Shown one piece after another: positions 1-64,000 of a DNA stretch of 64,000 nucleotides. The translations under genes and the position numbers were made by a program. The stretch spans positions 3,410,001 through 3,474,000 of the forward strand of contig NZ_CP049143.1 in NCBI RefSeq assembly GCF_011044495.1, given 5' to 3'. Each line of letters opens with the position of its first letter. Position 1 is the stretch's first letter. Origin of the DNA: Roseimicrobium sp. ORNL1 (GTDB taxonomy: Bacteria; Verrucomicrobiota; Verrucomicrobiia; Verrucomicrobiales; Verrucomicrobiaceae). The notes under the pieces are model-generated. The model was not told where the DNA came from, searched no databases, and saw nothing but the letters and a program-made list of their open reading frames with translations.

Positions 1-138
1 ATCACGGGCACGGCTTTCATCGCCCCCCAGGATGCTGGTGGCATACCCAATGAGATTGCTCTCAAACTGTGCGAGGGCCTCCCGCACCAACGTTCCGGCC
101 GGGTCGCTTGACTGTGATGGCATGGGTGCATTGCTCAT
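1..138 (-). CDS. ECF-type RNA polymerase sigma factor, N-terminal fragment (runs off the window)
   Basis: Only the first 46 codons are inside the window; the gene continues leftward past base 1. The visible protein begins MSNAPMPSQS and contains ALAQFESNLIGYATSILGG followed by DESRARD. This is the usual opening of sigma region 2 in ECF factors, where a helix ending in A..ILG.....A.D.VQ follows. The start was taken at the ATG complementary to 136-138. The gene would direct core polymerase to an unknown set of promoters. Its nearest upstream neighbour on the same strand is the small conserved protein at 269-460. The family call rests on a short stretch of sequence, so the subgroup cannot be named. 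Confidence 0.65.
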   Translation of the reverse strand, partial: MSNAPMPSQSSDPAGTLVREALAQFESNLIGYATSILGGDESRARD

Positions 139-248
139 CTCAGAAACGATTTTCCGGGATTTCTATTAGGAGAACCTATGCAATTCGTTGCACAAGAAGG
201 AGGCAACCCAATATCTGCGGTGCGGAGGGCGGCGGCAAGGTTTTTTGC

Positions 249-284
249 GGCCGGAGATGCGGGCAGCCTCAGTTCTCTCCGGCC
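249..284. other. 9-bp inverted repeat overlapping a stop codon
   Basis: Perfect arms GGCCGGAGA (249-257) and TCTCCGGCC (276-284) enclose an 18-nt loop and span the stop codon of the small gene ending at 269. On the minus strand no U-run follows, so it does not look like an ordinary intrinsic terminator. On the plus strand a run of six T precedes it instead. Confidence 0.35.
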
Positions 285-460
285 AGGCCATCGCGCCAGC
301 CTTCACGATGCTCTGAGATCCACTCGGTGAGTGCTCTCTCAAAGCCAATGTCTTCCTGGGCCTTCGCGCTCTCAATCCATTTATGTTTCAGGATCTCTTC
401 ACGCTCAGCCAGAAACTGCTCATAGAACTTAGCCGGGTCAATGGGGGATTGGCTCGTCAT
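269..460 (-). CDS. Small conserved protein of unknown function, 63 aa
   Basis: Encodes a short, charged, probably cytosolic helical protein. The core reads KHKWIESAKAQEDIGFERAL, then a W-x-x-x-H-R-x-x-W stretch. I associate this arrangement (KWI-S-KA--DIGFE-AL--W---HR) with a family of small bacterial proteins of unknown role, but I cannot attach a function. The reading frame is open further upstream to 520. The ATG at 460 was chosen because earlier starts would overlap the preceding gene or add an atypical Arg/Ser-rich leader; the ATG at 472 is an alternative. It sits 40 nt downstream of the sorbosone-dehydrogenase-like gene on the same strand. Confidence 0.6.
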   Translation of the reverse strand: MTSQSPIDPAKFYEQFLAEREEILKHKWIESAKAQEDIGFERALTEWISEHREGWRDGLAGEN

Positions 461-500
461 GGGTTCCCGCATTGTGACAGATTTGACACTGCGAGACGAT

Positions 501-1976
501 CTATTTTTCGGGAATTTCATTGAGGGTGTAATACGCCACTGGGTGCAGCAGCGGCTGTCCCGAAGGTGACTTCACGCCATCCAGGTGAAGCTCGTGGATG
601 TGCCCCTTTGTCAGGGGGGAGAGGCGCAGGCGCACGGACTTGCCGTTCTTCGCCACTTCGGCGGCGATGATCTTCGGCAGGACCTCGTCCACCTCCGGGC
701 TGCCGTACTCTGCCTGGTAGATGTAGGTGAAGGCGCGCAGGCTGTAGCTGGCGGGGTCTCTTGCAGTGGCGGGATCCACCGGCTCGGTGAAGGTCAGCTC
801 GAAGCCATCCGGTTTGGCGCGCATCTCGTGAATCTCAAAGGGCACCTTGCCGGTCCATTCCAGCTTCTCGAAGTCATAGGGCTTGCCGCCACGCGCACCC
901 CAGCCGCGGTCCGAGCCTCCCACGAAGAGCTGGCCTTCGCTGTCCATGCGACCGCCAATGAGTCCGGACAGGAAGCCTGAGCGGAAGGGGATGACCGCGC
1001 CCTGCTTCACGCCATTCACGGTCTCAAGGAAGACGCGTGAGACATTCGAGTGGGACTGGTCCGCCACGAAGAGCTGCTTCTGGAAGGGGCCGAACTTGCC
1101 CTTGGACTCGTCGCACACGATGAAGCTGGAGGAGTTGCCAATCTTCCCGTGCACCATGTACACCGCTGGCGGGACCAGTTCCTTGATGCGGGTGCGCTCA
1201 GTCACCATGCGGCTCTTGTCATTGGGCTCCACGGGCTTCTTGAGCGAAGTCTTCTCATACCAGCGGAAGCCGCCGGGGTGTCCCTGGAAGGTTCCGGGTA
1301 CGAGGTGCTGCAAGGTACAGGAGCCGTGCCACGGGCCCTGGTTGTCGGTGTAGTACACCTCGCCATCCGCGTCGAATCCCATGCCGCCGGGCGAACGGAT
1401 GCCGCTGCAGGTGGGGATGACCTTGCCCTCGGGCGTGACGCGCAGAGCCCAGCCGCGGAAGTCGATGTTGCTGTTGAAGGAGCCGGTGAGGCAGAGCGTG
1501 ACCCAGAGGTTGTTCTCCTTGTCGAAGCGGGAGCCGATGGCGTACTCGTGGTAGTCGCCGCTCACGCCCCAGCCATCGCTCACGGGTTCAAAGATGTCCG
1601 CGCGTCCGTCGCCGTCCTGATCCTTGAGACGCACGATCTCATAGCGGATGGTGGCGTACAGCCAGCCGTCCTTCCACGCGAGGCCCAGGACTTCATGCAG
1701 GCCGGAGGCGAAGAGCTGGAACTTGATCTTGCTGGGGTCTGCCTCACGCGCGTGGTCCACCACCCAGATCTCCCCACGACGCGTGCCCAGGGCCAGCTTG
1801 CCATCCGGCAGCAGCTCGATAGAGCCCACCTCCATGGCGGTCTCCCTGGGTGTATCATAAGTGGTGATTTTGTAATAGTCAGACTCCTTCGGTGGCTCGG
1901 CTGCGCGGAGAGTGGCAGTGGAAGCAGCAAAACCGAGCATGGCTGGAAGAAGCAGGGCTGCGGAGCGGAAGTTCAT
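501..1976 (-). CDS. Secreted sorbosone/glucose-dehydrogenase-like beta-propeller protein
   Basis: 491 aa with an N-terminal signal peptide ending near LRAAEPP. The body has the blade repeats of PQQ-type sugar dehydrogenase and L-sorbosone-dehydrogenase-like propellers: ELLPDGKLALGTRRGEIWVV, LKDQDGDGRADIFEPV, FDKENNLWVT, SPGGMGFDADGEVYYTDNQG. The family oxidises sugars or aldoses in the periplasm with a bound quinone; many PVC members are annotated only by fold, so the substrate is unknown. The last 100 residues look like an Ig/fibronectin-like tail (FEIHEMRAKPDGFELTFTEP). It lies 57 nt downstream of the cupredoxin-PA14 gene on the same strand. That makes an electron-transfer pair plausible, but this is inference. 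Confidence 0.75.
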   Translation of the reverse strand: MNFRSAALLLPAMLGFAASTATLRAAEPPKESDYYKITTYDTPRETAMEVGSIELLPDGKLALGTRRGEIWVVDHAREADPSKIKFQLFASGLHEVLGLAWKDGWLYATIRYEIVRLKDQDGDGRADIFEPVSDGWGVSGDYHEYAIGSRFDKENNLWVTLCLTGSFNSNIDFRGWALRVTPEGKVIPTCSGIRSPGGMGFDADGEVYYTDNQGPWHGSCTLQHLVPGTFQGHPGGFRWYEKTSLKKPVEPNDKSRMVTERTRIKELVPPAVYMVHGKIGNSSSFIVCDESKGKFGPFQKQLFVADQSHSNVSRVFLETVNGVKQGAVIPFRSGFLSGLIGGRMDSEGQLFVGGSDRGWGARGGKPYDFEKLEWTGKVPFEIHEMRAKPDGFELTFTEPVDPATARDPASYSLRAFTYIYQAEYGSPEVDEVLPKIIAAEVAKNGKSVRLRLSPLTKGHIHELHLDGVKSPSGQPLLHPVAYYTLNEIPEK

Positions 1977-2033
1977 GGGAATCGAAAAGGGAAAGGGCAG
2001 GGGAAGATGGGGAAGGAGGAACGCGACCGGCGG

Positions 2034-3635
2034 TTATTTCGGCCACGTATAGGTGACCACGATCTCCGAGGTGGCTGGCACCACCAGATTTTCTCCAGAC
2101 ACCGAGGCGCCCTTCGCGGATACGAGGAACTGGTTATTGAAGGTGTTCCCCTCCAACGCGAACTTCGGACCTTCCACGAGGAAGTCGCTGCCACTGGTCT
2201 GCACCTTGCCATTGGCCAGGCGGAACAGGGCACCGGCGGGGATGTTCCCTTTCAGCTTGATGGTGCGTGTGAGCGTGGCCTCCGGACCGGTGCCGGTGCC
2301 GCTGGCGGCGAAGGTGTCTTCCACGGCCACGCCATTCCACTCATAGCGGAAGGTGGGGGCGCGCTTCGCATCGAGGGTGTATCCTTTCCAGATATACCCA
2401 TCGTAGCGCTTCTCCTTGTTCCATGTGGGCCAGGAGGGACCGCTGCTGCCGTCCGGCACGGCGAAGGCGGGTGTAACCTCGCCTGTGGGGCGCAGCACGT
2501 CATAGCCGAGCGGCGCCTGGTAACCGCCGCCACGGCTGTTCCAGTGACGGGCCGCATCCATGAAGGCACCGCGCCACACCAGCGCGAGGTTCATGCTCTC
2601 GGCGCTCCAGGCGATGTTGATGCCGCCGGGGTATCCCACGGCGATACCGCGATTTCCCGCACCGGCGATGAAGTTGCGATAGATCACAGGCTCGCTTGTC
2701 ACGGCGATGGGCATGCCCAGCGTGTCGGGCTTCTTCTTCGCGTCGCCTTCTTTCCATCCCTTGGGACGCCAGGTGGAGAGGGGAGTGATGTCGAAGTCGG
2801 TGCCCTTCCAGGCAGCGTAGATCTCGATGCCGCCGCCAGCCTGGAAATACTCCAGGCGGAACTCGTGCTCGCCATGGTCGAGCTTTACCCCAGCGCTCTT
2901 CACGCTGCCAGCGGGGTGGATGCCATCATATTCTACCACCTTCTTGCCATCGATGAGGATGCGCGCGCCGTCGTCCGAGGTGAGGAAGAATCGATAGCTG
3001 CCCGTGCGCGGGGCGTAAATTTTCCCGGTATAGACCACGCCGAACTGGTTCTTGTAGTCGTCCAGCTTCACCTGAATGAGGTTGTCGGCGATCACGCCTT
3101 CACGGTGCACCTCGGTGAGTTTGGAGAAATCGGGAAGCTGCTTCCAGTCGCCGAGGTACATCTTGAACTTCAGGTCCTTCAGCCCTTCACCCTCGGGAAT
3201 GACCTTCATCTCGCCATTCATGGTCATGGCGTGGCCGGGGAAGGTGCAGACGAAGGGGTAGTTGCCGGGCCTGTCCGGAGCCGTGAAGCGGATGACTTCA
3301 CGTTCCTTGGGATTGAGCATCTTCGTATGGTAGAGGATGCGGTCGTCTTCCGGCAGCCAGTTGCGCTTCAGTGCGAGTTCGGGCTGCTCCATCTGCTTCA
3401 TGGACAGTTCCACGACATTGGTGCCCGGTTTGCAGAACACGAGGTTGTGCGGCAGGTCGTCGCCATTCTGAAACACCACCTCTACCGGCTGTCCGGGACG
3501 CACGGTGAACTCGTTCTCATCATACTTCATCTGCGCGGTCATCGTATTGATGCGCACGGTCTGCATTTCCGGGGGCTCCGCGTGCAGGCAGAGGGCGGCG
3601 GAAAGACACAAGAATGAGGGCAGGAGCTGCTTCAT
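2034..3635 (-). CDS. Secreted cupredoxin-PA14 domain protein
   Basis: 533 aa with a signal peptide (LPSFLCLSAALCLHA). Residues about 22-147 form a type-1 copper domain. His63 lies in DLPHNLVF, and the C-x4-H-x3-M loop is Cys130, His135, Met139 within FVCTFPGHAMTM, the ligand spacing of azurin/auracyanin. Residues about 155-285 form a PA14 sugar-binding-type domain (SYRFFLTSDDGARILIDGK). The C-terminal 240 residues (GYPGGINIAW, WRGAFMDAARHW) are a conserved-looking region I cannot name. The protein would be periplasmic or on the cell surface and could carry electrons. It is first in a minus-strand group with the propeller dehydrogenase, and diverges from the GntR gene at 3863. Confidence 0.8.
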   Translation of the reverse strand: MKQLLPSFLCLSAALCLHAEPPEMQTVRINTMTAQMKYDENEFTVRPGQPVEVVFQNGDDLPHNLVFCKPGTNVVELSMKQMEQPELALKRNWLPEDDRILYHTKMLNPKEREVIRFTAPDRPGNYPFVCTFPGHAMTMNGEMKVIPEGEGLKDLKFKMYLGDWKQLPDFSKLTEVHREGVIADNLIQVKLDDYKNQFGVVYTGKIYAPRTGSYRFFLTSDDGARILIDGKKVVEYDGIHPAGSVKSAGVKLDHGEHEFRLEYFQAGGGIEIYAAWKGTDFDITPLSTWRPKGWKEGDAKKKPDTLGMPIAVTSEPVIYRNFIAGAGNRGIAVGYPGGINIAWSAESMNLALVWRGAFMDAARHWNSRGGGYQAPLGYDVLRPTGEVTPAFAVPDGSSGPSWPTWNKEKRYDGYIWKGYTLDAKRAPTFRYEWNGVAVEDTFAASGTGTGPEATLTRTIKLKGNIPAGALFRLANGKVQTSGSDFLVEGPKFALEGNTFNNQFLVSAKGASVSGENLVVPATSEIVVTYTWPK

Positions 3636-3826
3636 GGGTGACGTGACTTTTTGCGAAAAGGGTGCGACATAACGAACAGTTTTGGTGGTTTCTATACGAC
3701 CTTTGGACGCGTTTTGTTAGAAACCTGCCACGGGCACAGGCAGGTGGCCCCCGAGGTGACCGGGAAAATTTTCTCGGGAAAGATGAAAGCATCCTGAAAA
3801 GACCCCCGTTTTGTCTTGCGCACACC

Positions 3827-3840
3827 GCTGGTATACCAGC
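3827..3840. promoter_or_regulatory. Palindromic GntR/FCD operator (UxuR/ExuR-like)
   Basis: GCTGGTATACCAGC is a perfect 14-bp palindrome 22 nt upstream of the GntR start codon. Its core TGGTATACCA is identical to the core of the enterobacterial UxuR/ExuR operators, which are bound by FCD-subfamily GntR proteins. Its position suggests autoregulation of the GntR gene and the sugar operon behind it, and possibly of the divergent cupredoxin gene. Confidence 0.7.
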
Positions 3841-3862
3841 AATATGCTACACCAGTTCTTCC

Positions 3863-4669
3863 ATGTCTGACGCATCCACCGACTCCCTCAGCGACAAGGC
3901 CTATCACTACATCCAGAAGAAACTTCTGGCGGGTGAGTGGACGGCCGGAGATGTCCTTTCCGAACTCGCCGTGGCCCGCGAGATGGGCATCAGCCGCACG
4001 CCCGTGCGCGAGGCCTTCCGCATGCTGGAGCAGGAGGGCGTGCTGGAGCAGGTGCCCCGCTTTGGCACCCGGGTGAAGGCGCTCGATCGTCGCGACCTGG
4101 TGGAGCTCTATGAACTCCGCGAAGCGCTGGAGCCCTACGCCGTGTTCCAGGCAGCGGGCAAGCTCTCCGAGGGAGATGCCCACATGCTGGATACCCTCTG
4201 CCGGGAGATGAAGTCTGTGGCCGAAGAACTGCGCAAAAGGGCAAAGACGGTGCCAGACGCCGCGATGATGAAGCGCCTGCTCTCCGCGGACCTCGCCTTC
4301 CACCAGCTTCTCATCCGCGCCGCTGGGAATCGCCGCATGATGAAGATCGTGGCGGACAGCCGCCTGCTGGCCCGCATCTTCGCCACGCCCCGGCAGGAGC
4401 ACGACCTCGGCATCATCGAGGAAACCCATCGTTACCACATCCAGATTCTGGATGCAGTAAAGGCAGGCAAGGGGGAGGTGGCGCGCAAGCTGATGGCGGA
4501 GCACATCCGCGCCAGCATGAAGGAGTCTCTGGAGCACTATGACCAACAACGTGCCGCTGCCGAGGCAGATGCCGTACCGCTCGATCTGCCAGATGATATG
4601 ATGAGCGAGTACCAGCGCATGGAGCGCAACGCCCGCCCCCGCAAATCCCAGCGCACTCGCGCGGCCTGA
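3863..4669 (+). CDS. GntR-family (FCD) transcriptional regulator
   Basis: 268 aa. Residues 8-72 are a GntR winged helix-turn-helix (KAYHYIQKKLLAGEW, SELAVAREMGISRTPVREAF, MLEQEGVLEQVPRFGTRV). The rest is the all-helical FCD ligand domain, with the metal/ligand-type elements LYELREALEPYAV, ADLAFHQLLIRAAGN and THRYHIQILDAV. The family responds to sugar acids, carboxylates or sialic acids. The ATG at 3863 places the HTH at the usual distance from the N-terminus; longer in-frame starts would read through the operator. It is the first gene of a collinear plus-strand group reaching 16014, so local control of that operon is the likely role. Confidence 0.88.
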   Translation: MSDASTDSLSDKAYHYIQKKLLAGEWTAGDVLSELAVAREMGISRTPVREAFRMLEQEGVLEQVPRFGTRVKALDRRDLVELYELREALEPYAVFQAAGKLSEGDAHMLDTLCREMKSVAEELRKRAKTVPDAAMMKRLLSADLAFHQLLIRAAGNRRMMKIVADSRLLARIFATPRQEHDLGIIEETHRYHIQILDAVKAGKGEVARKLMAEHIRASMKESLEHYDQQRAAAEADAVPLDLPDDMMSEYQRMERNARPRKSQRTRAA

Positions 4670-4738
4670 TTGATTCGCCTCCCTTACAGGCAGCCGCGAT
4701 TCCACATCATTTCTGTTCATTTCCTCCCATTCTGCATC

Positions 4739-6715
4739 ATGACACGCTACACCTCTTCTCTTCGCACTTCGCTGTGTGCGCTGTTCGCGGCCACCTCGTT
4801 CTCAGCTGCTTCCGCTCTGGATCGTCTGGAGTACCACAATCCCGGTCTGACCGTGGACCTCGGCGTCGGTCTCTGGGCCTGGCCTGTGCCGTGTGATGCC
4901 GATGGGGACGGAGACTATGACCTTATTGTGTCCTGTCCTGACAAGCCGTACAACGGCATCTATGTCTTCGAAAACGTGACGGGTGACACCGCGAAGGACA
5001 AGATGCCCGTCTTCAAACCTGGCCCGCGCCTCAGCAAGACGGTAACTTATGTCATGCCCAGCTACGCAAAGGATGGCAGCATGCGCGTGCTGAATCCGGG
5101 CTTTGAGTATCTGAACTTCACCAAGACCGGCATTGATGAGAAAGTGAAACTGCCGGTGGAAGCCAAGTTTCACAAACCCCAGGGTAAGCAGCCGAAGGGA
5201 CCCAAGATGCGGCACAACCAGTGGCGCTATGAAGACTACGACAGCGATGGCGTGACTGACCTGATCGTGGCCGTGGAGGACTGGAGCTACTACGGCTGGG
5301 ATGACGCATGGAATGCCGAGGGCAAGTGGATGAATGGCCCGCTGCACGGCTGGGTCTACTTCATCAAGAACACCGGCACCACGGAGAAGCCGGTGTATGC
5401 CGAGCCCAAGTTCATCGAGGCGGATGGAAAGCGTCTTGAAACCTTTGGCTGCCCTTCGCCGAACTTCGGTGACTACGATGGCGATGGCGATCTCGACCTC
5501 ATCTGCGGCGAGTTCCTGGACAAGTTCACCTACTTCGAAAACATCGGCACGCGCAAGGAACCGAAGTACGCCCAAGGCACCCTGATGAAGGACACGGAGG
5601 GCAAGACGCTCGCCATGGATCTGGAGATGATCGTGCCGGTCGCCTTTGACTGGGACAAGGATGGTGACCTCGATCTCATCGTGGGAGATGAAGATGGCCG
5701 CGTCGCCTTCGTGGAGAACACCGGCAAGCTCTCGGACAAGCGCATGCCTGTCTTCAAGGCGCCCGCTTACTTCCAGCAGCAGGCGGAAACTCTCAAGTGC
5801 GGCGCCCTCGCCACACCCGTGGGCTTTGACTGGGATGGCGATGGCGACATGGACATCGTGTCTGGTAACACGGCGGGCTACATCGAGTTCTTCGAGAACC
5901 TCAGTGGCCCAAATGTCGCCGTGCCCAAGTGGGCCGCACCGAAGCGTCTCGAAGCCGGGGGCAAGGTCTTCCGCATTCTCGCTGGGCCGAATGGCAGCAT
6001 CCAGGGGCCCGCAGAGGCGAAGTGGGGATACACCACGCTGAACGTTGCTGACTGGGATGCAGATGGTCTTCCGGATATTCTCGTGAACGGCATCTGGGGG
6101 AAGGTGGAACTGCTGAAGAACATCGGCACTCGCACAGAGCCGAAGCTTGCTGCGCCACAGGCCATCGAGGTGGAGTGGGAAGGTGCTACGCCCAAACCCG
6201 CATGGATGTGGTGGAATCCCAAAGGCAAGGAACTCGTCACGCAATGGCGCACCACGCCTGCGGTGTATGACTTCAACAAGGATGGCCTGGTGGATCTCGC
6301 CATGCTGGATCAGGAAGGTTACCTCGTCTTCTTCGAGCGCGCCAAGGTGGATGGCAAACTCGTGCTCAAGGCACCACGCCGTGTCTTCGTGGATGAAACA
6401 GGCAAGCCTCTGCAGCTCAATGCCAAGACCGCTGGCGGCAGCGGCCGTCGCAAGCTCTGCGTCACCGATTGGGATGGCGATGGCAAGTTCGACTTCCTGC
6501 TGAACTCTTCCAATGCGGATTTCCTCAATCAGGTGGAGGAGAAGGATGGCAAGTGGGTGATGAAGAACGCCGGCACGCTCGCCGAGCGCAACATCGAAGG
6601 CCATGACGTGAGCCCCACGGTGGTGGACTTCGATGGTGACAAGATTCCCGACTTCCTCGGTGGAGCGGAAGATGGTCGCTTCTACTTCATGAAAAATCCT
6701 CGCGCCGCCAAGTAG
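4739..6715 (+). CDS. Secreted FG-GAP/VCBS repeat protein
   Basis: 658 aa after a signal peptide (LCALFAATSFSAASA). Nine Ca-binding-type loops of the form D-x-D-x-D-G-x-x-D are visible, for example DADGDGDYDLIVS, DYDGDGDLDLICG, DWDKDGDLDLIVG, DWDGDGDMDIVSG and DFNKDGLVDLAML. Each is followed by an aromatic strand such as GWVYFIKNTG or VAFVENTG. This indicates an integrin-alpha-like seven-or-more-bladed propeller held by calcium. Such proteins bind glycans or other surface ligands; no catalytic motif is evident. It lies 69 nt after the GntR gene and 40 nt before the first BNR protein. The ATG at 4739 fits the signal peptide. Confidence 0.8.
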   Translation: MTRYTSSLRTSLCALFAATSFSAASALDRLEYHNPGLTVDLGVGLWAWPVPCDADGDGDYDLIVSCPDKPYNGIYVFENVTGDTAKDKMPVFKPGPRLSKTVTYVMPSYAKDGSMRVLNPGFEYLNFTKTGIDEKVKLPVEAKFHKPQGKQPKGPKMRHNQWRYEDYDSDGVTDLIVAVEDWSYYGWDDAWNAEGKWMNGPLHGWVYFIKNTGTTEKPVYAEPKFIEADGKRLETFGCPSPNFGDYDGDGDLDLICGEFLDKFTYFENIGTRKEPKYAQGTLMKDTEGKTLAMDLEMIVPVAFDWDKDGDLDLIVGDEDGRVAFVENTGKLSDKRMPVFKAPAYFQQQAETLKCGALATPVGFDWDGDGDMDIVSGNTAGYIEFFENLSGPNVAVPKWAAPKRLEAGGKVFRILAGPNGSIQGPAEAKWGYTTLNVADWDADGLPDILVNGIWGKVELLKNIGTRTEPKLAAPQAIEVEWEGATPKPAWMWWNPKGKELVTQWRTTPAVYDFNKDGLVDLAMLDQEGYLVFFERAKVDGKLVLKAPRRVFVDETGKPLQLNAKTAGGSGRRKLCVTDWDGDGKFDFLLNSSNADFLNQVEEKDGKWVMKNAGTLAERNIEGHDVSPTVVDFDGDKIPDFLGGAEDGRFYFMKNPRAAK

Positions 6716-6755
6716 CATATCCTTTCCAAGCAACTCTCCTCACGACCTCACTTCC

Positions 6756-7829
6756 ATGAAAGCTACTCTGAGTCTTCTTCTTCTCGCAGCCCTTCACACA
6801 GGTCCCGTCATGGCCGAGGAATCTCCCGCCATCGTCTCGCGCGAGTTCCTCTTCGATGAGAACACCAAGCCCGCGCCTTCCTGCCATGCGTCCACTATCG
6901 TAGAGGCTAAGAACGGCAATCTGGTCGCTGCCTGGTTTGGCGGGACGGCTGAAGGAAATGATGATGTGGTAATCTGGGTATCCCGACGGGTGGGTGACAA
7001 ATGGTCTCAAGCGGTGCAGGCTGCCGATGGCGTGGATGTCGACGGGAAACGTTATCCATGCTGGAATCCTGTGCTTTTCCAACCGAAGGAAGGCGCATTA
7101 ATGCTTTTCTACAAGGTTGGGCCGTCACCTCAGAAATGGTGGGGAATGCTGCGCACCAGTACGGACTATGGCAAGACTTGGAGTGAATCGAAAAGGTTGC
7201 CTGAAGGGTTCTTGGGACCTATCAAAAACAAACCGGTAGAACTTCCGGACGGTACCATTCTTTGCCCTAGCAGCACAGAGACAGTTGCGAAGCCGAGTGC
7301 ATGGCGAGTGCATTTTGAACAAATTAGGAACAATGCGCAGACATTCCGCTTCCGTGGGCCCTCCTCTCCGGGAGAGCCGCCCATTGATGCGATTCAACCA
7401 AGCATCTTGTTCATCGGAAAGAAAAAGTTGCTCGCTCTGGGCCGCACACGACAGGGACAGATTTTCCGCGTCGAATCTCCAGACCTCGGTGAGACCTGGG
7501 GACCCATGAGCCTCACCTCGCTGCCGAATCCCAACTCCGGCACCGATGCTGTCACCATGAAGGATGGCCAGCACGTGCTCATCTACAATCACACGAAGAA
7601 GGGCCGCTCGCCCCTCAATGTCGCCGTTTCCAAAGATGGCATGACATGGCAGGCAGCGCTCGTGTTGGAAAGTGAACCCGGTGAGTACAGCTATCCTGCG
7701 GTGATTCAAACGGCCGATGGCAAGCTGCACTTCACCTATACGTGGAAGCGCCAGCTCGTGCGCCACGTGGTGGTGGATCCGGCGAAGTTCGCCCTGAAGG
7801 ACATCGTGAATGGAGAGTGGCCGAAGTAA
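6756..7829 (+). CDS. Secreted BNR/sialidase-like propeller (exo-alpha-sialidase superfamily)
   Basis: 357 aa, signal peptide ending near VMAEES. Asp-box motifs S-x-D-x-G-x-T-W occur at STDYGKTWSES and SPDLGETWGPM, with a degenerate one at SKDGMTWQ. The CHASTIVEAKNGNLVAAWFGGTAEG start is typical of the bacterial BNR-4/sialidase_2 group (positions about 43-68). A clear sialidase FRIP/RIP arginine motif is not evident, so the enzyme may act on another glycan. It should act outside the cytoplasm. It is the third gene in the operon and probably releases or recognises the sugar handled by the downstream transporter and lyase. Confidence 0.8.
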   Translation: MKATLSLLLLAALHTGPVMAEESPAIVSREFLFDENTKPAPSCHASTIVEAKNGNLVAAWFGGTAEGNDDVVIWVSRRVGDKWSQAVQAADGVDVDGKRYPCWNPVLFQPKEGALMLFYKVGPSPQKWWGMLRTSTDYGKTWSESKRLPEGFLGPIKNKPVELPDGTILCPSSTETVAKPSAWRVHFEQIRNNAQTFRFRGPSSPGEPPIDAIQPSILFIGKKKLLALGRTRQGQIFRVESPDLGETWGPMSLTSLPNPNSGTDAVTMKDGQHVLIYNHTKKGRSPLNVAVSKDGMTWQAALVLESEPGEYSYPAVIQTADGKLHFTYTWKRQLVRHVVVDPAKFALKDIVNGEWPK

Positions 7830-7867
7830 TCGCGCGGTACGCACTATCCAATTCCCATCCCATACTC

Positions 7868-9937
7868 ATGAAGCTGCGCACAGTTTCATTTATCACCGCC
7901 ACTGCCTGTGGCTTGCTCCGTTGCGGAACCATGCTTTCGGCTGACGTCGCGAGTGAAAAGGAGATCACCAACAGCATTGGCATGAAGCTGGTGCGTATCG
8001 AGCCGGGCACGTTTGTGATGGGCCAGGACGGTCCACCGGCGGATTATCGCATGGTGAAGCATCCTGCGAAGTTTGACGACGCCGACTGGGATGAGAAGCC
8101 GGCGCACCAGGTTACCATCACGGCACCCTTTCACATGGCCACTACGGAGGTGACACTGGGGCAGTACCGGCAGTTCAAGGAGATCTCTGGCAAGGGAGAC
8201 GACAGCGATCCGGTTACCCAGGTGAGCTGGAATGATGCACAATCTTTCTGCAAATGGCTCTCCGAAAAGGAAGGTCGCAACTACCGGCTGCCCACGGAGG
8301 CGGAATGGGAGTACGCCTGCCGCGCGGGTACCAAGACGATCTTCCACACGGGCAACACGCTGCCTGAGGGATTTCAGAAATGGCATCGCGATACCACGGT
8401 GAGAAAGCGCTTCTTCCCTGATGACAAGCTTCCTCCGGACTACCAGGCGGTCTCAGCGACTCCATCCATGAAGGTCGCCCAGACACCGCCGAATCCCTGG
8501 GGCCTCTATGACATGCACGGCAATGTCTCTGAGTGGTGCCTGGACTGGTATGGGCCCTACGAAGCGGGAAGTACAACGGATCCCCTGGGGCGGACGGACG
8601 GTGACTTCCGTGTGATTCGTGGTGGCAGTCATTCCGTGTTCACGCGCTTCCTGCGTTCGGCGAATCGCGCTGGGTGGCTTCCTGAAACGGCTAATGAGAA
8701 GACCGGATTCCGCGTCGTCATGGGGCCACAGCCCGTGGGGAAGTCATTGCCGCCCGCGGCTCCGGCTCGCTACGCGCAGGATGTGAAGCAGGTACTGGTA
8801 AAGATGGTAGTGCCGCCTGCGGATGTGCCGTTCTTCGATGGCCCGAAGCCCTTCGTCATCATCCCGCCAGACAGCGTGGGCCCTTTGTTCTCCACGCACA
8901 ATCACAGTCCCGCCATCGCGGAATGTCCCAATGGTGACCTTCTTGCCATCTGGTATTCTTGCGCGGATGAAGGTGGCGCGGAGCTGAACAACCTCGCAAG
9001 CCGCCTGCGTCTCGGAGCAAAGGAGTGGGAACAGGCGTCCTCCTTCTGGGACGGCATGGATGTGAATGACCATGGCCCGAAGCTGTGGTGGGATGGCGAG
9101 CGCACGCTGTATCACTTCGTGCGCGGACATCGCGAGAATGTCATCCGCACCTCCACGGACAACGGCGTTACCTGGTCGAGGGCGCAGCTGACGCAGCCAG
9201 TTTGTGAATGGGGGAATGCACCCATCCGTACGAAAGAAGGCTACATCCTCATCACCGCAGACACTTCGTCTACCAGCATCAATATCAGCCGTGATGGTGG
9301 CAAGACCTGGACTTTCCCGGAGATTGAGGACAAGAAGAAGCAGGTTCGCACGGGTGGCGGTTCGCGGCATGTGGGCATCCATGCGGGAATCGTGCAGCTC
9401 GCCGATGGCAGGCTCATGACCTTGGGCCGCCAGGATGATCCCAAGCACCAGGCCAACTTTGATGGGAAGACTCCCGCAAGCTACAGCAGCGACTGGGGCA
9501 AGACGTGGACCTATGGCACCATCGACTTCCCCGCGATCAGCAGTGTGCAGCGGCAGGTCTTCATGCGGCTGCGTGAGGGGCCGCTCCTTTTCTGTTCCTT
9601 TACCGATCAGTCACGCGATTGGAAGAATCCAAAGGGGCTCAAGTTCAAGAACAGCACTGGCGGTGAATTCACCGGATACGGCATGTTCGCCGCGCTTTCC
9701 TACGATGATGGCAAGACTTGGCCCGTGCGCCGCCTCATCACCCCGGGAGGACAGAAGCGTTCCGTGAATGCCATCGACAGGAACATGTTCGACCTCAGTG
9801 ATACCACGACCGAATACCTCGGCTACCTCGCTGCCACCCAGACTCGGGACGGTCGTATCCAGCTCATCACGAGCCGGAATCACTATGTGTTTAATCAAGC
9901 ATGGATCGAGGCCCTGCCCGCGGTGCCGGCGAATTGA
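7868..9937 (+). CDS. SUMF1 (FGE-like) domain fused to a BNR/sialidase-like propeller
   Basis: 689 aa with an N-terminal export signal. Residues about 36-290 are a SUMF1/formylglycine-enzyme-like domain: GMKLVRIEPGTFVMG, RLPTEAEWEYACRAGT, NPWGLYDMHGNVSEWC, IRGGSHSVFTRFLRSANRAG, GFRVVMG. The cysteines used by true formylglycine-generating enzyme near the RGGS..R.A.R segment are absent, so this copy is likely structural or ligand-binding. Residues about 320-689 are a sialidase-like propeller with Asp boxes STDNGVTWS, SRDGGKTWT and SSDWGKTWT. The reading frame is open upstream, but the ATG at 7868 gives the signal peptide. The gene starts 38 nt after the preceding BNR gene. Confidence 0.8.
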   Translation: MKLRTVSFITATACGLLRCGTMLSADVASEKEITNSIGMKLVRIEPGTFVMGQDGPPADYRMVKHPAKFDDADWDEKPAHQVTITAPFHMATTEVTLGQYRQFKEISGKGDDSDPVTQVSWNDAQSFCKWLSEKEGRNYRLPTEAEWEYACRAGTKTIFHTGNTLPEGFQKWHRDTTVRKRFFPDDKLPPDYQAVSATPSMKVAQTPPNPWGLYDMHGNVSEWCLDWYGPYEAGSTTDPLGRTDGDFRVIRGGSHSVFTRFLRSANRAGWLPETANEKTGFRVVMGPQPVGKSLPPAAPARYAQDVKQVLVKMVVPPADVPFFDGPKPFVIIPPDSVGPLFSTHNHSPAIAECPNGDLLAIWYSCADEGGAELNNLASRLRLGAKEWEQASSFWDGMDVNDHGPKLWWDGERTLYHFVRGHRENVIRTSTDNGVTWSRAQLTQPVCEWGNAPIRTKEGYILITADTSSTSINISRDGGKTWTFPEIEDKKKQVRTGGGSRHVGIHAGIVQLADGRLMTLGRQDDPKHQANFDGKTPASYSSDWGKTWTYGTIDFPAISSVQRQVFMRLREGPLLFCSFTDQSRDWKNPKGLKFKNSTGGEFTGYGMFAALSYDDGKTWPVRRLITPGGQKRSVNAIDRNMFDLSDTTTEYLGYLAATQTRDGRIQLITSRNHYVFNQAWIEALPAVPAN

Positions 9938-9966
9938 GTGGATCGTGAATTCCTTCTATTGGACTT

Positions 9967-12012
9967 ATGAGACCTCTTCTTCGCTGCTTGTCTCTGCTCT
10001 TGTTCTCGCTAGGTGCGCACGTTTCCTCACCTGCGCAGGAACAGAAACCTCTGCCTGTGATGCTGGATCTTCCTGGTACCGGAGGAGATGAGTCAAAGAT
10101 CGACTACAACACGCTGCCAGTGCTCAGTGGCACGCACTCGGTGGTCTGCGCGCCAGACCCGCAGTGGAAGTTCCAACTGCACAACTACCTCCTGCATCAC
10201 GATGGCAAGTTCTGGTGCATGTGGAGCCACGGTCCCGTGGTGGAGGATGTGCCCACCCAGCATGTGCGCTATGCGACGAGCGAGGATGGCCTGAAGTGGA
10301 GTGAGCCCAAGATGCTGAGCGGCCCACCCGCGGAGGGTCGTGCTTACATTGCGCGTGGCTTCTGGGTGCGTGATGGCGAACTGCTCGCACTCGCTGCCAG
10401 CTACAAGGGAAAGGGGGCCTTCGGCGTGGACAAGGACCTGAAGCTCGTCGCCTTTGTTTACAACAAGGCGGACGACACCTGGAAAGAAAAAGGTGTGCTC
10501 CATGAAAACGCAATCAACAATTTCACACCGCAGAGGATCTTGACAGGGGAGTGGATGATGACCCGTCGCGATGCGCGGTTCAACGTGAGCATGCTCATCG
10601 GCGGCACGAAGGCACTCAATGACTGGCAGGCGTTTCCCGTGGTGGATCGCATGGAAGCCGTGCGCAGCAGCAAGTTCAGTCCGGATGAGCCGGTGTGGTG
10701 GGAGCAGCAGGATGGCACACTCGTCTCCGCCATTCGCGACAACGGGGGCTCCTTGCGACTGTTTCGCTCCGTGTCTCGCGATCATGGGCGCACCTGGAGC
10801 GCACCGGAGAAGACGAACTACCCCAATGCGACAAGCAAGCTTTTCACCCTGCAGACCAGCCGTGGCTTCCGCGTCCTCGTTTCAAATGCCAATCCCAAGA
10901 TTGGCCGTCGTGAGATGCACCTCGCTGTTTCGCAGGATGGTCTGAACTTCACTCGTATGGCCCTGCTGGGCATCCCGCAGGACAAGCCTTCGACACTGCA
11001 GTATCCCCATGTCATCGAGCACGAGGGGAGCCTGTACATTGCCTACTCGCGCACCAAGGCGACAACAGAGTTGCTGAAAGTGTCGCTGGATGAGGTGGAG
11101 CGCCTACTGAAGGGCGAGCTTCCTGAGCGTCAGCCTGCAACTCCCAACGCGACAGCAAAGGTTGCAGATGCCTCAGTAGTGACGGGCACACCGGGACTCG
11201 TCGCGTTTTGGGACTTCCAGGCAGAGGCTGGAGGAGCCCGAACGTCCAAGGGTGGTGCCAGTGCATACTCATTGCAGGAAATGAAGGGCCCGGTCGCACG
11301 GGTGGAGGATGGCGTCTTTGGTCCATACTCCGCACGCATCAAGCGCGGCCAGTGGCTCATGGTGCCGCGTAAGGATGTGGGCGCACTGGATATCCATGGG
11401 AAGGATGCCCAGGTCACGGTAGTGGCGTGGGTGAAGCGAGGGGACAAAAGCTCGTGGCAGGCGATCGGAGGTGTGTGGGATGAGACACGGAAGAAGCGGC
11501 AGTACTGCCTTTTCCTGAATGCGCCGCGCGGCACGAAGGCCGATGAAATGAAGCGGTACCCTCTCGCGAATCGCATTCATGGGCACGTCTCTGCGGTGGG
11601 AGGCCCCACGCCAGGCGAAGAGTATTGCATCACCTACTCCAGTGGAGCCTCAGAGATCCCGCTGAACTCCTGGCAATGCCTCGCCATGAGCTACGATGGC
11701 AGGGCTTCGCGTGTCTTTGTGAACGGGAAGCTCGATTCGCTGGAGCAGTACAATCCCTTTCCATATCCAGATGGCCTCTTTGATGGCGGTGCTGATGGAG
11801 CGGACTTCACCGTTGGCGCCGTGCATCGCGGAGGATCCTGGGGGAATTTTTTTGATGGGCGCATCGGCGGACTTGCCATCTTCAACCGTGCCTTGTCCGA
11901 AGAGGAGTTAGCCAAACTGGCCGCCCTCACACCCAAGGAAAAATCTCCTGCCAAGCCAATGGTCAAGTCAGGTGACCAGTCTGCTGCCGTTGACCGCACC
12001 AAGCGCGAGTGA
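9967..12012 (+). CDS. Secreted BNR-propeller plus C-terminal LamG/concanavalin-like protein
   Basis: 681 aa, signal peptide ending around SSPAQEQ. Residues 40-385 form a sialidase/GH-like propeller with Asp-box variants SEDGLKWSEP, SRDHGRTWSAP and SQDGLNFTRM. Residues about 410-655 form a LamG/ConA-like lectin domain (GLVAFWDFQAEAG, QVTVVAWVKRGD, LNSWQCLAMSYDGRASRVFV, DGRIGGLAIFNRALSEEEL). Glycan binding is expected for the C-terminus; the catalytic identity of the propeller is unknown. It is the fifth gene of the sugar operon, followed 38 nt later by the MFS transporter. Confidence 0.8.
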   Translation: MRPLLRCLSLLLFSLGAHVSSPAQEQKPLPVMLDLPGTGGDESKIDYNTLPVLSGTHSVVCAPDPQWKFQLHNYLLHHDGKFWCMWSHGPVVEDVPTQHVRYATSEDGLKWSEPKMLSGPPAEGRAYIARGFWVRDGELLALAASYKGKGAFGVDKDLKLVAFVYNKADDTWKEKGVLHENAINNFTPQRILTGEWMMTRRDARFNVSMLIGGTKALNDWQAFPVVDRMEAVRSSKFSPDEPVWWEQQDGTLVSAIRDNGGSLRLFRSVSRDHGRTWSAPEKTNYPNATSKLFTLQTSRGFRVLVSNANPKIGRREMHLAVSQDGLNFTRMALLGIPQDKPSTLQYPHVIEHEGSLYIAYSRTKATTELLKVSLDEVERLLKGELPERQPATPNATAKVADASVVTGTPGLVAFWDFQAEAGGARTSKGGASAYSLQEMKGPVARVEDGVFGPYSARIKRGQWLMVPRKDVGALDIHGKDAQVTVVAWVKRGDKSSWQAIGGVWDETRKKRQYCLFLNAPRGTKADEMKRYPLANRIHGHVSAVGGPTPGEEYCITYSSGASEIPLNSWQCLAMSYDGRASRVFVNGKLDSLEQYNPFPYPDGLFDGGADGADFTVGAVHRGGSWGNFFDGRIGGLAIFNRALSEEELAKLAALTPKEKSPAKPMVKSGDQSAAVDRTKRE

Positions 12013-12050
12013 CGAGAATACGCCGCTGATTCCATCACCGCACCTTCCTC

Positions 12051-13349
12051 ATGATTGCCGCTCAGCCTCCTTCGACCCTTCGCTACGCGTGGACCATTGT
12101 CGCGCTCTTGTTTCCTGTCGCTCTGCTGAACTACCTCGATCGGCAGATGATTGCCTCCATGAAGGTGTCCGTGATGAGGGACATTCCCTCAGTGGGCTCG
12201 GAGGAAAATTGGGGCCACATGCTGGCGCAGTTCAAGTGGGTCTATGCCTTCTTCAGCCCCATCGGTGGTTACATCGCAGATCGTTTCAGCAAGCGGTACA
12301 CCATCTGCACAAGTCTCTTTGTATGGTCTGCCATCACCTGGTGGACGGGGCATGCCAAAAGTTTTGAGGAACTCATGTGGGCGCGCTCGTTGATGGGCAT
12401 CAGTGAGGCATTCTATATTCCCGCGGCACTGGCTCTCATTGCAGACTACCACACCACGCTCACCCGCTCGCGCGCCGTGAGTATTCACCAGATGGGTATC
12501 TACTGCGGCGTCATCGTGGGTGGATTCGCGGGTTATGTGGCAGATGCACCCAATCTTGGCTGGCGTTGGGCTTTTGACGTGACCGGCATCGTCGGATTGC
12601 TGTACGCCTTCCCTCTGCTGCTGCTGTTGAGGGACAAGAGCCGCTATGTCGATGCGGATACTATCGGTATGGCGTCCGCATCGGTGCCCGCTTCAAAGGA
12701 GAATGAATTCAAGAAGTTGCTCAAGGCGCTCGGCGTGCTCTTCGGAAACTTCTCCTTCATCCTTCTGGTGTTCTACTTCACCTTGCCTGCCATTGCTGCG
12801 TGGGTGGTGCGCGATTGGATGCCTGCCATCCTGCAGAAGGAATTCAACATCTCCCAAGGCAAGGCAGGCGTTTCCGCAGCACTCTACTGGCAGGCTGCTG
12901 CGCTGGTTTCCGCACTCTTTGCAGGATGGCTGGCGGACAGGTGGATGCGTCGCACTCAGCGCGGTCGCATCTATGTCAGTGCGATCGGCATGGCCTTGAT
13001 TGTTCCCGCGCTCTTCAGCGTGGGGAATGCGCCTTCCATGCATTCCTTTGGTCTGGCCATCTTCGGTCTCATCCTTTTCGGCATTGGCTGGGGCTTCTTT
13101 GACATCAACAACATGCCCATTCTCTCGCAGATCGTGCGGCCGGATCTACGCGCCACGGGCTACGGCATCATGAACTTCGTGAGCATGATGTTTGGCGGCG
13201 TGGCGGACTGGAGTTTCGGCTACATGCGCGACCGCCATGTACCGCTCAATGTCATCTTCACCGCCTTCGCTGCGGTGTGTGTCTTCTCCGCTGTGCTCGT
13301 GCTCCTCATCCGCCCGCGCGATACCGGAGACTCCCATTCTCATCACTGA
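12051..13349 (+). CDS. MFS transporter, anion:cation symporter (hexuronate/sugar-acid) type
   Basis: 432 aa with about 12 hydrophobic helices. The N-terminal helix LNYLDRQMIASMKVSVMRDI carries the N-Y-x-D-R motif of the ACS subfamily (ExuT/GudP/NanT-related). YIADRFSKRY is the MFS loop 2-3 motif. LMGISEAFYIPAALALIADYH is the typical helix 4 with the conserved R-x-x-x-G-x-x-E element. It should import the monosaccharide or sugar acid released by the upstream secreted proteins, across the inner membrane with protons. It is followed 6 nt later by the lyase gene, so the two are almost certainly co-transcribed. Confidence 0.85.
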   Translation: MIAAQPPSTLRYAWTIVALLFPVALLNYLDRQMIASMKVSVMRDIPSVGSEENWGHMLAQFKWVYAFFSPIGGYIADRFSKRYTICTSLFVWSAITWWTGHAKSFEELMWARSLMGISEAFYIPAALALIADYHTTLTRSRAVSIHQMGIYCGVIVGGFAGYVADAPNLGWRWAFDVTGIVGLLYAFPLLLLLRDKSRYVDADTIGMASASVPASKENEFKKLLKALGVLFGNFSFILLVFYFTLPAIAAWVVRDWMPAILQKEFNISQGKAGVSAALYWQAAALVSALFAGWLADRWMRRTQRGRIYVSAIGMALIVPALFSVGNAPSMHSFGLAIFGLILFGIGWGFFDINNMPILSQIVRPDLRATGYGIMNFVSMMFGGVADWSFGYMRDRHVPLNVIFTAFAAVCVFSAVLVLLIRPRDTGDSHSHH

Positions 13350-13355
13350 CCCTTC

Positions 13356-14312
13356 ATGACCCAAGCAGCCTCGCCCGCCTACCGCGGCATCATCCCGCCC
13401 ATCATCACGCCACTCAAAGATCGCGATACGCTGGATGTCGCCGGACTGGAGGGGCTCGTCGAGCACATGCTGGGTGGGGGGGTGCATGGCATCTTTGCCC
13501 TGGGTACCACGGGTGAGGCGCCCAGCCTGAGCTACCGGCTGCGCCGGGAGATGGTGGAGCGCACGTGCCAGCTGGTGGGCGGACGTGTGCCGGTGCTGGT
13601 GGGCATCACTGATACTTCGTTTGTAGAGAGCGTGGAGCTGGCCCGCTTCTCCGCGGAGCATGGCGCGAAGGCGGTCGTGCTCTCTGCGCCCTACTACTTC
13701 CCCGTGGGGCAGCCGGAACTCGTGGAGTATGTGGAAGACCTCGTGCCGGAATTGCCACTCCCTGTCTTCCTCTACAACATGCCGAGCCACACGAAGGTAA
13801 CATTTGAGCTGGATACCGTGCGCCGGGCCATGCAGCTCCCAGGTGTGGTGGGGCTCAAGGATAGCTCGGGCAATATGGTGTATTATCACCAGTTGGTCCG
13901 TGAACTCGCTCAACGTCCGGATTGGAGCCTGCTGGTGGGGCCGGAGGAACTGCTGGGCGAAAGCGTGCTGCTCGGTGGCCATGGCGGCATCTGCGGGGGC
14001 GCGAATCTCTGCCCGCGTCTGTATGTGGAGCTCTATGAGGCCGCGGTGAAGAATGATGTGCATCGCGTGATGGAACTGCACGCACAGGTCATGCGCATCT
14101 CTGGCACCATCTACAAGGTGGGTCGCTATGGCTCAGCATTCATCAAGAGCGTGAAGTGCGCCCTGAGCGTGCTGGGCATCTGCGATGATTTCCTTGCCGA
14201 GCCCTTCCACCGCTTCCGTGAGCAGGAGCGCGAGCGCGTGGGGGGCTTCCTCACTGAGTTCGGCATCACTCGCGATCATGCCTGGCCCGCTGCGGCGAAT
14301 CTCTCCGCCTGA
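13356..14312 (+). CDS. DHDPS/N-acetylneuraminate-lyase family aldolase
   Basis: 318 aa, complete (beta/alpha)8 barrel of the pyruvate-dependent class I aldolase family. GTTGE is at 50-54, the Tyr of Y-N-M-P is at 140, and the Schiff-base lysine is in VGLKDSSGN (Lys168). The residues after YNMP (SHTK) lack the arginine used by true dihydrodipicolinate synthase for its substrate carboxylate, so a role in lysine synthesis is unlikely. A catabolic lyase for a 2-keto-3-deoxy sugar acid or sialic acid is better supported by context (sialidase-like proteins, MFS carrier, isomerase). The exact substrate cannot be read from the sequence. Confidence 0.82.
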
Positions 14313-14367
14313 CTCCATCCTATCTTTTGGTTTTTTACAGTCTCCCATCTTCCACCCTTCCTCTGCC

Positions 14368-16014
14368 ATGAAGAAAGCCAGCCAAAAAAATTCCACTGCT
14401 TCGTCCCGCCCTGCGGTGCAACTCATTGCCAGCGGTGACCTCCGTCTCTCGGCGAATCAGACCTGCTGGCCCGCACAGCACGCGATGGAGACAGCACTGG
14501 GAGAAGCGCTCGCGGCGGAGGGATTCGATCTTGTGCGCTCGCACCCTTACAAGGAAGACGAGAAGCACGGCTTCATCGCCAGCCAGCGTGAAGGGATTGA
14601 AGTCTTCCGCAGCATCGATCCAGACGCGCCGCTCATTGTGGCGGAGGCGGTGTGGCAATACTCGCACCATGTGCTGGCGGGGCTTACCACGCATCGTGGA
14701 CCCATTCTCACAGTCGCAAACTGGTCCGGGCAGTGGCCCGGGCTGGTGGGCATGCTGAATCTCAATGGTTCTCTCACCAAGGCCGGCGTGCGCTACTCCA
14801 CGCTGTGGAGCCTTGACTTCACGGATACCTTCTTCAAAAGCAAACTGCGTCAGTGGTTGAAGACGGGCAAGATTACTCATGATCTCAGCCACGTGCAGAA
14901 GCTGGAGAAGGTGAAGGTTCCCGCACAGGCCGCGAAGCTTGGAGCGCAACTTGGGGAGGAATTGCGCTCGCAGAAGGCCATTCTCGGCATCTTCGATGAA
15001 GGCTGCATGGGCATGTTCAATGCCATCATCCCCGATCACGCCCTGCATGCATGTGGCGTCTTCAAGGAGCGCCTCAGCCAATCATCGCTCTTCTATGAAA
15101 CCCTGCAGACGCCCGATGACGAGGCGCATGCCGTGCTCGCGTGGTTGGAGAAGAAGGGCATGAAGTTCCACTTCGGCAAGAATCACGCCACCGAGCTCAC
15201 GCGTGAGCAGGTGCTGCTGCAGTGCAAGATGTACGTCGCCGCCCTGCGCATCGCGGATGATTTCGGCTGTGACTCCATCGGCATCCAGTACCAGCAGGGT
15301 CTCAAGGATCTGCTGCCCGCAAGCGACCTTGTGGAAGGCACGCTGAACAATTCCGACCGTCCACCGGTGACAAGCCGAGATGGCAGCCATGTGCTCTACA
15401 AAGGTGAACCACTTGTCCATTTCAACGAAGTGGATGAATGCGCCGGTCTCGATGGTCTCATGACCTGCCGCGTGCATCAGGCGCTGGGGCAGCCCGTGGA
15501 GTCCACCCTGCATGACGTGCGCTGGGGCGAGCAATATGGTGACGACTACGTGTGGGTGCTGCTCATCAGCGGAGCCGCGCCGCCCGCGCATTTCATCAAG
15601 GGATGGAAAGGCGCCGACGGCCACCGTCAGCCTGCGATGTATTTTCCGAATGGCGGCAGCACCTTGCGAGGTGTTTCGAAGCCGGGTGAGATCGTCTGGT
15701 CACGTATCTATGTGGAGAACGAAGCGCTGCACATGGACATTGGCCGTGGGGGAGTGGTGGAGCTACCCAAGGCGGAAACGGAACGTCGCTGGCAGGCCAC
15801 CACACCTCAGTGGCCCATCATGCATGCCGTGACGTACGGCGTGAGCCGGGATCAACTCATGGCCAAGCACCAGGCGAATCATATCCAGGTCGCGTATGCG
15901 AATGATGGAAAGGCCGCAGACAACTGCCTTTTCACGAAGGCGGCCTTTGCGCGTGAGTTGGGCATCAAGGTGAACGTGTGCGGCACACGGACGCGGACGA
16001 AGGGGTGGGGGTGA
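14368..16014 (+). CDS. L-fucose/arabinose isomerase-like protein
   Basis: 548 aa. The arrangement matches fucose-isomerase-like proteins. An N-terminal domain has [10 protein letters not shown], then [15 protein letters not shown] metal-site element [15 protein letters not shown] follows, with Glu211 as likely ligand, then [15 protein letters not shown] and a C-terminal domain ending [13 protein letters not shown]. FucI enzymes interconvert aldoses and ketoses with Mn. The ATG at 14368 was chosen because the longer open frame overlaps the end of the lyase gene. It is the last gene of the operon; the four-hairpin repeat begins 10 nt after the stop. Pairing with a 2-keto-3-deoxy-type aldolase suggests one catabolic route, but substrate is unknown. 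Confidence 0.75.
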
Positions 16015-16024
16015 AGCGCAAGAC

Positions 16025-16148
16025 GGAGGTTGGGCTTTCCAGCCCGACAGTGGGCGTTAGGGCTTCTGCCCTGACGGTGGTGAATGGTGACATTGCTGTC
16101 GGGCCGGAAGGCCCAACGCCCACTGTCAGGCCAGAAGGCCTAACCTCC
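16025..16148. repeat. Four-hairpin REPIN-like dispersed element, copy A
   Basis: 124 bp bounded by GGAG and CTCC. It holds four 20-nt imperfect palindromes at 16029-16048, 16056-16075, 16098-16117 and 16125-16144; the first two are forward and the last two inverted. The second unit reads GTTAGGGCTTCTGCCCTGAC. Units in each pair are separated by exactly 7 nt (AGTGGGC and its complement GCCCACT). The central gap is 22 nt. A second copy with different stem sequences but the same architecture is at 23982-24108. The outer GGAG tetranucleotide is the hallmark of REP sequences recognised by RAYT transposases. The element supplies the stop codon of the GNAT gene. Confidence 0.85.
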
Positions 16149-16709
16149 ACTCAGCTCGTCGCGTATTGAGTTCAGCCGCAACTCAAGAATATCCTCCTCG
16201 CCATCGATCTCATCGATGTGGGATGCGATCTTCACGAACCCAAGCTGCGCAGCGAGTGCCTGTGAAGCCACGTTGTCTGGCCGGATGGTCATGATGAATT
16301 CGGTGACACCGTGGTTGTCAGTGGCCCAGTGCATCATGGCTTTCGCTGCCTCACGAGCATAGCCTTTGCGACGATATTCCGGGAACACCCCAAACCCAAA
16401 CTCCACGGCCTCCGGCGAGTAGGGTTGCAGGTATTCCGGAGCCGGAGCGGTGTGAAAGCCGATGTCACCTACCATGGCGCGAGTTTCACGGTCGACCATG
16501 GCTCGCATAAGCCAGGGCAGTAGACTAGGATCCGCCTCCAACTGGCCGATCCTCAGGTCCAGGACATAGCGGTAGTCGGGCTCCGGCCACTCCGGCGGCA
16601 CCGTGGCACCCAGGATCCACGAGCACGTATCGGTGTCATGCGCCAGCGAGGCCCGCATGAAATCCAGTGTTAAAGGAACAAGATCGAGCCTGGATGAAGT
16701 GATGAGCAT
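16140..16709 (-). CDS. GNAT acetyltransferase, RimJ/RimL type
   Basis: 189 aa. Starts LITSSRLDLVPLTLDF, the usual opening of RimJ-type acetyltransferases. The acetyl-CoA loop is seen in FGVFPEYRRKGYAREAAKAM (R-x-x-G-x-A motif), followed by IRPDNVASQALAAQLGFVKI. The family acetylates protein N-termini or small amines; the substrate here is unknown. The start is the ATG at 16709; a TTG directly before it is less likely. The terminal TAG lies inside the last unit of repeat copy A, so the final two or three residues (SGG) are encoded by the repeat and the native end may have been replaced. Confidence 0.85.
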   Translation of the reverse strand: MLITSSRLDLVPLTLDFMRASLAHDTDTCSWILGATVPPEWPEPDYRYVLDLRIGQLEADPSLLPWLMRAMVDRETRAMVGDIGFHTAPAPEYLQPYSPEAVEFGFGVFPEYRRKGYAREAAKAMMHWATDNHGVTEFIMTIRPDNVASQALAAQLGFVKIASHIDEIDGEEDILELRLNSIRDELSGG

Positions 16710-16834
16710 CAACGGTTAACTACGAATGTCACGGCGAAACAGGAGCGTCAATGAGGGATACTCCTTGCAGTTAAAAGATAAGTCTTGCCTCTGTGGAACG
16801 TATCATGGCAAGATAGTAACAACCTGCTATTACC

Positions 16835-17170
16835 ATGAACTCGACTTCCTCAACTGTGGAGGGCGCGGGACTGGTGCCTGGGCTGCCCGCTTTTCTAGAC
16901 GGCTACCCTGACGGCACTCGGAGATTGCTTGAAGCCAAGGTCTTTCAACCTGTTGCACATGCGCCTATTTTTAAGGCGTTTTGCCGGGTGGCCGGACCTG
17001 CCATGGACTGGTTGAAGCATCCAACGAACACGGCCATCGCCATCGCCTGCGTTCTCGCAGCGCCGCTCATCGGGCTGATGATACTGCCGCTGTTTCTGAT
17101 CCTTCTCCCAGCCGCGTTCGTTCTCGGCTTTATAGGGATCGCCGCCGCCTCCATCAACACGAACAACTGA
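16835..17170 (+). CDS. Small membrane protein of unknown function, 111 aa
   Basis: Residues about 66-105 are strongly hydrophobic (AIAIACVLAAPLIGLMILPL and on to FVLGFIGIAAASI), predicting two closely spaced membrane helices. The N-terminal half (EAKVFQPVAHAPIFKAFCRV) is amphipathic. No family recognised. The frame has codon use compatible with the neighbours and no competing gene. It stands alone between GNAT and the ABC exporter, with no clear ribosome site. Confidence 0.45.
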   Translation: MNSTSSTVEGAGLVPGLPAFLDGYPDGTRRLLEAKVFQPVAHAPIFKAFCRVAGPAMDWLKHPTNTAIAIACVLAAPLIGLMILPLFLILLPAAFVLGFIGIAAASINTNN

Positions 17171-17219
17171 CCCGACGCAGACGCGTCCTGTCGCTCTCAA
17201 GTGTTGCTCGCTCGCTCGA

Positions 17220-18413
17220 TCACGTCTCGCGAAGTGCAGAGGCGATGGGGAGCCGTGCAGCGCGAATCGCCGGAAAGATACCGCCAAGCAGGCCGATGAT
17301 TGAGGCCCAGATGATGGCCTGCAGGAGCAGCGCAGGAGTCACGGCGAACGCAAAGGTGACCTGGCTGAAGGTCTGCCAGTTCATGGTGGAGGTCTGCATG
17401 CCGTTGAAGGCGAAGTAGGCAATCGCCGCGCCAATAGCCCCACCGACCAATGCCAGCACCAACGACTCGCCTAACACCGAGAAAATGACCGGGCTGGCGC
17501 CAAAGCCCAGCGCTCGCAGTGTGGCAATCTCCCTGGTACGGGCAGAGATGGAGCCGTACATGGTGTTCAGCGCGCCAAAGAGAGCCCCCAAGGCCATCAA
17601 GCCTGCAATGAAGACACCCATTCCGGTGATGAAGCTGGAGAGCATCTCTGACTGTTCCGCATAGAAGTCTGAGAGCCGGGATACTTTGACCTTGAGTTGG
17701 GGATTGCTCGTCAGCGCATCTTTGAACTCCTGGAAGGACTCAGAGGAATTCAGACGGACATGCACTGACTGGAAGTTGTTCTCGCGCTTGTAGGCCGCCT
17801 GAATCACGGCGGCATCTCCCCAGATCTCCGATTCCGCAACGCCCCCGTCCGCAGTGAAGATCCCCACGATTTCCCAGGTGTTCTGACCCACCTTGAAGCT
17901 CTGGCCGACATCCAGTCCCGCAAAAGCCGTAGTGGCGCCGGACCCAACGATCACCTCATTTCTGCCTGGCTCGAGGCGGCGGCCTTCCACAATCTTGAGG
18001 TTGCGACGCACGTCAAAGGCAGCGGGCTCCACGCCACGCAGCGGAACATTCGCATCCGTGCCCGTGGTGCGCTTGGGACGGTCCACGATCACCAGCAGTT
18101 CGCCGGAGGCCAGCGCGGTCTCTCCATGAGGCGCCCGCGCCACGCCAGGGGCATCACGGACGATGCGCAGATCTTCACGCGTGAGTCCGCTGTTCATCTC
18201 ATTGTCCGCGCCAGCGCGCAGCACGATGGCTGCGTCCGGTTCTCCCGCGGAACTCATGACTTTTCGGAACCCTTCCGCAATCGAGAGAACTCCCACCAGC
18301 ACGGCCACCACGCCGGCAATGCCGACCGCTGCGGAGAGAGCAGACCCCTTGCGCTCCGGGAGAGAGCGAAGGTTGAAGAGAATGATTGAGAAAACCTGGA
18401 GAAACCAATTCAT
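17220..18413 (-). CDS. ABC transporter permease, MacB/FtsX type (second permease)
   Basis: 397 aa. N-terminal helix (SAAVGIAGVVAVLVGVLSIA) is followed by a periplasmic MacB_PCD domain of about 220 residues (FKVGQNTWEIVGIFTADGG). A C-terminal FtsX block of three helices contains ARTREIATLRALGF, the coupling-helix motif of this family. The ATG at 18413 was chosen because the longer frame lacks a membrane start and overlaps the previous gene. Last gene of a four-gene operon HlyD / ATPase / permease / permease. Members export lipoproteins, peptides or toxic compounds; substrate unknown. Confidence 0.85.
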   Translation of the reverse strand: MNWFLQVFSIILFNLRSLPERKGSALSAAVGIAGVVAVLVGVLSIAEGFRKVMSSAGEPDAAIVLRAGADNEMNSGLTREDLRIVRDAPGVARAPHGETALASGELLVIVDRPKRTTGTDANVPLRGVEPAAFDVRRNLKIVEGRRLEPGRNEVIVGSGATTAFAGLDVGQSFKVGQNTWEIVGIFTADGGVAESEIWGDAAVIQAAYKRENNFQSVHVRLNSSESFQEFKDALTSNPQLKVKVSRLSDFYAEQSEMLSSFITGMGVFIAGLMALGALFGALNTMYGSISARTREIATLRALGFGASPVIFSVLGESLVLALVGGAIGAAIAYFAFNGMQTSTMNWQTFSQVTFAFAVTPALLLQAIIWASIIGLLGGIFPAIRAARLPIASALRET

Positions 18414-18463
18414 GGCATGTGACAGAAAAGAGCGCTGGCTGCAGAAGATGGAGGAGGGGCTGT

Positions 18464-19633
18464 CTAGCCCTCCCTGCGTAGCGCATCGGAAATGCGCAAA
18501 CGCATGGCTTGAATGGCAGGGAAAGCACCCGCGACAACGCCGAGCACCAGGATGGCGCAAACTCCGATTATAATGTCGCGGTCAGGAAGGATGAAGATGG
18601 GCAGCATTTGCGGCACAGGACTTCCTCCCTGAGTGATCAACCACGCAGTACCCAGTCCGAGGAGCCCGCCGAGCATGGCGATGAAGCAGGACTCCGCGAG
18701 CACCATGAAGAGCACCTTCATGTGGGTGAAACCAAGCGCCTTCAAGGTGCCGATTTCCTGGGTGCGCTCACGCACCGCGAGGCTCATGGTATTGCCGGTG
18801 ACCAGCAGGATGGTGAAGAAGACCGCGCTGAGCACGCCTGTGAGGATGGCGCCAATGTCGCCGATCTGCGCGACGAAGCCCTGCATGGCTGCGGCCTCGG
18901 TTTCCGCCTTGGTTTCGGTGGCCGAGTTGGCGAATTCCTCATCAATCTTGGCGGCGATCGCGGGCGCATCGTCCGGATTCTGTACACGTACGCTGAGCCA
19001 TCCCACCTGGCCTTTCAATTGCTCGCGACCTTCGTCGAAGTAGTCATAGCGGAAGAAGAAGCCGGTGTTGTCACCTTTCTTTTCCTTGAGATCATAGGTG
19101 CCCACGATCTCAAACTCCCACTGGTTTGCACCCTTGGGAGAGCCCCAGATGGGCGTGGTGAAGGGGATCACGCTGCCGACTTTCCAGCCGTCGCTCGCAG
19201 CGAAACGATCCATCGTAGCCTTGCCCACCACGGCGCCATTTCGTTTCTCCTTCCAGGCCGTCATGACCTCGGGTGAGATCACCAGTTCGGGAAACATGTC
19301 GAAGTACGAATCCGGATCCACCGGGAAAGTGCCGACCATGTTCTTGGGGTCCTTGTACACGCCGCCGAACCAGGTCGCGTGAGTCACTGCGGAGACACCT
19401 GGGACATTCCGGATGCGGTCCACATAGCTGTAGGGAAGCAACTGGATCAGCGAGACCTTGTGCCGCACCATGAGGCGGTTCGCACCGGCCATGGAGACAC
19501 CCGCGGTGAAGGCCTCCTTGATGATGCAGAGAATGCCAAAGAGGAGAAACGCGACGAATACCGACAGCAAGGTCAGGATCGTCCGCAACTTTTTGCGCAT
19601 CAGATTGCGCCAGATGAGCGGAAGAAACTTCAT
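18464..19633 (-). CDS. ABC transporter permease, MacB/FtsX type (first permease)
   Basis: 389 aa with N-terminal helix TILTLLSVFVAFLLFGILCI, a long periplasmic domain containing a YDLKEKKGDNTGFFFRYDY segment, and a C-terminal FtsX domain with the coupling motif VRERTQEIGTLKALGF. It overlaps the ATPase gene by 4 nt, a sign of translational coupling. The following permease is similar in layout, so the transporter is probably a heterodimeric permease pair served by one ATPase, as in LolCDE-like and ABC-exporter systems. A short stem (GGGCT/AGCCC) lies in the gap before the next permease. Confidence 0.87.
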   Translation of the reverse strand: MKFLPLIWRNLMRKKLRTILTLLSVFVAFLLFGILCIIKEAFTAGVSMAGANRLMVRHKVSLIQLLPYSYVDRIRNVPGVSAVTHATWFGGVYKDPKNMVGTFPVDPDSYFDMFPELVISPEVMTAWKEKRNGAVVGKATMDRFAASDGWKVGSVIPFTTPIWGSPKGANQWEFEIVGTYDLKEKKGDNTGFFFRYDYFDEGREQLKGQVGWLSVRVQNPDDAPAIAAKIDEEFANSATETKAETEAAAMQGFVAQIGDIGAILTGVLSAVFFTILLVTGNTMSLAVRERTQEIGTLKALGFTHMKVLFMVLAESCFIAMLGGLLGLGTAWLITQGGSPVPQMLPIFILPDRDIIIGVCAILVLGVVAGAFPAIQAMRLRISDALRREG

Positions 19634-20328
19634 GCGGCGGGCTCGTTTGAAAGCTGTCCCTTATCGAGGTGCAGGGTGCGGGTGGCGCGAGCGGAGGCGT
19701 GGGGGTCGTGCGTGACCATCACGATGGTCTTGCCATGATCCTTGTTCAGCGTCTGCAGCAGGGTCAGGATTTCGTCGCCGGATTTGCGGTCGAGGTCACC
19801 GGTCGGTTCATCACAGAGCAGGATGGTGGGGTCCGTCACGATGGCACGGGCAATGCCCACACGCTGTTGCTCACCACCCGACATGGTGCGTGGATAGTGC
19901 TTCGTCCGGTGAGAGAGACCCACGGCTTTCAGCGCAATCTCCACATGTTTCCTGCGGTCGGATTTGGAGAGATGGGTGAGCAGCAGGGGGAGTTCCACAT
20001 TCCGCTCGGCGGTCAGCACCGGCAGCAGATTGTAGAATTGGAAGATGAAGCCCACGTTGCGCGCGCGCCAGGCGGCGAGCTGTCCGTCCGAGTATTGGTC
20101 GATGCGCTCACTGCCAATGGTCACAGAACCCGTTGTCGCACGGTCCAGCCCTCCCATAAGATTCAGCAGCGTGGACTTGCCCGAGCCGGAGGGACCCATG
20201 AGGGCGAGGAACTCGCCATGCTTCACCTCGACGTTCAGACCGGAGAGGACGTGGATCTCCTCCGAGCCGCGCTTGAAGTTTTTGGACACGTTCTTGATGT
20301 CCACGAGGATGTCGTTCGCAGTGCTCAT
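19630..20328 (-). CDS. ABC transporter ATP-binding protein, LolD/MacB type
   Basis: 232 aa. Walker A GPSGSGKS at 45-52, Q-loop FIFQFYNLLPVLTAERNVEL, signature MSGGEQQRVGIARAI, Walker B ILLCDEPTGDLD and the switch histidine in VMVTHD are all intact. The FQFYNLLP and LPLLL elements are typical of the LolD/MacB subfamily. It couples ATP hydrolysis to the two FtsX-type permeases downstream. It overlaps the adaptor gene by 4 nt and the permease gene by 4 nt. Confidence 0.93.
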   Translation of the reverse strand: MSTANDILVDIKNVSKNFKRGSEEIHVLSGLNVEVKHGEFLALMGPSGSGKSTLLNLMGGLDRATTGSVTIGSERIDQYSDGQLAAWRARNVGFIFQFYNLLPVLTAERNVELPLLLTHLSKSDRRKHVEIALKAVGLSHRTKHYPRTMSGGEQQRVGIARAIVTDPTILLCDEPTGDLDRKSGDEILTLLQTLNKDHGKTIVMVTHDPHASARATRTLHLDKGQLSNEPAA

Positions 20329-21581
20329 GATTTCTTTTCCGTGACTTTGGCTCCGTCCTTCAGGCCGGTGGGTGCATTCAACACCAGTCGCTCACCAGCA
20401 CTGAGTCCAGCGGTGACCGTAGTGTTCTCTGCATCGGTTCCATTGACCGTGATGGCGCGGCGTTCCACGCGTCCGTCCTTCACGACCCAGGCCACATCCT
20501 TGCCGCCGTCCTGGTGCACGGCTTCTTTGGGCACGATGACCAGGCGTTGGGATGCATGCTTTGACTCGGTCGAAGCTGCTAGTTCTTGCGGTGCACTTTG
20601 GAAGGCCACTTTCACACCCATCTCAGGGAGGATGCGGGAATCGAGTTTGTCGAATCCAATGCGAACTTTCACCGTGGCCTTCTGGCGATCGGCGGTCGGA
20701 ATGATGGCAATGACCTTGGCGGGAATCTTCCAGTCGGAGTACGCGTCCAGCTTCGCTTCCACCGGCTGGCCGGCTTGCACGCGGTTGATGTAGCTCTCAC
20801 TCACATCCACTTCGATCTCGAGTGAGTTCATGTCCACGATGGTGCAGATGCCCGTGCGGGTGAAGCTGCCGCCGGCAGACATGGGGGAAATCATTTCACC
20901 GGGCTGGGCGTTCTTCGAAGTCACAATGCCGGTGAAGGGCGCGCGGACGATGGTGTCATCCACCTGTTGTTTCCATTGGGCGACTTCTCGCTCGGCTACC
21001 ACCACATCGGCGGTCTGACGCACGAGTTTGGCGGCGAGAGCGTTTACTTCCGCATCGGCCTTGTTCAGGTCGGACTGGCTTGCTGCCTTGGACTGGGCCA
21101 GTTCCTTGAAGCGCTTGAGTTCTTGTCCTGCGAAGATGGCGTTGGGTTTCGTTTCCTCCAAGGTCTTCCTGGCGGAGTCAAGCTGTGCCTCGGCAAGGCG
21201 CAGGCTCGCTTCGGTATTGGAGGCATCCAGGCGTGCGACGATCTGATCCTGTTCCACCTTCATGCCTTCTTCCACGAGGACTTCCATCACCTTGCCCGTC
21301 ACCTTGGCAGAGACCGTGGCGATGCGTCGCGCCGTGACATAGCCGGAGCCATTCAGTACGGCACGTTGGGTGGTGCTGGTCGGAGCGGCTCCAGAGGACT
21401 GCTCCTTCGCTACCGCGACATCCACGGCTAGAGGTTTCGGCTGCACGGACCACCATGTGATTCCGCCCGCAACAACGAGCAAAATCACGACGGTGGGCAA
21501 CAGCCAGGCAGGGCGCTCCTTCTTGGGTATCGCTGTGCGATCGATTCGGAGACCATCGAGCGACACTTTATCAGCACTCAT
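20325..21581 (-). CDS. HlyD/MacA-like periplasmic adaptor (membrane fusion protein)
   Basis: 418 aa. One N-terminal membrane helix (LLPTVVILLVVAGGITWW) anchors a periplasmic protein with a biotinyl-lipoyl half (GKVMEVLVEEGMKVEQDQIV), a long coiled-coil hairpin (residues about 140-215, LRLAEAQLDSARKTLEETK and SKAASQSDLNKADAEVNALA), the second lipoyl half and beta-barrel, and a C-terminal membrane-proximal domain (RAITVNGTDAENTTVTAGL). It would bridge the ABC permeases to an outer-membrane channel; no TolC-like gene is in the window. First gene of the exporter operon. Functions with the next three genes. Confidence 0.9.
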   Translation of the reverse strand: MSADKVSLDGLRIDRTAIPKKERPAWLLPTVVILLVVAGGITWWSVQPKPLAVDVAVAKEQSSGAAPTSTTQRAVLNGSGYVTARRIATVSAKVTGKVMEVLVEEGMKVEQDQIVARLDASNTEASLRLAEAQLDSARKTLEETKPNAIFAGQELKRFKELAQSKAASQSDLNKADAEVNALAAKLVRQTADVVVAEREVAQWKQQVDDTIVRAPFTGIVTSKNAQPGEMISPMSAGGSFTRTGICTIVDMNSLEIEVDVSESYINRVQAGQPVEAKLDAYSDWKIPAKVIAIIPTADRQKATVKVRIGFDKLDSRILPEMGVKVAFQSAPQELAASTESKHASQRLVIVPKEAVHQDGGKDVAWVVKDGRVERRAITVNGTDAENTTVTAGLSAGERLVLNAPTGLKDGAKVTEKKS

Positions 21582-21731
21582 GGGAATGGGGGGGAATCAT
21601 CAGCTAACAAGGCGTTGCCATGGAGATCAAATGCAATCTGAAAGGAGAGTGCGTCATTCCAAGGTTAGTCCGTGGTGCTGATGAGGTGTTTTGCAATTCC
21701 CACGAGGAAAAGGTGTCGCCCGGCTTGGTGC

Positions 21732-22223
21732 CTAGAGCGTCTGGCAGAGTTCTTCCAGCTGCTCGGCACACTTGCCCCAGCCTTCATGAAAGCCCATCTT
21801 TTCGTGCGCTTCGCGATCCTCCGCCTTCCAGTGGCGGGCGATGGCCGTGTAGTTGGTCTTTCCATCGCCAGCGTCTTCCAGGAGGATGATTCCCGTGAAG
21901 AACGGCTTCTCAGAGGGGATCCATGCTGACGTATAGGCATCCGTGAAGACGATCTTCTCGTTTTCCACCACTTCAAGATAAACGCCCTTGTTGGGATATT
22001 CATTGCCTTCGGGGTCGCACATCACAATCAAGCTGCTGCCACCGGCGCGGACATCGGTCTCCACCTTGGCAATCGTCCAGGGCTTGGGAACGAACCACTG
22101 CTTCATCAGCTCAGGGGTGGTCCAGGCCTTGAATATTTTTTCCCTTGAGGTGTTGAGTACGCGCTTGAGAACGAGGTCGAGGTCCGTGATGGTTTCCTTG
22201 GCAGCGGTAGTGGTGGAGCTCAT
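21732..22223 (-). CDS. AHSA1/SRPBCC-family protein
   Basis: 163 aa START/Bet v1-like fold. The family start LDLVLKRVLNTSREKIFKAW is followed by TTPELMKQWF, as in AHSA1-type proteins, then FTDAYTSAW and TNYTAIARHW. AHSA1-type bacterial proteins bind small hydrophobic ligands and are frequently found with DoxX, YCII-like and VOC proteins under ECF sigma control; the molecular role is unknown. A TGTC-N19-CGTC promoter-like site precedes it (22309-22335), 85 nt before the start codon, and closely matches the site before the VOC gene at 24212. Confidence 0.85.
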   Translation of the reverse strand: MSSTTTAAKETITDLDLVLKRVLNTSREKIFKAWTTPELMKQWFVPKPWTIAKVETDVRAGGSSLIVMCDPEGNEYPNKGVYLEVVENEKIVFTDAYTSAWIPSEKPFFTGIILLEDAGDGKTNYTAIARHWKAEDREAHEKMGFHEGWGKCAEQLEELCQTL

Positions 22224-22308
22224 GAGTCAGTTGGGTTGGCTTGGCTGGGGTTTTGTATTCCTTTTGATTCCGGCGGCCTCGCCCGTGCGTGGCGCCGTTC
22301 ATTGCCAT

Positions 22309-22335
22309 GACGAAGCTGTCAGTTCTCGCGGGACA
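22309..22335 (-). promoter_or_regulatory. ECF-type promoter candidate upstream of the AHSA1 gene
   Basis: On the minus strand TGTCCCG (22335-22329) and CGTC (22312-22309) are 16 nt apart. The CGTC lies in a segment that matches the VOC promoter region at 18 of 20 positions (22295-22314 versus 24787-24806). The spacing equals that of the ECF41-type site at 35386-35412. ECF41 and ECF42 groups both use TGTC/CGTC-like elements. Confidence 0.55.
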
Positions 22336-22516
22336 TTTCGACGACACATTTCTGAAAAAAAGTCATTCTTCGGGAAGAACGAAGTCATGGCGATTCCGTC
22401 ACTCTTCGACCCCGTGCACGCGATGAAAGGAAGGTGACAGTAGCCGGGTAGAAGTTCTCCGCAAATTCTCCGCGAATTCTGCTCAAATCTCACCCGCATC
22501 CTCCGCATTTTCCTAC

Positions 22517-23974
22517 ATGACCCGACGCGAATTTATCGCCGCCACGTCCGCCTTGCCGGCAGCCGCCGCGCTTGGCGCAGAACCCGAGGTGCCGGCACCG
22601 AAGGATAAGAAGCCAGCCAAGGCCAAGCCTGCATCCGCTCCCAAGCCGCCGCATCCGCAGATTCCTCCGCTGACTCCCATTCCCGGACCCGCATGCCTGG
22701 AGGCGGGGCCCATGCTGGGCCATGTGAGTGATGAGGAGGCGCAAATCTGGGTGAAGGTCTCAAAGCCTGCCACCCTGAAGGTGCGTGTGAGCGAAGATGC
22801 GACTTTCTCGGAGCCGCGTGAGGTCGTGTTTGGTCCCGTGGGTGACGCGACTGGTCGCACCGCAGCTGTGCGTATAGACAATCTGCACCCAGACAAGCGC
22901 TACTATTATGAGGTGCTCGTCGATGACCGCATCGTGAGCAGCACCCCTCCGCCTTCCTTTGTGGCTGCGTCACCTTCAGCGTGGCATGGCAGGGTCCGTG
23001 TGGCCTTTGGCTCCTGTGTCGGTCGTTTGCCGGAGCACTCCGCTGCTGCCTGGGGAGACATTGCTTCACGCGGAAATTTCGACCTCTTCCTGATGCTCGG
23101 AGACAATCACTATGGCGATACCACCGAACTGGAACGTCAACGCTTGTACTACACGGCACATCGGCGGATTGCCGGCTTTCGCGAGATCACCGCGCAGCGG
23201 CCCGTCTACGCGATCTGGGATGACCATGACTTCGGCCCGAACAACAGCGACTCCACCGCCGTGGGCAAGGAGCACTCGCGCCAGGCTTTCTACGAGTACT
23301 GGGCGAATCCCACACGAACCACGGAAAAGGAGGACCCGGCGATCTATCACACCTTCGAGAGGAGCGGCATTGGCTTCTTCATGCTGGATGTCCGCTGGCA
23401 TCGCACGCCGAACAAGGAACCGGATGGCGAGACAAAGACCATGCTCGGCGCGACGCAGATCGCCTGGCTCAAGCGCGAACTCAAGGCGAGCAGGGCGCGC
23501 GTGAAGATCATCGCCAGCGGCAGCGAGTGGCAGACCTACAGCCAGCCGGATAGCTGGGCGAAATTTCTCACCGAGCGTGATGCACTTCTCTCATGGATGC
23601 AGCAGGAAGGCATCGAGGGAGTCATCTTCCTCTCGGGAGATCGGCACTTCTCGGCAGGGTACCACATCCATGACAAGTGGGTGGAGTTCACTGCAGGCCC
23701 CTTGGGAAGTGAAAATCAGAAGGACGCCACGGCGGTGGTATCTCCGGAGACCTTCACCATTCATCACGATGGCAAGCTGTGGATGGTGCTGGATATCGAT
23801 TGCTCCACCGCCACACCATCTGTGAGCTATGAGGTCTGGCAGGCAGGCGAGGGGATGGTTGAATCCAAGCCCGTGGCCTGGGATGCCATCTGTGGGCGCG
23901 CGCTCATCGCGAAGAGTGATCGCGTGATGGAGGTGCGGGCTGAGCAGGAGAGAAGGAAAGCGGAGAGGAGCTAG
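22517..23974 (+). CDS. PhoD-like alkaline phosphatase / metallophosphoesterase
   Basis: 485 aa. TRREFIAA near the N-terminus followed by an alanine-rich stretch suggests a Tat signal. A Pro/Lys-rich linker (residues 25-60) leads to a fibronectin-like N-domain (DEEAQIWVKVSKPATLKV). The PhoD phosphoesterase core follows: FGSCVGRLPEHS, FLMLGDNHYGD, YAIWDDHDFGPNNSD, LDVRWHRT, IFLSGDRHFSA. These hold the Asp/His/Asn metal ligands of the calcineurin-like fold. Such enzymes release phosphate from phosphodi- or monoesters outside the cytoplasm. No Pho box was recognised. Repeat copy B starts 7 nt after the stop. Confidence 0.88.
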   Translation: MTRREFIAATSALPAAAALGAEPEVPAPKDKKPAKAKPASAPKPPHPQIPPLTPIPGPACLEAGPMLGHVSDEEAQIWVKVSKPATLKVRVSEDATFSEPREVVFGPVGDATGRTAAVRIDNLHPDKRYYYEVLVDDRIVSSTPPPSFVAASPSAWHGRVRVAFGSCVGRLPEHSAAAWGDIASRGNFDLFLMLGDNHYGDTTELERQRLYYTAHRRIAGFREITAQRPVYAIWDDHDFGPNNSDSTAVGKEHSRQAFYEYWANPTRTTEKEDPAIYHTFERSGIGFFMLDVRWHRTPNKEPDGETKTMLGATQIAWLKRELKASRARVKIIASGSEWQTYSQPDSWAKFLTERDALLSWMQQEGIEGVIFLSGDRHFSAGYHIHDKWVEFTAGPLGSENQKDATAVVSPETFTIHHDGKLWMVLDIDCSTATPSVSYEVWQAGEGMVESKPVAWDAICGRALIAKSDRVMEVRAEQERRKAERS

Positions 23975-23981
23975 AGCGTCC

Positions 23982-24108
23982 GGAGGTTAGACCTTCTGGT
24001 CTGACGTTGGTGGTTGGGTCTTCTGACCCGACCGCACAGGTTTGCGCGCATCAGAACGTCGGACTGGAAAGTCCAACGCCCGTTGTCAGGGCAGAAGCCC
24101 TAACCTCC
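23982..24108. repeat. Four-hairpin REPIN-like dispersed element, copy B
   Basis: 127 bp bounded by GGAG and CTCC, with 20-nt palindromic units at 23986-24005, 24013-24032, 24058-24077 and 24085-24104. Spacers inside each pair are 7 nt and the central gap is 25 nt. Units read GTTAGACCTTCTGGTCTGAC, GTTGGGTCTTCTGACCCGAC, then two inverted units. Compared with copy A the stem bases differ but pairing is kept (AGACC/GGTCT, GGGTC/GACCC, GGACT/AGTCC, AGGGC/GCCCT). It lies between the 3' ends of phoD and the VOC gene. Confidence 0.85.
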
Positions 24109-24130
24109 TTTGCGTTCTGAAAAGACAGAA

Positions 24131-24160
24131 CGCCCTCCCGCATTTCCGCAGGAGGGCGTC
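24131..24160. terminator. Intrinsic terminator, probably bidirectional, between phoD and the VOC gene
   Basis: Arms ACGCCCTCC (24131-24139) and GGAGGGCGT (24152-24160) flank a 12-nt loop. CTGTTTGTTTGTTT follows on the plus strand, and TCTGTCTTTTC follows on the minus strand. It suits termination of both convergent genes. Confidence 0.75.
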
Positions 24161-24211
24161 TGTTTGTTTGTTTCGGACGCAGACCCTTGTCTGCAAAGAG
24201 AGAGGCGCTGC

Positions 24212-24727
24212 TCAGGCCTCGCAGCCACTTCCGCAGCAACCTTCCGCGGCGGCCTTCTCAAGCTCTTCCGGGGACACGTCGCGCACATGCGTGGCGATGG
24301 ACCACTGGTGGCCGAACGGATCTTCCACGATGCCGTAGAGGTCACCCCAGAACTGTTCGCCGAGGGGCATGATGACCTTGGCACCGGCCTTCACCGCCTT
24401 TTCGAAGAGCGCATTCGCATCCTCCACCTGGAGATGGATGGTCACGGAAGTGCCTCCGCGGGCCTTGGGGCCCAGCGCGCCGAAGTCAGGCCACTCATCG
24501 ACCAGCATCACGTTGGAGTTTCCGATGCCGAGCATGGCATGCATCAGCTTGCCATCCTTGCCGGGGACGCGCCCGAATTCCGTGGCGCCGAATGCTTTCT
24601 TGTAGAACTCAATGGCGTCCGCAGCTCCGGCGCAGACGAGATGGGGCGTCACGGTGTTCATGCCATTCGGCACAGGATCCACGGACTTCTTGGAGGGGGC
24701 TTCCTTGACAGCAGTTTTCGAGCTCAT
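24212..24727 (-). CDS. VOC-family (PhnB/glyoxalase-like) protein with Cys-rich tail
   Basis: 171 aa. After a short Lys-rich leader the protein has the PhnB-type VOC fold: TVTPHLVCAGAADAIEFYKK, FGATEFGRVPG, VMLVDEWPDFG, VTIHLQVEDANALFEKAVKA, FWGDLYGIVEDPFGHQW. The H/E/Q metal positions of glyoxalases are only partly kept, as in PhnB-like members of unknown activity. The C-terminus ends EGCCGSGCEA, a compact three-cysteine tail that may bind metal or be redox active. The start at 24727 is the first ATG giving the fold. A TGTC-N19-CGTC site lies 73 nt upstream (24801-24827). Confidence 0.85.
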   Translation of the reverse strand: MSSKTAVKEAPSKKSVDPVPNGMNTVTPHLVCAGAADAIEFYKKAFGATEFGRVPGKDGKLMHAMLGIGNSNVMLVDEWPDFGALGPKARGGTSVTIHLQVEDANALFEKAVKAGAKVIMPLGEQFWGDLYGIVEDPFGHQWSIATHVRDVSPEELEKAAAEGCCGSGCEA

Positions 24728-24800
24728 GATCTGTTTAGGGGATGGAGTTGGTCTTGGGCTTGCGATTTCGGCGAGGGTTGTCTGCACCGTTCATGACCAT

Positions 24801-24827
24801 GACGAACGGGGGCTCCGGCTCAGGACA
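24801..24827 (-). promoter_or_regulatory. ECF-type promoter candidate upstream of the VOC gene
   Basis: On the minus strand TGTCCTG (24827-24821), a 16-nt spacer and CGTC (24804-24801). The downstream part (24787-24806) matches the AHSA1 promoter region at 18 of 20 bases, and the TGTC elements are in the same register, although most of the spacer is unrelated. This favours two conserved promoter elements over a recent duplication. Confidence 0.55.
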
Positions 24828-24937
24828 TCGCTCTCAAATCTTTTTTGAGGGCCATTCCAGTCTGACGAATCGCACCTCGCACGGGTGCTTCGCCCCAACG
24901 TTTTCTTGAGTTCTCGCTCTGCGCCTGGGTGCGGCTG

Positions 24938-26143
24938 TCAGTCGCACAAGAGTGCTTGAACAGCAGCGCCTTCCGGGAGATCCTGCTCCGGCTCCATGCG
25001 TAGGAAGGCATTTGCCCGGCTGAGGCTGAAGAGGGCATGCGACTGCTGCACACCAGTGGGGGTGAATTTCCCATCCTCGTGAAAACCGCGGATGTAGTGC
25101 GGGCGGTCGCCACGGTTCTTCATCGCGCGGGTCAGCGTGGCATTCACGCGTGGCAGCCCCAGAGAAGCAGCACCGGCACCGAGGACTTTCAGCAGCGCTG
25201 GCCTCACGAAGAGGTGGAAGGTCACGTGCGAAGACACCGGGTTCCCCGGAAGGCCAAAGAGATGGCATGGACGGGATAAAGTGGACGTCTTCGCGAAGAG
25301 CACTGGCTTGCCCGGCTTCACCTTTACACGCCAGAACTCCGCGGGAACACCGAGAGCCTTCAGCGCGGGCTTGATGTAGTCATGCTCGCCCACGGACACA
25401 CCGCCGGAGAGGATGATGAAGTCATGCCGCTGAGTCAGCTGGCGCAAGGCAGCCACGGTTTCTTCAAGATTATCCCGCAGGTGATGAATCGTGATGGGCG
25501 AGGTGACGCCAGCACTACGCAGCATCGCTTCCAGCATGATGCCATTGGAATTGTACAGTTTTCCTGGTGGCAATGGCTCGCCGGGAGGGATGAGTTCATC
25601 ACCTGTCGTGACCACCGCGATGCGTGGTACTTCGGAAATGTCGATGTGAGTGAGTCCCTGCGAAGCCAGCACGGCGAGGCGCGCGGCATTGAGTGGCTCG
25701 CCTTTATCCACGATGCGCTGGCCTACGCAAAGGTCGCAGCCGAGCACACGGACGTTTTCTCCGGGCTCCACCGGCTCCTTGCACACAATGGATTTTTTCT
25801 CTGTATCCGTGGAAACATCCTCCTGCATGATCACCGCATCCGCTCCGGGTGGCATGGGTGCTCCGGTGAAGATGCGGATGGCTGTGTGCGGCTCCAGCGT
25901 GATGCTGGAGATTTCCCCTGCGGCGGTGGCGCCAATAACCCGCAGCGGCTCTGCGGTGCGGGTGTCCTCCGCACGGACTGCATAGCCATCCATTGCTGAG
26001 TTGTCGAAGCCGGGCAGGGGAATGTTGGCGTGCACGGCCCGGGCAGCATAGCTCTGCAGGGCCTCGCGAAGAGGTACGCTCCTTGGAGGAAGAGGCGTGA
26101 CGGAGGTGAGGATGTGTTCGAGGGCTTCTTGCTCGGTGAGCAT
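24938..26143 (-). CDS. moeA: Molybdopterin molybdenumtransferase MoeA
   Basis: 401 aa, the normal length. MoeA domains are visible in order: PLPGFDNSAMDGYAVRAEDT (substrate loop with conserved Asp-Asn-Ser-Ala-Met-Asp-Gly-Tyr), the GDELIPPGEPLPPGKLYNSN linker, the MogA-like domain with ILSGGVSVGEHDYIKPAL, FGLPGNPVSSHVTFHLFV, and the C-terminal barrel. It inserts molybdenum into adenylylated molybdopterin in the cytoplasm to make Moco. No other moa/mog gene lies in the window, so it is a stand-alone copy. The 98-nt gap upstream of the VOC gene holds no feature I recognise. Confidence 0.93.
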   Translation of the reverse strand: MLTEQEALEHILTSVTPLPPRSVPLREALQSYAARAVHANIPLPGFDNSAMDGYAVRAEDTRTAEPLRVIGATAAGEISSITLEPHTAIRIFTGAPMPPGADAVIMQEDVSTDTEKKSIVCKEPVEPGENVRVLGCDLCVGQRIVDKGEPLNAARLAVLASQGLTHIDISEVPRIAVVTTGDELIPPGEPLPPGKLYNSNGIMLEAMLRSAGVTSPITIHHLRDNLEETVAALRQLTQRHDFIILSGGVSVGEHDYIKPALKALGVPAEFWRVKVKPGKPVLFAKTSTLSRPCHLFGLPGNPVSSHVTFHLFVRPALLKVLGAGAASLGLPRVNATLTRAMKNRGDRPHYIRGFHEDGKFTPTGVQQSHALFSLSRANAFLRMEPEQDLPEGAAVQALLCD

Positions 26144-26357
26144 GGGCGGAGATGGTGGACGCGTGGTCGTGTACGGCTTCTCTTATACACGAACGTCCAC
26201 AAAGCGACCTCAAATGGCAGGGCATGGAAGGGAGGTGTCTTGACGGTGTCCGGTGACCAATGAAAGAGGCTGCAATCCGGGGCGTTACCCCATTGACGCC
26301 TGAACTGGAAACTGGGAGACTCCAGGCAACAACTACAACCCACGGGGAGGTCTTCGT

Positions 26358-27926
26358 ATGAATGAACTGCAATCCCGACGCGCGTTCCTGTCCAATGTCG
26401 GCAAGGGAACCATCGCCGCCACCATCGGTCCCGCTCTCGCCGGCGAGTTGGGCCTTGCACCGTCAGCCGCTGCGGCAGACGGTCCCAAAGCGCTGAACTT
26501 CGGGGATATGGAGCCTCTGGTGTGCTTCATGCAGGAGACACCCATCGCGGGCCTGCAGGCTGGCCTCGCGGAAAAGGTCAAAGCCGGTGTGCCACTGAAG
26601 AAGCTCGTGGCCGCAGGTGTCTTGGCGAATGCGCGAACCTTTGGCGGGGAGGACTACGTAGGCTTCCACACGCTCATGGCGCTGAGCCCGGCGCTCTCCA
26701 TGTCTGCAAACATGGCTTCCGAGAAGGAAAAGGCCCTTCCCATTTTCAAAGTGCTCTATCGCAATACGAACCGCATCCAGGAGCATGGCGGGCGTGGCAG
26801 TGAAGTGCTGCATGAGGTGGATGGCCTGGCATCCGGCCTGACAGCATCGCCGACGGAACTGCTGCAGGTGATGAAGACCAAGGATGAGGCCGCAACGGAG
26901 AGAATGATGGCCCGCATGATCTCGCGGGATCCTGAAGAGGCCTTCGATGCGCTGCTCTACTGTGTTCAGGAGAATCCTGAGGTGCACCGGACGGTGCTGC
27001 CGTATCGTGCATGGGATCTGCTGGATGTGGTGGGCGATGAGAACGCGAGCACCATGCTACGCCAGTCGCTGCACTACTGCCTGAAGTCGGAAAAGTATCG
27101 CAAGCCGGAGTGGGAGGAACACAGTCGCATGCTCACGAAGCTTTTGGACGAGTACAAGCTGCTGGAGAAGGGCTCGGGCACGCGGTCCGCAGAGGACGCG
27201 TATGTGGAGGAACTGAGCAAGACCATCTTCGAAGGCACCGCCGAGCAGGCTGCAGGTGCCGTGGCCCACGCGCTGGCAGAGGGCTTTGATCCCATGGCCA
27301 TCGGCGAGGCGATCTCGCTCGCGGCGAATCAACTCGTGCTGCGCGATGTCGGCAGGCCACCAGCATGGGAGTCTCCAGGCAAGCCCGTGGGAAGCGTGCA
27401 TGGCGACTCTGTCGGCGTACATGCGTCCGATTCCGTTCACGCTTGGCGTAACCTCGCCGACATTGCCAAGGGCCGGAATGCCCATGCCTGCCTCATCCTG
27501 GGAGCATGGCAGGTCGCGCGAGATCGTGGCTACTCCGGCGAGGGCCGCGATTTCCTGAAGTGGGAGCCCATTCCCTCCAAACACCAGATTGGCAGCGTGA
27601 AAGGCAAGGATCAGGACGCGCTCCTTGCGGAACTGGACGAGGCCATCAAGGGCAACCTGCAGGCGCAATCCTCCGCGATCGTGCACCAGTGCGGCCAGCT
27701 CGGCATTCCGGAGAAATCTGTCTTCCAGCGCCTGCTGCGCTATGCCGTCAGCGAAGATGGAGCCCTGCACGCGGAGAAGTACTACCAGACCACCTGGGAC
27801 GAATTCCACCGCACCCGCCCAAGCTTCCGCTGGCGTCACCTCGTGGGCCTCGCCCGCGTCACCGCCAGTGAGTATGGCCGGCCTGCGGCGGGGCAGGCGG
27901 AGGCGAGGGAGTTGTTGGGGGTATAG
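26358..27926 (+). CDS. Tat-exported protein of unknown function
   Basis: 522 aa. The start QSRRAFLSNVGKGTIAATIG is a twin-arginine signal with the S-R-R-x-F-L core. The mature part is rich in alpha-helix. It has histidine-bearing segments GFHTLMALSPALSMSANMAS, EHGGRGSEVLHEVDG, GSVHGDSVGVHASDSVHAWR and AIVHQCGQLG, which could bind a cofactor or metal. I do not recognise the family. A good ribosome site (GGGGAGGT, 7 nt before the ATG) supports the start. It is monocistronic and diverges from moeA across 214 nt; TTGACG at 26240 could be a -35 element, without a convincing -10. Confidence 0.65.
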   Translation: MNELQSRRAFLSNVGKGTIAATIGPALAGELGLAPSAAAADGPKALNFGDMEPLVCFMQETPIAGLQAGLAEKVKAGVPLKKLVAAGVLANARTFGGEDYVGFHTLMALSPALSMSANMASEKEKALPIFKVLYRNTNRIQEHGGRGSEVLHEVDGLASGLTASPTELLQVMKTKDEAATERMMARMISRDPEEAFDALLYCVQENPEVHRTVLPYRAWDLLDVVGDENASTMLRQSLHYCLKSEKYRKPEWEEHSRMLTKLLDEYKLLEKGSGTRSAEDAYVEELSKTIFEGTAEQAAGAVAHALAEGFDPMAIGEAISLAANQLVLRDVGRPPAWESPGKPVGSVHGDSVGVHASDSVHAWRNLADIAKGRNAHACLILGAWQVARDRGYSGEGRDFLKWEPIPSKHQIGSVKGKDQDALLAELDEAIKGNLQAQSSAIVHQCGQLGIPEKSVFQRLLRYAVSEDGALHAEKYYQTTWDEFHRTRPSFRWRHLVGLARVTASEYGRPAAGQAEARELLGV

Positions 27927-28016
27927 GCAAGGTGTAGTTCAGGTCTGGTGAGAGTGTGCACGTTAATGGCTCGCTATTTGGGTCATTGCGCTGCACAGTT
28001 TCACAGTTGCATTTCG

Positions 28017-28328
28017 ATGAAGAATCCCAAAGTCGGAAAGTTGTACTCCTTCGTGCGTAAGCGCGGTGATACGTTCGAGCACACAGAGTACAGACGGCAT
28101 GAGGATGGTAGTTCTGGTTTTCTTGCAGACGGGCACTACGCTATCTTCGAAGGCCATCCCGACGGTTGGGAACAGGCGTTGTGCGAACTCGAAAGGCGGG
28201 GATTTGTCGAGTTGAGTGAGGCACGAGCCGCAGGGATTGTACCAGACGAGTGGGTGCCCACGAAGGAGAACTCTACGCTTCAAGGCTGCATGAATGATGT
28301 CAGGGCAATACTTGACTCAGCGACCTGA
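28017..28328 (+). CDS. Small hypothetical protein, 103 aa
   Basis: Starts MKNPKVGKLYSFVRKRGD and contains YRRHEDGSSGFLADGHYAIF, then GWEQALCELERRGFVELSEA. It looks like a compact mixed alpha/beta cytosolic protein. No family recognised. The frame extends upstream to 27948, but the ATG at 28017 gives a more typical N-terminus. The 180 nt that follow carry only the fumC terminator. Confidence 0.5.
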   Translation: MKNPKVGKLYSFVRKRGDTFEHTEYRRHEDGSSGFLADGHYAIFEGHPDGWEQALCELERRGFVELSEARAAGIVPDEWVPTKENSTLQGCMNDVRAILDSAT

Positions 28329-28445
28329 TCGTGTTTTTCAATGGCACCATGGAAGCCCGAAGGCCCTTCGACTTCCCGTTCTCTGAATGGTTGCCCGCTC
28401 ACTCTGACGGTCCTCCTCCGAAGTGCCCTCAAAGCGGAAAACAAA

Positions 28446-28469
28446 GTGGCGGCATCTCAATGCCGCCAC
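28446..28469 (-). terminator. Intrinsic terminator of fumC
   Basis: Ten-bp arms GTGGCGGCAT (28446-28455) and ATGCCGCCAC (28460-28469) around a 4-nt loop. On the minus strand it is followed by TTTGTTTTCC. It lies 39 nt beyond the fumC stop. Confidence 0.85.
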
Positions 28470-28508
28470 TGCGTAAATGGAATGATGATAGCTTAACCTT
28501 TGGCAGTA

Positions 28509-29933
28509 CTAGCCCCCACCAGCCCCCACCATGCTCGCGTCTGGCGCGCACATGCGGGCGGGATCCAGGGCTTCATTGAGCTCGGCTTCCGTGATGCCGA
28601 GTTCATCAAGGCGTGCCATGCAGAGCTGGCGGACGGGCGTGCCGGTCTTCGCGCTTTCCTTCGCGATGATGGCGGCCTTGTCGTAGCCGATCTTCGAGTT
28701 CAGGCCGGTCACCATGGCGAGACTGTACTCGATGAAGTTCTTGCAACGGTCTTCCTTGGCTTCGATGCCCTCCACGCAGCGCGTGGTGAAGATACCGACA
28801 GCGTTCGTCAGAAGCTCGATGCTTTCCAGGATGGCCGCGCCCATGGCTGGCATCATCACATTGAGGTCGAAGTTTCCGTTCGCGCCGCACCAGTTCACCG
28901 TGGTGTCGTTGCCCATGACGCGGGCGCAGACCTGCATGAGGCTTTCACACATCACCGGATTCACCTTGCCGGGCATGATGCTGCTGCCGGGTTGGGTGGC
29001 GGGGATGGAGATCTCACCAATCGCGCACTGCGGTCCGGAGGCGAGCCAGCGGACGTCATTGGCAATCTTGAAGAGGCTGGTGGCAATCGTCTTGAGCTGG
29101 CCGCTGGCTTCCACCAGTCCGTCCTTGGCTGATTGTGCTTCGAAGTGATCGGCCGCTTCGCGGAAGGGGATGCCGGTCTTCTCCGCGAGCAGCGCGATGG
29201 CCTTGGCGGGGAACTCAGGATGGCAGTTCAGACCCGTGCCCACCGCCGTGCCGCCGAGGGGCAGCTCAAGGATGGCCTTGATGGCCTTGTGCGTGCGATC
29301 CACACCGAGCTCGACTTGGCGGGTGAAGCCCTTGAACTCCTGGCCCAGGCGCACCGGGGTGGCGTCCATGAGGTGGGTGCGGCCGATTTTCAGCACATCC
29401 CAGAAAGCCTTCGCCTTCACATCGAGAGCAGCCTGCAGCTTCTGAAGCGCGGGCAGGAGCTTGTTGTTCAGCTCCTGAGCCACTGCCACGTGCATGGCCG
29501 TGGGGAAGGTGTCGTTGGACGACTGCCCCATGTTCACGTGGTCATTCGGGTGCACGGGGTCCTTGGCACCGATGGCCTTTCCAGCGATCTGGCAGGCGCG
29601 ATTCGAGATGACCTCGTTCGCGTTCATGTTCGTGCTCGTGCCCGAACCGGTCTGGTAGATATCAATGACGAAATGGGCGTCCAGCTTGCCGTCAGCCACT
29701 TCCAGGGCGGCCTGCTCGATCAGCTTCGTGCGCTCATCCGAGAGGAGACCCAGATCATGGTGCACCTTCGCCGCGGCCCACTTGATGAGGCCGTAGGCAT
29801 GGATGATGGGGTAGGGGACAGGGCGGCCGCTGACGGGGAAATTGAGAACGGCGCGTTGTGTGGATGCGCCATACAGGGCGTCGGCAGGCACGGGCATCTC
29901 ACCCATGCTGTCTTTTTCGAGACGGGTACTCAT
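28509..29933 (-). CDS. fumC: Fumarate hydratase, class II
   Basis: 474 aa, usual length. Signature GSSIMPGKVNPVMCES, TGSGTSTNMNANEVISNR, MGQSSNDTFPTAMH and GRTHLMDATPVRLGQEF are intact. The SSNDTFPTAMH form favours fumarase over aspartate ammonia-lyase. It interconverts fumarate and malate in the TCA cycle, as a cytoplasmic tetramer. A 27-residue membrane peptide gene ends 10 nt before its start, suggesting co-transcription. A strong terminator follows. Terminal residues PDASMVGAGGG are a Gly-rich tail of no known importance. Confidence 0.95.
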   Translation of the reverse strand: MSTRLEKDSMGEMPVPADALYGASTQRAVLNFPVSGRPVPYPIIHAYGLIKWAAAKVHHDLGLLSDERTKLIEQAALEVADGKLDAHFVIDIYQTGSGTSTNMNANEVISNRACQIAGKAIGAKDPVHPNDHVNMGQSSNDTFPTAMHVAVAQELNNKLLPALQKLQAALDVKAKAFWDVLKIGRTHLMDATPVRLGQEFKGFTRQVELGVDRTHKAIKAILELPLGGTAVGTGLNCHPEFPAKAIALLAEKTGIPFREAADHFEAQSAKDGLVEASGQLKTIATSLFKIANDVRWLASGPQCAIGEISIPATQPGSSIMPGKVNPVMCESLMQVCARVMGNDTTVNWCGANGNFDLNVMMPAMGAAILESIELLTNAVGIFTTRCVEGIEAKEDRCKNFIEYSLAMVTGLNSKIGYDKAAIIAKESAKTGTPVRQLCMARLDELGITEAELNEALDPARMCAPDASMVGAGGG

Positions 29934-29943
29934 GGATGATTAA

Positions 29944-30027
29944 TTACATTGCTCCCTTCTGCAGGTACGTGAAGGCGATGATTCCTGCGACGAGGAAGAA
30001 TGCGGCGATGAGGGCTCCAGCGATCAT
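29944..30027 (-). CDS. 27-residue single-helix membrane peptide upstream of fumC
   Basis: ATG at 30027 to TAA at 29944. The peptide begins MIAGALIAAFFLVAGIIAFT and ends with YLQKGAM: one uninterrupted hydrophobic helix followed by a short cap containing one lysine. The stop is 10 nt before the fumC start, so ribosomes could re-initiate on fumC. No clear Shine-Dalgarno sequence precedes it. I know no family; it could be a membrane microprotein or a leader peptide. Support is the clean helix composition, the correct frame and the tight spacing. Confidence 0.5.
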   Translation of the reverse strand: MIAGALIAAFFLVAGIIAFTYLQKGAM

Positions 30028-30084
30028 GGTATTGGTGAGAGAGAGTTTTGGATAGCGAGGAGGAAAGGGAGGTCAAGGGGTTCC

Positions 30085-30209
30085 AAGTTAAGGGTGATGA
30101 GTTAGGAGTTATGGGTAAGGGTGCTAGAGCAGAGCAACCGGGCTGAATCCCTTTCATTTTACCCGTTTGCTACCCGTCCGCCCAACTCATAACCTCTAAC
30201 CCTTAACTT
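30085..30209. repeat. Imperfect inverted repeat of GTTA-rich tracts between fumC and rpsN
   Basis: AAGTTAAGGGT (30085-30095) is exactly complementary to ACCCTTAACTT (30199-30209). Between them lie degenerate GTTA(T/G)GGGT-type tracts in the left arm and AACCTCTAACCC-type tracts in the right arm. The 100-nt interior has no gene. It is a low-complexity palindromic spacer of unknown role, upstream of rpsN. Confidence 0.55.
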
Positions 30210-30273
30210 ATCTTAAACATCTTCGAAAATTCCCCTTGCAAAGATGGAGGAATTCAGCAAACTACGCGGCTCT

Positions 30274-30543
30274 ATGGCAAAGACCTGCTGGCTCGAGCGC
30301 AACAAGCGCAAACAAAAGACTGTTGATAAATATGCCAAGCTTCGTGAGGAGCTCAAGGCAAAGAAGGACTATGTGGGCCTTTCCATGCTGCCCCGCGACG
30401 CCAGCCCGACCCGTCTGGTGAACCGTTGCCGTGTCTCCGGCCGTCGCCGCGCGTTCATCCGCCGCTTCGAGATGTCCCGTCTTACCTTCCGTGAAATGGC
30501 CTCTGCCGGCCTCATTCCCGGAGTGACGAAATCGAGCTGGTAA
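30274..30543 (+). CDS. rpsN: 30S ribosomal protein S14 (zinc-free form)
   Basis: 89 aa, MAKTCWLERNKRKQKTVDKY at the start and the S14 signature RCRVSGRRRAFIRRFEMSR followed by TFREMASAGLIPGVTKSSW. The CXXC pairs of the zinc-binding form are absent, so this is the longer C-minus type. It binds 16S rRNA in the small-subunit head. The ATG at 30274 was chosen from the family start. It stands alone rather than inside a ribosomal protein operon and has its own terminator. No Zur-type palindrome was seen upstream. Confidence 0.95.
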   Translation: MAKTCWLERNKRKQKTVDKYAKLREELKAKKDYVGLSMLPRDASPTRLVNRCRVSGRRRAFIRRFEMSRLTFREMASAGLIPGVTKSSW

Positions 30544-30584
30544 TGCCCCCGGTCCCGGTGGGTGTGACCACAATTTGACTTTGC

Positions 30585-30617
30585 GAAGGTGCTGCGTTTG
30601 CAGCACCTTCTCTTTTT
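30585..30617 (+). terminator. Intrinsic terminator of rpsN
   Basis: Eleven-bp arms GAAGGTGCTGC (30585-30595) and GCAGCACCTTC (30600-30610) with a 4-nt loop, followed by TCTTTTTC. It ends nine nt before the FmdB start codon, so the FmdB gene needs read-through or its own promoter. Confidence 0.9.
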
Positions 30618-30625
30618 CGGACGCA

Positions 30626-30877
30626 ATGCCCACCTACCATTACATCGCCGAAAAACCCGAGGAGGGCTGCCCTCGCTGCCGCAAGGGATTCGACCTCCGT
30701 CGTCCCCTCGATCGGCCTCCGCTGACCCACTGCCCGCTTTGCAAAAAGCCCGTGGTGAAAGTGCTGCAGCCGTTCAATACCCCCAAAATCACCAAACCCC
30801 TGTCTATTTCGGACGCCAAGAGCGCCGGCTTCACCGTTCTGGAGAAGCGCTGCGATGGCTCCTACGAAAAACGCTGA
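30626..30877 (+). CDS. FmdB-family zinc-ribbon protein
   Basis: 83 aa. Begins MPTYHYIAEKPEEGCPRCRK and has a second pair CPLCKKP after PPLTH, giving the C-x2-C...C-x2-C ribbon of FmdB/CxxC_CXXC_SSSS proteins. The family is abundant but its role is unclear; it was named for a regulator of formamidase. The C-terminal 35 residues (ITKPLSISDAKSAGFTVLEK) replace the usual Gly/Ser tail. Spaced 33 nt from the CorC-like gene, so the two may be co-transcribed. Confidence 0.85.
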   Translation: MPTYHYIAEKPEEGCPRCRKGFDLRRPLDRPPLTHCPLCKKPVVKVLQPFNTPKITKPLSISDAKSAGFTVLEKRCDGSYEKR

Positions 30878-30910
30878 GGCGCGGAATCTGCTGTTTCCAG
30901 CCTCCTCATC

Positions 30911-32365
30911 ATGACCGACCTCTCAGATCCTACCCTAGTCACGCTGCTCGCCTCCTCCACTACGTTGGTGCGCGAGTGGGAATTCACTACTTGGGATGTG
31001 TTGTGGAGGATCGGGATGGTGATGTTCTTCGTCCTGCTGAATGGCTTTTTCGTGGCGGCCGAGTTCGCCATTGTGAAGGTGCGTGAGAGCCAGCTCCAGG
31101 CGGAGGCGGAAGAAGGCAATCACCAAGCCGAGTTCGCCCAGTCCGTGGTGAAGCACATGGACGCCTACCTTTCCGCCACGCAGCTCGGCATTACGCTGGC
31201 GAGTATCGCCCTCGGTATGGCTGGTGAACCGCTGCTCGCGCAGATGATCCAGCCGTGGCTTTTCAAATTCGGTATACAGAGTGATAACCTGGTGCACGGC
31301 ATCGCATTCGGTATCGCCTTCACCATCATCACCTACCTGCACGTGGTGCTGGGAGAGCTGACCCCGAAGTCACTCGCCATCCGCAAGGCCCTGCCCACCA
31401 CCCTGTGGGTCTGCCGCCCTTTGCACATCTTCATGGTGGCGCTGAAGCCTGCCATCTTCATCCTCAACGGCACCGCGAACTGGCTCCTCAAGAAGCTCTT
31501 CCGCGTCGACCCCGTGGGTGAGAGCGAGCGCGTGCACTCGGAGGAGGAACTGAAGCACATCGTCTCCGCCAGCGAGGAGTCCGATGAGGTGACCGAAACG
31601 GAAAAGCGCATCGTGCTGAATGCCCTGGCGCTCAATGACCGCTACGTGCGCGACGTCATGACCCCTCGCAAGGACGTGATTTCCCTCGACGTCGATGAGA
31701 CATTTGAGACCAATCTCAAGCTGGCCATCGACTCCAAACACACACGTTTCCCGCTGGTGGAGGGCCACCTCGACCACAGCATCGGCCTGGTGCACATCAA
31801 GGACATGCTCCGCCTCATGCAGGAGCCGGGTGCGGGCAAGGATCTCCGCCGCATCAAGCGCGAGCTGCTGCTCGTGCCGGAAATGATGCCCGTGGATAAG
31901 CTGCTGAAGCAGTTCCTCGACAAGCACGCCCACCTCGCCCTTGCGCTCGATGAATACGGTGGTGCCGTGGGTATTGTGACGCTCGACAACGTCGTGGAGG
32001 AGATCGTGGGCGACATTCAGGACGAGTTCGATACGGCGGAGAAGCCCGAGTTCCACCGCATCAACGGTGACGAATTTGAAGTGGAAGGCACACTCAACCT
32101 CTACGAACTGAATGAATTGACGGATCTCGAGCTGGAGAGTGACGAGGTCACGACCATCAGCGGTTACGTCACGCACACGCTGGGGCATTTCCCGAAGCAG
32201 GGGGAAACCCTCCGCATCGAGGGTTACGAAGTCACGGCCACCAAAGTGGAGGCGCGCCGCGTGGCGCAGCTCCACTTCAAGCGCGTGCCCACGGCAGATG
32301 ACGAAGTGGGCGCGGAATCATCCGGTCAAGGTGCCCAAGTAGAGACGACGGCCAAGTCCGAGTGA
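30911..32365 (+). CDS. CNNM/CorC-family hemolysin-like transporter
   Basis: 484 aa. A DUF21/CNNM membrane block (MVMFFVLLNGFFVAAEFAIV, then SATQLGITLASIALGMAGEP and YLHVVLGELTPKSLAI) is followed by an acidic helix, two CBS domains (VMTPRKDVISLDVDE; MPVDKLLKQFLDKHAHLALA with DEYGGAVGIVTLDNVVEEIV) and the C-terminal CorC_HlyC domain (EVEGTLNLYELNEL). Bacterial members help export Mg or Co/Na at the inner membrane; the hemolysin label is historical. It is convergent with the small gene ending at 32376, with 10 nt between the stops. Confidence 0.9.
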   Translation: MTDLSDPTLVTLLASSTTLVREWEFTTWDVLWRIGMVMFFVLLNGFFVAAEFAIVKVRESQLQAEAEEGNHQAEFAQSVVKHMDAYLSATQLGITLASIALGMAGEPLLAQMIQPWLFKFGIQSDNLVHGIAFGIAFTIITYLHVVLGELTPKSLAIRKALPTTLWVCRPLHIFMVALKPAIFILNGTANWLLKKLFRVDPVGESERVHSEEELKHIVSASEESDEVTETEKRIVLNALALNDRYVRDVMTPRKDVISLDVDETFETNLKLAIDSKHTRFPLVEGHLDHSIGLVHIKDMLRLMQEPGAGKDLRRIKRELLLVPEMMPVDKLLKQFLDKHAHLALALDEYGGAVGIVTLDNVVEEIVGDIQDEFDTAEKPEFHRINGDEFEVEGTLNLYELNELTDLELESDEVTTISGYVTHTLGHFPKQGETLRIEGYEVTATKVEARRVAQLHFKRVPTADDEVGAESSGQGAQVETTAKSE

Positions 32366-32375
32366 CCAACGGTGG

Positions 32376-32726
32376 CTACAATCCCGTAGCCGCTTGTCTC
32401 CCTTCGGCAACCGCCAGGTTCTGACGAATCTCACCAAGGGCGTCCAAGGCCCTTTGCGATTGCGGTGTGGAAGAGTCAGCGTTGAGGGAGGACTGGCGGG
32501 GCTCCGCAATGCCTCGCTCACGCACAAAGCAGGCCTCTACCAGCGGCCACATGTGGTGCAGCTTCTGCAGGATCATTTCTTCTCCGTGCAGGTACTCCTC
32601 TGTCTTGGAGAAATAGTGCTTGGCCTCCCGCTGCTGGTCAGGATTTAATCCGTAGGGCTCGCGACTCAGCAGCCTCTCCAGTTGGAGAAGCTCCATGGAC
32701 GACTTCGTGGCAGTATGGGGATGCAT
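32376..32726 (-). CDS. Small helical protein, paralogue of the gene at 33351-33713
   Basis: 116 aa, mostly alpha-helical and charged. Residues 11-67 (SMELLQLERLLSREPYGLNP onward to VEACFV) align without gaps to the other small protein 0.6 kb upstream, with 20 identities in about 57 positions including E-L, LE-LL, GL, QQ-EA, W and VE--F. No family recognised; the helix spacing suggests a short coiled coil or four-helix unit. A 12-bp imperfect inverted repeat (CATGGCG-TCGTG) surrounds its start codon. Its promoter would lie in the 93 nt before the ABM gene end. Confidence 0.6.
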   Translation of the reverse strand: MHPHTATKSSMELLQLERLLSREPYGLNPDQQREAKHYFSKTEEYLHGEEMILQKLHHMWPLVEACFVRERGIAEPRQSSLNADSSTPQSQRALDALGEIRQNLAVAEGRQAATGL

Positions 32727-32819
32727 GGCGGTCGTGGGGTTGTTTCACCAGTGAATCGCACGACGCCATGGTGATGAGCGGGGTCGGCTCCCCGTCTGTG
32801 TGGGAGTTGGAAGGAGACG

Positions 32820-33113
32820 TCAGCCGTCGATCACCTCGCCGCACACACTGGACTTGCTCAGAATGAGACCGCCATCCGCGCGCTGGCGGAAGAGGAGGAA
32901 ATGAGGCGTCTGCCGGTGGGCTTCCAGGGCAGCTAGGTCGTCATAGGCCTCCGTAAGGGTGAAGACATTCGGGCGGTCCACACTGCGGCTGATTTCGAAA
33001 CGGCGGCAGCCAGGCTCCTTCGTGCGCGCATCCGCGGCCTCTTCCTTGATGTAGCCCAAAAATTCATCCACGCGGTCAGGCGCGATTTCCAGAGTGACGA
33101 GCAGCGAAATCAT
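32820..33113 (-). CDS. Antibiotic-biosynthesis-monooxygenase (ABM) domain protein
   Basis: 97 aa ferredoxin-like ABM fold: ISLLVTLEIAPDRVDEFLGY, AADARTKEPGCRRFEISRSV, FTLTEAYDDLAALEAHRQTP, HFLLFRQRADG. Such dimeric proteins include quinol monooxygenases (YgiN) and many small ligand-binding proteins; the activity here is not known. The start at 33113 gives the standard beginning; the ATG at 33125 is an alternative. A strong terminator for the upstream genes sits 88 nt before it, so it has its own promoter in that gap. Confidence 0.8.
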   Translation of the reverse strand: MISLLVTLEIAPDRVDEFLGYIKEEAADARTKEPGCRRFEISRSVDRPNVFTLTEAYDDLAALEAHRQTPHFLLFRQRADGGLILSKSSVCGEVIDG

Positions 33114-33200
33114 GCGCTCTGCCATGGCTGCGGATGCCTGCGGAGTCAAGATGCACCCGCGTCTGCGGATTATCTGCGTTGCGCGCGCCTGAAAAAAGCT

Positions 33201-33228
33201 GCCCGCCGGTGCTCCCACACCGGCGGGC
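33201..33228 (-). terminator. Intrinsic terminator after the small helical protein gene
   Basis: Eleven-bp arms GCCCGCCGGTG (33201-33211) and CACCGGCGGGC (33218-33228), 6-nt loop, followed on the minus strand by AGCTTTTTTC. It would end transcription from the two small genes at 33351-33962. Its arms and CTCCC loop resemble the terminator at 34186-34214. Confidence 0.85.
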
Positions 33229-33350
33229 TTTCACATCAACACACTGTGGTCTTACCACTCAATGCAGACATCGCAGCTCCCGGGAGGTGCGGTTGGATCG
33301 CGTGGAAGATTTTTGAGATTTTTTTCGGGCAGCCGCGGCCGAGTTTTTCT

Positions 33351-33713
33351 TTAGGCGCGGACGTCTTCGTGAAGACGATGCCGGAAGGCCCGGATGGCCT
33401 CGACTGCCTCGGTGGCGATTTCGTAGGCGGCCTCCACTTCACTCTCGGCATCGTTGAAGTCGCCCTCTGCGGCGAGTTGCGCCACACGGGCGCGGAGGGC
33501 TGCGCTACCGCAGAAGGAATCTTCCACGCGCAGCCACAGTTTTCCCAGATGGTTCGTCAGATCCTGAGCCGTCTCCAGCAGACGGACGGCCTCCTGGAAG
33601 CATCGCCCTGCTTCCTGCTGCTGGGGTATTTCCAGCCCGTGATATTCATACATCAACAGTTGCTCCAGATGCACCAGTTCTGAGGAGCACTCTATCTCCG
33701 GCGGCATGTTCAT
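33351..33713 (-). CDS. Small helical protein, paralogue of the gene at 32376-32726
   Basis: 120 aa starting MNMPPEIECSSELVHLEQLL. The first half is homologous to the 116-aa protein downstream (about 35 percent identical over 57 residues). The second half (LAAEGDFNDAESEVEAAYEI, ATEAVEAIRAFRH) is a further helix pair that differs from the paralogue. A GTG two codons upstream is a possible start, but the ATG at 33713 is preferred. Function unknown. It follows the small acidic protein gene by 45 nt. Confidence 0.6.
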   Translation of the reverse strand: MNMPPEIECSSELVHLEQLLMYEYHGLEIPQQQEAGRCFQEAVRLLETAQDLTNHLGKLWLRVEDSFCGSAALRARVAQLAAEGDFNDAESEVEAAYEIATEAVEAIRAFRHRLHEDVRA

Positions 33714-33758
33714 GGCCACTGCGGGTTTGTGGGGGGGGTGAAATGTCGACCAATGCCT

Positions 33759-33962
33759 TTATGCAAAAACCAAACCGTCCTCTTCTTCCAGACTGTCCTC
33801 CGTGGGAAGTTCTTCCACGGTACTGACCTCTTCGAGGTCAAACGCCAGGATGGGCTGGCCTTTCGCAGTGCAGAGCCAGTAGACTCCTGCACCTTTCGAG
33901 ACCAGAGTTCCCTCCACATCCATGGCCATGCTGTCCTGATAACTGATTCGATACCGTTTCAT
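33759..33962 (-). CDS. Small acidic protein of unknown function, 67 aa
   Basis: Starts MKRYRISYQDSMAMDVEGTL and shows SKGAGVYWLCTAKGQPILAF, an alternating hydrophobic pattern of short beta-strands, then a very acidic C-terminus (EEVSTVEELPTEDSLEEEDG). It looks like a small beta-barrel protein. No family recognised. It is the first gene of a two-gene minus-strand unit with the 120-aa protein. The 223 nt upstream (33963-34185) hold no gene I can support. Confidence 0.5.
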   Translation of the reverse strand: MKRYRISYQDSMAMDVEGTLVSKGAGVYWLCTAKGQPILAFDLEEVSTVEELPTEDSLEEEDGLVFA

Positions 33963-34185
33963 AGTGACCGGTTCGTAAAGTGGACTGCCTTGCAGGGCGC
34001 CTCAGCAAGGTGAAGCGCGATGAAAGGACGGCTATCATGACCGATCATCACGCATTTTTCAATCTTAGATACGCAGGCAATTTCTTCACACTTATGGTTC
34101 CTATATCCTAATGAAAACCTAAGTATCTGCCGCAACCGACATCGTGCGTTGAATTGCCTTCTGCATGAGATTCTTTCACGGAAAA

Positions 34186-34214
34186 GCCCGCTGGCGCTCC
34201 CGACGCCAGCGGGC
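34186..34214 (-). terminator. Intrinsic terminator after the DUF72 gene
   Basis: Eleven-bp arms GCCCGCTGGCG (34186-34196) and CGCCAGCGGGC (34204-34214), 7-nt loop CTCCCGA, followed on the minus strand by TTTTCCG. It lies about 100 nt past the DUF72 stop. Confidence 0.8.
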
Positions 34215-34312
34215 CCACACACATGAACTTTGACAATCAACGCAGGAGGTTCGTGGCATGCTGGAAGTCTGGCTGGATGACGATGTGAAAAATTTCTACC
34301 AATGGAAATTCG

Positions 34313-35299
34313 TCATCTCCGGGAATGATTTTTCTCCTTCTTGTTTCCGGTGCGCAGTTCCCACACAGGCCAATGTTCTCGTGGCTCTTCCTCGATAAAG
34401 TCATCAGGGCGCTCAAGTGCGGAGCTTCGCGAAACACCCAGGCGCTGCGCAAGATTCATGGCATCGAAGGGCGCGTGCACCTTCACGTCATTGTCGAAAT
34501 AGACGAAGATGTCTCTTCCCTCGGGCAGGGAGGGAGGCCGCGGCGCTGCCAGCTTGGTTCTGGTGGGCGTTTTTCCCTGCGACCACCCGCGAATCTTGCG
34601 TGCCCATTCCTTGAGAGCAGATTCGGTGTAGCCGCTCACGTACAGTTTCTCATCGCCGTGCAGTCGCAGGTACATGAAGTCGCTCGTGGGATCCTCCATG
34701 AAAGGCCATTTGCCGGCGGTGTCCGCGACCACGAGGGCGACGTTGTATTTTCGAAGGAGTCTGACGAAGTCCTCACACTCAAAGGACGGATGCCGCACCT
34801 CCATGGCATGTCGCAGGCGTCGCTTGGTCTTCACCTTGAGTGATGCGCGTTCCTTGAGCTTGTCATTGTGTTGCCGGGCGAGTTTGGAGGCGGCGGCGGT
34901 GTCCTTCGGCAGGAGCTTGAGAAACGCCTCCACGATGTCGCGATCGTATTTGAGGCTGGGCGGAAGCTGCCAGAGAAAGGGCCCCAACTTCTCTTCCAGG
35001 CTCAGCACACCAGAGGCAAAGAAGTTCGCCAGCGGTGTCTTCACCTCCTTGAGTCTGCGGATGTGCGTGACGTATCGTGCCCCTTTCACCGCGAAGCAGA
35101 ACCCTTTCGGAGTTGCCTTGTACCAAGTGCGGTAGCTGGACGGACGTTGCAGGGAGTAGAAGGAGCCATTGATCTCAATGGAATTTACCTGTGTGGACGC
35201 GAATTCCAGTTCACGATGCTGCGCCCATCCCTTCGGGTAGAACACACCCCGCCATGGAGCGTACCTCCAGCCGGAGATGCCGATGCGCATGTCGCTCAT
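34313..35299 (-). CDS. DUF72 (YecE-like) protein
   Basis: 328 aa TIM-barrel-like DUF72 protein. The family start MRIGISGWRYAPWRGVFYPK is followed by EFASTQVNSIEINGSFYSLQ, FCFAVKGARYVTHIRRL, GPFLWQLPPSLKYD, AMEVRHPSF, VADTAGKWPF and YLRLHGDEKLYVSGYTE, ending DIFVYFDNDVKVHAPFDA. The conserved Tyr/Asn/Trp residues of the family are present, but its activity is unknown. The ATG at 35299 is the first giving this start. It is transcribed away from the ECF41-controlled operon, with 86 nt between its start and the ECF41 -35 element. Confidence 0.88.
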   Translation of the reverse strand: MSDMRIGISGWRYAPWRGVFYPKGWAQHRELEFASTQVNSIEINGSFYSLQRPSSYRTWYKATPKGFCFAVKGARYVTHIRRLKEVKTPLANFFASGVLSLEEKLGPFLWQLPPSLKYDRDIVEAFLKLLPKDTAAASKLARQHNDKLKERASLKVKTKRRLRHAMEVRHPSFECEDFVRLLRKYNVALVVADTAGKWPFMEDPTSDFMYLRLHGDEKLYVSGYTESALKEWARKIRGWSQGKTPTRTKLAAPRPPSLPEGRDIFVYFDNDVKVHAPFDAMNLAQRLGVSRSSALERPDDFIEEEPREHWPVWELRTGNKKEKNHSRR

Positions 35300-35385
35300 C
35301 ACAAGGTATCGCCCTGCCTTTACGGGCTGGCTGGATGACCGCATTTCCAGGACATCGTGCGCAGTGCGAAGTTTTTTTCGGATTC

Positions 35386-35412
35386 TGTCACAGGCCGAAT
35401 CGCTGGATCGTC
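35386..35412 (+). promoter_or_regulatory. ECF41-type promoter of the NmrA-cupin-DoxX-sigma operon
   Basis: TGTCACA (35386-35392), a 16-nt spacer and CGTC (35409-35412). Both elements match the published ECF41 consensus -35 TGTCACA and -10 CGTC. The -10 ends 10 nt before the ATG of the first gene, so the transcript would have a leader of only a few bases or none. The ECF41 sigma factor itself is encoded as the fourth gene, giving an autoregulatory loop. Confidence 0.85.
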
Positions 35413-35422
35413 AGCACTGGTG

Positions 35423-36229
35423 ATGAACACTCCAAAAGACAATTCGAAGGGAAACGGCGGACAGGCTCTGAAGATCGTGGTGATCGGCGGGACAGGATTG
35501 ATTGGGAAGGAAGTGGTGCGGATCCTTCAAGGCAAAGGACACGAGGTGATTGTTGCCTCACCCTCCACGGGCGTGAATATCCTCACCGGTGAAGGCCTCG
35601 CCCAGGCGCTCACGGGAGCCCAGGTGGTGGTGGACGTGACGAACTCTCCGTCGTTCGAGGAGAAAGCGGTACTGGAGTTCTTCCAGACTGCAGGACGCAA
35701 CATCCACGCTGCGGAAGCGGCGGCAGGGGTGAAGCATCACGTGGCTCTGTCCGTGGTCGGTACGGATCGACTTCAGGACAGTGGCTATTTCCGTGCGAAG
35801 CTCGCGCAGGAGAAGCTGATCAAGGACTCCGGCATTCCGTTTACCATTGTGCGTGCCACGCAATTCTTTGAGTTCGTGGCCTCCATTGCGCAGTCGTTTA
35901 TCAATGGAGACACCATTCGCGCGACGCCTGAACCTTTCCAGCCCATGGCAGCTGCAGAAGTGAGCGCCGCCGTGGCAGATGCCGCTCTCGCCGAGCCGAC
36001 CAATGGCATCTCCGACGTGGCAGGTCCCGAACGCGTAAGCATGGCTTCCATCGTGCGCACGTACCTCGCCGCACAGGGAGACAAGCGTGAAGTCGTCGAC
36101 GACGTCAACGCAGCGTACTTCGGCGTGAAGATTGATGACAAATCACTCGTGCCACTCGGTGAGGCAAAACTTGGCCGCGTGCGGTACGAGGACTGGCTCG
36201 CCAAATCCCAGCCAGTCGGCGCGAAGTGA
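35423..36229 (+). CDS. NmrA-like NAD(P)-binding oxidoreductase, ECF41 module
   Basis: 268 aa Rossmann-fold protein with the dinucleotide motif GGTGLIG at 22-28 (KIVVIGGTGLIGKEVVRIL). It continues VVDVTNSPSFEEKAVLEFFQ, HHVALSVVGTDRLQDSGYFR and PFTIVRATQFFEF, typical of NmrA/atypical SDR proteins. The S-x3-Y-x3-K catalytic set of classical SDRs is not clear. It probably acts as an NAD(P)H-dependent reductase or redox sensor. The ATG at 35423 lies just after the ECF41 -10 element. ECF41 operons commonly carry an oxidoreductase or epimerase in this position. Confidence 0.85.
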   Translation: MNTPKDNSKGNGGQALKIVVIGGTGLIGKEVVRILQGKGHEVIVASPSTGVNILTGEGLAQALTGAQVVVDVTNSPSFEEKAVLEFFQTAGRNIHAAEAAAGVKHHVALSVVGTDRLQDSGYFRAKLAQEKLIKDSGIPFTIVRATQFFEFVASIAQSFINGDTIRATPEPFQPMAAAEVSAAVADAALAEPTNGISDVAGPERVSMASIVRTYLAAQGDKREVVDDVNAAYFGVKIDDKSLVPLGEAKLGRVRYEDWLAKSQPVGAK

Positions 36230-36275
36230 GATGTTCACCAACTCTTGTTCAGAACTCATGATTCCATTTCTTCCT

Positions 36276-36707
36276 ATGAAACCGACCCTCATCATCGCTG
36301 CCATTATCGCAGCCCTTAACCTCATGACTTCTCCTGCTGCCACTGCTGCGGATAAAGAGAAAGAGCCTGTGGAGATTAAGGAGATCTTCAAGCGCGCCCA
36401 TCCTGAACTTTCCGACAAGGAGGTGCTGGTGAAGCGCATCGAACTCCAGCCCGGAGCCTCTGCTCCTCCGCACGTGCATCCCGGCATGGTGATCGGATAC
36501 GTGGAGCGTGGCTCAATAGAGTTTCAGTTGAAGGACGGACCGCTTCTCAAGCTGAAGACAGGCGACACCTTCTTCGAGCCACCAGGTGCCCACCACATGG
36601 TGGCGAAGAATCTCGACCCCGCGAACGTCGCGGTGATCATTGCCTTCGTGGAGAACCCCAAGGGCGCACCACTATCCACGCCGCTGGAAGGTCATGGAAA
36701 ACACTGA
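36276..36707 (+). CDS. Secreted cupin-domain protein, ECF41 module
   Basis: 143 aa with a signal peptide (IIAAIIAALNLMTSPAATAA). The cupin barrel has motif 1 APPHVHPGMVIGYVERGSIE (His-x-His metal ligands) and motif 2 DTFFEPPGAHHMVAKN. It should be periplasmic and could be a small-molecule dioxygenase, isomerase or ligand sensor. It lies 46 nt after the NmrA-like gene and overlaps the DoxX gene by 14 nt, supporting one transcript. The ATG at 36276 gives the proper signal peptide; 36258 is an in-frame alternative. Confidence 0.85.
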   Translation: MKPTLIIAAIIAALNLMTSPAATAADKEKEPVEIKEIFKRAHPELSDKEVLVKRIELQPGASAPPHVHPGMVIGYVERGSIEFQLKDGPLLKLKTGDTFFEPPGAHHMVAKNLDPANVAVIIAFVENPKGAPLSTPLEGHGKH

Positions 36708-37137
36708 ACCCAAGCTGCACCGGAATTCACCTTCGCCTTCCGTGTACATCTTGGTCGAATGGTCGCTGCGAGTAAGTCTTGCAGCGGCCTTTCTTTCCGC
36801 GGTGGCGGATCGCTTTGGGTTCACCGGGGCTCCGGGTGCACCCAATGTGGCTTGGGGAACCTGGCAGCCTTTTGTCGATTACACGGGGACGTTGCTCTTC
36901 TTCCTGCCCAAGGCTCTCCTTCTACCCGCAGCGGTGGCAGCCACGGCTGCTGAAGTTCTACTCGCCTTGTGGTTGCTGACGGGCTGGCAAACCAAGCTCG
37001 CCGCATATGGCAGCGCCCTGCTCCTGCTGACCTTTGCATTGACCATGACACTGGCGCTTGGGGTTAAGGCCCCGCTGAACTATTCTGTCTTCACTGCGGC
37101 TGCTGCTGCCTTCGCCTTGGGAGCGATGAAATCATGA
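36694..37137 (+). CDS. DoxX-like membrane protein, ECF41 module
   Basis: 147 aa with four predicted membrane helices: LVEWSLRVSLAAAFLSAVAD, LFFLPKALLLPAAVAATAAE, KLAAYGSALLLLTFALTMTL and YSVFTAAAAAFALGAM. This is the DoxX/DoxD layout. DoxX proteins sit in the membrane near thiol-redox and quinone-linked proteins and are frequent targets of ECF sigma factors. It overlaps the cupin gene and is followed 45 nt later by the sigma gene. Confidence 0.82.
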   Translation: MENTEPKLHRNSPSPSVYILVEWSLRVSLAAAFLSAVADRFGFTGAPGAPNVAWGTWQPFVDYTGTLLFFLPKALLLPAAVAATAAEVLLALWLLTGWQTKLAAYGSALLLLTFALTMTLALGVKAPLNYSVFTAAAAAFALGAMKS

Positions 37138-37182
37138 GCCGTCGCTGGACAATGACAGGTCTGGATGTCCTTTTGGATCCCC

Positions 37183-38046
37183 ATGATTGAAGTCTTCACG
37201 GAGCATCGCAAGACCCTCTTCGGTATAGCCTACCGTATGCTCGGTCGCGTGTCTGAAGCAGAAGACATGCTGCAGGAGGTGTGGCTTCGCTGGCAGAAGC
37301 AGGATGCCTGTACCATCGACTCGCCCAAGGCCTGGCTGGTCTCCACCATGACCCGGCTGTGCATTGATCAACTGCGCTCTGCCCGGCGGGAGCGCGAAGA
37401 GTATTACGGTGTCTGGCTGCCGGAGCCTCTGATGGCCACGTGCGCCATGGAGCCTGACAAGGCGGCGGCTGTGTCGGATTCACTCACCATGGCCTTCATG
37501 ATGATGCTGGAGTCGCTCGACCCCGTGGAGCGCGCGACCTTCCTTCTGCGTGAAGTCTTTGACTACGACTATGCGGATACCGCCGCCATCGTGGGAAAGA
37601 GCGAGGTGAACTGCCGGCAGATCGTCCGCCGTGCAAAGGCCCAGCTTCAAGCACGTCCTCAATCGAACCTCACGCCCAACGCGCAGGCCCAGCGCCTCGT
37701 GGAGCAGTTCTTTCAAGCGGCGGAGACCGGGCGCGTGGAGGAGTTGCTCGCAATCCTGACGGAGGACGCCACGGTGTACAGCGATGGCGGCGGCCGCGTG
37801 CGCGCGGCAGGCCGGCCCATTTGCAGTGCGGATCACGTGAGCCGCTTCTTCATCGGCATCTGGCCACGACTGCCAGAGAAGACGGAGTGGCGTGTCACCA
37901 CAGTAAATGGCAGGCTGGGAGCGCTCCTACGCTCAGAAGGGGAGGTCTACGGCGCCTTCGCTTTTGATGTCGATGAGCAGCAGGTGGAGAACATCTATCT
38001 TGTGTTGAACCCCGAGAAGCTCAAGCACCTGGCGTGGGACATGTAG
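37183..38046 (+). CDS. ECF41-group RNA polymerase sigma factor (SigJ-like)
   Basis: 287 aa. Sigma region 2 covers residues 4-70 (FGIAYRMLGRVSEAEDMLQE, PKAWLVSTMTRLCIDQLRSA) and region 4 covers 105-155 (MMMLESLDPVERATFLLREV, YADTAAIVGKSEVNCRQIVR). A SnoaL-like extension fills 165-287. All three ECF41 hallmarks are present: WLPEP at 78-82 in the linker, DGGGR at 201-205 and NPEKL at 276-280. In this group the C-terminal domain acts as a built-in regulator in place of a separate anti-sigma factor. It is the last gene of the operon that starts at the ECF41 promoter, so it likely drives its own expression. Confidence 0.92.
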   Translation: MIEVFTEHRKTLFGIAYRMLGRVSEAEDMLQEVWLRWQKQDACTIDSPKAWLVSTMTRLCIDQLRSARREREEYYGVWLPEPLMATCAMEPDKAAAVSDSLTMAFMMMLESLDPVERATFLLREVFDYDYADTAAIVGKSEVNCRQIVRRAKAQLQARPQSNLTPNAQAQRLVEQFFQAAETGRVEELLAILTEDATVYSDGGGRVRAAGRPICSADHVSRFFIGIWPRLPEKTEWRVTTVNGRLGALLRSEGEVYGAFAFDVDEQQVENIYLVLNPEKLKHLAWDM

Positions 38047-38088
38047 GTCGAGACGCCGCAGCGAGGTTGCGTTTGGTTTCCTGGCACA

Positions 38089-39867
38089 TCAGCGCTCCGG
38101 AGCAGCTACGACACTCGTAAGCGTCGTTTTTGGATCGTGTGCGTGATCCTTGCGCGCCTCCTGCTGCCTGCTCCCACTCACCAGTCGGGCCAGCTTCTGT
38201 GCAAGCTTCATGCAGGGCTCGTCCACGAATGCCGTAAGCGTGAGCGAGGCCAGCCACACGAGAACAAGATAGATGACAAGCGTGATCAGCACGCCGAGGT
38301 GATAGTATCCGCCCGTGGGCCAGATGTCCCTGACGGAGGCAGGATGGATGGGCACAAGGAACAGGAAGATCCAGCACATGAAGGCATAGATGATAACCTG
38401 ATGGACGCCGTAGATGGCATACGACTGACGGCCCAGTCGATTCAGGGAACGCTTTGTGAAAAAGCGCTGCAGCCAGGGCGAGAGCAGCAGGGCTGAGACC
38501 AGCAAGATGGCTCCCACAAGTCCCGGGCCCCTGGTGGTGAACAGCACATTGAAGTAGGGGAGATAACCTCCCAGCCAGTGATCAAAACCCTGTTCCAGAT
38601 TGCCATGATCCATCTGAAGACCAATCAACAGCCCAAGGATGAAACATGCGGGAGCGATGCTGCGAATCCACTGCCATGAGGTAGGCAGGTGAAGGCTCTT
38701 GAACATGTCTGCCATCAAGGCGCCGAAGATGAAATTCACATACGGACCATCCCTCAGGACCCACGCCAGCACGGGATAGGTAAGCCATCGCGCCCAGCTT
38801 CCCCCCACGAGCATGGCCATGAGGTAGATGATGAAGGAACCCCACAACTCGATCCGGATGGTCCAGAACACCGGGCTGTACTGCACCGCCGTGGTGAATG
38901 CCATGGAGAGGTCCACAAAGAATCCCGCCGTGAGCTGGGGCGGCACGTGGCTGTTTGCAAAGTAGATACCGCTTTGCCTCAACAGCCAGACAAAAGTCAT
39001 CACGACTGCGAGAACCCCGAACAACCGCACCGGCCTGCGAAGAAAGGCCTCCCTCGCCCGCGTCATGTCCACCGGGCCGGGACCCGCGAAAGGCAGGAAG
39101 AGCACGAAGCCACTGAGAACAAAAAAGGTGTCCACCGCAAACGCACCCGCGTTCATGAGTGATGCGAATGGCACATGGCGGTGAAGCGAGACGATGTCAT
39201 ACCACGCCTTCCCCTGGACCACGGGGTCATTGAGCTCCTGGTAGAAAAGCTCCACGAAGTGGGTAACCACTACCACGAGACAGGCAATGCCGCGCAACGC
39301 CTCAAGGTAAGCCAGCTTGCCTTCGCTGATGGGGTGGGTGTGGTAGTACCGGCGCACTTTTCCCCAGAGGAAAATCGCCGCACCAAGATAGATCGGCCAG
39401 CGCAGCCAGTGAGGGACGGGATGCGGAGTCCACAGTTCGTAGCGGGCCTGTTGGGGACCTTTGGAATGATCCGCATACGGTTGCACCCACATGGTCTTTT
39501 CCCCAAGCGAAAAGCGTCCTTCACCGGCCTGCGTGTCGGCCATGGAACTGAATGGGCCACGCAAGGCACGGCCGTCCTGCGTGAGGCGGAGTTGGCGCTT
39601 GAGATGCTCCAGCTCGGGCAGCGCTCCCGGATAGCGTGGCTTCACCATCTCAGGCAGATTGGTGCTGGCGGTAGCCACCTTGCAGGTGCGCCATTTGCCA
39701 AAGAGCCGCCCCGTGAGGTCTTGGGCTAGCACTACTGCCGCCACAACGAGCAAAAGCACGATGCCCACGCGCCGGGAACGCGAGGGCCGCGATGGAGAGC
39801 TCGAAGGTTCTGCTGTTAAGGGGGAATGCACCACCTCGCTGGTGCCGCATTCACAGACACCGCGCAA
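38089..39867 (-). CDS. Acyltransferase family 3 membrane protein with N-terminal extension
   Basis: 592 aa. An N-terminal helix (VGIVLLLVVAAVVLAQDLTG) and about 110 soluble residues precede the acyltransferase-3 membrane domain. That domain starts at LAYLEALRGIACLVVVVTHF (the conserved Arg and His of the family) and runs through ten or so helices, including AFAVDTFFVLSGFVLFLPFA. Family members O-acylate sugars or lipids at the membrane. The extension of about 180 residues is unusual and may be periplasmic. The gene is convergent with the ECF41 sigma gene, with 42 nt between stops, and stands alone. Confidence 0.82.
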   Translation of the reverse strand: MRGVCECGTSEVVHSPLTAEPSSSPSRPSRSRRVGIVLLLVVAAVVLAQDLTGRLFGKWRTCKVATASTNLPEMVKPRYPGALPELEHLKRQLRLTQDGRALRGPFSSMADTQAGEGRFSLGEKTMWVQPYADHSKGPQQARYELWTPHPVPHWLRWPIYLGAAIFLWGKVRRYYHTHPISEGKLAYLEALRGIACLVVVVTHFVELFYQELNDPVVQGKAWYDIVSLHRHVPFASLMNAGAFAVDTFFVLSGFVLFLPFAGPGPVDMTRAREAFLRRPVRLFGVLAVVMTFVWLLRQSGIYFANSHVPPQLTAGFFVDLSMAFTTAVQYSPVFWTIRIELWGSFIIYLMAMLVGGSWARWLTYPVLAWVLRDGPYVNFIFGALMADMFKSLHLPTSWQWIRSIAPACFILGLLIGLQMDHGNLEQGFDHWLGGYLPYFNVLFTTRGPGLVGAILLVSALLLSPWLQRFFTKRSLNRLGRQSYAIYGVHQVIIYAFMCWIFLFLVPIHPASVRDIWPTGGYYHLGVLITLVIYLVLVWLASLTLTAFVDEPCMKLAQKLARLVSGSRQQEARKDHAHDPKTTLTSVVAAPER

Positions 39868-39952
39868 GACGTACCGCCTCCGTGCGCGAAAAAACTCTCG
39901 TCAGGAGGCGGTGGAGGTCAGGCAACCTGCATGGCGCTCAGGTCAGGTCAAC

Positions 39953-41107
39953 TCAGTCCAAGGAGGGCAGGTCGATCCACTTGCGCTTCTCCCAGGATTC
40001 AAGGCCAGCCTCAGCGAGCTGCACGCCCTTGGCGCCCTCTCGCAGCGTCCAGCGGAAGGGGGCATCCGTGACCACATGCTTCAGGAACAGTTCCCACTGA
40101 ATCTTGAAGGCGTTGTCATACGTGGTGGCATCCGGCACTTCCTGCCAGCCTCCGAAGAAGTTGATGGGCTGCTCGATATCCGGGTTCCATACGGGGCGGG
40201 GTGTGGTGCCTTGAGCCTGCACCCAACACTTGCGCAGACCCACGATGGCGGAGCCATGCGTGCCATCCACCTGCATGGTGAAAAGGTCATCGCGACGCAC
40301 ACGGACCGTCCATGAACTGTTGAACTGGCAAACCACACCCGTGTCCGTCTCAAAGGTGGCGTAGCACGCGTCATCCGAGGTGCAGGGATACACCTTGCCG
40401 CGCTCATCCCGACGCTCCGGCAGGTGCGTGGCGCCAAGGCAGCTCACGGACTTCACTTCACCGAAGAGATTATCCACCACGTATCGCCAGTGGCAGAGCA
40501 TGTCCACGATGATGCCGCCGCCGTCTTCCTTGCGATAGTTCCACGAGGGACGCTGGGCGGGCTGGTCTTCATCCAAACCGGTGAAGACCCAATAGCCGAA
40601 CTCACCGCGCACACTGAGAATCTTGCCGAAGAAGCCCTGATCGCGCAGCACCTTGAACTTGCGAATGCCCGGCAGCCAGAGCTTGTCCTGCACCACGCCA
40701 TTCTTCACGCCTGCGTCTTCGCATACCTTCGCGAGACGAATCGCTTCCGCAGTCTCCACGGCAGTCGGCTTCTCGCAGTAGATGGCTTTGCCGGCTTTCA
40801 CTGCCTTCTCCACGAAGCCCGCACGCTGCAGTGTGCCGGACGCATCGAAAAAGATTTCATAAGAAGGATCTGCCAACGCGGCATCGAGGTCCGTGGTGTA
40901 CTTCGCCACGCCATGCTTCTGTGCCAGCGCACGGAGCTTGTCCTCATTGCGACCGGTGAGAATCGGATCCGGCATGATGGTGAGGTCATCATTCACCTTC
41001 AGACCACCCTGCTGGATGATGGCCAGGATGGAGCGGATAAGGTGCTGGTTCGTACCCATGCGTCCCGTGACGCCGTTCATGATGATGCCGATTCTGCGAG
41101 TTTCCAT
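39953..41107 (-). CDS. Gfo/Idh/MocA-family oxidoreductase
   Basis: 384 aa. The Rossmann start [20 protein letters not shown] leads to the family's E-K-P motif in [18 protein letters not shown] and the C-terminal beta-sheet domain with [20 protein letters not shown], whose histidine is the usual general acid site. It is an NAD(P)-dependent dehydrogenase acting on a sugar, inositol or related polyol in the cytoplasm; the substrate is unknown. Last gene of a minus-strand group with DUF4279 and a TIM-barrel isomerase, opposite an AraC regulator. Confidence 0.88.
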
Positions 41108-41125
41108 GATGTGTGAGGAGTTTGC

Positions 41126-41539
41126 TTAAAGGGGGGTGTAGTTGAATGCGATGCCCAGAGGAAGTTGTCTCATGATTTCTAAAGCTCCCTGGTCAACGCG
41201 GAGAATGGGCGCTTCGCAGTCGGTCATGCAACCAAGACAAATGTCGGCCACCACGTCACCTGAAATGATGGTGGAGAAGAAATCTCTATGAGGGCGGATT
41301 TGTTCCCAGATGTGCTGGATGTGGTTCTCCCACGACTCCGATTTTGGCAAAGGGGATTCCAGTTCCCACAGGTCATGCTTCCACAGCCAGTCAGGCGGCC
41401 CGTCTGGATAATGCTTTGTGTCTTTGAGGTGACTGTCCGTAGCTAGCAGGCCAGTCACCTCCGTGATCCTCTGGTGGAACGCTCCGGCGTTCCAGATACG
41501 AAGCGACACATTATACTTATAATTGTACTCAGCAGCCAT
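41126..41539 (-). CDS. DUF4279 domain protein
   Basis: 137 aa. The alternating pattern VSLRIWNAGAFHQRITEVTG, DWLWKHDLWELESPLP, HIQHIWEQIRPHRDFFSTI and LRVDQGALEIMRQLPLGIAF fits DUF4279. Its function is not known, and members are not normally linked to sugar metabolism. It lies 18 nt before the Gfo/Idh gene and 9 nt after the TIM-barrel gene, so it must be co-transcribed with both. Confidence 0.7.
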   Translation of the reverse strand: MAAEYNYKYNVSLRIWNAGAFHQRITEVTGLLATDSHLKDTKHYPDGPPDWLWKHDLWELESPLPKSESWENHIQHIWEQIRPHRDFFSTIISGDVVADICLGCMTDCEAPILRVDQGALEIMRQLPLGIAFNYTPL

Positions 41540-41548
41540 GGGAACCCC

Positions 41549-42382
41549 TCAAGCCACATGCTCCTGGTAGGCCTTGGCGATCAGCTTCAGGTATTCCCCC
41601 TGGTCCATGTCCCAGTAGCGGGTGGAGAAGATCTCCACCTCGTTGTGCCCGCTGAAGCCTGAGGCTTCCACCCAGCCCTTGATCTTGCGAATGGGGATGC
41701 AGCCTTCACCCATCAGCCCACGGTCGTTCAAGATATCCGTGGTGGGTGTCTTCCAGTCACACACGTGGAAGGCGAAGAGGCGCTCCTTCTCAGCAGTGAC
41801 TTTGATATTCGCCTCCAGGGCGTCATCCCACCAGACATGATAGACATCGACCGCGATGCCGAGTCCTTCAGGGGAGCCGAGCGCATCGCACACATCATTT
41901 GCCTGCTTCGTGGTATTGATGGCCGAGCGATCATCCGCGTACATGGGATGCAGCGGTTCAATGGCCAGCTTCACCCCGGCTTTTGTAGCGAAGGGCAGCA
42001 CGGCGGCGATGCCATCCGCGATTTGCTTGCGCGACTCCTCCAGCGGCTGACCGGGGACGGCGCCGCAGACCAGCACAATCAGTGGAGCGCCCAGTGCCTG
42101 CGCTTCCTCAATGGCTCGCATGTTATCCTCGATGGCAGCTTGCCTCCGCGATGGGGACGGCGCGGGAAAGAAGCCACCACGACACAGGCTCACGATCTCC
42201 AGTCCGGCATCGCGCAGCATGGCGCCGGCCTTCTTGGGATCCTGGCCTTGCAGGTGCTGGCGCCACACGGTGATGCCTGTGGCTCCCACCGTGGGGTAAT
42301 GTTTCGCGCAGTCCTCCAGGGACCACGGCTTGGTCGTCATGGTGTGAATGCAGAAGCGGGGCAGCGGTGTGGACGGCTTCAT
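41549..42382 (-). CDS. Sugar-phosphate isomerase/epimerase (TIM barrel, AP-endonuclease-2 type)
   Basis: 277 aa. Xylose-isomerase-like TIM barrel: EIVSLCRGGFFPA, QALGAPLIVLVCGAVPG, KLAIEPLHPMYADDRSAINT, GIAVDVYHVWWDD, FAFHVCDWKTP, GHNEVEIFSTRYW. The Glu, Asp, His and Glu metal ligands are recognisable. Such proteins isomerise or dehydrate keto-sugars or inososes. It is the first gene of the minus-strand sugar cluster, divergent from the AraC regulator across a 113-nt region with a likely shared control site. Confidence 0.83.
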   Translation of the reverse strand: MKPSTPLPRFCIHTMTTKPWSLEDCAKHYPTVGATGITVWRQHLQGQDPKKAGAMLRDAGLEIVSLCRGGFFPAPSPSRRQAAIEDNMRAIEEAQALGAPLIVLVCGAVPGQPLEESRKQIADGIAAVLPFATKAGVKLAIEPLHPMYADDRSAINTTKQANDVCDALGSPEGLGIAVDVYHVWWDDALEANIKVTAEKERLFAFHVCDWKTPTTDILNDRGLMGEGCIPIRKIKGWVEASGFSGHNEVEIFSTRYWDMDQGEYLKLIAKAYQEHVA

Positions 42383-42438
42383 GATGCAGCAAGCTTAACG
42401 GACCGCCTGTAGAACGCGATCATCCTCAGTAGCACAAA

Positions 42439-42468
42439 TTCGACATCCCGATTCCTCCGTGCTATAGC
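42439..42468 (+). promoter_or_regulatory. Promoter candidate and dyad upstream of the AraC gene
   Basis: TTCGAC (42439-42444), 18-nt spacer, TATAGC (42463-42468): a moderate sigma-70-type match. A dyad TAGCAC...GTGCTA with its left half starting at about 42430 brackets the -35 element, which could bind the regulator. No experimental support. Confidence 0.4.
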
Positions 42469-42495
42469 ATTCCAGAGCCCCAGCCACGCCTCCGT

Positions 42496-43329
42496 ATGAA
42501 GAACTACCGTCCGCTGCTCATTCAGGACCTCAATCTCCAGATGCCGGGACTCAAGATCCTGCGCCTGCGCCTGAACCGGCATCTCCCTGAGGCCCGCTGG
42601 AATGAGCACTCGCACGAGCATGACCAGGTGCTCATCTACCTGAATGGTCGCGGCCAGCAACGGGTGGAGGGGACGCTTTTCACCGCAGGGCCCGGTACGG
42701 TGATTCACATTCCTCCGGGCAAGCCCCATGCCTTTGAGCAGCATGCTACCCGCCCTCCGCTGTGTCTTGTGCTGGACGTCGAAATGGGCACCGGGCGTGG
42801 CGTGTCTCACACCTGTGACCAGCTCACGGCGGATCAACTTGCAGAAACCAAGGCACGTCTCAGCACTCTCTTCCGCCACCAACAGATCGAGCGGCGTGAG
42901 ATGAGCTTCCGTGTGGCAGCGGTCGTGCTGGACGTACTAGACATGGCACTCAAGGCCATCGGCTGGCTCACCCCAGTGAATCGCTTCAGCACGTCGCGAC
43001 ACTTCTCCATCTCGAAGCGTGTGGAGCGCCTGCTGGAGTCCAAGGACGGCGCGGAAGTGACTCTGGAGGAGATCTCCAAGCACACTGGCTATCAACACGA
43101 TCACCTCAATCGCCTCCTGCGCACTGAGTGTGGTCTCACCCTGGGACAACTCCGCTCCCGCACGCGCCTGAAGCGCGCCGTGGCCCTGCTGGCCGAGGAC
43201 CTGACCATTCAGGAAGTGGGTGAGAAGATCGGCATCCTCGACGCGAACTACTTCGCACGCTGGTTCCGCCAACAAACCGGCGTGAGCCCCAGCGAGTGGA
43301 AGCGAAATCCTCGCGAGCTGGGGGCGTAG
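42496..43329 (+). CDS. AraC-family regulator with N-terminal cupin
   Basis: 277 aa. Residues 30-100 form a cupin ligand-binding domain (WNEHSHEHDQVLIYLNGRGQ, GTVIHIPPGKPHAFEQH). Residues about 170-270 hold two AraC HTH motifs (VTLEEISKHTGYQHDHLNRL and IQEVGEKIGILDANYFARWF), ending RQQTGVSPSEWKRN. It likely senses a sugar and controls the divergent TIM-barrel / DUF4279 / oxidoreductase cluster. No other regulator sits in this cluster. Confidence 0.9.
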   Translation: MKNYRPLLIQDLNLQMPGLKILRLRLNRHLPEARWNEHSHEHDQVLIYLNGRGQQRVEGTLFTAGPGTVIHIPPGKPHAFEQHATRPPLCLVLDVEMGTGRGVSHTCDQLTADQLAETKARLSTLFRHQQIERREMSFRVAAVVLDVLDMALKAIGWLTPVNRFSTSRHFSISKRVERLLESKDGAEVTLEEISKHTGYQHDHLNRLLRTECGLTLGQLRSRTRLKRAVALLAEDLTIQEVGEKIGILDANYFARWFRQQTGVSPSEWKRNPRELGA

Positions 43330-43423
43330 GTCGTTTTGGAGACGGAGTGTGGAACTGTTCCTTCCACTTGCGTCATACCCATGGCTTTGCCAACGGTACG
43401 GTTCCTTCCCACACCCAGATTTG

Positions 43424-45172
43424 ATGCACCACATCACAAGTAGCAACTGCGACACGACCGGCAACAGCCTTCCGGATGCTGTGCGGCAGTTGCGCCGTGA
43501 TGTTCTGTGGGCCGCCAGCCGTGAGAAGCAAGTGACCACGCACGTGGATCTGCAGTCCGATGCCTTCGATCACGAGGTGAGGGGATTTCATCTGCTGGAA
43601 GCACTGCCGGATGGAAGGTGCTTCCGCTGGATGAGCTCATACGCGGACTTCCTGCTCAAGGTGAGCGCACCTTCGCTCGCCATCGAAATCCGTAGCGGTG
43701 TGGCAAAAAATGAGCTCACCGTGCTCATCCAGGGCAACGAGGTGAAGTCGCTGCCGCTTACCTTTGATTGGCAGTCCGCTGAAATCGATCTCCTGCCCTA
43801 TGCGGGCAGGGAAGTCCGGGTGGAACTGCGCACCAGCTGCGTGGTGGCGGCTCCTGGTGACCCTCGCGAGCTTTCTGTCCAGGTCGCCCGGCTCACCACG
43901 GGAGGGCAGGGGAGTATTCGCGCGGTAGACGACGATGGAGTAGCGAAGCAGAAAAGCCCCCAGCAGAGAGCAGGCTGGTGTCATCCTCCGCTTCCGGAAC
44001 TGCCGACCTTTTCCCGTGAGGTGTTCGAGCGTGTAAGCACTGCATCCGCTCCTGGATCGCCTGCGCCTTCTTCGGTGCTGCTGGCCGTGAAGTTCTTCCG
44101 TCCCTTCGACCCAACCAGTGAAGAGATGCTTTCCATGGCCTCGCTGCTGCGGCAATCCGGCCTGCGAGTACACTTGGTCGCTGAGCAGGTGCACGAGTCC
44201 TTTCTCCCTCACATTTCTTCCGTGGAGAAAATCGCAACGCAGGTACGCGAGGAGAACAGCATTCTCATTCTCCACCACGGCACTTCGTGGGACTACGGGA
44301 AGCGGCTCATGCAGCACAGCCGGGCACGGATCAAGATGCTCCGGTACCACAATGTCTCGAAGTCAGAGACGTTCTTAAAATATCCGGCCGGCTATCTTGA
44401 GCCGACCATTGCAGGCCGTTTCGAGACGACAGATCTCATCCCGCACGCCACCCATCTCACCGCACCCGCGTTTTCAGCTCTGGGAGATCTGCTCGCCTGT
44501 GGTGCGCCTCCGGAGAAGCTACTGCACTTGCCGTTTCTTCATGATTTGGAGAAACTTGATGGAGAGCAATCGGGAGCCGTTCCCGCGGAACTGCGCAACA
44601 GCCGTGCATCCCTGAAGATGCTGGTGCTGGGTCGTCAGCTACCCTCCAAGGGGCTGCATCATTGCCTGCTGGCTCTCGCGCACTACCGCCGCATTTACGG
44701 TGATGGTATCAGCATGCATTTCGTGGGATCGCGGAATGCGCTGCATGGCCGCTACATCCAGGAGTTGGAACTGCTGGTGGAGGAGCACGCTCTCGCAGGC
44801 ATGGTGACCTTCACTTCAGAAGTGAACCGCACCGGGGTGGCATCGTGGCTGCGGCACTGCGACGCCTTGCTCACCATGAGCGAGTCCGAAGCGGCGTGCA
44901 TTCCCATCTTTGAGGCAGGCTGGTTCGGCAAGCCCATCCTGGGATATCAGTGCGGCGGCAAGACGGAGCACGCCGGACCGGGGCAGCTTCTGTTTGAGTC
45001 GCTCGATCCCGCGCTTCACGCGGAAGCATGGCACAGACTGGTCCAGGAGCCGGAGTTGCGCACCACACTCGGCGCCCTCGCAAGACAACACGTCCGTCAG
45101 CACTTCAGCACCGCGAAGATTCACGCGCGCTTCCTGGAAGTGATCCGACTGATGTCGACGGAGAGAGCCTAG
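43424..45172 (+). CDS. Glycosyltransferase family 4-like protein
   Basis: 582 aa. The N-terminal 200 residues form a separate module (DHEVRGFHLLEALPDGRCFR, then GVAKNELTVLIQGNEVKSLP) resembling a beta-rich carbohydrate-binding or accessory domain that I cannot name. From about residue 210 it shows a two-domain GT-B fold: FFRPFDPTSEEMLSMASLLR, ILHHGTSWDYGKRLMQHS, SLKMLVLGRQLPSKGLHHCL and the acceptor-site element TMSESEAACIPIFEAGWFGK. The nucleotide-sugar and acceptor are unknown. The ATG at 43424 was preferred over 43349. It stands between AraC and the convergent PIG-L-like gene. Confidence 0.78.
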   Translation: MHHITSSNCDTTGNSLPDAVRQLRRDVLWAASREKQVTTHVDLQSDAFDHEVRGFHLLEALPDGRCFRWMSSYADFLLKVSAPSLAIEIRSGVAKNELTVLIQGNEVKSLPLTFDWQSAEIDLLPYAGREVRVELRTSCVVAAPGDPRELSVQVARLTTGGQGSIRAVDDDGVAKQKSPQQRAGWCHPPLPELPTFSREVFERVSTASAPGSPAPSSVLLAVKFFRPFDPTSEEMLSMASLLRQSGLRVHLVAEQVHESFLPHISSVEKIATQVREENSILILHHGTSWDYGKRLMQHSRARIKMLRYHNVSKSETFLKYPAGYLEPTIAGRFETTDLIPHATHLTAPAFSALGDLLACGAPPEKLLHLPFLHDLEKLDGEQSGAVPAELRNSRASLKMLVLGRQLPSKGLHHCLLALAHYRRIYGDGISMHFVGSRNALHGRYIQELELLVEEHALAGMVTFTSEVNRTGVASWLRHCDALLTMSESEAACIPIFEAGWFGKPILGYQCGGKTEHAGPGQLLFESLDPALHAEAWHRLVQEPELRTTLGALARQHVRQHFSTAKIHARFLEVIRLMSTERA

Positions 45173-45193
45173 ACGCGGAACAATGGCGACGCG

Positions 45194-45994
45194 TTACGCG
45201 GCGCGACTGAGCAATCCCTCCGCCACGGGGCGGAAATGACCGTCGAGCGTAATGGCTTCACGAATCGCCCCTTCCTCCAGCAGCAGATTCGCGCGCCATT
45301 CGTAGCGCAGCACGTAGGCTGCACCCGGTTCGCGCATCCCACTGGCAGGAGTCGTGCCGAGGACTTCATGCCCCAGGTGATCACGAGAGAGATCCGTGAG
45401 TGCGGTGCCGAACTGTTCCGCCAGGATGGTGTACACCCCGTCACGAGCTGCGACCTTGGCCTCAAGCTCGGCTTCGTTCAGCGCATGCACCTTTGCCTCG
45501 TCCTCCAACGCCTCAGGCAGCCGCTGCACCAGATACGTCTCTGTTGCGGCGGCACCGGCTTCGGTGGCGGGAACCTGGTGTACCAGCGGAACCTCGTAGT
45601 GCGTCCATCCCTCCAGGCCCATGAGCGCGGAGCGCGTGATGGGAATCGCCAGATCATGCACGGGATTGTAGAACTCCATCGCATCTGAACACACGCAGGC
45701 GGGTCCTTTCTCCTTGAGGATCTCACGCACCTGATCTGCCACGCCTTGGAAGTAGGCCACATCGCGCTGGAGCAGCCGGTCATAGAACTCCTTCTCCGCG
45801 TGGTTGAGAAACACCGCACGGTCGAGGAGGCCGATTCTCGACAGTCCCTGACGCGTCTGCTCCACCCGGTCTTCACCGCCACCGTCCGTCAGAAAAATCA
45901 TCCAGGGCTTCGTGCGCTGGACCAGCCCGTAGACTGCCAGTTCGTGATTGGGATGACTGAAAACGAAAACCGTGGGAGAAGGGAGGGATGACAC
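45194..45994 (-). CDS. PIG-L/LmbE-like protein (probable de-N-acetylase fold)
   Basis: 266 aa beginning with a GTG codon. VFVFSHPNHELAVYGLVQ near residue 9 resembles the A-H-P-D-D-E metal motif of PIG-L/LmbE enzymes but has SHPNHE, and MIFLTDGGGEDR follows where the family has a T-D-G turn. A second motif NPVHDLAIPITRSAL (residues about 110-124) matches the downstream H-x-x-(H/A) element. If active it would remove an acetyl group from an amino sugar or glycoside; the altered first motif makes this uncertain. It lies 119 nt downstream of the GntR-linked hydrolase-like gene. Confidence 0.5.
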   Translation of the reverse strand: MSSLPSPTVFVFSHPNHELAVYGLVQRTKPWMIFLTDGGGEDRVEQTRQGLSRIGLLDRAVFLNHAEKEFYDRLLQRDVAYFQGVADQVREILKEKGPACVCSDAMEFYNPVHDLAIPITRSALMGLEGWTHYEVPLVHQVPATEAGAAATETYLVQRLPEALEDEAKVHALNEAELEAKVAARDGVYTILAEQFGTALTDLSRDHLGHEVLGTTPASGMREPGAAYVLRYEWRANLLLEEGAIREAITLDGHFRPVAEGLLSRAA

Positions 45995-46113
45995 CTGAGA
46001 GACGGGGTGAAGATTTCTTCAATAGCGTCGCAATGGTTCAAAAAGTCAATCATCCGCATGGGGACAAAAGACTCACGCCGCGACGTCCATCCCGGTGAAG
46101 GCAGGTGCAGCAA

Positions 46114-47703
46114 CTAGGGTGCCCCTTCCTTCGCACTTCCCACGTACAGCGCATACACACTCGCCTTGCTGTTCGCCGGGAAATTCACCCGCAGAGCCAC
46201 CGCCTTGCCCTTGGGGAGCTCACTGCTCTTCAGCTTCGGCCAGGTGACAGCACCGCGCAGCGATTCCGTGGAGATGACCGCTGCGTTTTCACCCGAGTAG
46301 TCGGGTAGGGGACGGTCGAGATCATCGAGCAACTCAATTGTCACAGGCGACTCCCGCGTCACGCCTGCCACATTGATGTGCACCGGCTGCGCTTCATCTG
46401 AGGCTGCGAGGGCCTTGGTCACGAAGTGCGCCGCAGTCGCGGGCACATGCTGGGTGAAATAGCCAAACCCATCCCGACGCCAGGTCGCGAGGCCGATCTC
46501 CATGTTGCGGAACTGGCCTTCACTGTCCCAGTGGGAGTACCACACATAGGTCTTGTCACCCACGTTGGCAAAGGCATGACCCTGCAGCAGCGAGATGCAG
46601 TCCCAGTCCTTGCCTTCTTCACCACGGGGAATCATCGCGAAGTCCGTGACCGGCTCGCGGAATTTCACGCCGTCATTGCTCACGACCATGCCGAGGCTCA
46701 TGCGCAGGCCCCAGAAGTAGTTCTTGTCCTTGGGACGCTCCTTCGGTCCGTGCTGCCACATGCCGTAGAAGCCCACGAGCACATTGCCGCGATTCCAGAT
46801 GCCCGCGCCCATGTGGGTCTGCGAGCCCTCCAGCGGCTTCTCATTCGTGATGTACTGGATGGGTCGCATGAAGGACGTGGCCTTTGCTTGGGACCAATGG
46901 TCGAAGTCGGGAGAGCGATAAGCGAGCATCACGCGGCCAATGTCCTTGCCGTCCATGTGCCAGACCCATGGCGAGATGAGCTGGCCGGTGGCATAGTAGA
47001 ACTTGCCGAAGCGATAGAGCCCGCTCACCTCGAAGCGTTCGCCCGCGCTGTTCATGGGGCGGTCACCTACTACTTTCCATGTCAGACCATCCGCACTGGT
47101 CGCACAGATGAAAGCTCCCCAGCGCGATTCATTCGGACCAATCGGCGTGCGTCCACCGCGCACGTCCTCAAAGGGCGGATGGGCGATATACGCGCACTTG
47201 TAGCGCCTCTCGGGATTCGGGTCTTCCGGTTCATACAACACCGTGAGGAAGTCATTCACCCGCGTGAGGGAATACGGATCACCTTCCACGAGGCAGATGT
47301 TGTTCTTCTTGTTTCCGTTGAGCTCCACCAGGTTGAGCTCAGGTTTCGTCCAGTGAACGCCATCCGTGCTCTCTGCGTAGCACATGGGCCGCCACCATCC
47401 CGGTGCCTGGTACTTCTCAATCTTCCGCTGCATCATGCCGAGGTACCACATGCGGAATTTCTTCCCGTCATGCATCACGGTTCCATACAGGACGGCATGG
47501 CCAAAGTCGGGCGAACCCTCCGGACCACAACGCAGCACCGGGTTCTCCGGGTGCTTTTCACCCTGCACCAGATTCACATGCAGGTTGTGCCTCCAGGGAA
47601 TCGACTCGTCGTCGAAGGGAAAGAGCACCTGTTCATCAGCGTGTGCCGTGTGCAGCGCGCCGGCCGTGAACAGCAGACAGAGCAGGGAGGAGAGGCGTGT
47701 CAT
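46114..47703 (-). CDS. Secreted glycoside-hydrolase-like propeller protein
   Basis: 529 aa with a signal peptide (LSSLLCLLFTAGALHTAHA). Repeated S-x-D-G-x-x-W-type boxes (ESTDGVHWTKPEL, TSADGLTWKVVGD, VSNDGVKFREPVTD) and blade strands such as GKKFRMWYLGMM indicate a five-bladed GH32/43/62/68 or sialidase-like propeller. The C-terminal 100 residues form a beta-sandwich (VTIELLDDLDRPLPDYSGEN). A catalytic triad cannot be assigned. It follows the GntR gene by 105 nt on the same strand, so that regulator likely controls it. Confidence 0.72.
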   Translation of the reverse strand: MTRLSSLLCLLFTAGALHTAHADEQVLFPFDDESIPWRHNLHVNLVQGEKHPENPVLRCGPEGSPDFGHAVLYGTVMHDGKKFRMWYLGMMQRKIEKYQAPGWWRPMCYAESTDGVHWTKPELNLVELNGNKKNNICLVEGDPYSLTRVNDFLTVLYEPEDPNPERRYKCAYIAHPPFEDVRGGRTPIGPNESRWGAFICATSADGLTWKVVGDRPMNSAGERFEVSGLYRFGKFYYATGQLISPWVWHMDGKDIGRVMLAYRSPDFDHWSQAKATSFMRPIQYITNEKPLEGSQTHMGAGIWNRGNVLVGFYGMWQHGPKERPKDKNYFWGLRMSLGMVVSNDGVKFREPVTDFAMIPRGEEGKDWDCISLLQGHAFANVGDKTYVWYSHWDSEGQFRNMEIGLATWRRDGFGYFTQHVPATAAHFVTKALAASDEAQPVHINVAGVTRESPVTIELLDDLDRPLPDYSGENAAVISTESLRGAVTWPKLKSSELPKGKAVALRVNFPANSKASVYALYVGSAKEGAP

Positions 47704-47808
47704 TTGTGTTGGCTTTCTAAGGTGGTGGTGGTGTTCTCGGAAAGTTTTGCCATGTGGTGGAAATTCCAATCTCCCGCGAGGTCCGCGCTGACTGGGGGAA
47801 TGGCGTGG

Positions 47809-48594
47809 CTATCGTTTCGGGGCCGTACGTGTTCGTGGTGCCTTCTTGGCAACAGCGCTCGCACGCTTGGGCCTGGCTGCGGCTTTATTGGACGTTCGTT
47901 CTGACATCGGCGGTTTGCGGTGGGGATCCAGATGCCCCTCCATGATCCGCTCCGCCTGCGCCACATGTCCCCGGCGCAGTGCAGTCACGATCTGCCGGTG
48001 CTCATCAAGTGTGCGCTTCGCCACGGCCGCATCATGCCGGTAGCGCTGGCGCACATCGCGGAAGAACTCCTCCAGCAGCCTGCCGAACTGGATGAGAAAG
48101 CGATTGTGACTGGCTCCCAGCAGTGCCTGATGAAAGGCCGCGTCACTCTCGGTGGGTGCGAATCCCTGCGCATGGTCATGCTCCATCTGCGCATTCGCCT
48201 CTTCCATCCGTTGGAAATCTTCATCCGTGGCATTCGCTGCGGCGAGGCGCAGCACCCCCAGTTCGATGGTACGCCGCGCCTCGTACATCTCGATGGCATC
48301 CTCATCCGTGCGCAGCCACAGGGCCTGGGTCACTTCCCCCAGCAGGGAGAGATCCACCGCCTGGATGACGGAGCCACGCTTCGGTCGACGCTCCAGGGCG
48401 CCAATCATCTCCAGAGACTTCAGTGCCTCACGCACCGTGTTGCGACCTACGCGGAGGTCATGCGCCAGCTCACGCTCCGTGGGGAGCTTGTCCTCGGGGC
48501 CGAGGCCTCGCGAGGAGATGTTCTCCAGCAGGCTGCGCAGCACCTGACGGCTCAGAGGTTGATACTCCACAGGCTTGGGCTTCTTCATCACCAT
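47809..48594 (-). CDS. GntR-family (FadR/FCD) transcriptional regulator
   Basis: 261 aa. HTH LPTERELAHDLRVGRNTVRE followed by LKSLEMIGALERRPKRGSVI, then an FCD domain (YEARRTIELGVLRLAAANAT, FAPTESDAAFHQALLGASHN, DEHRQIVTALRRGHVAQAER). The C-terminus (residues about 225-261) is a Lys/Arg/Ala-rich tail, KRASAVAKKAPRTRT, unusual for the family and possibly DNA-binding. A TNGTNNNACNA site lies 17 nt upstream. The downstream gene on this strand is the propeller hydrolase. Confidence 0.87.
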   Translation of the reverse strand: MVMKKPKPVEYQPLSRQVLRSLLENISSRGLGPEDKLPTERELAHDLRVGRNTVREALKSLEMIGALERRPKRGSVIQAVDLSLLGEVTQALWLRTDEDAIEMYEARRTIELGVLRLAAANATDEDFQRMEEANAQMEHDHAQGFAPTESDAAFHQALLGASHNRFLIQFGRLLEEFFRDVRQRYRHDAAVAKRTLDEHRQIVTALRRGHVAQAERIMEGHLDPHRKPPMSERTSNKAAARPKRASAVAKKAPRTRTAPKR

Positions 48595-48610
48595 GGCCAG
48601 AAGTACATTA

Positions 48611-48621
48611 GTAGGACCAAA
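48611..48621. promoter_or_regulatory. FadR-type GntR operator
   Basis: TAGTAGGACCA fits the TNGTNNNACNA consensus of FCD-type GntR operators exactly. It is 17 nt upstream of the start codon of the GntR gene, consistent with autorepression. Confidence 0.5.
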
Positions 48622-48888
48622 GAACTTTCATCAATGTTTGGACTTCAGGAGGTCGCCGTCATCTGCGGCGCTCAACTGCAGAGTCGTCTCGTGACCTTGC
48701 CCCGAGCTTGCAGGCGTGATTAAATCCTGCGGTGTTCCACCTTGCACGAAGCGCTTTGGAGTGCGTGTGCGAAGCACCGCTTTTGCAAGCGTGTAACGTC
48801 CAGTAATCCCCCTGAGCTCAGCAGAGGCTTTCCTTTGCTTTGGAGGATTCACGGTGCCCCTCACCGATGAACTCACGAGACGCGCATC
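48622..48888. other. Gene-free 267-nt spacer, possible degenerate dispersed repeat
   Basis: No convincing gene. An 81-codon open frame on the minus strand has an atypical, polar composition. The segment with GAAGCGCTTTGGAGTGCG and CGTCTCGTGACCTTGCCCC resembles intergenic sequence that I recall as repeated in Verrucomicrobiaceae genomes, but I cannot confirm that here. No second copy exists in the window. Confidence 0.3.
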
Positions 48889-51807
48889 TCAATATACATA
48901 CGCAAACTCATTCGAGTTCAGCAGCACGAGGCACACCTCCGCGAGCCCGCGCGTGTTCGCATCCACGTCGCTCATCTTCTTGTCCGGCACGAAGTTCTCA
49001 TACACGTGCAGGCGCTCGGAAAATGAAAACTTCTCTCCTGTATTCTCTTCCACCGCTTCACGAATAATTTCCTTCGGACGTGTGCTCGGAGCCAGGGAAG
49101 TGCCTGCGTGTTTTGCAGTCATCTGGTCCCAGTGCGTCAACAGCAGGGCGGTGCGTGCGTCATCCGGTGTCGCACCTGTTGTGAGCAGGTTGGCGCGCTG
49201 CAGAGCGACTTTGCGGTCGCCATTCGTCTCCTTCAGCACCCGCAACGCCAGAGCCACAGCGCGGTCATACGTGGCCTCGCTGTTGAAGAGGCTGAAGACC
49301 TGTGGCGTCACATTGCTGGCATCACGCGCTTCACATGAGAACTCCGGTGAGGGTTCGTTGAAGACTTCCATGAAGGGATCGGCGAGCCCGCGAATCTTCA
49401 GTGCATAGATGCTGCGGCGATGACGCTGCTCGGGCAGGGCATTCGGCTGCCAGGCAGCGGCGAAGGTGCCCATCACCTGACGTGGTTGCAGCGCTGCTTC
49501 CAGGTTGATTTCCGGGCGCACGGGGATGCCGCCCATGGTCACGTTCAGTTCTCCCGAGGCGGAGAGCATGCTGTCGCGCAGTTCTTCCGCACGCAGGCGT
49601 CGCGGCATGAAGGCCGCATAGCTCACGCCTTCCGGATCCTTCTTCACCAACAACTCGCGATCCGGATGCTGCGCGCTGCGACGATACGCATCGCTGGACA
49701 TGATGAGGCGGTGCATCGCCTTGAGGGACCACCCCTTCGCCACGAATTCACCCGCGAGCCAGTCGAGCATCTCGGGATGTGTGGGCTTCTTGCCCGTGCC
49801 GCCGAAGTTGTTCGGATTGCCCGCGATGGCCTTGCCAAAGTGCCACTGCCAGATGCGGTTCACCATGGTGCGCGTGGTGAGCGCGTTCTGCGGTGAGGCA
49901 ATCCACTTCGCGAGATCCAGACGTCTGCCTGCGATGTCACCCGTGATCGTCGTCCGATGTCCCCAGGATTCCGCTGCGGCTGAGAGCACACCGGGCGCCA
50001 CCCTCTCCTTCGGCGAGAAAGGGTCGCCACCTCCGAGGATGCTCGTCTCCTCCAGTTCGCCTGTGGTCATGCGATTCGGCGGCATGCGCAGTGGCGCCGA
50101 CACGGATTTCATTTCCGGCGTACGCCCACTGTACACGCTGAAAGCAATGGGTTCATACCGCTCCGTCTCCCACTTCAGTCGCTCCAGCCCTTTGCGGGCC
50201 ACGCGATCCATGCCGTAGTCTTCCGTGTTGAACCCTGCATGGCGAGGCGGGAGTTGGTCTTCGGGAATGCCCTGCTGCATCAGCTTGTTGCGCGCCTCGT
50301 CATAGCCACCGCGCTGGCGCTTTGCCTTGCCCTTCTTGTTGCCAGTTGCAGTAGCCTCCCCAGTCGCGGGGTTCTTCACCTCAGCCAGCGCTTTTTCAAA
50401 GGGCGCCGGATCGCGCTTCTTCTCCGCATACCATTGTCGCGCGGCGGCGGCGGACTTCTCGCTCAGTCGGGCCAGTGTCGCCAGATGTTCCTGCTCACGC
50501 AGACGCAGTGTTTTGATTTCCTCAAAGCCCTGCACGTTCTCCGCTGGCAGGAACGGCGCCGCACGCTCCACAAGTTGCGTGGTCGAGAAACAAGCTTGCA
50601 TCGCATAGTAGTCGCGCGTGGGGATGGGGTCGAACTTGTGATCATGGCACCGCGCGCACTGCAGCGTGTGCCCCATGAAAGCCTGGCCTACGATGTCTGT
50701 GACATCATCCAAGAAGCGCTGGCGGGCCACCTTCGCCACTTCCATGCCGGTGAGTTCCCACGGACCCATGCGCAGGAAGCCCGGCGCGATGTATAGCTCA
50801 GACGCAGCAGCATCCTTGTTCTGCTCTGCGATCTCATCCCCGGCAATCTGCTCCAGGATGAACTGGTCATACGGCTTGTCCGCATTGAACGAGCGAATGA
50901 CGTAGTCGCGATACCGCCACGCATTGCCGCGCTCGTAGTCATTGGCAAAACCAGAGGAGTCCGCATAGCGCGCCACATCCAGCCAGTGCCGGCCCCAGTG
51001 CTCGCCATAATGTGGGCTCGCCAGCAAGCGCTCCACCACCTTGGCAAACGCTTCCTTCTCCAGCAGTGGATCTTTCACGAATGCCTCCACCTCCTCCGGT
51101 GAGGGCGGCAGCCCAATCAAGTCATACGAGGCCCGGCGAATCAGCGTCCTGCGGTCCGCCAACGGCGCAGGTGTCACACCCAGCGTCTTCATCTTCGCAT
51201 TGATGAACCCATCCACCGTATGGATTTCCCTCGCCCCTTCATTTGAAATCTCAAATCTCAAATCTGAAATCTTCAGCGGCTGGTACGCCCAGAGATCCTC
51301 AGCCTTGTAGCGGCGATTCGTCCAATCCACCGAGAGCCCGCCGCTTGTCTTCATCGGCACACCATCCGCGGATTCCCACGCGTGCTTCTGCAGGTCCGCC
51401 AGCTTCTTGTCATCTGGCCACGGTGCACCATCGGCCACCCACTTGCGCACCGTTTCAATCTGCTCCGCCGTGAGCTTGTCGTTTTCCTTCGGCGGCATCG
51501 CGAGATCCTCGTCTTCGCGCGTCACCACCTTCATGAGCAGGCTCTTCGCCGGGTCCTTCGGCACGAAACCCGCCTCGCCACTGTCTCCACCGGCGAGCAT
51601 CGCCTCACGCGTGCGCATGTCCAGCCCACCCTTGAACTTCTTCGGGTCATCACCGTGGCAGGCCAGGCACTTCTCCTTGAAGAGGGGCAGCACCTTCTGC
51701 ACATAGTGTTTCTCCGCGTCCTCAGTGCTGGCTGCGGCGACGCTGATCGGAAGTGCCAGGCCCAGTGCGGTGGCATGAAGGAGCAAAGCCGTGGATCTCG
51801 GAATCAT
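48889..51807 (-). CDS. DUF1549/DUF1553 protein with N-terminal cytochrome-c-type motif (PSD1 family)
   Basis: 972 aa with a signal peptide. A haem motif CLACH (Cys47, Cys50, His51) follows in the PSCyt1 region (LFKEKCLACHGDDPKKFKGG). Next come the PSCyt2/DUF1549 region (VDGFINAKMKTLGVTPAPLA, YDLIGLPPSPEEV, HYGEHWGRHWLDVARYADSS) and DUF1553 (FVAKGWSLKAMHRLIMSSDA). Such proteins are abundant in Planctomycetes and Verrucomicrobia and are thought to aid glycan turnover with periplasmic electron transfer. The usual partner, a DUF1501 protein, is not next to it. It is the third gene of the sigma / FecR-LamG / PSD1 group, 48 nt after the FecR gene. Confidence 0.9.
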   Translation of the reverse strand: MIPRSTALLLHATALGLALPISVAAASTEDAEKHYVQKVLPLFKEKCLACHGDDPKKFKGGLDMRTREAMLAGGDSGEAGFVPKDPAKSLLMKVVTREDEDLAMPPKENDKLTAEQIETVRKWVADGAPWPDDKKLADLQKHAWESADGVPMKTSGGLSVDWTNRRYKAEDLWAYQPLKISDLRFEISNEGAREIHTVDGFINAKMKTLGVTPAPLADRRTLIRRASYDLIGLPPSPEEVEAFVKDPLLEKEAFAKVVERLLASPHYGEHWGRHWLDVARYADSSGFANDYERGNAWRYRDYVIRSFNADKPYDQFILEQIAGDEIAEQNKDAAASELYIAPGFLRMGPWELTGMEVAKVARQRFLDDVTDIVGQAFMGHTLQCARCHDHKFDPIPTRDYYAMQACFSTTQLVERAAPFLPAENVQGFEEIKTLRLREQEHLATLARLSEKSAAAARQWYAEKKRDPAPFEKALAEVKNPATGEATATGNKKGKAKRQRGGYDEARNKLMQQGIPEDQLPPRHAGFNTEDYGMDRVARKGLERLKWETERYEPIAFSVYSGRTPEMKSVSAPLRMPPNRMTTGELEETSILGGGDPFSPKERVAPGVLSAAAESWGHRTTITGDIAGRRLDLAKWIASPQNALTTRTMVNRIWQWHFGKAIAGNPNNFGGTGKKPTHPEMLDWLAGEFVAKGWSLKAMHRLIMSSDAYRRSAQHPDRELLVKKDPEGVSYAAFMPRRLRAEELRDSMLSASGELNVTMGGIPVRPEINLEAALQPRQVMGTFAAAWQPNALPEQRHRRSIYALKIRGLADPFMEVFNEPSPEFSCEARDASNVTPQVFSLFNSEATYDRAVALALRVLKETNGDRKVALQRANLLTTGATPDDARTALLLTHWDQMTAKHAGTSLAPSTRPKEIIREAVEENTGEKFSFSERLHVYENFVPDKKMSDVDANTRGLAEVCLVLLNSNEFAYVY

Positions 51808-51855
51808 GGCTGGAGAGCTTGTCTGATGCGCCCGATAACGAAGGCACTACCGCGA

Positions 51856-53508
51856 TCATTGCGGCTTTCCGATCTCAAACATCTGGCGAATCGCCGCGGG
51901 ATCGAGGGCGACGCTGTAGATGAGGAACTCATCCAGGCAGCCGTTGAGATTGCGTACGGGGAACTGGTGTTCCTTCGTCGGCAGGCCCCAGTTGCCCATC
52001 TCACACGCGCCGTACACAATCTTGCGACCCGGCTGGTAGAGTGGGGAAATCTCGCGGCTCACTTCGCGTCCATCCACGAACTGCACGGCTTCACCGCTGC
52101 AGTTGTCATACGTCACCACGAGCTGGTGCCACCGACCGAGCTTCGACTTCGTGAAGACCACGGGCGAGTAGTAGATCTGGTTCACCTTCTTCTCCGAGTT
52201 TCCGTCATCCGGATAGGCGATGGAGAACATCATTCTCCCATCCTCCAGAATCTGCCAGTGCGGCTCGCCAGTTTCATAGCCATCGGTGAGGAGCAGCGCA
52301 TTGTAGCGGCGGTCGAGTCCATCCACCTTCACCCAGCAGGCGAAGGTGAGCGCTTCATACTCGCCATCCAGCTTCATGCGCACGCGGTCCCCGGGGCGCT
52401 TGAATTCCAGCGCGTCCTTCATCGGCCAGCGGCCTTGCGTCCAGCGGGCGCCCACCGCGCCACCATTGCGGGACTTATCATTGCCAGCCGCGTTGTTCAC
52501 CAGGCGGTCCCAGTCCTGCCAGTGGCGGAAAAGGTAGCAGGCCACCAGGCGCGGATCGCTCTTGGTCTGCTGCGACCAGGTGCTCCACTCATCATAACGG
52601 AGGCGCGCCATCTTGCCCGCGAGATCCTTCAGATCATCAATGCTCGCGAAGTCCGCCGGGGCCGCATCCATCGGAGAGTAGAGCGCTCCCATGCGCTTCA
52701 GACCCATGCCTTCCGTCAGGCTCACCATCTTGCCCGTTTCAGGATGGGCTTCCACTTCACCCTCGAAGACATGCACCTCGCCTTCGCCCTTTGCACTGTC
52801 CACATGCACGCCGAATTCCGTGCCCAGGTCCACCAGCTTCATGCCGGGCGTGAGCAGTCTGAAACCCTGTGCGGGCGGTGGCACGCGCACGCGCGCCTTT
52901 CCATCCGTGCAGATGGCTTCCCACGGCGACACGATTTCCAGCACGGCAGGTCCTTCCAGCAGGAGCTGCGCTCCGCTGAAGAACTCAATCTGTGCCAGGC
53001 CACAGCCCAGCTCGAAGCGGCCCGCATTCAGCGTATCGCCAGCGCGCATGGGTGGGGGATTGTCCAGCCATTCCGTGTTCCACTGATTCGTGATGATGGC
53101 GCAGCCGCGATCTGTCTCCTCCGTGGCAGATGCGAGTGCAGGTCCGATGCTGTCACCCTGCAGCACCAGGCCACCCTGGCTGCCAGAATTGCCGCGATTC
53201 ATCAAGGCAAAGGCCGCAATACCCAGCACCGCGAGTGCTGCCGCTGCCGCCCACGGTACCCATGCTGCGACACGACGCTTTGTCGCGTGCCGGCTCTGCG
53301 AGGTGCCGCCTTCCGGTTGCCACGCATTCAGCGAGGCCGCCACGCTGGCCTGTTCACGCAGCAGCGAGTCGAGATTCACCTCCCAGCGCAGTTTTTTGCG
53401 CACGTCGGGTTCACTGCGGAGCACGAGTTCCAGCTCCGCAAACTCCTCCTTGGACAGGCTCTGATTGAGCCAGCCGGCAATGAGGAAGTCTGTCCTGCTT
53501 TGATTCAT
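51856..53508 (-). CDS. FecR-domain, LamG-containing transmembrane anti-sigma-like protein
   Basis: 550 aa. Residues 1-60 are a short cytosolic anti-sigma-like helix bundle (FLIAGWLNQSLSKEEFAELE). There is one membrane helix near 80-98 (VPWAAAAALAVLGIAAFALM), then a FecR domain (VEWL-type start; PAVLEIVSPWEAICTDGKAR, LVDLGTEFGVHVDSAKGEGE, VHVFEGEVEAHPETGKM), and a C-terminal LamG/ConA domain of about 200 residues (ALTFACWVKVDG, CLDEFLIYSVALDPAAIR). It could sense a glycan outside the membrane and gate the sigma factor. Its ATG overlaps the sigma gene's stop by 1 nt (TGATG). Confidence 0.88.
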   Translation of the reverse strand: MNQSRTDFLIAGWLNQSLSKEEFAELELVLRSEPDVRKKLRWEVNLDSLLREQASVAASLNAWQPEGGTSQSRHATKRRVAAWVPWAAAAALAVLGIAAFALMNRGNSGSQGGLVLQGDSIGPALASATEETDRGCAIITNQWNTEWLDNPPPMRAGDTLNAGRFELGCGLAQIEFFSGAQLLLEGPAVLEIVSPWEAICTDGKARVRVPPPAQGFRLLTPGMKLVDLGTEFGVHVDSAKGEGEVHVFEGEVEAHPETGKMVSLTEGMGLKRMGALYSPMDAAPADFASIDDLKDLAGKMARLRYDEWSTWSQQTKSDPRLVACYLFRHWQDWDRLVNNAAGNDKSRNGGAVGARWTQGRWPMKDALEFKRPGDRVRMKLDGEYEALTFACWVKVDGLDRRYNALLLTDGYETGEPHWQILEDGRMMFSIAYPDDGNSEKKVNQIYYSPVVFTKSKLGRWHQLVVTYDNCSGEAVQFVDGREVSREISPLYQPGRKIVYGACEMGNWGLPTKEHQFPVRNLNGCLDEFLIYSVALDPAAIRQMFEIGKPQ

Positions 53509-54074
53509 CACGCGTGAGCCTCCTTGCGCATGTGCTTCTCCGCGCATTCCAGCAGCGACGCACGGAGACGCTGGATTGTCTTGTAGAAGGCCTGGGCGCT
53601 CTTGCCCGCCTTCTCTGCCACCTCATGAAATTTCACGCCGGGCTGATACGCCAGATGCAGCAGCTCTTTCTGGCGTGGATCGAGTTTCTCCAGGCACTTG
53701 CAAAGGGCCAGACGATGCGCCTCCAGCGTGTCCGTCTCCTCCAGGGACTCTTCCGCCAGCAAGTCGAGAATCTCGTCATTGAAGACAAGGCGATCACGCG
53801 ACATGCGGCGCAGATGCTTCAGCGATTCGAATCGCGCAATCGCCGCCGACCACGCCATGAAGTTCGTGCCCCGGTCGAACTGGTCAAACTTCCGCCACGC
53901 CACGATGCTGGTCTCCTGCATCACCTCGTCCACATCATCCCAGTCCGGCAGCAGACTCCTCAGGAAGCCACGAAGCCGGCCCTCATGAGCCACAAAGAGA
54001 CGCACAAAAGCCTCATAGGTCTCCGGCGGAGCCTCTATCTCGATGCGGGGAGTGGAGGGAGTGTCTTCAGGCAT
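53508..54074 (-). CDS. ECF sigma factor, Rhodopirellula/Verrucomicrobium type
   Basis: 188 aa. Region 2 is AFVRLFVAHEGRLRGFLRSL, then DWDDVDEVMQETSIVAWRKF and FMAWSAAIARFESLKHLRRM. Region 4 is CLEKLDPRQKELLHLAYQPG, then FHEVAEKAGKSAQAFYKTIQ. The CLEKLDPRQ and FHEVAE features match the PVC-specific ECF group described as the Rhodopirellula/Verrucomicrobium family (TIGR02989). The upstream in-frame extension was not used because the ATG at 54074 gives the standard start. It forms a translationally coupled pair with the FecR-LamG gene. Confidence 0.9.
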   Translation of the reverse strand: MPEDTPSTPRIEIEAPPETYEAFVRLFVAHEGRLRGFLRSLLPDWDDVDEVMQETSIVAWRKFDQFDRGTNFMAWSAAIARFESLKHLRRMSRDRLVFNDEILDLLAEESLEETDTLEAHRLALCKCLEKLDPRQKELLHLAYQPGVKFHEVAEKAGKSAQAFYKTIQRLRASLLECAEKHMRKEAHA

Positions 54075-54311
54075 GCCCCAGTGTACCACCGGGGGTAGCA
54101 TTTTTGGACGAGAAATCGCGTGCAAACCTGGTGTGACGGTAAGCGGTGCGACGGTAGGACGGTCAGTGAGGCAGTTCGTTCCTGACCATGTTTGCTGTTC
54201 TCATTAGAATGGGATGCAGCTTGGGGTAGTTGATATCGGTAGGGATAAGTGGTTGGGAACCGTTGGCCTGTAGTTCTTAAAGAGCTAATCGACCAATTTG
54301 TGTGATTGGCG

Positions 54312-54337
54312 CGGGCGGCGATGTGAGGAGCCGCCCG
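54312..54337 (-). terminator. GC-rich stem-loop after the 54355-54660 gene
   Basis: Arms CGGGCGGC (54312-54319) and GCCGCCCG (54330-54337), 10-nt loop, placed 18 nt past the stop of the small gene. No good U-run follows on the minus strand, so it may be a weak or factor-dependent terminator. Confidence 0.4.
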
Positions 54338-54354
54338 TGTTCTCTAATTGAGGG

Positions 54355-54660
54355 TTACGGATTGCTGAGAGCGGACCCTCGACTGAGGTCCACAGGAAGA
54401 ACTAGGAGGCGGCCCACTTTGGCTCCTTGATTTTGGATAACCTTCTCTGCCCAATTCAGCAATTCTCCGGCGGAGACGTTTGTCTCGGCGAAGAAGCAGG
54501 TGTAGGGGAGGTTCGGATTGCCGTAACCGGGAGGAGAGCTGTCGGCAGGGTAGTAGGTGGTGCGGGCACCTTCTGCAAGGAAGGCGTTATGGACTCGTTT
54601 GTTGTCGTGGCCGTCGCGAGCCACTTCGTCGAGATCGTAGGAGATGAGGTAGGTAGACAT
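54355..54660 (-). CDS. Small protein, SinR/Cas2-like start, unknown function
   Basis: 101 aa. Starts MSTYLISYDLDEVARDGHDN, an opening shared by SinR-like and Cas2-like ferredoxin-fold proteins, and ends AGELLNWAEKVIQNQGAKVG followed by RLLVLPVDL. No CRISPR array or cas gene is nearby, so it is not a CRISPR component. Function unknown. The TGTTC/GAACA repeats at about 54677-54690 upstream could be an operator. The rest of the 189-nt gap to the next gene shows nothing else. Confidence 0.55.
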   Translation of the reverse strand: MSTYLISYDLDEVARDGHDNKRVHNAFLAEGARTTYYPADSSPPGYGNPNLPYTCFFAETNVSAGELLNWAEKVIQNQGAKVGRLLVLPVDLSRGSALSNP

Positions 54661-54849
54661 TGTATGGCGATGGATTTGTTCTTATGAACAACGTACCGGA
54701 TGAACAGTTCTTAGGGTTGTTGTTTGCACATGCATGGGAGACGGTGAGCAGTCCGACGGCGGCGGCGTGGGAGGCCAATCTTCGTTGCTTAGACGTAAGG
54801 ACCTGAAGGACAGTAAGATAAGAGTAGCTGCGCTCCCACCGCTCACCGC

Positions 54850-55779
54850 TCACCGCCGTACCGTCGCACCGCGCCCCCACCACCAGCGGAAGAGGTTCCG
54901 CACCTCCGCATAGCGCACCTCTTCTGAGGACGCGCCGAGTATGGTAACAATCAGCCGCACGCCATTCTGCTCACCTCGGGCGATGAGGCAGTATCCGGCA
55001 AGATTCGTCATGCCGGTCTTCACGCCATCGTAGTTGCCAAGCTTGAGCAGTTGGTTGGAGTTCTCCCAGGTGATCTCGCGGGTCTTCGTCGTGGTTCCCG
55101 GCAGCAGGACCTTGCCCGTGTATTTCTGCGTCTTCACGACCTCGGCAAATGCGGGGTCCTTCATCGCGGCAACGGCGAGGATGACGAGGTCGCGCGCTGT
55201 GGTGGTGGGGTCTTTGTCCTCGCCGCCATCACCATAGGATTGGCGGTAGACCGTGTTCTTCATGCCAAGGCGGATGGCTTCACGGTTCATCTCCGCGATG
55301 AAATTGGCACGCGTGCGAAATCCGGGGGTCAGCACACTGTCGGGGGTCTCCTTGCCGGGAGGCTGCAGGCGCGCATGGAAATGCTCGGCAAACGCATTCC
55401 CCATGTCATTGCCGGAGGGAAGCAGGAGCCCGCGCAGGCCATCGCGAACCGAGATCTTCTCGCCAGCCTTCACACCCGCAGTCGAGCCGGCCGTGGCATC
55501 GGCGAGCTTGGAAATGGTCACCATCTCATCCAGCACCGCCGGGTCCTTCTTCGCCAGCTCCAGGATCACATGTGCACACATTGCCTTTGTGGTGCTCGCG
55601 GACTTGAGCTTCTCATCCGGCTGGTGGGACGCCAGCACCTCTCCCGTGTTTCCATCCGCAATCACCCAGGCCTTCGCTGTGGTGATGGGCGGCGTGGAGA
55701 GGTCTTCAGCTGCGAACAGGGCAGGGGAGCGTAGCAGCAGGACGCAGACGACGAGAAGTTCGGGCAGGCAGAGCTTCAT
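54850..55779 (-). CDS. dacA: D-alanyl-D-alanine carboxypeptidase (PBP5/6-like, S11)
   Basis: 309 aa with a signal peptide (LLVVCVLLLRSPALFAA). All S11 motifs are present: S-x-x-K at Ser62-Lys65 (KSASTTKAM), S-x-N in LLPSGNDMGNAFA (Ser122, Asn124) and K-T-G in YDGVKTGMTNLAGYC. Lacks a long C-terminal amphipathic anchor, ending soon after RYAEVRNLFRWWW. It trims pentapeptides of peptidoglycan in the periplasm. It lies 53 nt downstream of the membrane protein gene at 55833-56378. Confidence 0.9.
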   Translation of the reverse strand: MKLCLPELLVVCVLLLRSPALFAAEDLSTPPITTAKAWVIADGNTGEVLASHQPDEKLKSASTTKAMCAHVILELAKKDPAVLDEMVTISKLADATAGSTAGVKAGEKISVRDGLRGLLLPSGNDMGNAFAEHFHARLQPPGKETPDSVLTPGFRTRANFIAEMNREAIRLGMKNTVYRQSYGDGGEDKDPTTTARDLVILAVAAMKDPAFAEVVKTQKYTGKVLLPGTTTKTREITWENSNQLLKLGNYDGVKTGMTNLAGYCLIARGEQNGVRLIVTILGASSEEVRYAEVRNLFRWWWGRGATVRR

Positions 55780-55832
55780 GGATAAGTGGCACTATCGAAG
55801 ACGAATGTTCCGTCTCCGGCAAGACCCGATGA

Positions 55833-56378
55833 CTAACGAGAGAGGGTTCTGTTCGCCTTTTCTTGGGCGCGGCTGTCTTTTAAGACTCGCAGCAACGTGG
55901 CCTCGGGTTCGCGAATTTCCTCCTTGCCGGCGTCTTTGCGAGCAATCAGCGCATCGAGTGCGCTCTGCCACTGGGCCATGCTGAAATCGCTCTTCTCTAG
56001 TGGGAGACCGATGCCATGTGCCACACCGCCCAGGCTTTCGGTGCCGAACACCGTGTAGTACAGGCGGGACTCGACCGGTTCATCTTTGGCATGCACCACC
56101 AGTTCGTAGAGCGAATCCAACACCTCTCCAGGTTGGTCGGAGGGCTTGAGATGATTGACTACGGTGCCCTGGCCGGTGGTAGTTCTAACACCTGAGCGCT
56201 TCGCTGCCAATGCTTGGGCATTCTCGCGCATTGTCCGTTGCACGCGTGTCTTCACCGTTGTGCCTGCCACATATGGCCAAGCGATCACGACCAACATGGA
56301 GGCAATGGCTGCCAAGATCGCCAGTTTCCAAAATTTGTGAAGGTGGTGAGCTGTTTGGGAACGGGCCTGTTCACTCAT
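55833..56378 (-). CDS. Single-pass membrane protein of unknown function
   Basis: 181 aa. One N-terminal helix (FWKLAILAAIASMLVVIAWP) is followed by a charged extracytoplasmic domain (GEVLDSLYELVVHAKDEPVE, RLYYTVFGTESLGGVAHGIG). No family recognised. It is probably in one transcription unit with dacA, which follows it on the same strand. Confidence 0.55.
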   Translation of the reverse strand: MSEQARSQTAHHLHKFWKLAILAAIASMLVVIAWPYVAGTTVKTRVQRTMRENAQALAAKRSGVRTTTGQGTVVNHLKPSDQPGEVLDSLYELVVHAKDEPVESRLYYTVFGTESLGGVAHGIGLPLEKSDFSMAQWQSALDALIARKDAGKEEIREPEATLLRVLKDSRAQEKANRTLSR

Positions 56379-56546
56379 GGCGCATGGGCAAGATTAATAC
56401 TGCATCAAATAGAGAGCCGGACTACAACGAGAACTTTAATCAGCCTCGAGAGTAGAGTAATTTCGGGGGTGACTGTACACCTGTGTCACGCTGGGTCGAA
56501 CGAAAAAGTCACCAGCTCCGTAAAAACTCATCTGCCTGTCAGGCCC

Positions 56547-56569
56547 GCGTGAAGAAATATTCTTCACGC
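56547..56569. repeat. 10-bp inverted repeat GCGTGAAGAA / TTCTTCACGC
   Basis: Perfect arms with a 3-nt loop ATA; the flank is CGCC-CTTTGG. It would form a small stable hairpin in either strand and has no clear U-run. Confidence 0.65.
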
Positions 56570-56620
56570 CCTTTGGAGAACCTGGCCCGGTTGCCGACCG
56601 GAGGGAGGCACTGATCTGAA

Positions 56621-56682
56621 GGGTAATGAAGTATATATACATACTTTCCTTTAGGGTTGTGTGTATATATACTTCATTACCC
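56621..56682. repeat. 21-bp perfect AT-rich inverted repeat
   Basis: Left arm 56621-56641 and right arm 56662-56682 are exactly complementary; each starts or ends with GGGTAATGAAG or its complement and contains TATATATA. A G-T wobble and two more pairs (A-T, C-G) continue inwards. CTGA/TCAG continues the pairing outwards after a 1-nt bulge. The inner loop is short. Composition is far from the GC-rich surroundings. Confidence 0.8.
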
Positions 56683-56858
56683 TCAGCACCCGGGTTCGGG
56701 GAGAGAGGGAAGAGGAATGTTCACGGTAAAAAAACAGGTGTGAACATATCATTCCTGAGAAACGCGGAAGCCAGACGATAAGCCTGCCTGCCGCAACAGC
56801 TCCATGGTCAAAACCAGTGGACAGTCTTCCGGCTCTTGGCTTTGATACGAGTCCCCCC

Positions 56859-58112
56859 ATGAAAATCGCCGCAGCCTCCGTCCTGTTGTTCCTTTTGTGC
56901 ACCGCTCCGTTCGCGGTGGCAGACCAGGAGATGGGTCCGTTCCCCCACGTAACGGTCGCTCCATCGCAAGACCACTTTTTCAAGATGATACCGGCGAAGT
57001 GGCGCTATGAGAACAACACACCTGTAAAGGAAAAAGACGCATGGGGCGTTGCCTATAAGCTCGGGAAAGATGGCGAGTTCGTGGAGCTGTGGAGAACGGA
57101 AGGCTGGTATGCCTCCCAGGTCTTTCTGTCTGATGATGGACGGTATCTCGTGCGCATGGGAGTGTGGCCCCGGACCAATGAAGAATACACGGACGTGGCC
57201 GTGGCATTCTACGACCGCGGCAAGCTTTTAAAGTCTTACGAGGTGTGTGACCTCATCAAGCGCCCGCATCGCATCGAGCACTCCGTGAGCCACTATTGGT
57301 GGATGCCCAAGGAGCAGACGGTTCCCAATGGCATCATGAGAGAATTGTATCCAGGAAGCTTCCTTGGGAGTGACTACTCCCAGGGGGACTTTTTTCATCT
57401 CGTGCTGCTCGACAAGACGGCCTACCGCTTTGACCTGGCCACGGGAGACATCATCTCCACCGAAACCGATCCCGGCGCCAGAAGCGATCGGGAAATCTTT
57501 GCTGCGATGAGGGCTGTAGAGAAGGAAAGGGGGGAAGACTTGTATGGCAAATGGTCCCAGCGAACAGTCTATGAGAATCATTTCACGGCCTCAGAAATCA
57601 GGGCAGGCGACTGGTATGTCAGCGGAGTGTGGTTCGACGGAGCGAACTGGGACGCAAATCTGACACCCAAGAAGAACTATGGACGGGATTGCATGGTTGA
57701 GGCCGTCTTCCCGATATCAAAAAAGGGAGACATTGAGGTCACGATCACTCCGCAAGAGATTGACGAAGCCTTTTCCAGCGCATTGCGACATCCCTACGTC
57801 GCGGCTCGATTTAAAGGCGGTGCCACCGGAATCCGGCTGCGCATCACCGGGGAGCGTCTCCAGTGGAATACTCCGGAACTGGAGAAATGGCTGAAGCAGA
57901 CACGCGGCGCTGCTCCCAAGGATACCGAACTGCGCCACTGGGCCTACGTTCTCATTGATGAAGACCGTGCATGTACCACCTGCTACCTCCATACGAAAAC
58001 CGGCGAGCTACTGTATGAGGATGAGTCTACCCCCTGGCCGTACTCTACGGTCTTGCTCGATGCGAAGGGCGAGCGTATCACGTCAGTGGGCGGAGCTGAA
58101 GCCAAGCAGTGA
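56859..58112 (+). CDS. Secreted protein of unknown function, tandem paralogue 1
   Basis: 417 aa with a signal peptide (SVLLFLLCTAPFAVADQ). It shares several blocks with the next gene: EGWY, L-S-D-D-G-R-(Y/F)-L-V-R-M-G, F-Y-D-(R/K)-G-K-L-L-K, T-G-D-I-(I/V)-(S/A)-T-(E/G)-T-D-P-G-A and GKW. Near the C-terminus it has ACTTCYLHTKTGEL, a cysteine pair lacking in the paralogue. No family recognised. The start at 56859 gives a good signal peptide; upstream frame was rejected. Confidence 0.65.
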   Translation: MKIAAASVLLFLLCTAPFAVADQEMGPFPHVTVAPSQDHFFKMIPAKWRYENNTPVKEKDAWGVAYKLGKDGEFVELWRTEGWYASQVFLSDDGRYLVRMGVWPRTNEEYTDVAVAFYDRGKLLKSYEVCDLIKRPHRIEHSVSHYWWMPKEQTVPNGIMRELYPGSFLGSDYSQGDFFHLVLLDKTAYRFDLATGDIISTETDPGARSDREIFAAMRAVEKERGEDLYGKWSQRTVYENHFTASEIRAGDWYVSGVWFDGANWDANLTPKKNYGRDCMVEAVFPISKKGDIEVTITPQEIDEAFSSALRHPYVAARFKGGATGIRLRITGERLQWNTPELEKWLKQTRGAAPKDTELRHWAYVLIDEDRACTTCYLHTKTGELLYEDESTPWPYSTVLLDAKGERITSVGGAEAKQ

Positions 58113-58205
58113 AATGTTGATTCCCTGCGTGGTGGAATGCCAGGGTGGGAAGGGAAGACAAATCATGGACCAAGTACCCGAATCTTCGCTCTCGAATATC
58201 GTACT

Positions 58206-59402
58206 ATGAAATTCTTAGCCTCACGTGTTTTGGCTGCATTGCTGGTTCTGGTATCGCACCTTCATGCCGATAGCGAAGCGGCGCCCTTCCCCTGGTTTAC
58301 CACGTCGTACAACAGGCTCTGGCTCTTCAAAATGGTGCCGGGAAGCGGGCACATGGATGGTGAAAAGTATGTGTGGGATAAACTTCCAGAAGGCACTGTC
58401 TACAAGATGGACGAGCGGGGCAACCTGCTGGAGTGGTGGAAAACGGAGGGCTGGTACACCTTCAATGCCTACCTCTCTGATGACGGCCGGTTCCTGGTAC
58501 GCATGGGGCCGTGGGCCAGTGATGAAGAACATCTGTCCGATTTGGCCCTCGCATTCTACGACAAGGGAAAACTACTCAAAGAATACCGGGTGAGTGAACT
58601 GCTTCGAAATCCTGGCTCCATACAGCTTACTTCGGGACACTACTTTTGGCAGCCAGCGAGCCAGACCAAGCCAGATCGCCTTCGCGGGCGCAAGTTCTAC
58701 CTGACCACCATCGAAAAAACTACTTACACCTTCGCCTTGGAGACTGGGGACATCGTGGCCACAGGCACTGACCCAGGCGCGAAGAACTATGCGGAGGATT
58801 GGGAAGAGGAGAACGCCAGTTCAGAAAAGCGGGGAGCTGCGCTGTTCGGCAAGTGGCCGCTGAAGGAAACTTTTGAGAGCCAGTTCTCCTTCTCGCGCAT
58901 CGGTGTGGACACACGCAGCCTGCCGGATGATGGCGGCACGGTCACCCACTGGAGCGCCATCATGACTCCTCATAAGAGCTATGCGCATGCGTGTTGCGTG
59001 GACGCCGCGTTCCTCGTGTCTGAGACCGGAGACATCCGGGCATTCATCACCCCCGAAGAGATTGATCAGGCATTCACCTGCGTCATGGAGCATCCCTTGA
59101 TTGCACAGTCATTCAAAGGCCTTGCCGGGGAATTTCGAATGGACGTTTCCGGCGACCGCTTGCATCGAGACACGGGGGAGTTGCGTGAGTGGCTGAAGAA
59201 GGCAGGTGGTCCGCCACTGAATGACGAAGATATTCGTTCGTGGGTGAAAATAGTAGTGCAGTTCAGGGATGTTGTACCGAACTCAGGCATTTTATATCTC
59301 AACACCCGCACCAGGCAGGTGCTCTATGTTGGCAACGGTGCCCATTGGCCCAGCACCCCAGTGATGTTCGGTGCAGAATCCATCCATAAGGCGCAAAGGT
59401 GA
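58206..59402 (+). CDS. Secreted protein of unknown function, tandem paralogue 2
   Basis: 398 aa, signal peptide ending near HLHADSEAAP. Homologous to the preceding gene over most of its length (EGWYTFNAYLSDDGRFLVRM, DLALAFYDKGKLLKEYRVSE, LETGDIVATGTDPGA, ACCVDAAFLVSETGDIRAFI). Residues that differ cluster at the N-terminus and in HACCVDAAFLV. It arose by tandem duplication; both proteins should be periplasmic or secreted. Function unknown. Confidence 0.65.
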   Translation: MKFLASRVLAALLVLVSHLHADSEAAPFPWFTTSYNRLWLFKMVPGSGHMDGEKYVWDKLPEGTVYKMDERGNLLEWWKTEGWYTFNAYLSDDGRFLVRMGPWASDEEHLSDLALAFYDKGKLLKEYRVSELLRNPGSIQLTSGHYFWQPASQTKPDRLRGRKFYLTTIEKTTYTFALETGDIVATGTDPGAKNYAEDWEEENASSEKRGAALFGKWPLKETFESQFSFSRIGVDTRSLPDDGGTVTHWSAIMTPHKSYAHACCVDAAFLVSETGDIRAFITPEEIDQAFTCVMEHPLIAQSFKGLAGEFRMDVSGDRLHRDTGELREWLKKAGGPPLNDEDIRSWVKIVVQFRDVVPNSGILYLNTRTRQVLYVGNGAHWPSTPVMFGAESIHKAQR

Positions 59403-59489
59403 AGTCGCGCAACGCCAGGACGTGAGGAGATTTTGCTATGGAGTGAAGAATGAATGAGATATGCAACCACTCGACCGCATTCCCCTTGC

Positions 59490-60389
59490 ATGACCATTAC
59501 CTCCGACATCACCGCTTCAGACCTCCGCGCGCTCTACTGGCGTGTCATGCTGCCGGAGAGGCTGCGGCTGGGCTTTGCGATTTCCCTCCCGGGGTTCGTC
59601 ATGTGGTTGTGTCTCGCAGGAGCCAGGGGTCCTGAATTCATCCTGGTCCTCCAGTACTTCGGGATGCTCTGCTCCTGGTTGTTCGTGGCACTCTCTTTCA
59701 GTTTCCTTTGGACATACCTCGCCAGTCGCAAGCAGTGGGAAAGCTGGATGCAGGCCGCAGGAAAGTACACCTACGAGTGGGCGGACAGACAGCTCACCGT
59801 GACGGAAGCCGGGGGGCGTCGCGAGTTTCCCACCCACACCATCAAGTCCGTGGAGGACACGCCGGAGCATGTCTTCATCATCATGCGGAAGGGGCCGCAC
59901 TATGTCATCGCCAGGAGCAGTCTCACTGCGGACGAAGAGGAGGCTGTGAGGTCATTCAGGGAGGCGGTGGCCTTTGCCAGTCTGCACGTGGACATGCTCC
60001 ATAAAAATCAAATGCCCAGAGAGGAGGCCATTTCCAAATTCAATGCGGCGCGCTGGTTGGCGGTGGGTTTTGCGTTGGTACTTCCTTTTACCCTTGGCGT
60101 GGGGGGATGGCTCCCAGTGAGGTCCATGGTGACGGCCTCTCTATGTGCCGTGGTGGTGCTGTCCAGCGCCCTGGGCTCATGGCGCGGCAGGCAGCGGACT
60201 TTTTTGGTAGTGATCTTTGCCGTGTGGATTCTTGGTCCGTCCATCGCGGGAGTACGTGAGGAGTCTTTTCGTAGTGATTGGTATCTTCAGTGGCTGTGCC
60301 TCACTGGACTCTTGTCCACCTTGCCTCTGCTCATCTTTTCCCGTTTCTTCCGCCGCCTTGGAAAGCTGGATGAGGCTGAAGTCGCCTGA
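59490..60389 (+). CDS. YcxB-like two-domain membrane protein, paralogue 1
   Basis: 299 aa. Starts MTITSDITASDLRALYWRVM. Two helices follow (GFAISLPGFVMWLCLAGARG, then YFGMLCSWLFVALSFSFLWT), and a YcxB-like beta domain (YEWADRQLTVTEAGGRREFP, HVFIIMRKGPHYVIARSSLT). The C-terminal part has three more helices and ends IFSRFFRRLGKLDEAEVA. The YcxB-like domain is known from many bacterial membrane proteins, with no proven role. The next gene is a paralogue. The frame extends upstream, but the ATG at 59490 is preferred. Confidence 0.65.
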   Translation: MTITSDITASDLRALYWRVMLPERLRLGFAISLPGFVMWLCLAGARGPEFILVLQYFGMLCSWLFVALSFSFLWTYLASRKQWESWMQAAGKYTYEWADRQLTVTEAGGRREFPTHTIKSVEDTPEHVFIIMRKGPHYVIARSSLTADEEEAVRSFREAVAFASLHVDMLHKNQMPREEAISKFNAARWLAVGFALVLPFTLGVGGWLPVRSMVTASLCAVVVLSSALGSWRGRQRTFLVVIFAVWILGPSIAGVREESFRSDWYLQWLCLTGLLSTLPLLIFSRFFRRLGKLDEAEVA

Positions 60390-60478
60390 GAGCGGCTGGG
60401 CTCGAGACAGCTGCACTTTGCTTTACGGCCGTCCAAAAATACTGGCAATATCTCCGATATCGCTTATCAGGCGGCACG

Positions 60479-61405
60479 ATGCTCATCACCACCGAAGTCA
60501 CCGAGAAGGATTACCGTGCCTTGCAGTGGTCCGTCTTGATTGACCGCGCAAAGCTTCATTTGGGTGTCTTTGCCTGCCTTCCTCTGGCGGCGTTTCTTTT
60601 GTGGTTCTTCAGGGGAGCGGATGAGGCCGCGATCCTCCCGGCTCGGGTTTTCGCCTTTATCATTGGCGGCGTAGGACTCCTCTTGCTAGCCATCATCGCA
60701 GGGGCGTTTTTCAGCCGGAACAAGCTTCTGGGCGGCAAACCTGTGCCACTCGGACCGCACACTTATGAGGTGAGTGAGAAATCGCTCTCGGTGACGAGTG
60801 ACCAGCGCCGCATGGAGTTTCCGGTGACTTCTCTTCGCTGCGTGACTGTAACCTCATCGCATTTCTTCGTGGTGCCGCGTCAGGGTACGGACCTCATCAT
60901 CCCCCGGCGTGGTCTCAATGCTGAGCAGACAGAGGCATTGATCACATTTGGCGATGCGGTGAATCTCTCCGCGACATTGATCGATCGCTTTTTGGGGCAG
61001 AAGACAATTCCCGTGGAGGACGTCGCTCGATCCTTCGCCATCATGCGGTGGTCGTCACTCGCGATGATCTTCGCCTTGCCCTTCGCCTTCGGCCACGGTC
61101 CCATAAGCGCGGGTTCGTTGGTGCGGCCAGCTGTGTTTGGGGTTCTGTTCCTGGTATGCATGCTCCTGGCTTGGCGTTCTCGCAAACAAACGTGGTACAG
61201 CATGGCCTTCTGTTTGGTCGTCCTCATATTACCACTGAGCCGCCGGGGGGAGGGGCTCATGCATGATGGACAGATCTACCAGTGGGCGTTGACTCTGTAC
61301 ACGGTTGCCGGTCTTCCTCTTCTGTTGTTCCCGCGTTTCTTCCGCCGTCTGATCCGGATTCCCGAAACGGCAGCCCCGGCCCAGCAAAGTGCATCCGTGT
61401 CCTGA
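60479..61405 (+). CDS. YcxB-like membrane protein, paralogue 2
   Basis: 308 aa, same layout as the previous gene: LITTEVTEKDYRALQWSVLI, helices VFACLPLAAFLLWFFRGADE and FAFIIGGVGLLLLAIIAGAF, the YcxB-like strand block YEVSEKSLSVTSDQRRMEFP and FVVPRQGTDLIIPRRGLNAE, and the C-terminal helices ending LFPRFFRRLIRIPETA. It arose by tandem duplication, 89 nt after paralogue 1. The 161 nt after it hold no gene I can support. Function unknown. Confidence 0.65.
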   Translation: MLITTEVTEKDYRALQWSVLIDRAKLHLGVFACLPLAAFLLWFFRGADEAAILPARVFAFIIGGVGLLLLAIIAGAFFSRNKLLGGKPVPLGPHTYEVSEKSLSVTSDQRRMEFPVTSLRCVTVTSSHFFVVPRQGTDLIIPRRGLNAEQTEALITFGDAVNLSATLIDRFLGQKTIPVEDVARSFAIMRWSSLAMIFALPFAFGHGPISAGSLVRPAVFGVLFLVCMLLAWRSRKQTWYSMAFCLVVLILPLSRRGEGLMHDGQIYQWALTLYTVAGLPLLLFPRFFRRLIRIPETAAPAQQSASVS

Positions 61406-61566
61406 TGCGACGCCAGATGGAGTGAGTGTCTGGGGGGGTATGGGCTGCTTGGGTGGGGATTTCCCGCCCCATTGCATCAACCGCTTGTGCGGGCCGCGAT
61501 TCTGGGTGAAGCAACACGCTCTCCCAGTACCCGTTCCCCGTTCCTTTCTCTTCCCATCATCCCTCA

Positions 61567-61902
61567 ATGAGCATCTTCGACAACGCCATCAGCGCCGGTG
61601 TGAAAATGGCCGTCAACCAAATGCTGGCGGACATCGGCAGCATCAGCCAGTTGCATCTGGACATCAAGGCCAAGACCGTCACTGCCACCGTGGAACTGGT
61701 GGGAGAGGTGTCACCCATCGACTTTCAAGTGGGCAAGTATGAGCTGGGCAAGAAGGACGATGGCGTTTACATTACCCTGAAGGAGATCACCTGCTCCCGC
61801 GAGTGGCTGCAAAAGGCCGTCCAGAAATTCGAGCCGGAGCCCACGATCAAGCTGCCTGACAAACTCGCCAGCGCTGTGAGCTTTGCCGGCATGGTGCAGT
61901 AG
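61567..61902 (+). CDS. Small protein of unknown function, 111 aa
   Basis: Starts MSIFDNAISAGVKMAVNQML and continues LHLDIKAKTVTATVELVGEV, GKYELGKKDDGVYITLKEIT and REWLQKAVQKFEPEPTIKLP, an amphipathic helix then an antiparallel beta-sheet. It looks like a small lipid- or protein-binding fold. No family recognised. Confidence 0.55.
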   Translation: MSIFDNAISAGVKMAVNQMLADIGSISQLHLDIKAKTVTATVELVGEVSPIDFQVGKYELGKKDDGVYITLKEITCSREWLQKAVQKFEPEPTIKLPDKLASAVSFAGMVQ

Positions 61903-62006
61903 CAGGAATGCCGCTCGTGGGAGTGGCAGCGTCGCGCATCCCTCCCATGCATGGTGTGTGCCAAAAATGGCTTGTGCATCCCGGGGCATACCTTCATGTT
62001 GAGCTC

Positions 62007-62756
62007 ATGAGGATCCCCCACTTCACCAGCCTGGCCCTGTCGCTGGCCTCGCTGCTGGCATTTGCTGTAGTTCCCGGGCTCAGTGCTCAAAACACGGTGT
62101 ATTCCGCCGTCCAGGGGTCACTGGTGAAGGCCTCAGGCAGAGGTGTCGAGTCCTGTGACGCCTCCTCACTTCAGGATGCCAGGTATATCGCCATTTACTT
62201 TTCCGCCTCCTGGTGCCCCCCCTGCCGCGCTTTCACCCCGAGCCTGGTCAGTTGGTACAATCGGAACAAAGCCGCCAATCCCCACTTCGAGCTCATCTTC
62301 GTAAGCAGCGATGAGACCGCTGCCGACATGGCAAACTACATGAAGGCGTACAACATGGAGTGGCCCGCCCTGGCCTTCAACAGGAGGAATGTGGGGGCAC
62401 TGGTGAGGTATAAAGGGAGCGCCATCCCGTGCCTGGTGCTCATTGATGAAAGCGGCACGGTGCTCTCCCACTCCTTTGTTGGTGGGACCTACGTTGGCCC
62501 ACAGAAGGTACTGAGAGATATAGCGAGGATCCTGGAAGAGAATCCCGCCACCGCACCCAAGCGGGCCACCGCCGCCAGCCCGGCCATGGCAAGAAGCGCA
62601 GCACCCCAAACAGGAAGAGGAACTGATGCAAGAATTGGAACTGGAGAGGGTGCGACTGCTGTAACAGTAGACAAAGCCGGTGGGACGGGGGCGGCAGCAG
62701 CGCGCTGGATCCTTTCAAAATCGCTGGGTCCACAACTGTTCGCACCCGGGCAATAG
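62007..62756 (+). CDS. Secreted thioredoxin-like (nucleoredoxin/TlpA-type) protein
   Basis: 249 aa with a signal peptide (SLALSLASLLAFAVVPGLSA). The thioredoxin domain has the active site W-C-P-P-C-R at Cys70/Cys73 (IYFSASWCPPCRAFTPSLVS), then FVSSDETAADMANYMKAY and a cis-Pro loop in GSAIPCLVLIDESGTVL. The extra C-terminal 75 residues (TAASPAMARSAAPQTGRGTD) are low in complexity. It should reduce or exchange disulfides in the periplasm. It is 104 nt after the small 111-aa gene. Confidence 0.85.
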   Translation: MRIPHFTSLALSLASLLAFAVVPGLSAQNTVYSAVQGSLVKASGRGVESCDASSLQDARYIAIYFSASWCPPCRAFTPSLVSWYNRNKAANPHFELIFVSSDETAADMANYMKAYNMEWPALAFNRRNVGALVRYKGSAIPCLVLIDESGTVLSHSFVGGTYVGPQKVLRDIARILEENPATAPKRATAASPAMARSAAPQTGRGTDARIGTGEGATAVTVDKAGGTGAAAARWILSKSLGPQLFAPGQ

Positions 62757-62821
62757 GAGTGACACAGGCGTTTTGCATTGATTGAATGATTTCCAGCGTG
62801 ACCCGGTCGAAGACTTCTTTC

Positions 62822-63355
62822 ATGGCAAGTTACCAACCCTTCTTCGGCTTCGCCCTGGCAATGCTGCTGGGCAGCTGCGTGTACGTCCCACCGCCTGAGT
62901 ACTACGGTGGACCACCTCCTCCGCCCGGGGAGCCGCCGCCGTACCACTATGATGGCCCACCACCTCCAGGCGAGCCCGACTATTACTTCGGACGCAGAGG
63001 GGGCAGGAATTACGAGTTCGATTACCAGCAGCGCCGCCGTGGTCACACGGAGTACCTGCGTGAGGTGGATCCTGCCTACGCCCCGGAGGATGAGTCCACA
63101 ACCGGCGAGGGTGCCATGCCCCCAGATGGATACACGGGTGAGTCCCCTCAACCCTCCACGGGTTCTCAGACCCCGACACCGCCCCCACCGGCCCCGAAAC
63201 TTGACCCTGCCACGGTGCCCTACGGCACGAAGACGAACACCCCCGGTCGTGCCAAGAGCCCCTATCCGCCCTATCGCGAGCTGGATGTCTCCGGCATGAA
63301 ATCCGGCTCCATGGCCAAGGATCCCACCACCGGGAAAGTCTTCCGCGTGCCGTGA
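62822..63355 (+). CDS. Proline-rich predicted lipoprotein
   Basis: 177 aa. FALAMLLGSCVYVPPPEY gives a lipobox L-G-S-C with the cysteine at 19, so it should be lipidated and exported. The next 60 residues are rich in Pro/Gly/Tyr (GGPPPPPGEPPPYHYDGPPP), then DEST-rich and Pro-rich segments, ending YPPYRELDVSGMKSGSMAKD. No family recognised. It lies 65 nt after the thioredoxin-like gene and may be an outer-membrane or cell-wall tether. Confidence 0.6.
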   Translation: MASYQPFFGFALAMLLGSCVYVPPPEYYGGPPPPPGEPPPYHYDGPPPPGEPDYYFGRRGGRNYEFDYQQRRRGHTEYLREVDPAYAPEDESTTGEGAMPPDGYTGESPQPSTGSQTPTPPPPAPKLDPATVPYGTKTNTPGRAKSPYPPYRELDVSGMKSGSMAKDPTTGKVFRVP

Positions 63356-63394
63356 TGCTGACAGGCCTGTTTAACGGTGCCTTGAGGCTGACTC

Positions 63395-63919
63395 ATGTCT
63401 TGTAGCGAGTTCCGCTTTTGCCCGTTTCGGGAAGTGCATGCCGAGGCGATGCTCTCATGGCGCTACGCACCTCCGTACGGCATGTACAGTATTCATCCGC
63501 AGGACCGGCGTGCGGCAATCAAGGAATTGCTTCGTCCCGAGCTGCACTATGTGGCGGTGCTGGATGAGCTGGACGACCTGATCGCGTTCCGTTGCTTCGG
63601 CCCGGATGCCCAAGTGCCAGGTGGTAGCTACGTGGAAGAGGCGCTGGACCTCGGCGGAGGATTGCGCCCAGACCTTACCGGAAAGGGCCTGGGGCGGCAT
63701 GTCATCGCCGCAGCGATGAACTATGCCATAGGGAGATTTTCTCCCACGCTCTTTCGGACGACGGTCGCGAGCTTCAACCAGAGGGCGGCGAAAGTCTGCG
63801 AGCGCCTCGGCTACCAAGTTGCTCGCTCCTTCGTGCGCCCTTCTGATGGCATGTCGTTCAACATCTTTCTCAAAGAAGCGCAGATGGTCGAGCTGGTGAT
63901 TCCGATGACGGAAGCATGA
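63395..63919 (+). CDS. GNAT-family acetyltransferase
   Basis: 174 aa. N-terminal FRFCPFREVHAEAMLSWRY is followed by VAVLDELDDLIAFRCFGPDA and the acetyl-CoA loop RPDLTGKGLGRHVIAAAMNY (G-x-G-L-G), then RTTVASFNQRAAKVCERLGY. Similar to RimJ/RimL-type or aminoglycoside-acetyltransferase-like GNATs; substrate unknown. The 81 nt that remain to the window end show no feature. Confidence 0.85.
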   Translation: MSCSEFRFCPFREVHAEAMLSWRYAPPYGMYSIHPQDRRAAIKELLRPELHYVAVLDELDDLIAFRCFGPDAQVPGGSYVEEALDLGGGLRPDLTGKGLGRHVIAAAMNYAIGRFSPTLFRTTVASFNQRAAKVCERLGYQVARSFVRPSDGMSFNIFLKEAQMVELVIPMTEA

Positions 63920-64000
63920 TTTTCAGCAACCACGCTCATCTATCGCAAACCATCGCTCAACCACCGCAAACTTCCCGGCTGCTTAGCCTCTCGCCACATC

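Follow-up and report, generated by a model that had tools for sequence, protein, structure and literature searches.

Does the ECF41 sigma factor operon found in the 64,000-nucleotide stretch of Roseimicrobium sp. ORNL1 DNA analysed here (the window) begin its mRNA almost on its first start codon, and is such an arrangement particular to this locus or shared with its relatives? The window sequence and ORF list place four plus-strand genes in the order NmrA-like, cupin, small membrane protein and sigma factor (Table 1). The next long ORF 3' of the sigma gene (38089–39867) lies on the minus strand, and the sigma gene is therefore taken as the last of the operon. Searches with Pfam profiles assigned the first protein to NmrA (PF05368, 39.7 bits, above cut-off), providing the linked COE gene expected of an ECF41 locus. 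The cupin start at 36276 agrees with the ORF start at a locus from the same genus (L094), where the 14 nt overlap between the cupin and DoxX/MauE-like genes is also identical; the cupin signal peptide was judged by eye, without a program. The first-pass annotation had named the third product DoxX, and here the description of the operon needs amending: the NmrA-like and cupin assignments and the terminal position of the sigma gene held, but no DoxX profile matched the third protein at E ≤ 0.001 in Pfam, the weak MauE-type match being the only one. A role in redox or small-molecule stress, judged from the operon genes, is plausible.

Table 1. Features of the ECF41 operon and its promoter (positions in the window).
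Feature	Position	Strand	Basis
ECF41 -35 element, TGTCACA	35386..35392	+	sequence; fits published consensus (PMC3426412); kept in L094
ECF41 -10 element, CGTC, after a 16-nt spacer ending GCTGGAT	35409..35412	+	sequence; fits published consensus (PMC3426412); kept in L094
TGGTGA box around predicted transcription start	35418..35423	+	comparative; start inferred
NmrA-like / NAD(P)-binding protein, 268 aa, COE 'epimerase' class	35423..36229	+	PF05368 and PF13460 over cut-off
Cupin protein, signal-peptide-like N-terminus	36276..36707 (alternative ATG 36258)	+	Cupin_2 53.2 bits, over cut-off
Small DoxX/MauE-like protein	36694..37137	+	MauE E 7e-4, below cut-off
ECF41 sigma factor, 293 aa: sigma2, WLPEP linker, sigma4, fused SnoaL-like C-terminal domain with DGGGR and NPEKL	37165..38046 (alternative ATG 37183)	+	TIGR02957 358.3 bits

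The family assignment of the sigma factor holds. Its TIGR02957 score of 358.3 bits exceeds the cut-off of 323.25, the Sigma70_r2 and r4_2 profiles are also over cut-off, and the three ECF41 motifs reported earlier (WLPEP, DGGGR and NPEKL) are all present in the translation. The latter two are the DGGGK-like and NPDKL-like motifs of the ECF41 extension of about 100 aa. Across 26 aligned sequences, the window included, out of ∼44 ECF41 loci, residues W84–P88, D207, G209, N282, P283, K285 and L286 were invariant. SigJ of Mycobacterium tuberculosis (5xe7) was both the best sequence match (E 3.5e-43) and the best PDB fold match of the predicted structure, covering sigma2 and sigma4 as well as the SnoaL-like domain, albeit from another phylum and with 30% identity in the fold match; later fold matches included SigG1, a SnoaL-like protein and ketosteroid isomerases. 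The model had a mean pLDDT of 78, with residues 76–107 below 50. The DGGGR and NPEKL motifs, the TIGR02957 score and the SigJ/SnoaL-type fold matches are those of an ECF41 C-terminal extension, and the predicted structure supports a SnoaL-like fold for it. A SnoaL-like domain standing in for an anti-sigma factor, as first proposed, is still the best reading of this region, but no Pfam SnoaL profile matched it at E ≤ 0.001.

The proposed promoter, TGTCACA-N16-CGTC, lies where the first-pass annotation had put it, with exactly 10 nt between CGTC and the ATG at 35423. The string by itself is not significant genome-wide: exact matches numbered 9, versus 7 for the reversed pattern, and in the window the single match compares with 0.19 expected (16 of 100 shuffles contained at least one). 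It is position and conservation in relatives, rather than the string alone, that make the promoter credible. L094 is identical over an unbroken stretch of 31 bases that runs from CGCTGGATCGTC through ATGAACACT, and over a further 18 (GGATTCTGTCACAGGCCG) just upstream of this block, while the flanks diverge more. The position before a COE gene is also that of the published systems, in which 97 of 107 loci with a COE gene before the ECF gene carry TGTCACA-N16-CGTC in front of the former (PMC3426412). With the sigma gene last and the promoter before the first gene, autoregulation stays the best reading.

A genome-wide search for the motif, suggested in the first annotation, has now been performed. 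Loci were obtained for eight of the nine exact matches; of the seven besides this operon, four fell inside long open frames, one (L003) was some 80 nt 5' of the start codon (ATG) for a large protein, and two (L005 and L007) had no gene start worth following. Relaxing the motif and adding an ATG at 5–14 nt gave 31 matches (9 reversed), and among 30 such loci inspected by eye only this operon had a convincing gene start together with both TGTCACA and YGTY. Thus, among the matches examined, this operon alone has the promoter beside a convincing start, consistent with the published single-target picture of ECF41. Extending the motif by TGGTG gave 22 matches across 384 genomes of the class, versus 4 reversed. 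Seven of these 22 were ECF41 loci already in the set and a further seven were inspected; one, L219, is a sigma-free cupin and DoxX-like operon with the extended motif and a close start codon, and in the remaining six no target was convincing.

Much of this arrangement has been described before. From work on ydfG of Bacillus licheniformis and RSP_0606 of Rhodobacter sphaeroides, both ECF41 operons, Wecke et al. (2012, PMC3426412) reported a sigma factor with a WLPEP linker and C-terminal extension and the same promoter before a COE gene; gene order, cupins (in four loci), NmrA proteins counted as COE 'epimerases' and a usual single target are likewise described there, so that the "complete ECF41 module" of the first annotation is a published arrangement. 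The NmrA, cupin and DoxX/MauE-like set was not found in the accessible portion of that paper, and an open-access literature search returned no report linking ECF41 with DoxX. What looks new is the leader: the mapped leaders in that study are 22/23 nt long with a ribosome-binding site, in contrast to the 1 nt predicted here.

That prediction was calibrated on the ECF41 operon SMb20029-rpoE9 of Sinorhizobium meliloti, a single target with a mapped transcription start 9 nt 3' of the motif (PMC3616915, PMC6180224), together with the local initiator step. It shares the motif and has its ECF41 sigma gene last (second there), but its first gene encodes a carboxymuconolactone decarboxylase rather than an NmrA-like protein, and its promoter reads ATGGTGTCG after CGTC, without TGGTGA at the equivalent place. 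The S. meliloti map was the sole match for ECF41 with leaderless in the open-access search, and in its accessible text the operon is not called leaderless (PMC3616915). Here the pyrimidine-purine step T35421/G35422 puts the predicted +1 at 35422, one base before the AUG. A GTG at 35420 is in frame immediately 5' of this ATG, the start codon that a leaderless mRNA would use. Codons 2–18 of the NmrA-like gene contain no further in-frame ATG, GTG or TTG, which, with the third-position changes relative to L094, supports 35423 as the start of translation.

Close spacing of this kind recurs across the lineage, which makes the remark on a near-leaderless transcript the most interesting part of the first annotation; it stands as the best reading. 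Of 44 ECF41 loci from Verrucomicrobiota, 33 have a TGTCAC-type motif 5' of the sigma gene, and in 25 of these (L076 being doubtful) the -10 element is followed at 7–13 nt by an ATG that begins a frame of 70 codons or more, against a background of 3329 in 99000 (3.4%). Relatives with different first genes keep the same spacing, and the 24 loci retained span at least nine family labels (L031 and L033 have none). The eight others comprise seven with a first long frame at 19–45 nt and one unclear case (L166). In the 11 loci without this motif type, GGTCACA takes its place in six and AGTCACA in one, and in four none of the variants scanned was convincing. The GGTCACA form occurs 15 times in this genome, versus 16 reversed, so that position in relatives is all that speaks for it; the second ECF41 locus of this genome (L077) carries it, and there CGTC and the ATG are 33 nt apart.

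Proteobacterial loci that begin with an enzyme gene differ: none of 20 has the short spacing, their first long ATG frames opening at 17–70 nt (21–35 nt in 18) with a Shine-Dalgarno-like site in 17. The Fisher p for the short-spacing contrast, which was scanned for ATG and not GTG starts, is 1.6e-8, a value that overstates independence since the loci are related. Short spacing is not unique to Verrucomicrobiota, as 5/6 proteobacterial sigma-first loci and 2/11 plasmid places share it. In seven proteobacterial decarboxylase-first loci with the core pattern, the called ATG is at 31–33 nt in six, each with a Shine-Dalgarno-like site, and at 17 nt in L133; the core pattern itself sets in at 40–42 nt in the proteobacterial decarboxylase-first loci and at 38–61 nt in Verrucomicrobiota (six of eleven at 38–43). 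The initiator step falls at nt 9/10 in 26/33 Verrucomicrobiota loci versus nt 8/9 in 18/20 proteobacterial ones. Motif spacing and initiator step together predict leaders of 0–3 nt in all 24 retained loci, the rule falling back to 8/9 or 10/11 in seven. A start codon adjoining the transcription start thus appears to be a frequent property of Verrucomicrobiota ECF41 promoters.

Ten promoters with longer leaders have a TGGTG box in common at the predicted start, which we read as a putative transcription-start element. A universal box was rejected: the strict form (GGTG at 7–10) is present in only 7/25 short-spacing promoters and in none of five paralogue-type promoters outside the long-leader set. 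An NTG at nt 8–10 as a leaderless start codon was also considered. It is frequent, but of the classes compared (in frame with the gene, ending on the gene's ATGA, or neither) none was in clear excess by eye, and it is therefore no evidence of translation.

Taken as a whole, the evidence makes it probable that this is an autoregulated ECF41 operon with a leaderless or near-leaderless mRNA. The sigma factor would be restrained by its own fused SnoaL-like domain, as is known for the group; a cue would relieve the restraint, and the sigma factor would guide RNA polymerase to TGTCACA-N16-CGTC; in a positive loop, its own level would then rise along with those of the NmrA-like, cupin and membrane proteins. 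Because the predicted start at G35422 is one base 5' of the AUG, a Shine-Dalgarno site could not fit before the first gene, whose translation would proceed from the 5' end, and the later genes would use internal sites or coupling. Akkermansia muciniphila belongs to the same phylum as this genome. About 10% of its transcription starts are leaderless, at annotated gene starts, with no link to ECF41 stated in the accessible text (PMC4782308).

It is unlikely that the ECF41 promoter, while real, yields a minor transcript and that most mRNA comes from another promoter upstream with an ordinary leader. There would be 41 nt for it between the start of the divergent ORF (35344) and the -35 element, including a T-run mostly kept in L094; yet only 78 nt separate that ORF start from the ATG, the block best conserved with L094 is the ECF41 motif plus start region, and the spacing is the same in relatives with other first genes. 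Control by a separate anti-sigma factor in the operon, whether the cupin (ChrR being such a case) or else the NmrA-like protein, is very improbable. The operon cupin does match the ChrR-type Cupin_7 profile, below cut-off, but its N-terminus looks by eye like an export signal, unlike a cytoplasmic anti-sigma factor, and in some relatives the cupin and sigma genes are kept where the NmrA or membrane genes are absent. Moreover, co-expressing YdfG, the partner enzyme, had no significant effect in the published system, in which one partial C-terminal truncation was ∼20-fold more active and full removal abolished activity (Wecke et al. 2012, PMC3426412). That translation starts further downstream, after an untranslated leader like those of the 20 proteobacterial enzyme-first loci, is hardly credible, given that the next in-frame starts are GTGs at codons 19 and 20, within KIVVIGG of the NAD-binding fold, that the first 17 codons differ from L094 at 12 positions (8 third-position, no gaps, by eye), and that, in relatives with N-termini of varying length, the ATG shares its frame with the core.

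For the near-leaderless operon we also considered a broader model, which we hold to be distinctly doubtful. The Verrucomicrobiota ECF41 promoter would have three parts (-35, -10 and a TGGTGA start box) and would often be joined directly to a leaderless start codon, making the first target enzyme depend on 5'-end, Shine-Dalgarno-independent translation; activation of the sigma factor would be gated again by ribosome state (e.g. IF2-rich or stress-modified ribosomes), and the sigma-free cupin and DoxX-like operon L219, whose genome still has an ECF41, would be driven in trans.

If the near-leaderless reading is true, one sigma factor would have leaderless target operons in a large part of a bacterial lineage, in contrast to proteobacteria, where these enzyme families have ordinary Shine-Dalgarno leaders. 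These loci would then offer a comparative system for leader loss, in which a leader becomes an N-terminal extension, and a test case for leaderless translation as an added layer of control on a stress sigma factor. Regulon prediction would also have a refined ECF41 promoter model to draw on, with a start-site box and with G or A replacing the first T in a paralogous clade.

The ECF41 module and promoter described by the first-pass annotation were confirmed (Table). The translated sigma factor contains WLPEP, DGGGR and NPEKL, and a profile search scored it at 358.3 bits against TIGR02957 (cut-off 323.25). SigJ of M. tuberculosis was both a sequence match (5xe7; E 3.5e-43) and the top PDB match to the predicted fold (mean pLDDT 78; linker residues 76–107 poorly predicted). 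Further fold matches included SigG1, a SnoaL-like protein and ketosteroid isomerases, consistent with the proposed SnoaL-like domain. The four-gene order behind the promoter was seen in the sequence as described; the NmrA-like, cupin and sigma assignments held, while among the operon proteins searched the third had no match to the DoxX profile, and we label it DoxX/MauE-like. The cupin and membrane-protein genes overlap by 14 nt, also in the same-genus counterpart (L094, genome G387), and may be translationally coupled. The long ORF after the sigma gene has the opposite orientation, and a divergent 343-aa ORF (34313–35344, minus strand) starts 41 nt upstream of the −35. Two other sigma-factor-like TIGR02957 matches in the window, both on the minus strand, lie far under cut-off (53511–53996, 22.4 bits; 1–69, extending past the left edge, 53.6 bits).

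Table. The ECF41 operon of the window and its genes
Feature	Position	Strand	Remark
ECF41 promoter TGTCACA-N16-CGTC and operon	35386–38046	+	ten bases between CGTC and first gene
NmrA-like NAD(P)-binding protein gene	35423–36229	+	NmrA profile over cut-off
Cupin gene	36276–36707	+	Cupin_2 over cut-off
Small DoxX/MauE-like protein gene	36694–37137	+	MauE E 7e-4, below cut-off
ECF41 sigma-factor gene	37165–38046	+	TIGR02957 over cut-off

Wecke et al. 2012 (PMC3426412) defined the ECF41 group by these traits, classed NmrA proteins among the ‘epimerases’ of the linked enzymes (COE), mentioned cupins at four ECF41 loci, and, of 107 loci in which COE precedes ECF, found TGTCACA-N16-CGTC ahead of the COE gene in 97. 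Given these published traits, promoter and partners, the window module is ordinary for its family, a known arrangement. The same paper gives one gene or operon as the usual whole target, and reports on truncations of the C-terminal extension, of which one partial truncation raised activity and full removal abolished it; a review (PMC8999054) describes the SnoaL-like extension as inhibitory and contacting a linker motif. By analogy with the group, the fused domain would be inhibitory and the target probably single. The sigma factor would autoregulate its own operon. Of 387 Verrucomicrobiota genomes sampled, 19 had ECF41-type matches (E ≤ 1e-50); at one locus (L045/L070, G045:C3:111017–111868) the gene has an in-frame TAG and is possibly a broken copy, with a promoter that looks intact.

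The promoter string by itself is no better than chance, with one match in the window (0.19 expected) and nine genome-wide (one contig, 7.96 Mb) versus seven for the reversed pattern. The window promoter is placed above chance by context, namely alignment with L094 (sigma factor 86% identical), where 31 bases, CGCTGGATCGTC through ATGAACACT, are identical and the flanks more divergent. Among the own-genome matches examined in the proposed motif search, only this operon appeared promoter-like beside a convincing gene start; at another match, L003, the ATG of a large protein is about 80 nt away.

Spacing was compared across 44 Verrucomicrobiota loci (the window, four named loci and further fetched regions, leaving out L029, L032 and L034 as duplicates of L095, L062 and L160, and L036 and L037 as not from Verrucomicrobiota), 30 of 34 proteobacterial matches (those with a locus, about 1.5 kb upstream; the phylum of a Ruegeria genome) and 15 plasmid loci picked for variety among the 60 records listed of 429. 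A TGTCAC-type motif lay upstream in 33, 26 and 10 loci, respectively (11 places in plasmids). An ATG 7–13 nt after the −10 with an open frame of 70 or more codons followed in 25 of the 33 Verrucomicrobiota loci, 0 of 20 proteobacterial enzyme-first loci, 5 of 6 proteobacterial sigma-first loci and 2 of 11 plasmid places, against a background of 3329/99000 random positions in Verrucomicrobiota loci. Fisher's test gave p = 1.6e-8, which is indicative only because related loci are not independent. Setting aside L076 (a doubtful 73-codon frame) left 24 loci spanning at least nine family labels (f1, f2, f5, f11, f12, f17, f21, f91 and f109; L031 and L033 carry none), with first genes that vary (NmrA-like, decarboxylase-like, reductase-like and others, judged by eye outside the window). 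In six sigma-first loci from other phyla (L118, L119, L121, L124, L126 and L103), CGTC is followed by an ATG at 8–9 nt; leaderless transcripts of sigma genes may therefore not be confined to Verrucomicrobiota.

The mapped start lies 9 nt after the same motif in the S. meliloti ECF41 operon (PMC3616915), and mapped leaders are 22/23 nt in Bacillus licheniformis and Rhodobacter sphaeroides (PMC3426412). A pyrimidine-purine step falls at nt 8/9 after the −10 in 18 of 20 proteobacterial enzyme-first loci; among the 33 Verrucomicrobiota loci, 26 have it at 9/10 and five at 8/9. Preferring 9/10, then 8/9, then 10/11 (used in 17, five and two of the 24 loci), predicted leaders were 0 nt (one locus), 1 nt (12), 2 nt (six) and 3 nt (five). 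In the window, transcription would begin at G35422, one base ahead of the ATG, which agrees with the near-leaderless first transcript suggested earlier; the first gene would then be translated leaderless.

After its ATG, the NmrA-like gene has no in-frame start codon before the two GTGs of codons 19 and 20, inside the KIVVIGG stretch, and its first 17 codons differ from L094 at 12 positions, eight of them third positions, without gaps (manual count). Counted from the −10, decarboxylase-like core patterns begin at 40–42 nt in seven proteobacterial loci (all those in which a core was detected) and at 38–61 nt in eleven Verrucomicrobiota loci (38–43 in six; two values of 25 from reductase-like genes excluded), although start codons mostly differ by ~20 nt. 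Verrucomicrobiota therefore appear, on this comparison, to translate the stretch that proteobacteria use as a leader; 17 of the 20 proteobacterial enzyme-first loci have an SD-like site.

Ten longer-leader Verrucomicrobiota promoters (eight of the 33, plus L077 and L098 with G/AGTCACA; about five lineages by our own grouping) share invariant T6, G8, T9 and G10 after the −10. TGGTGA was matched at five or more of six positions in nine of them (shuffled rows, 0.5%). Strict GGTG at 7–10 occurred in 7 of 25 short-spacing Verrucomicrobiota promoters, and in none of five other paralogue-type, 20 proteobacterial enzyme-first or six sigma-first promoters. We read the box as a putative transcription-start element whose final A can also serve as the first base of the ATG. 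By eye, the longer leaders of L080 and L078 open with a short inverted repeat just after the −10 (GGTGAGCC-GAC-GGCTCACC in L080).

Within the family, the cupin turned up in 9 of 68 genomes, in three of these via weak matches only. L035 and L229 retain cupin and sigma and lack the NmrA and DoxX-like genes. In genome G404 (L219/L228; C5, 183117–183588), an operon without a sigma gene has cupin and DoxX-like genes behind an ECF41 promoter, its start ATG lying 10 nt from the −10. The genome's sole ECF41 at E ≤ 1e-40 adjoins a different gene on a different contig, so this operon may be a target driven in trans. The source genome has a second ECF41 beside a decarboxylase-like gene (L077, G000:C1:2882500–2891500; spacing 33 nt). 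That locus and its relatives L074, L096, L097 and L098 carry GGTCACA or AGTCACA for TGTCACA, possibly insulation between paralogues; GGTCACA alone was at background level in the source genome.

Gene content, motif, conservation and spacing were observed directly at the window operon, and its earlier interpretation is supported. The module itself is known; within the literature searched, the predicted leaderless architecture and the putative start-site box appear to be undescribed.
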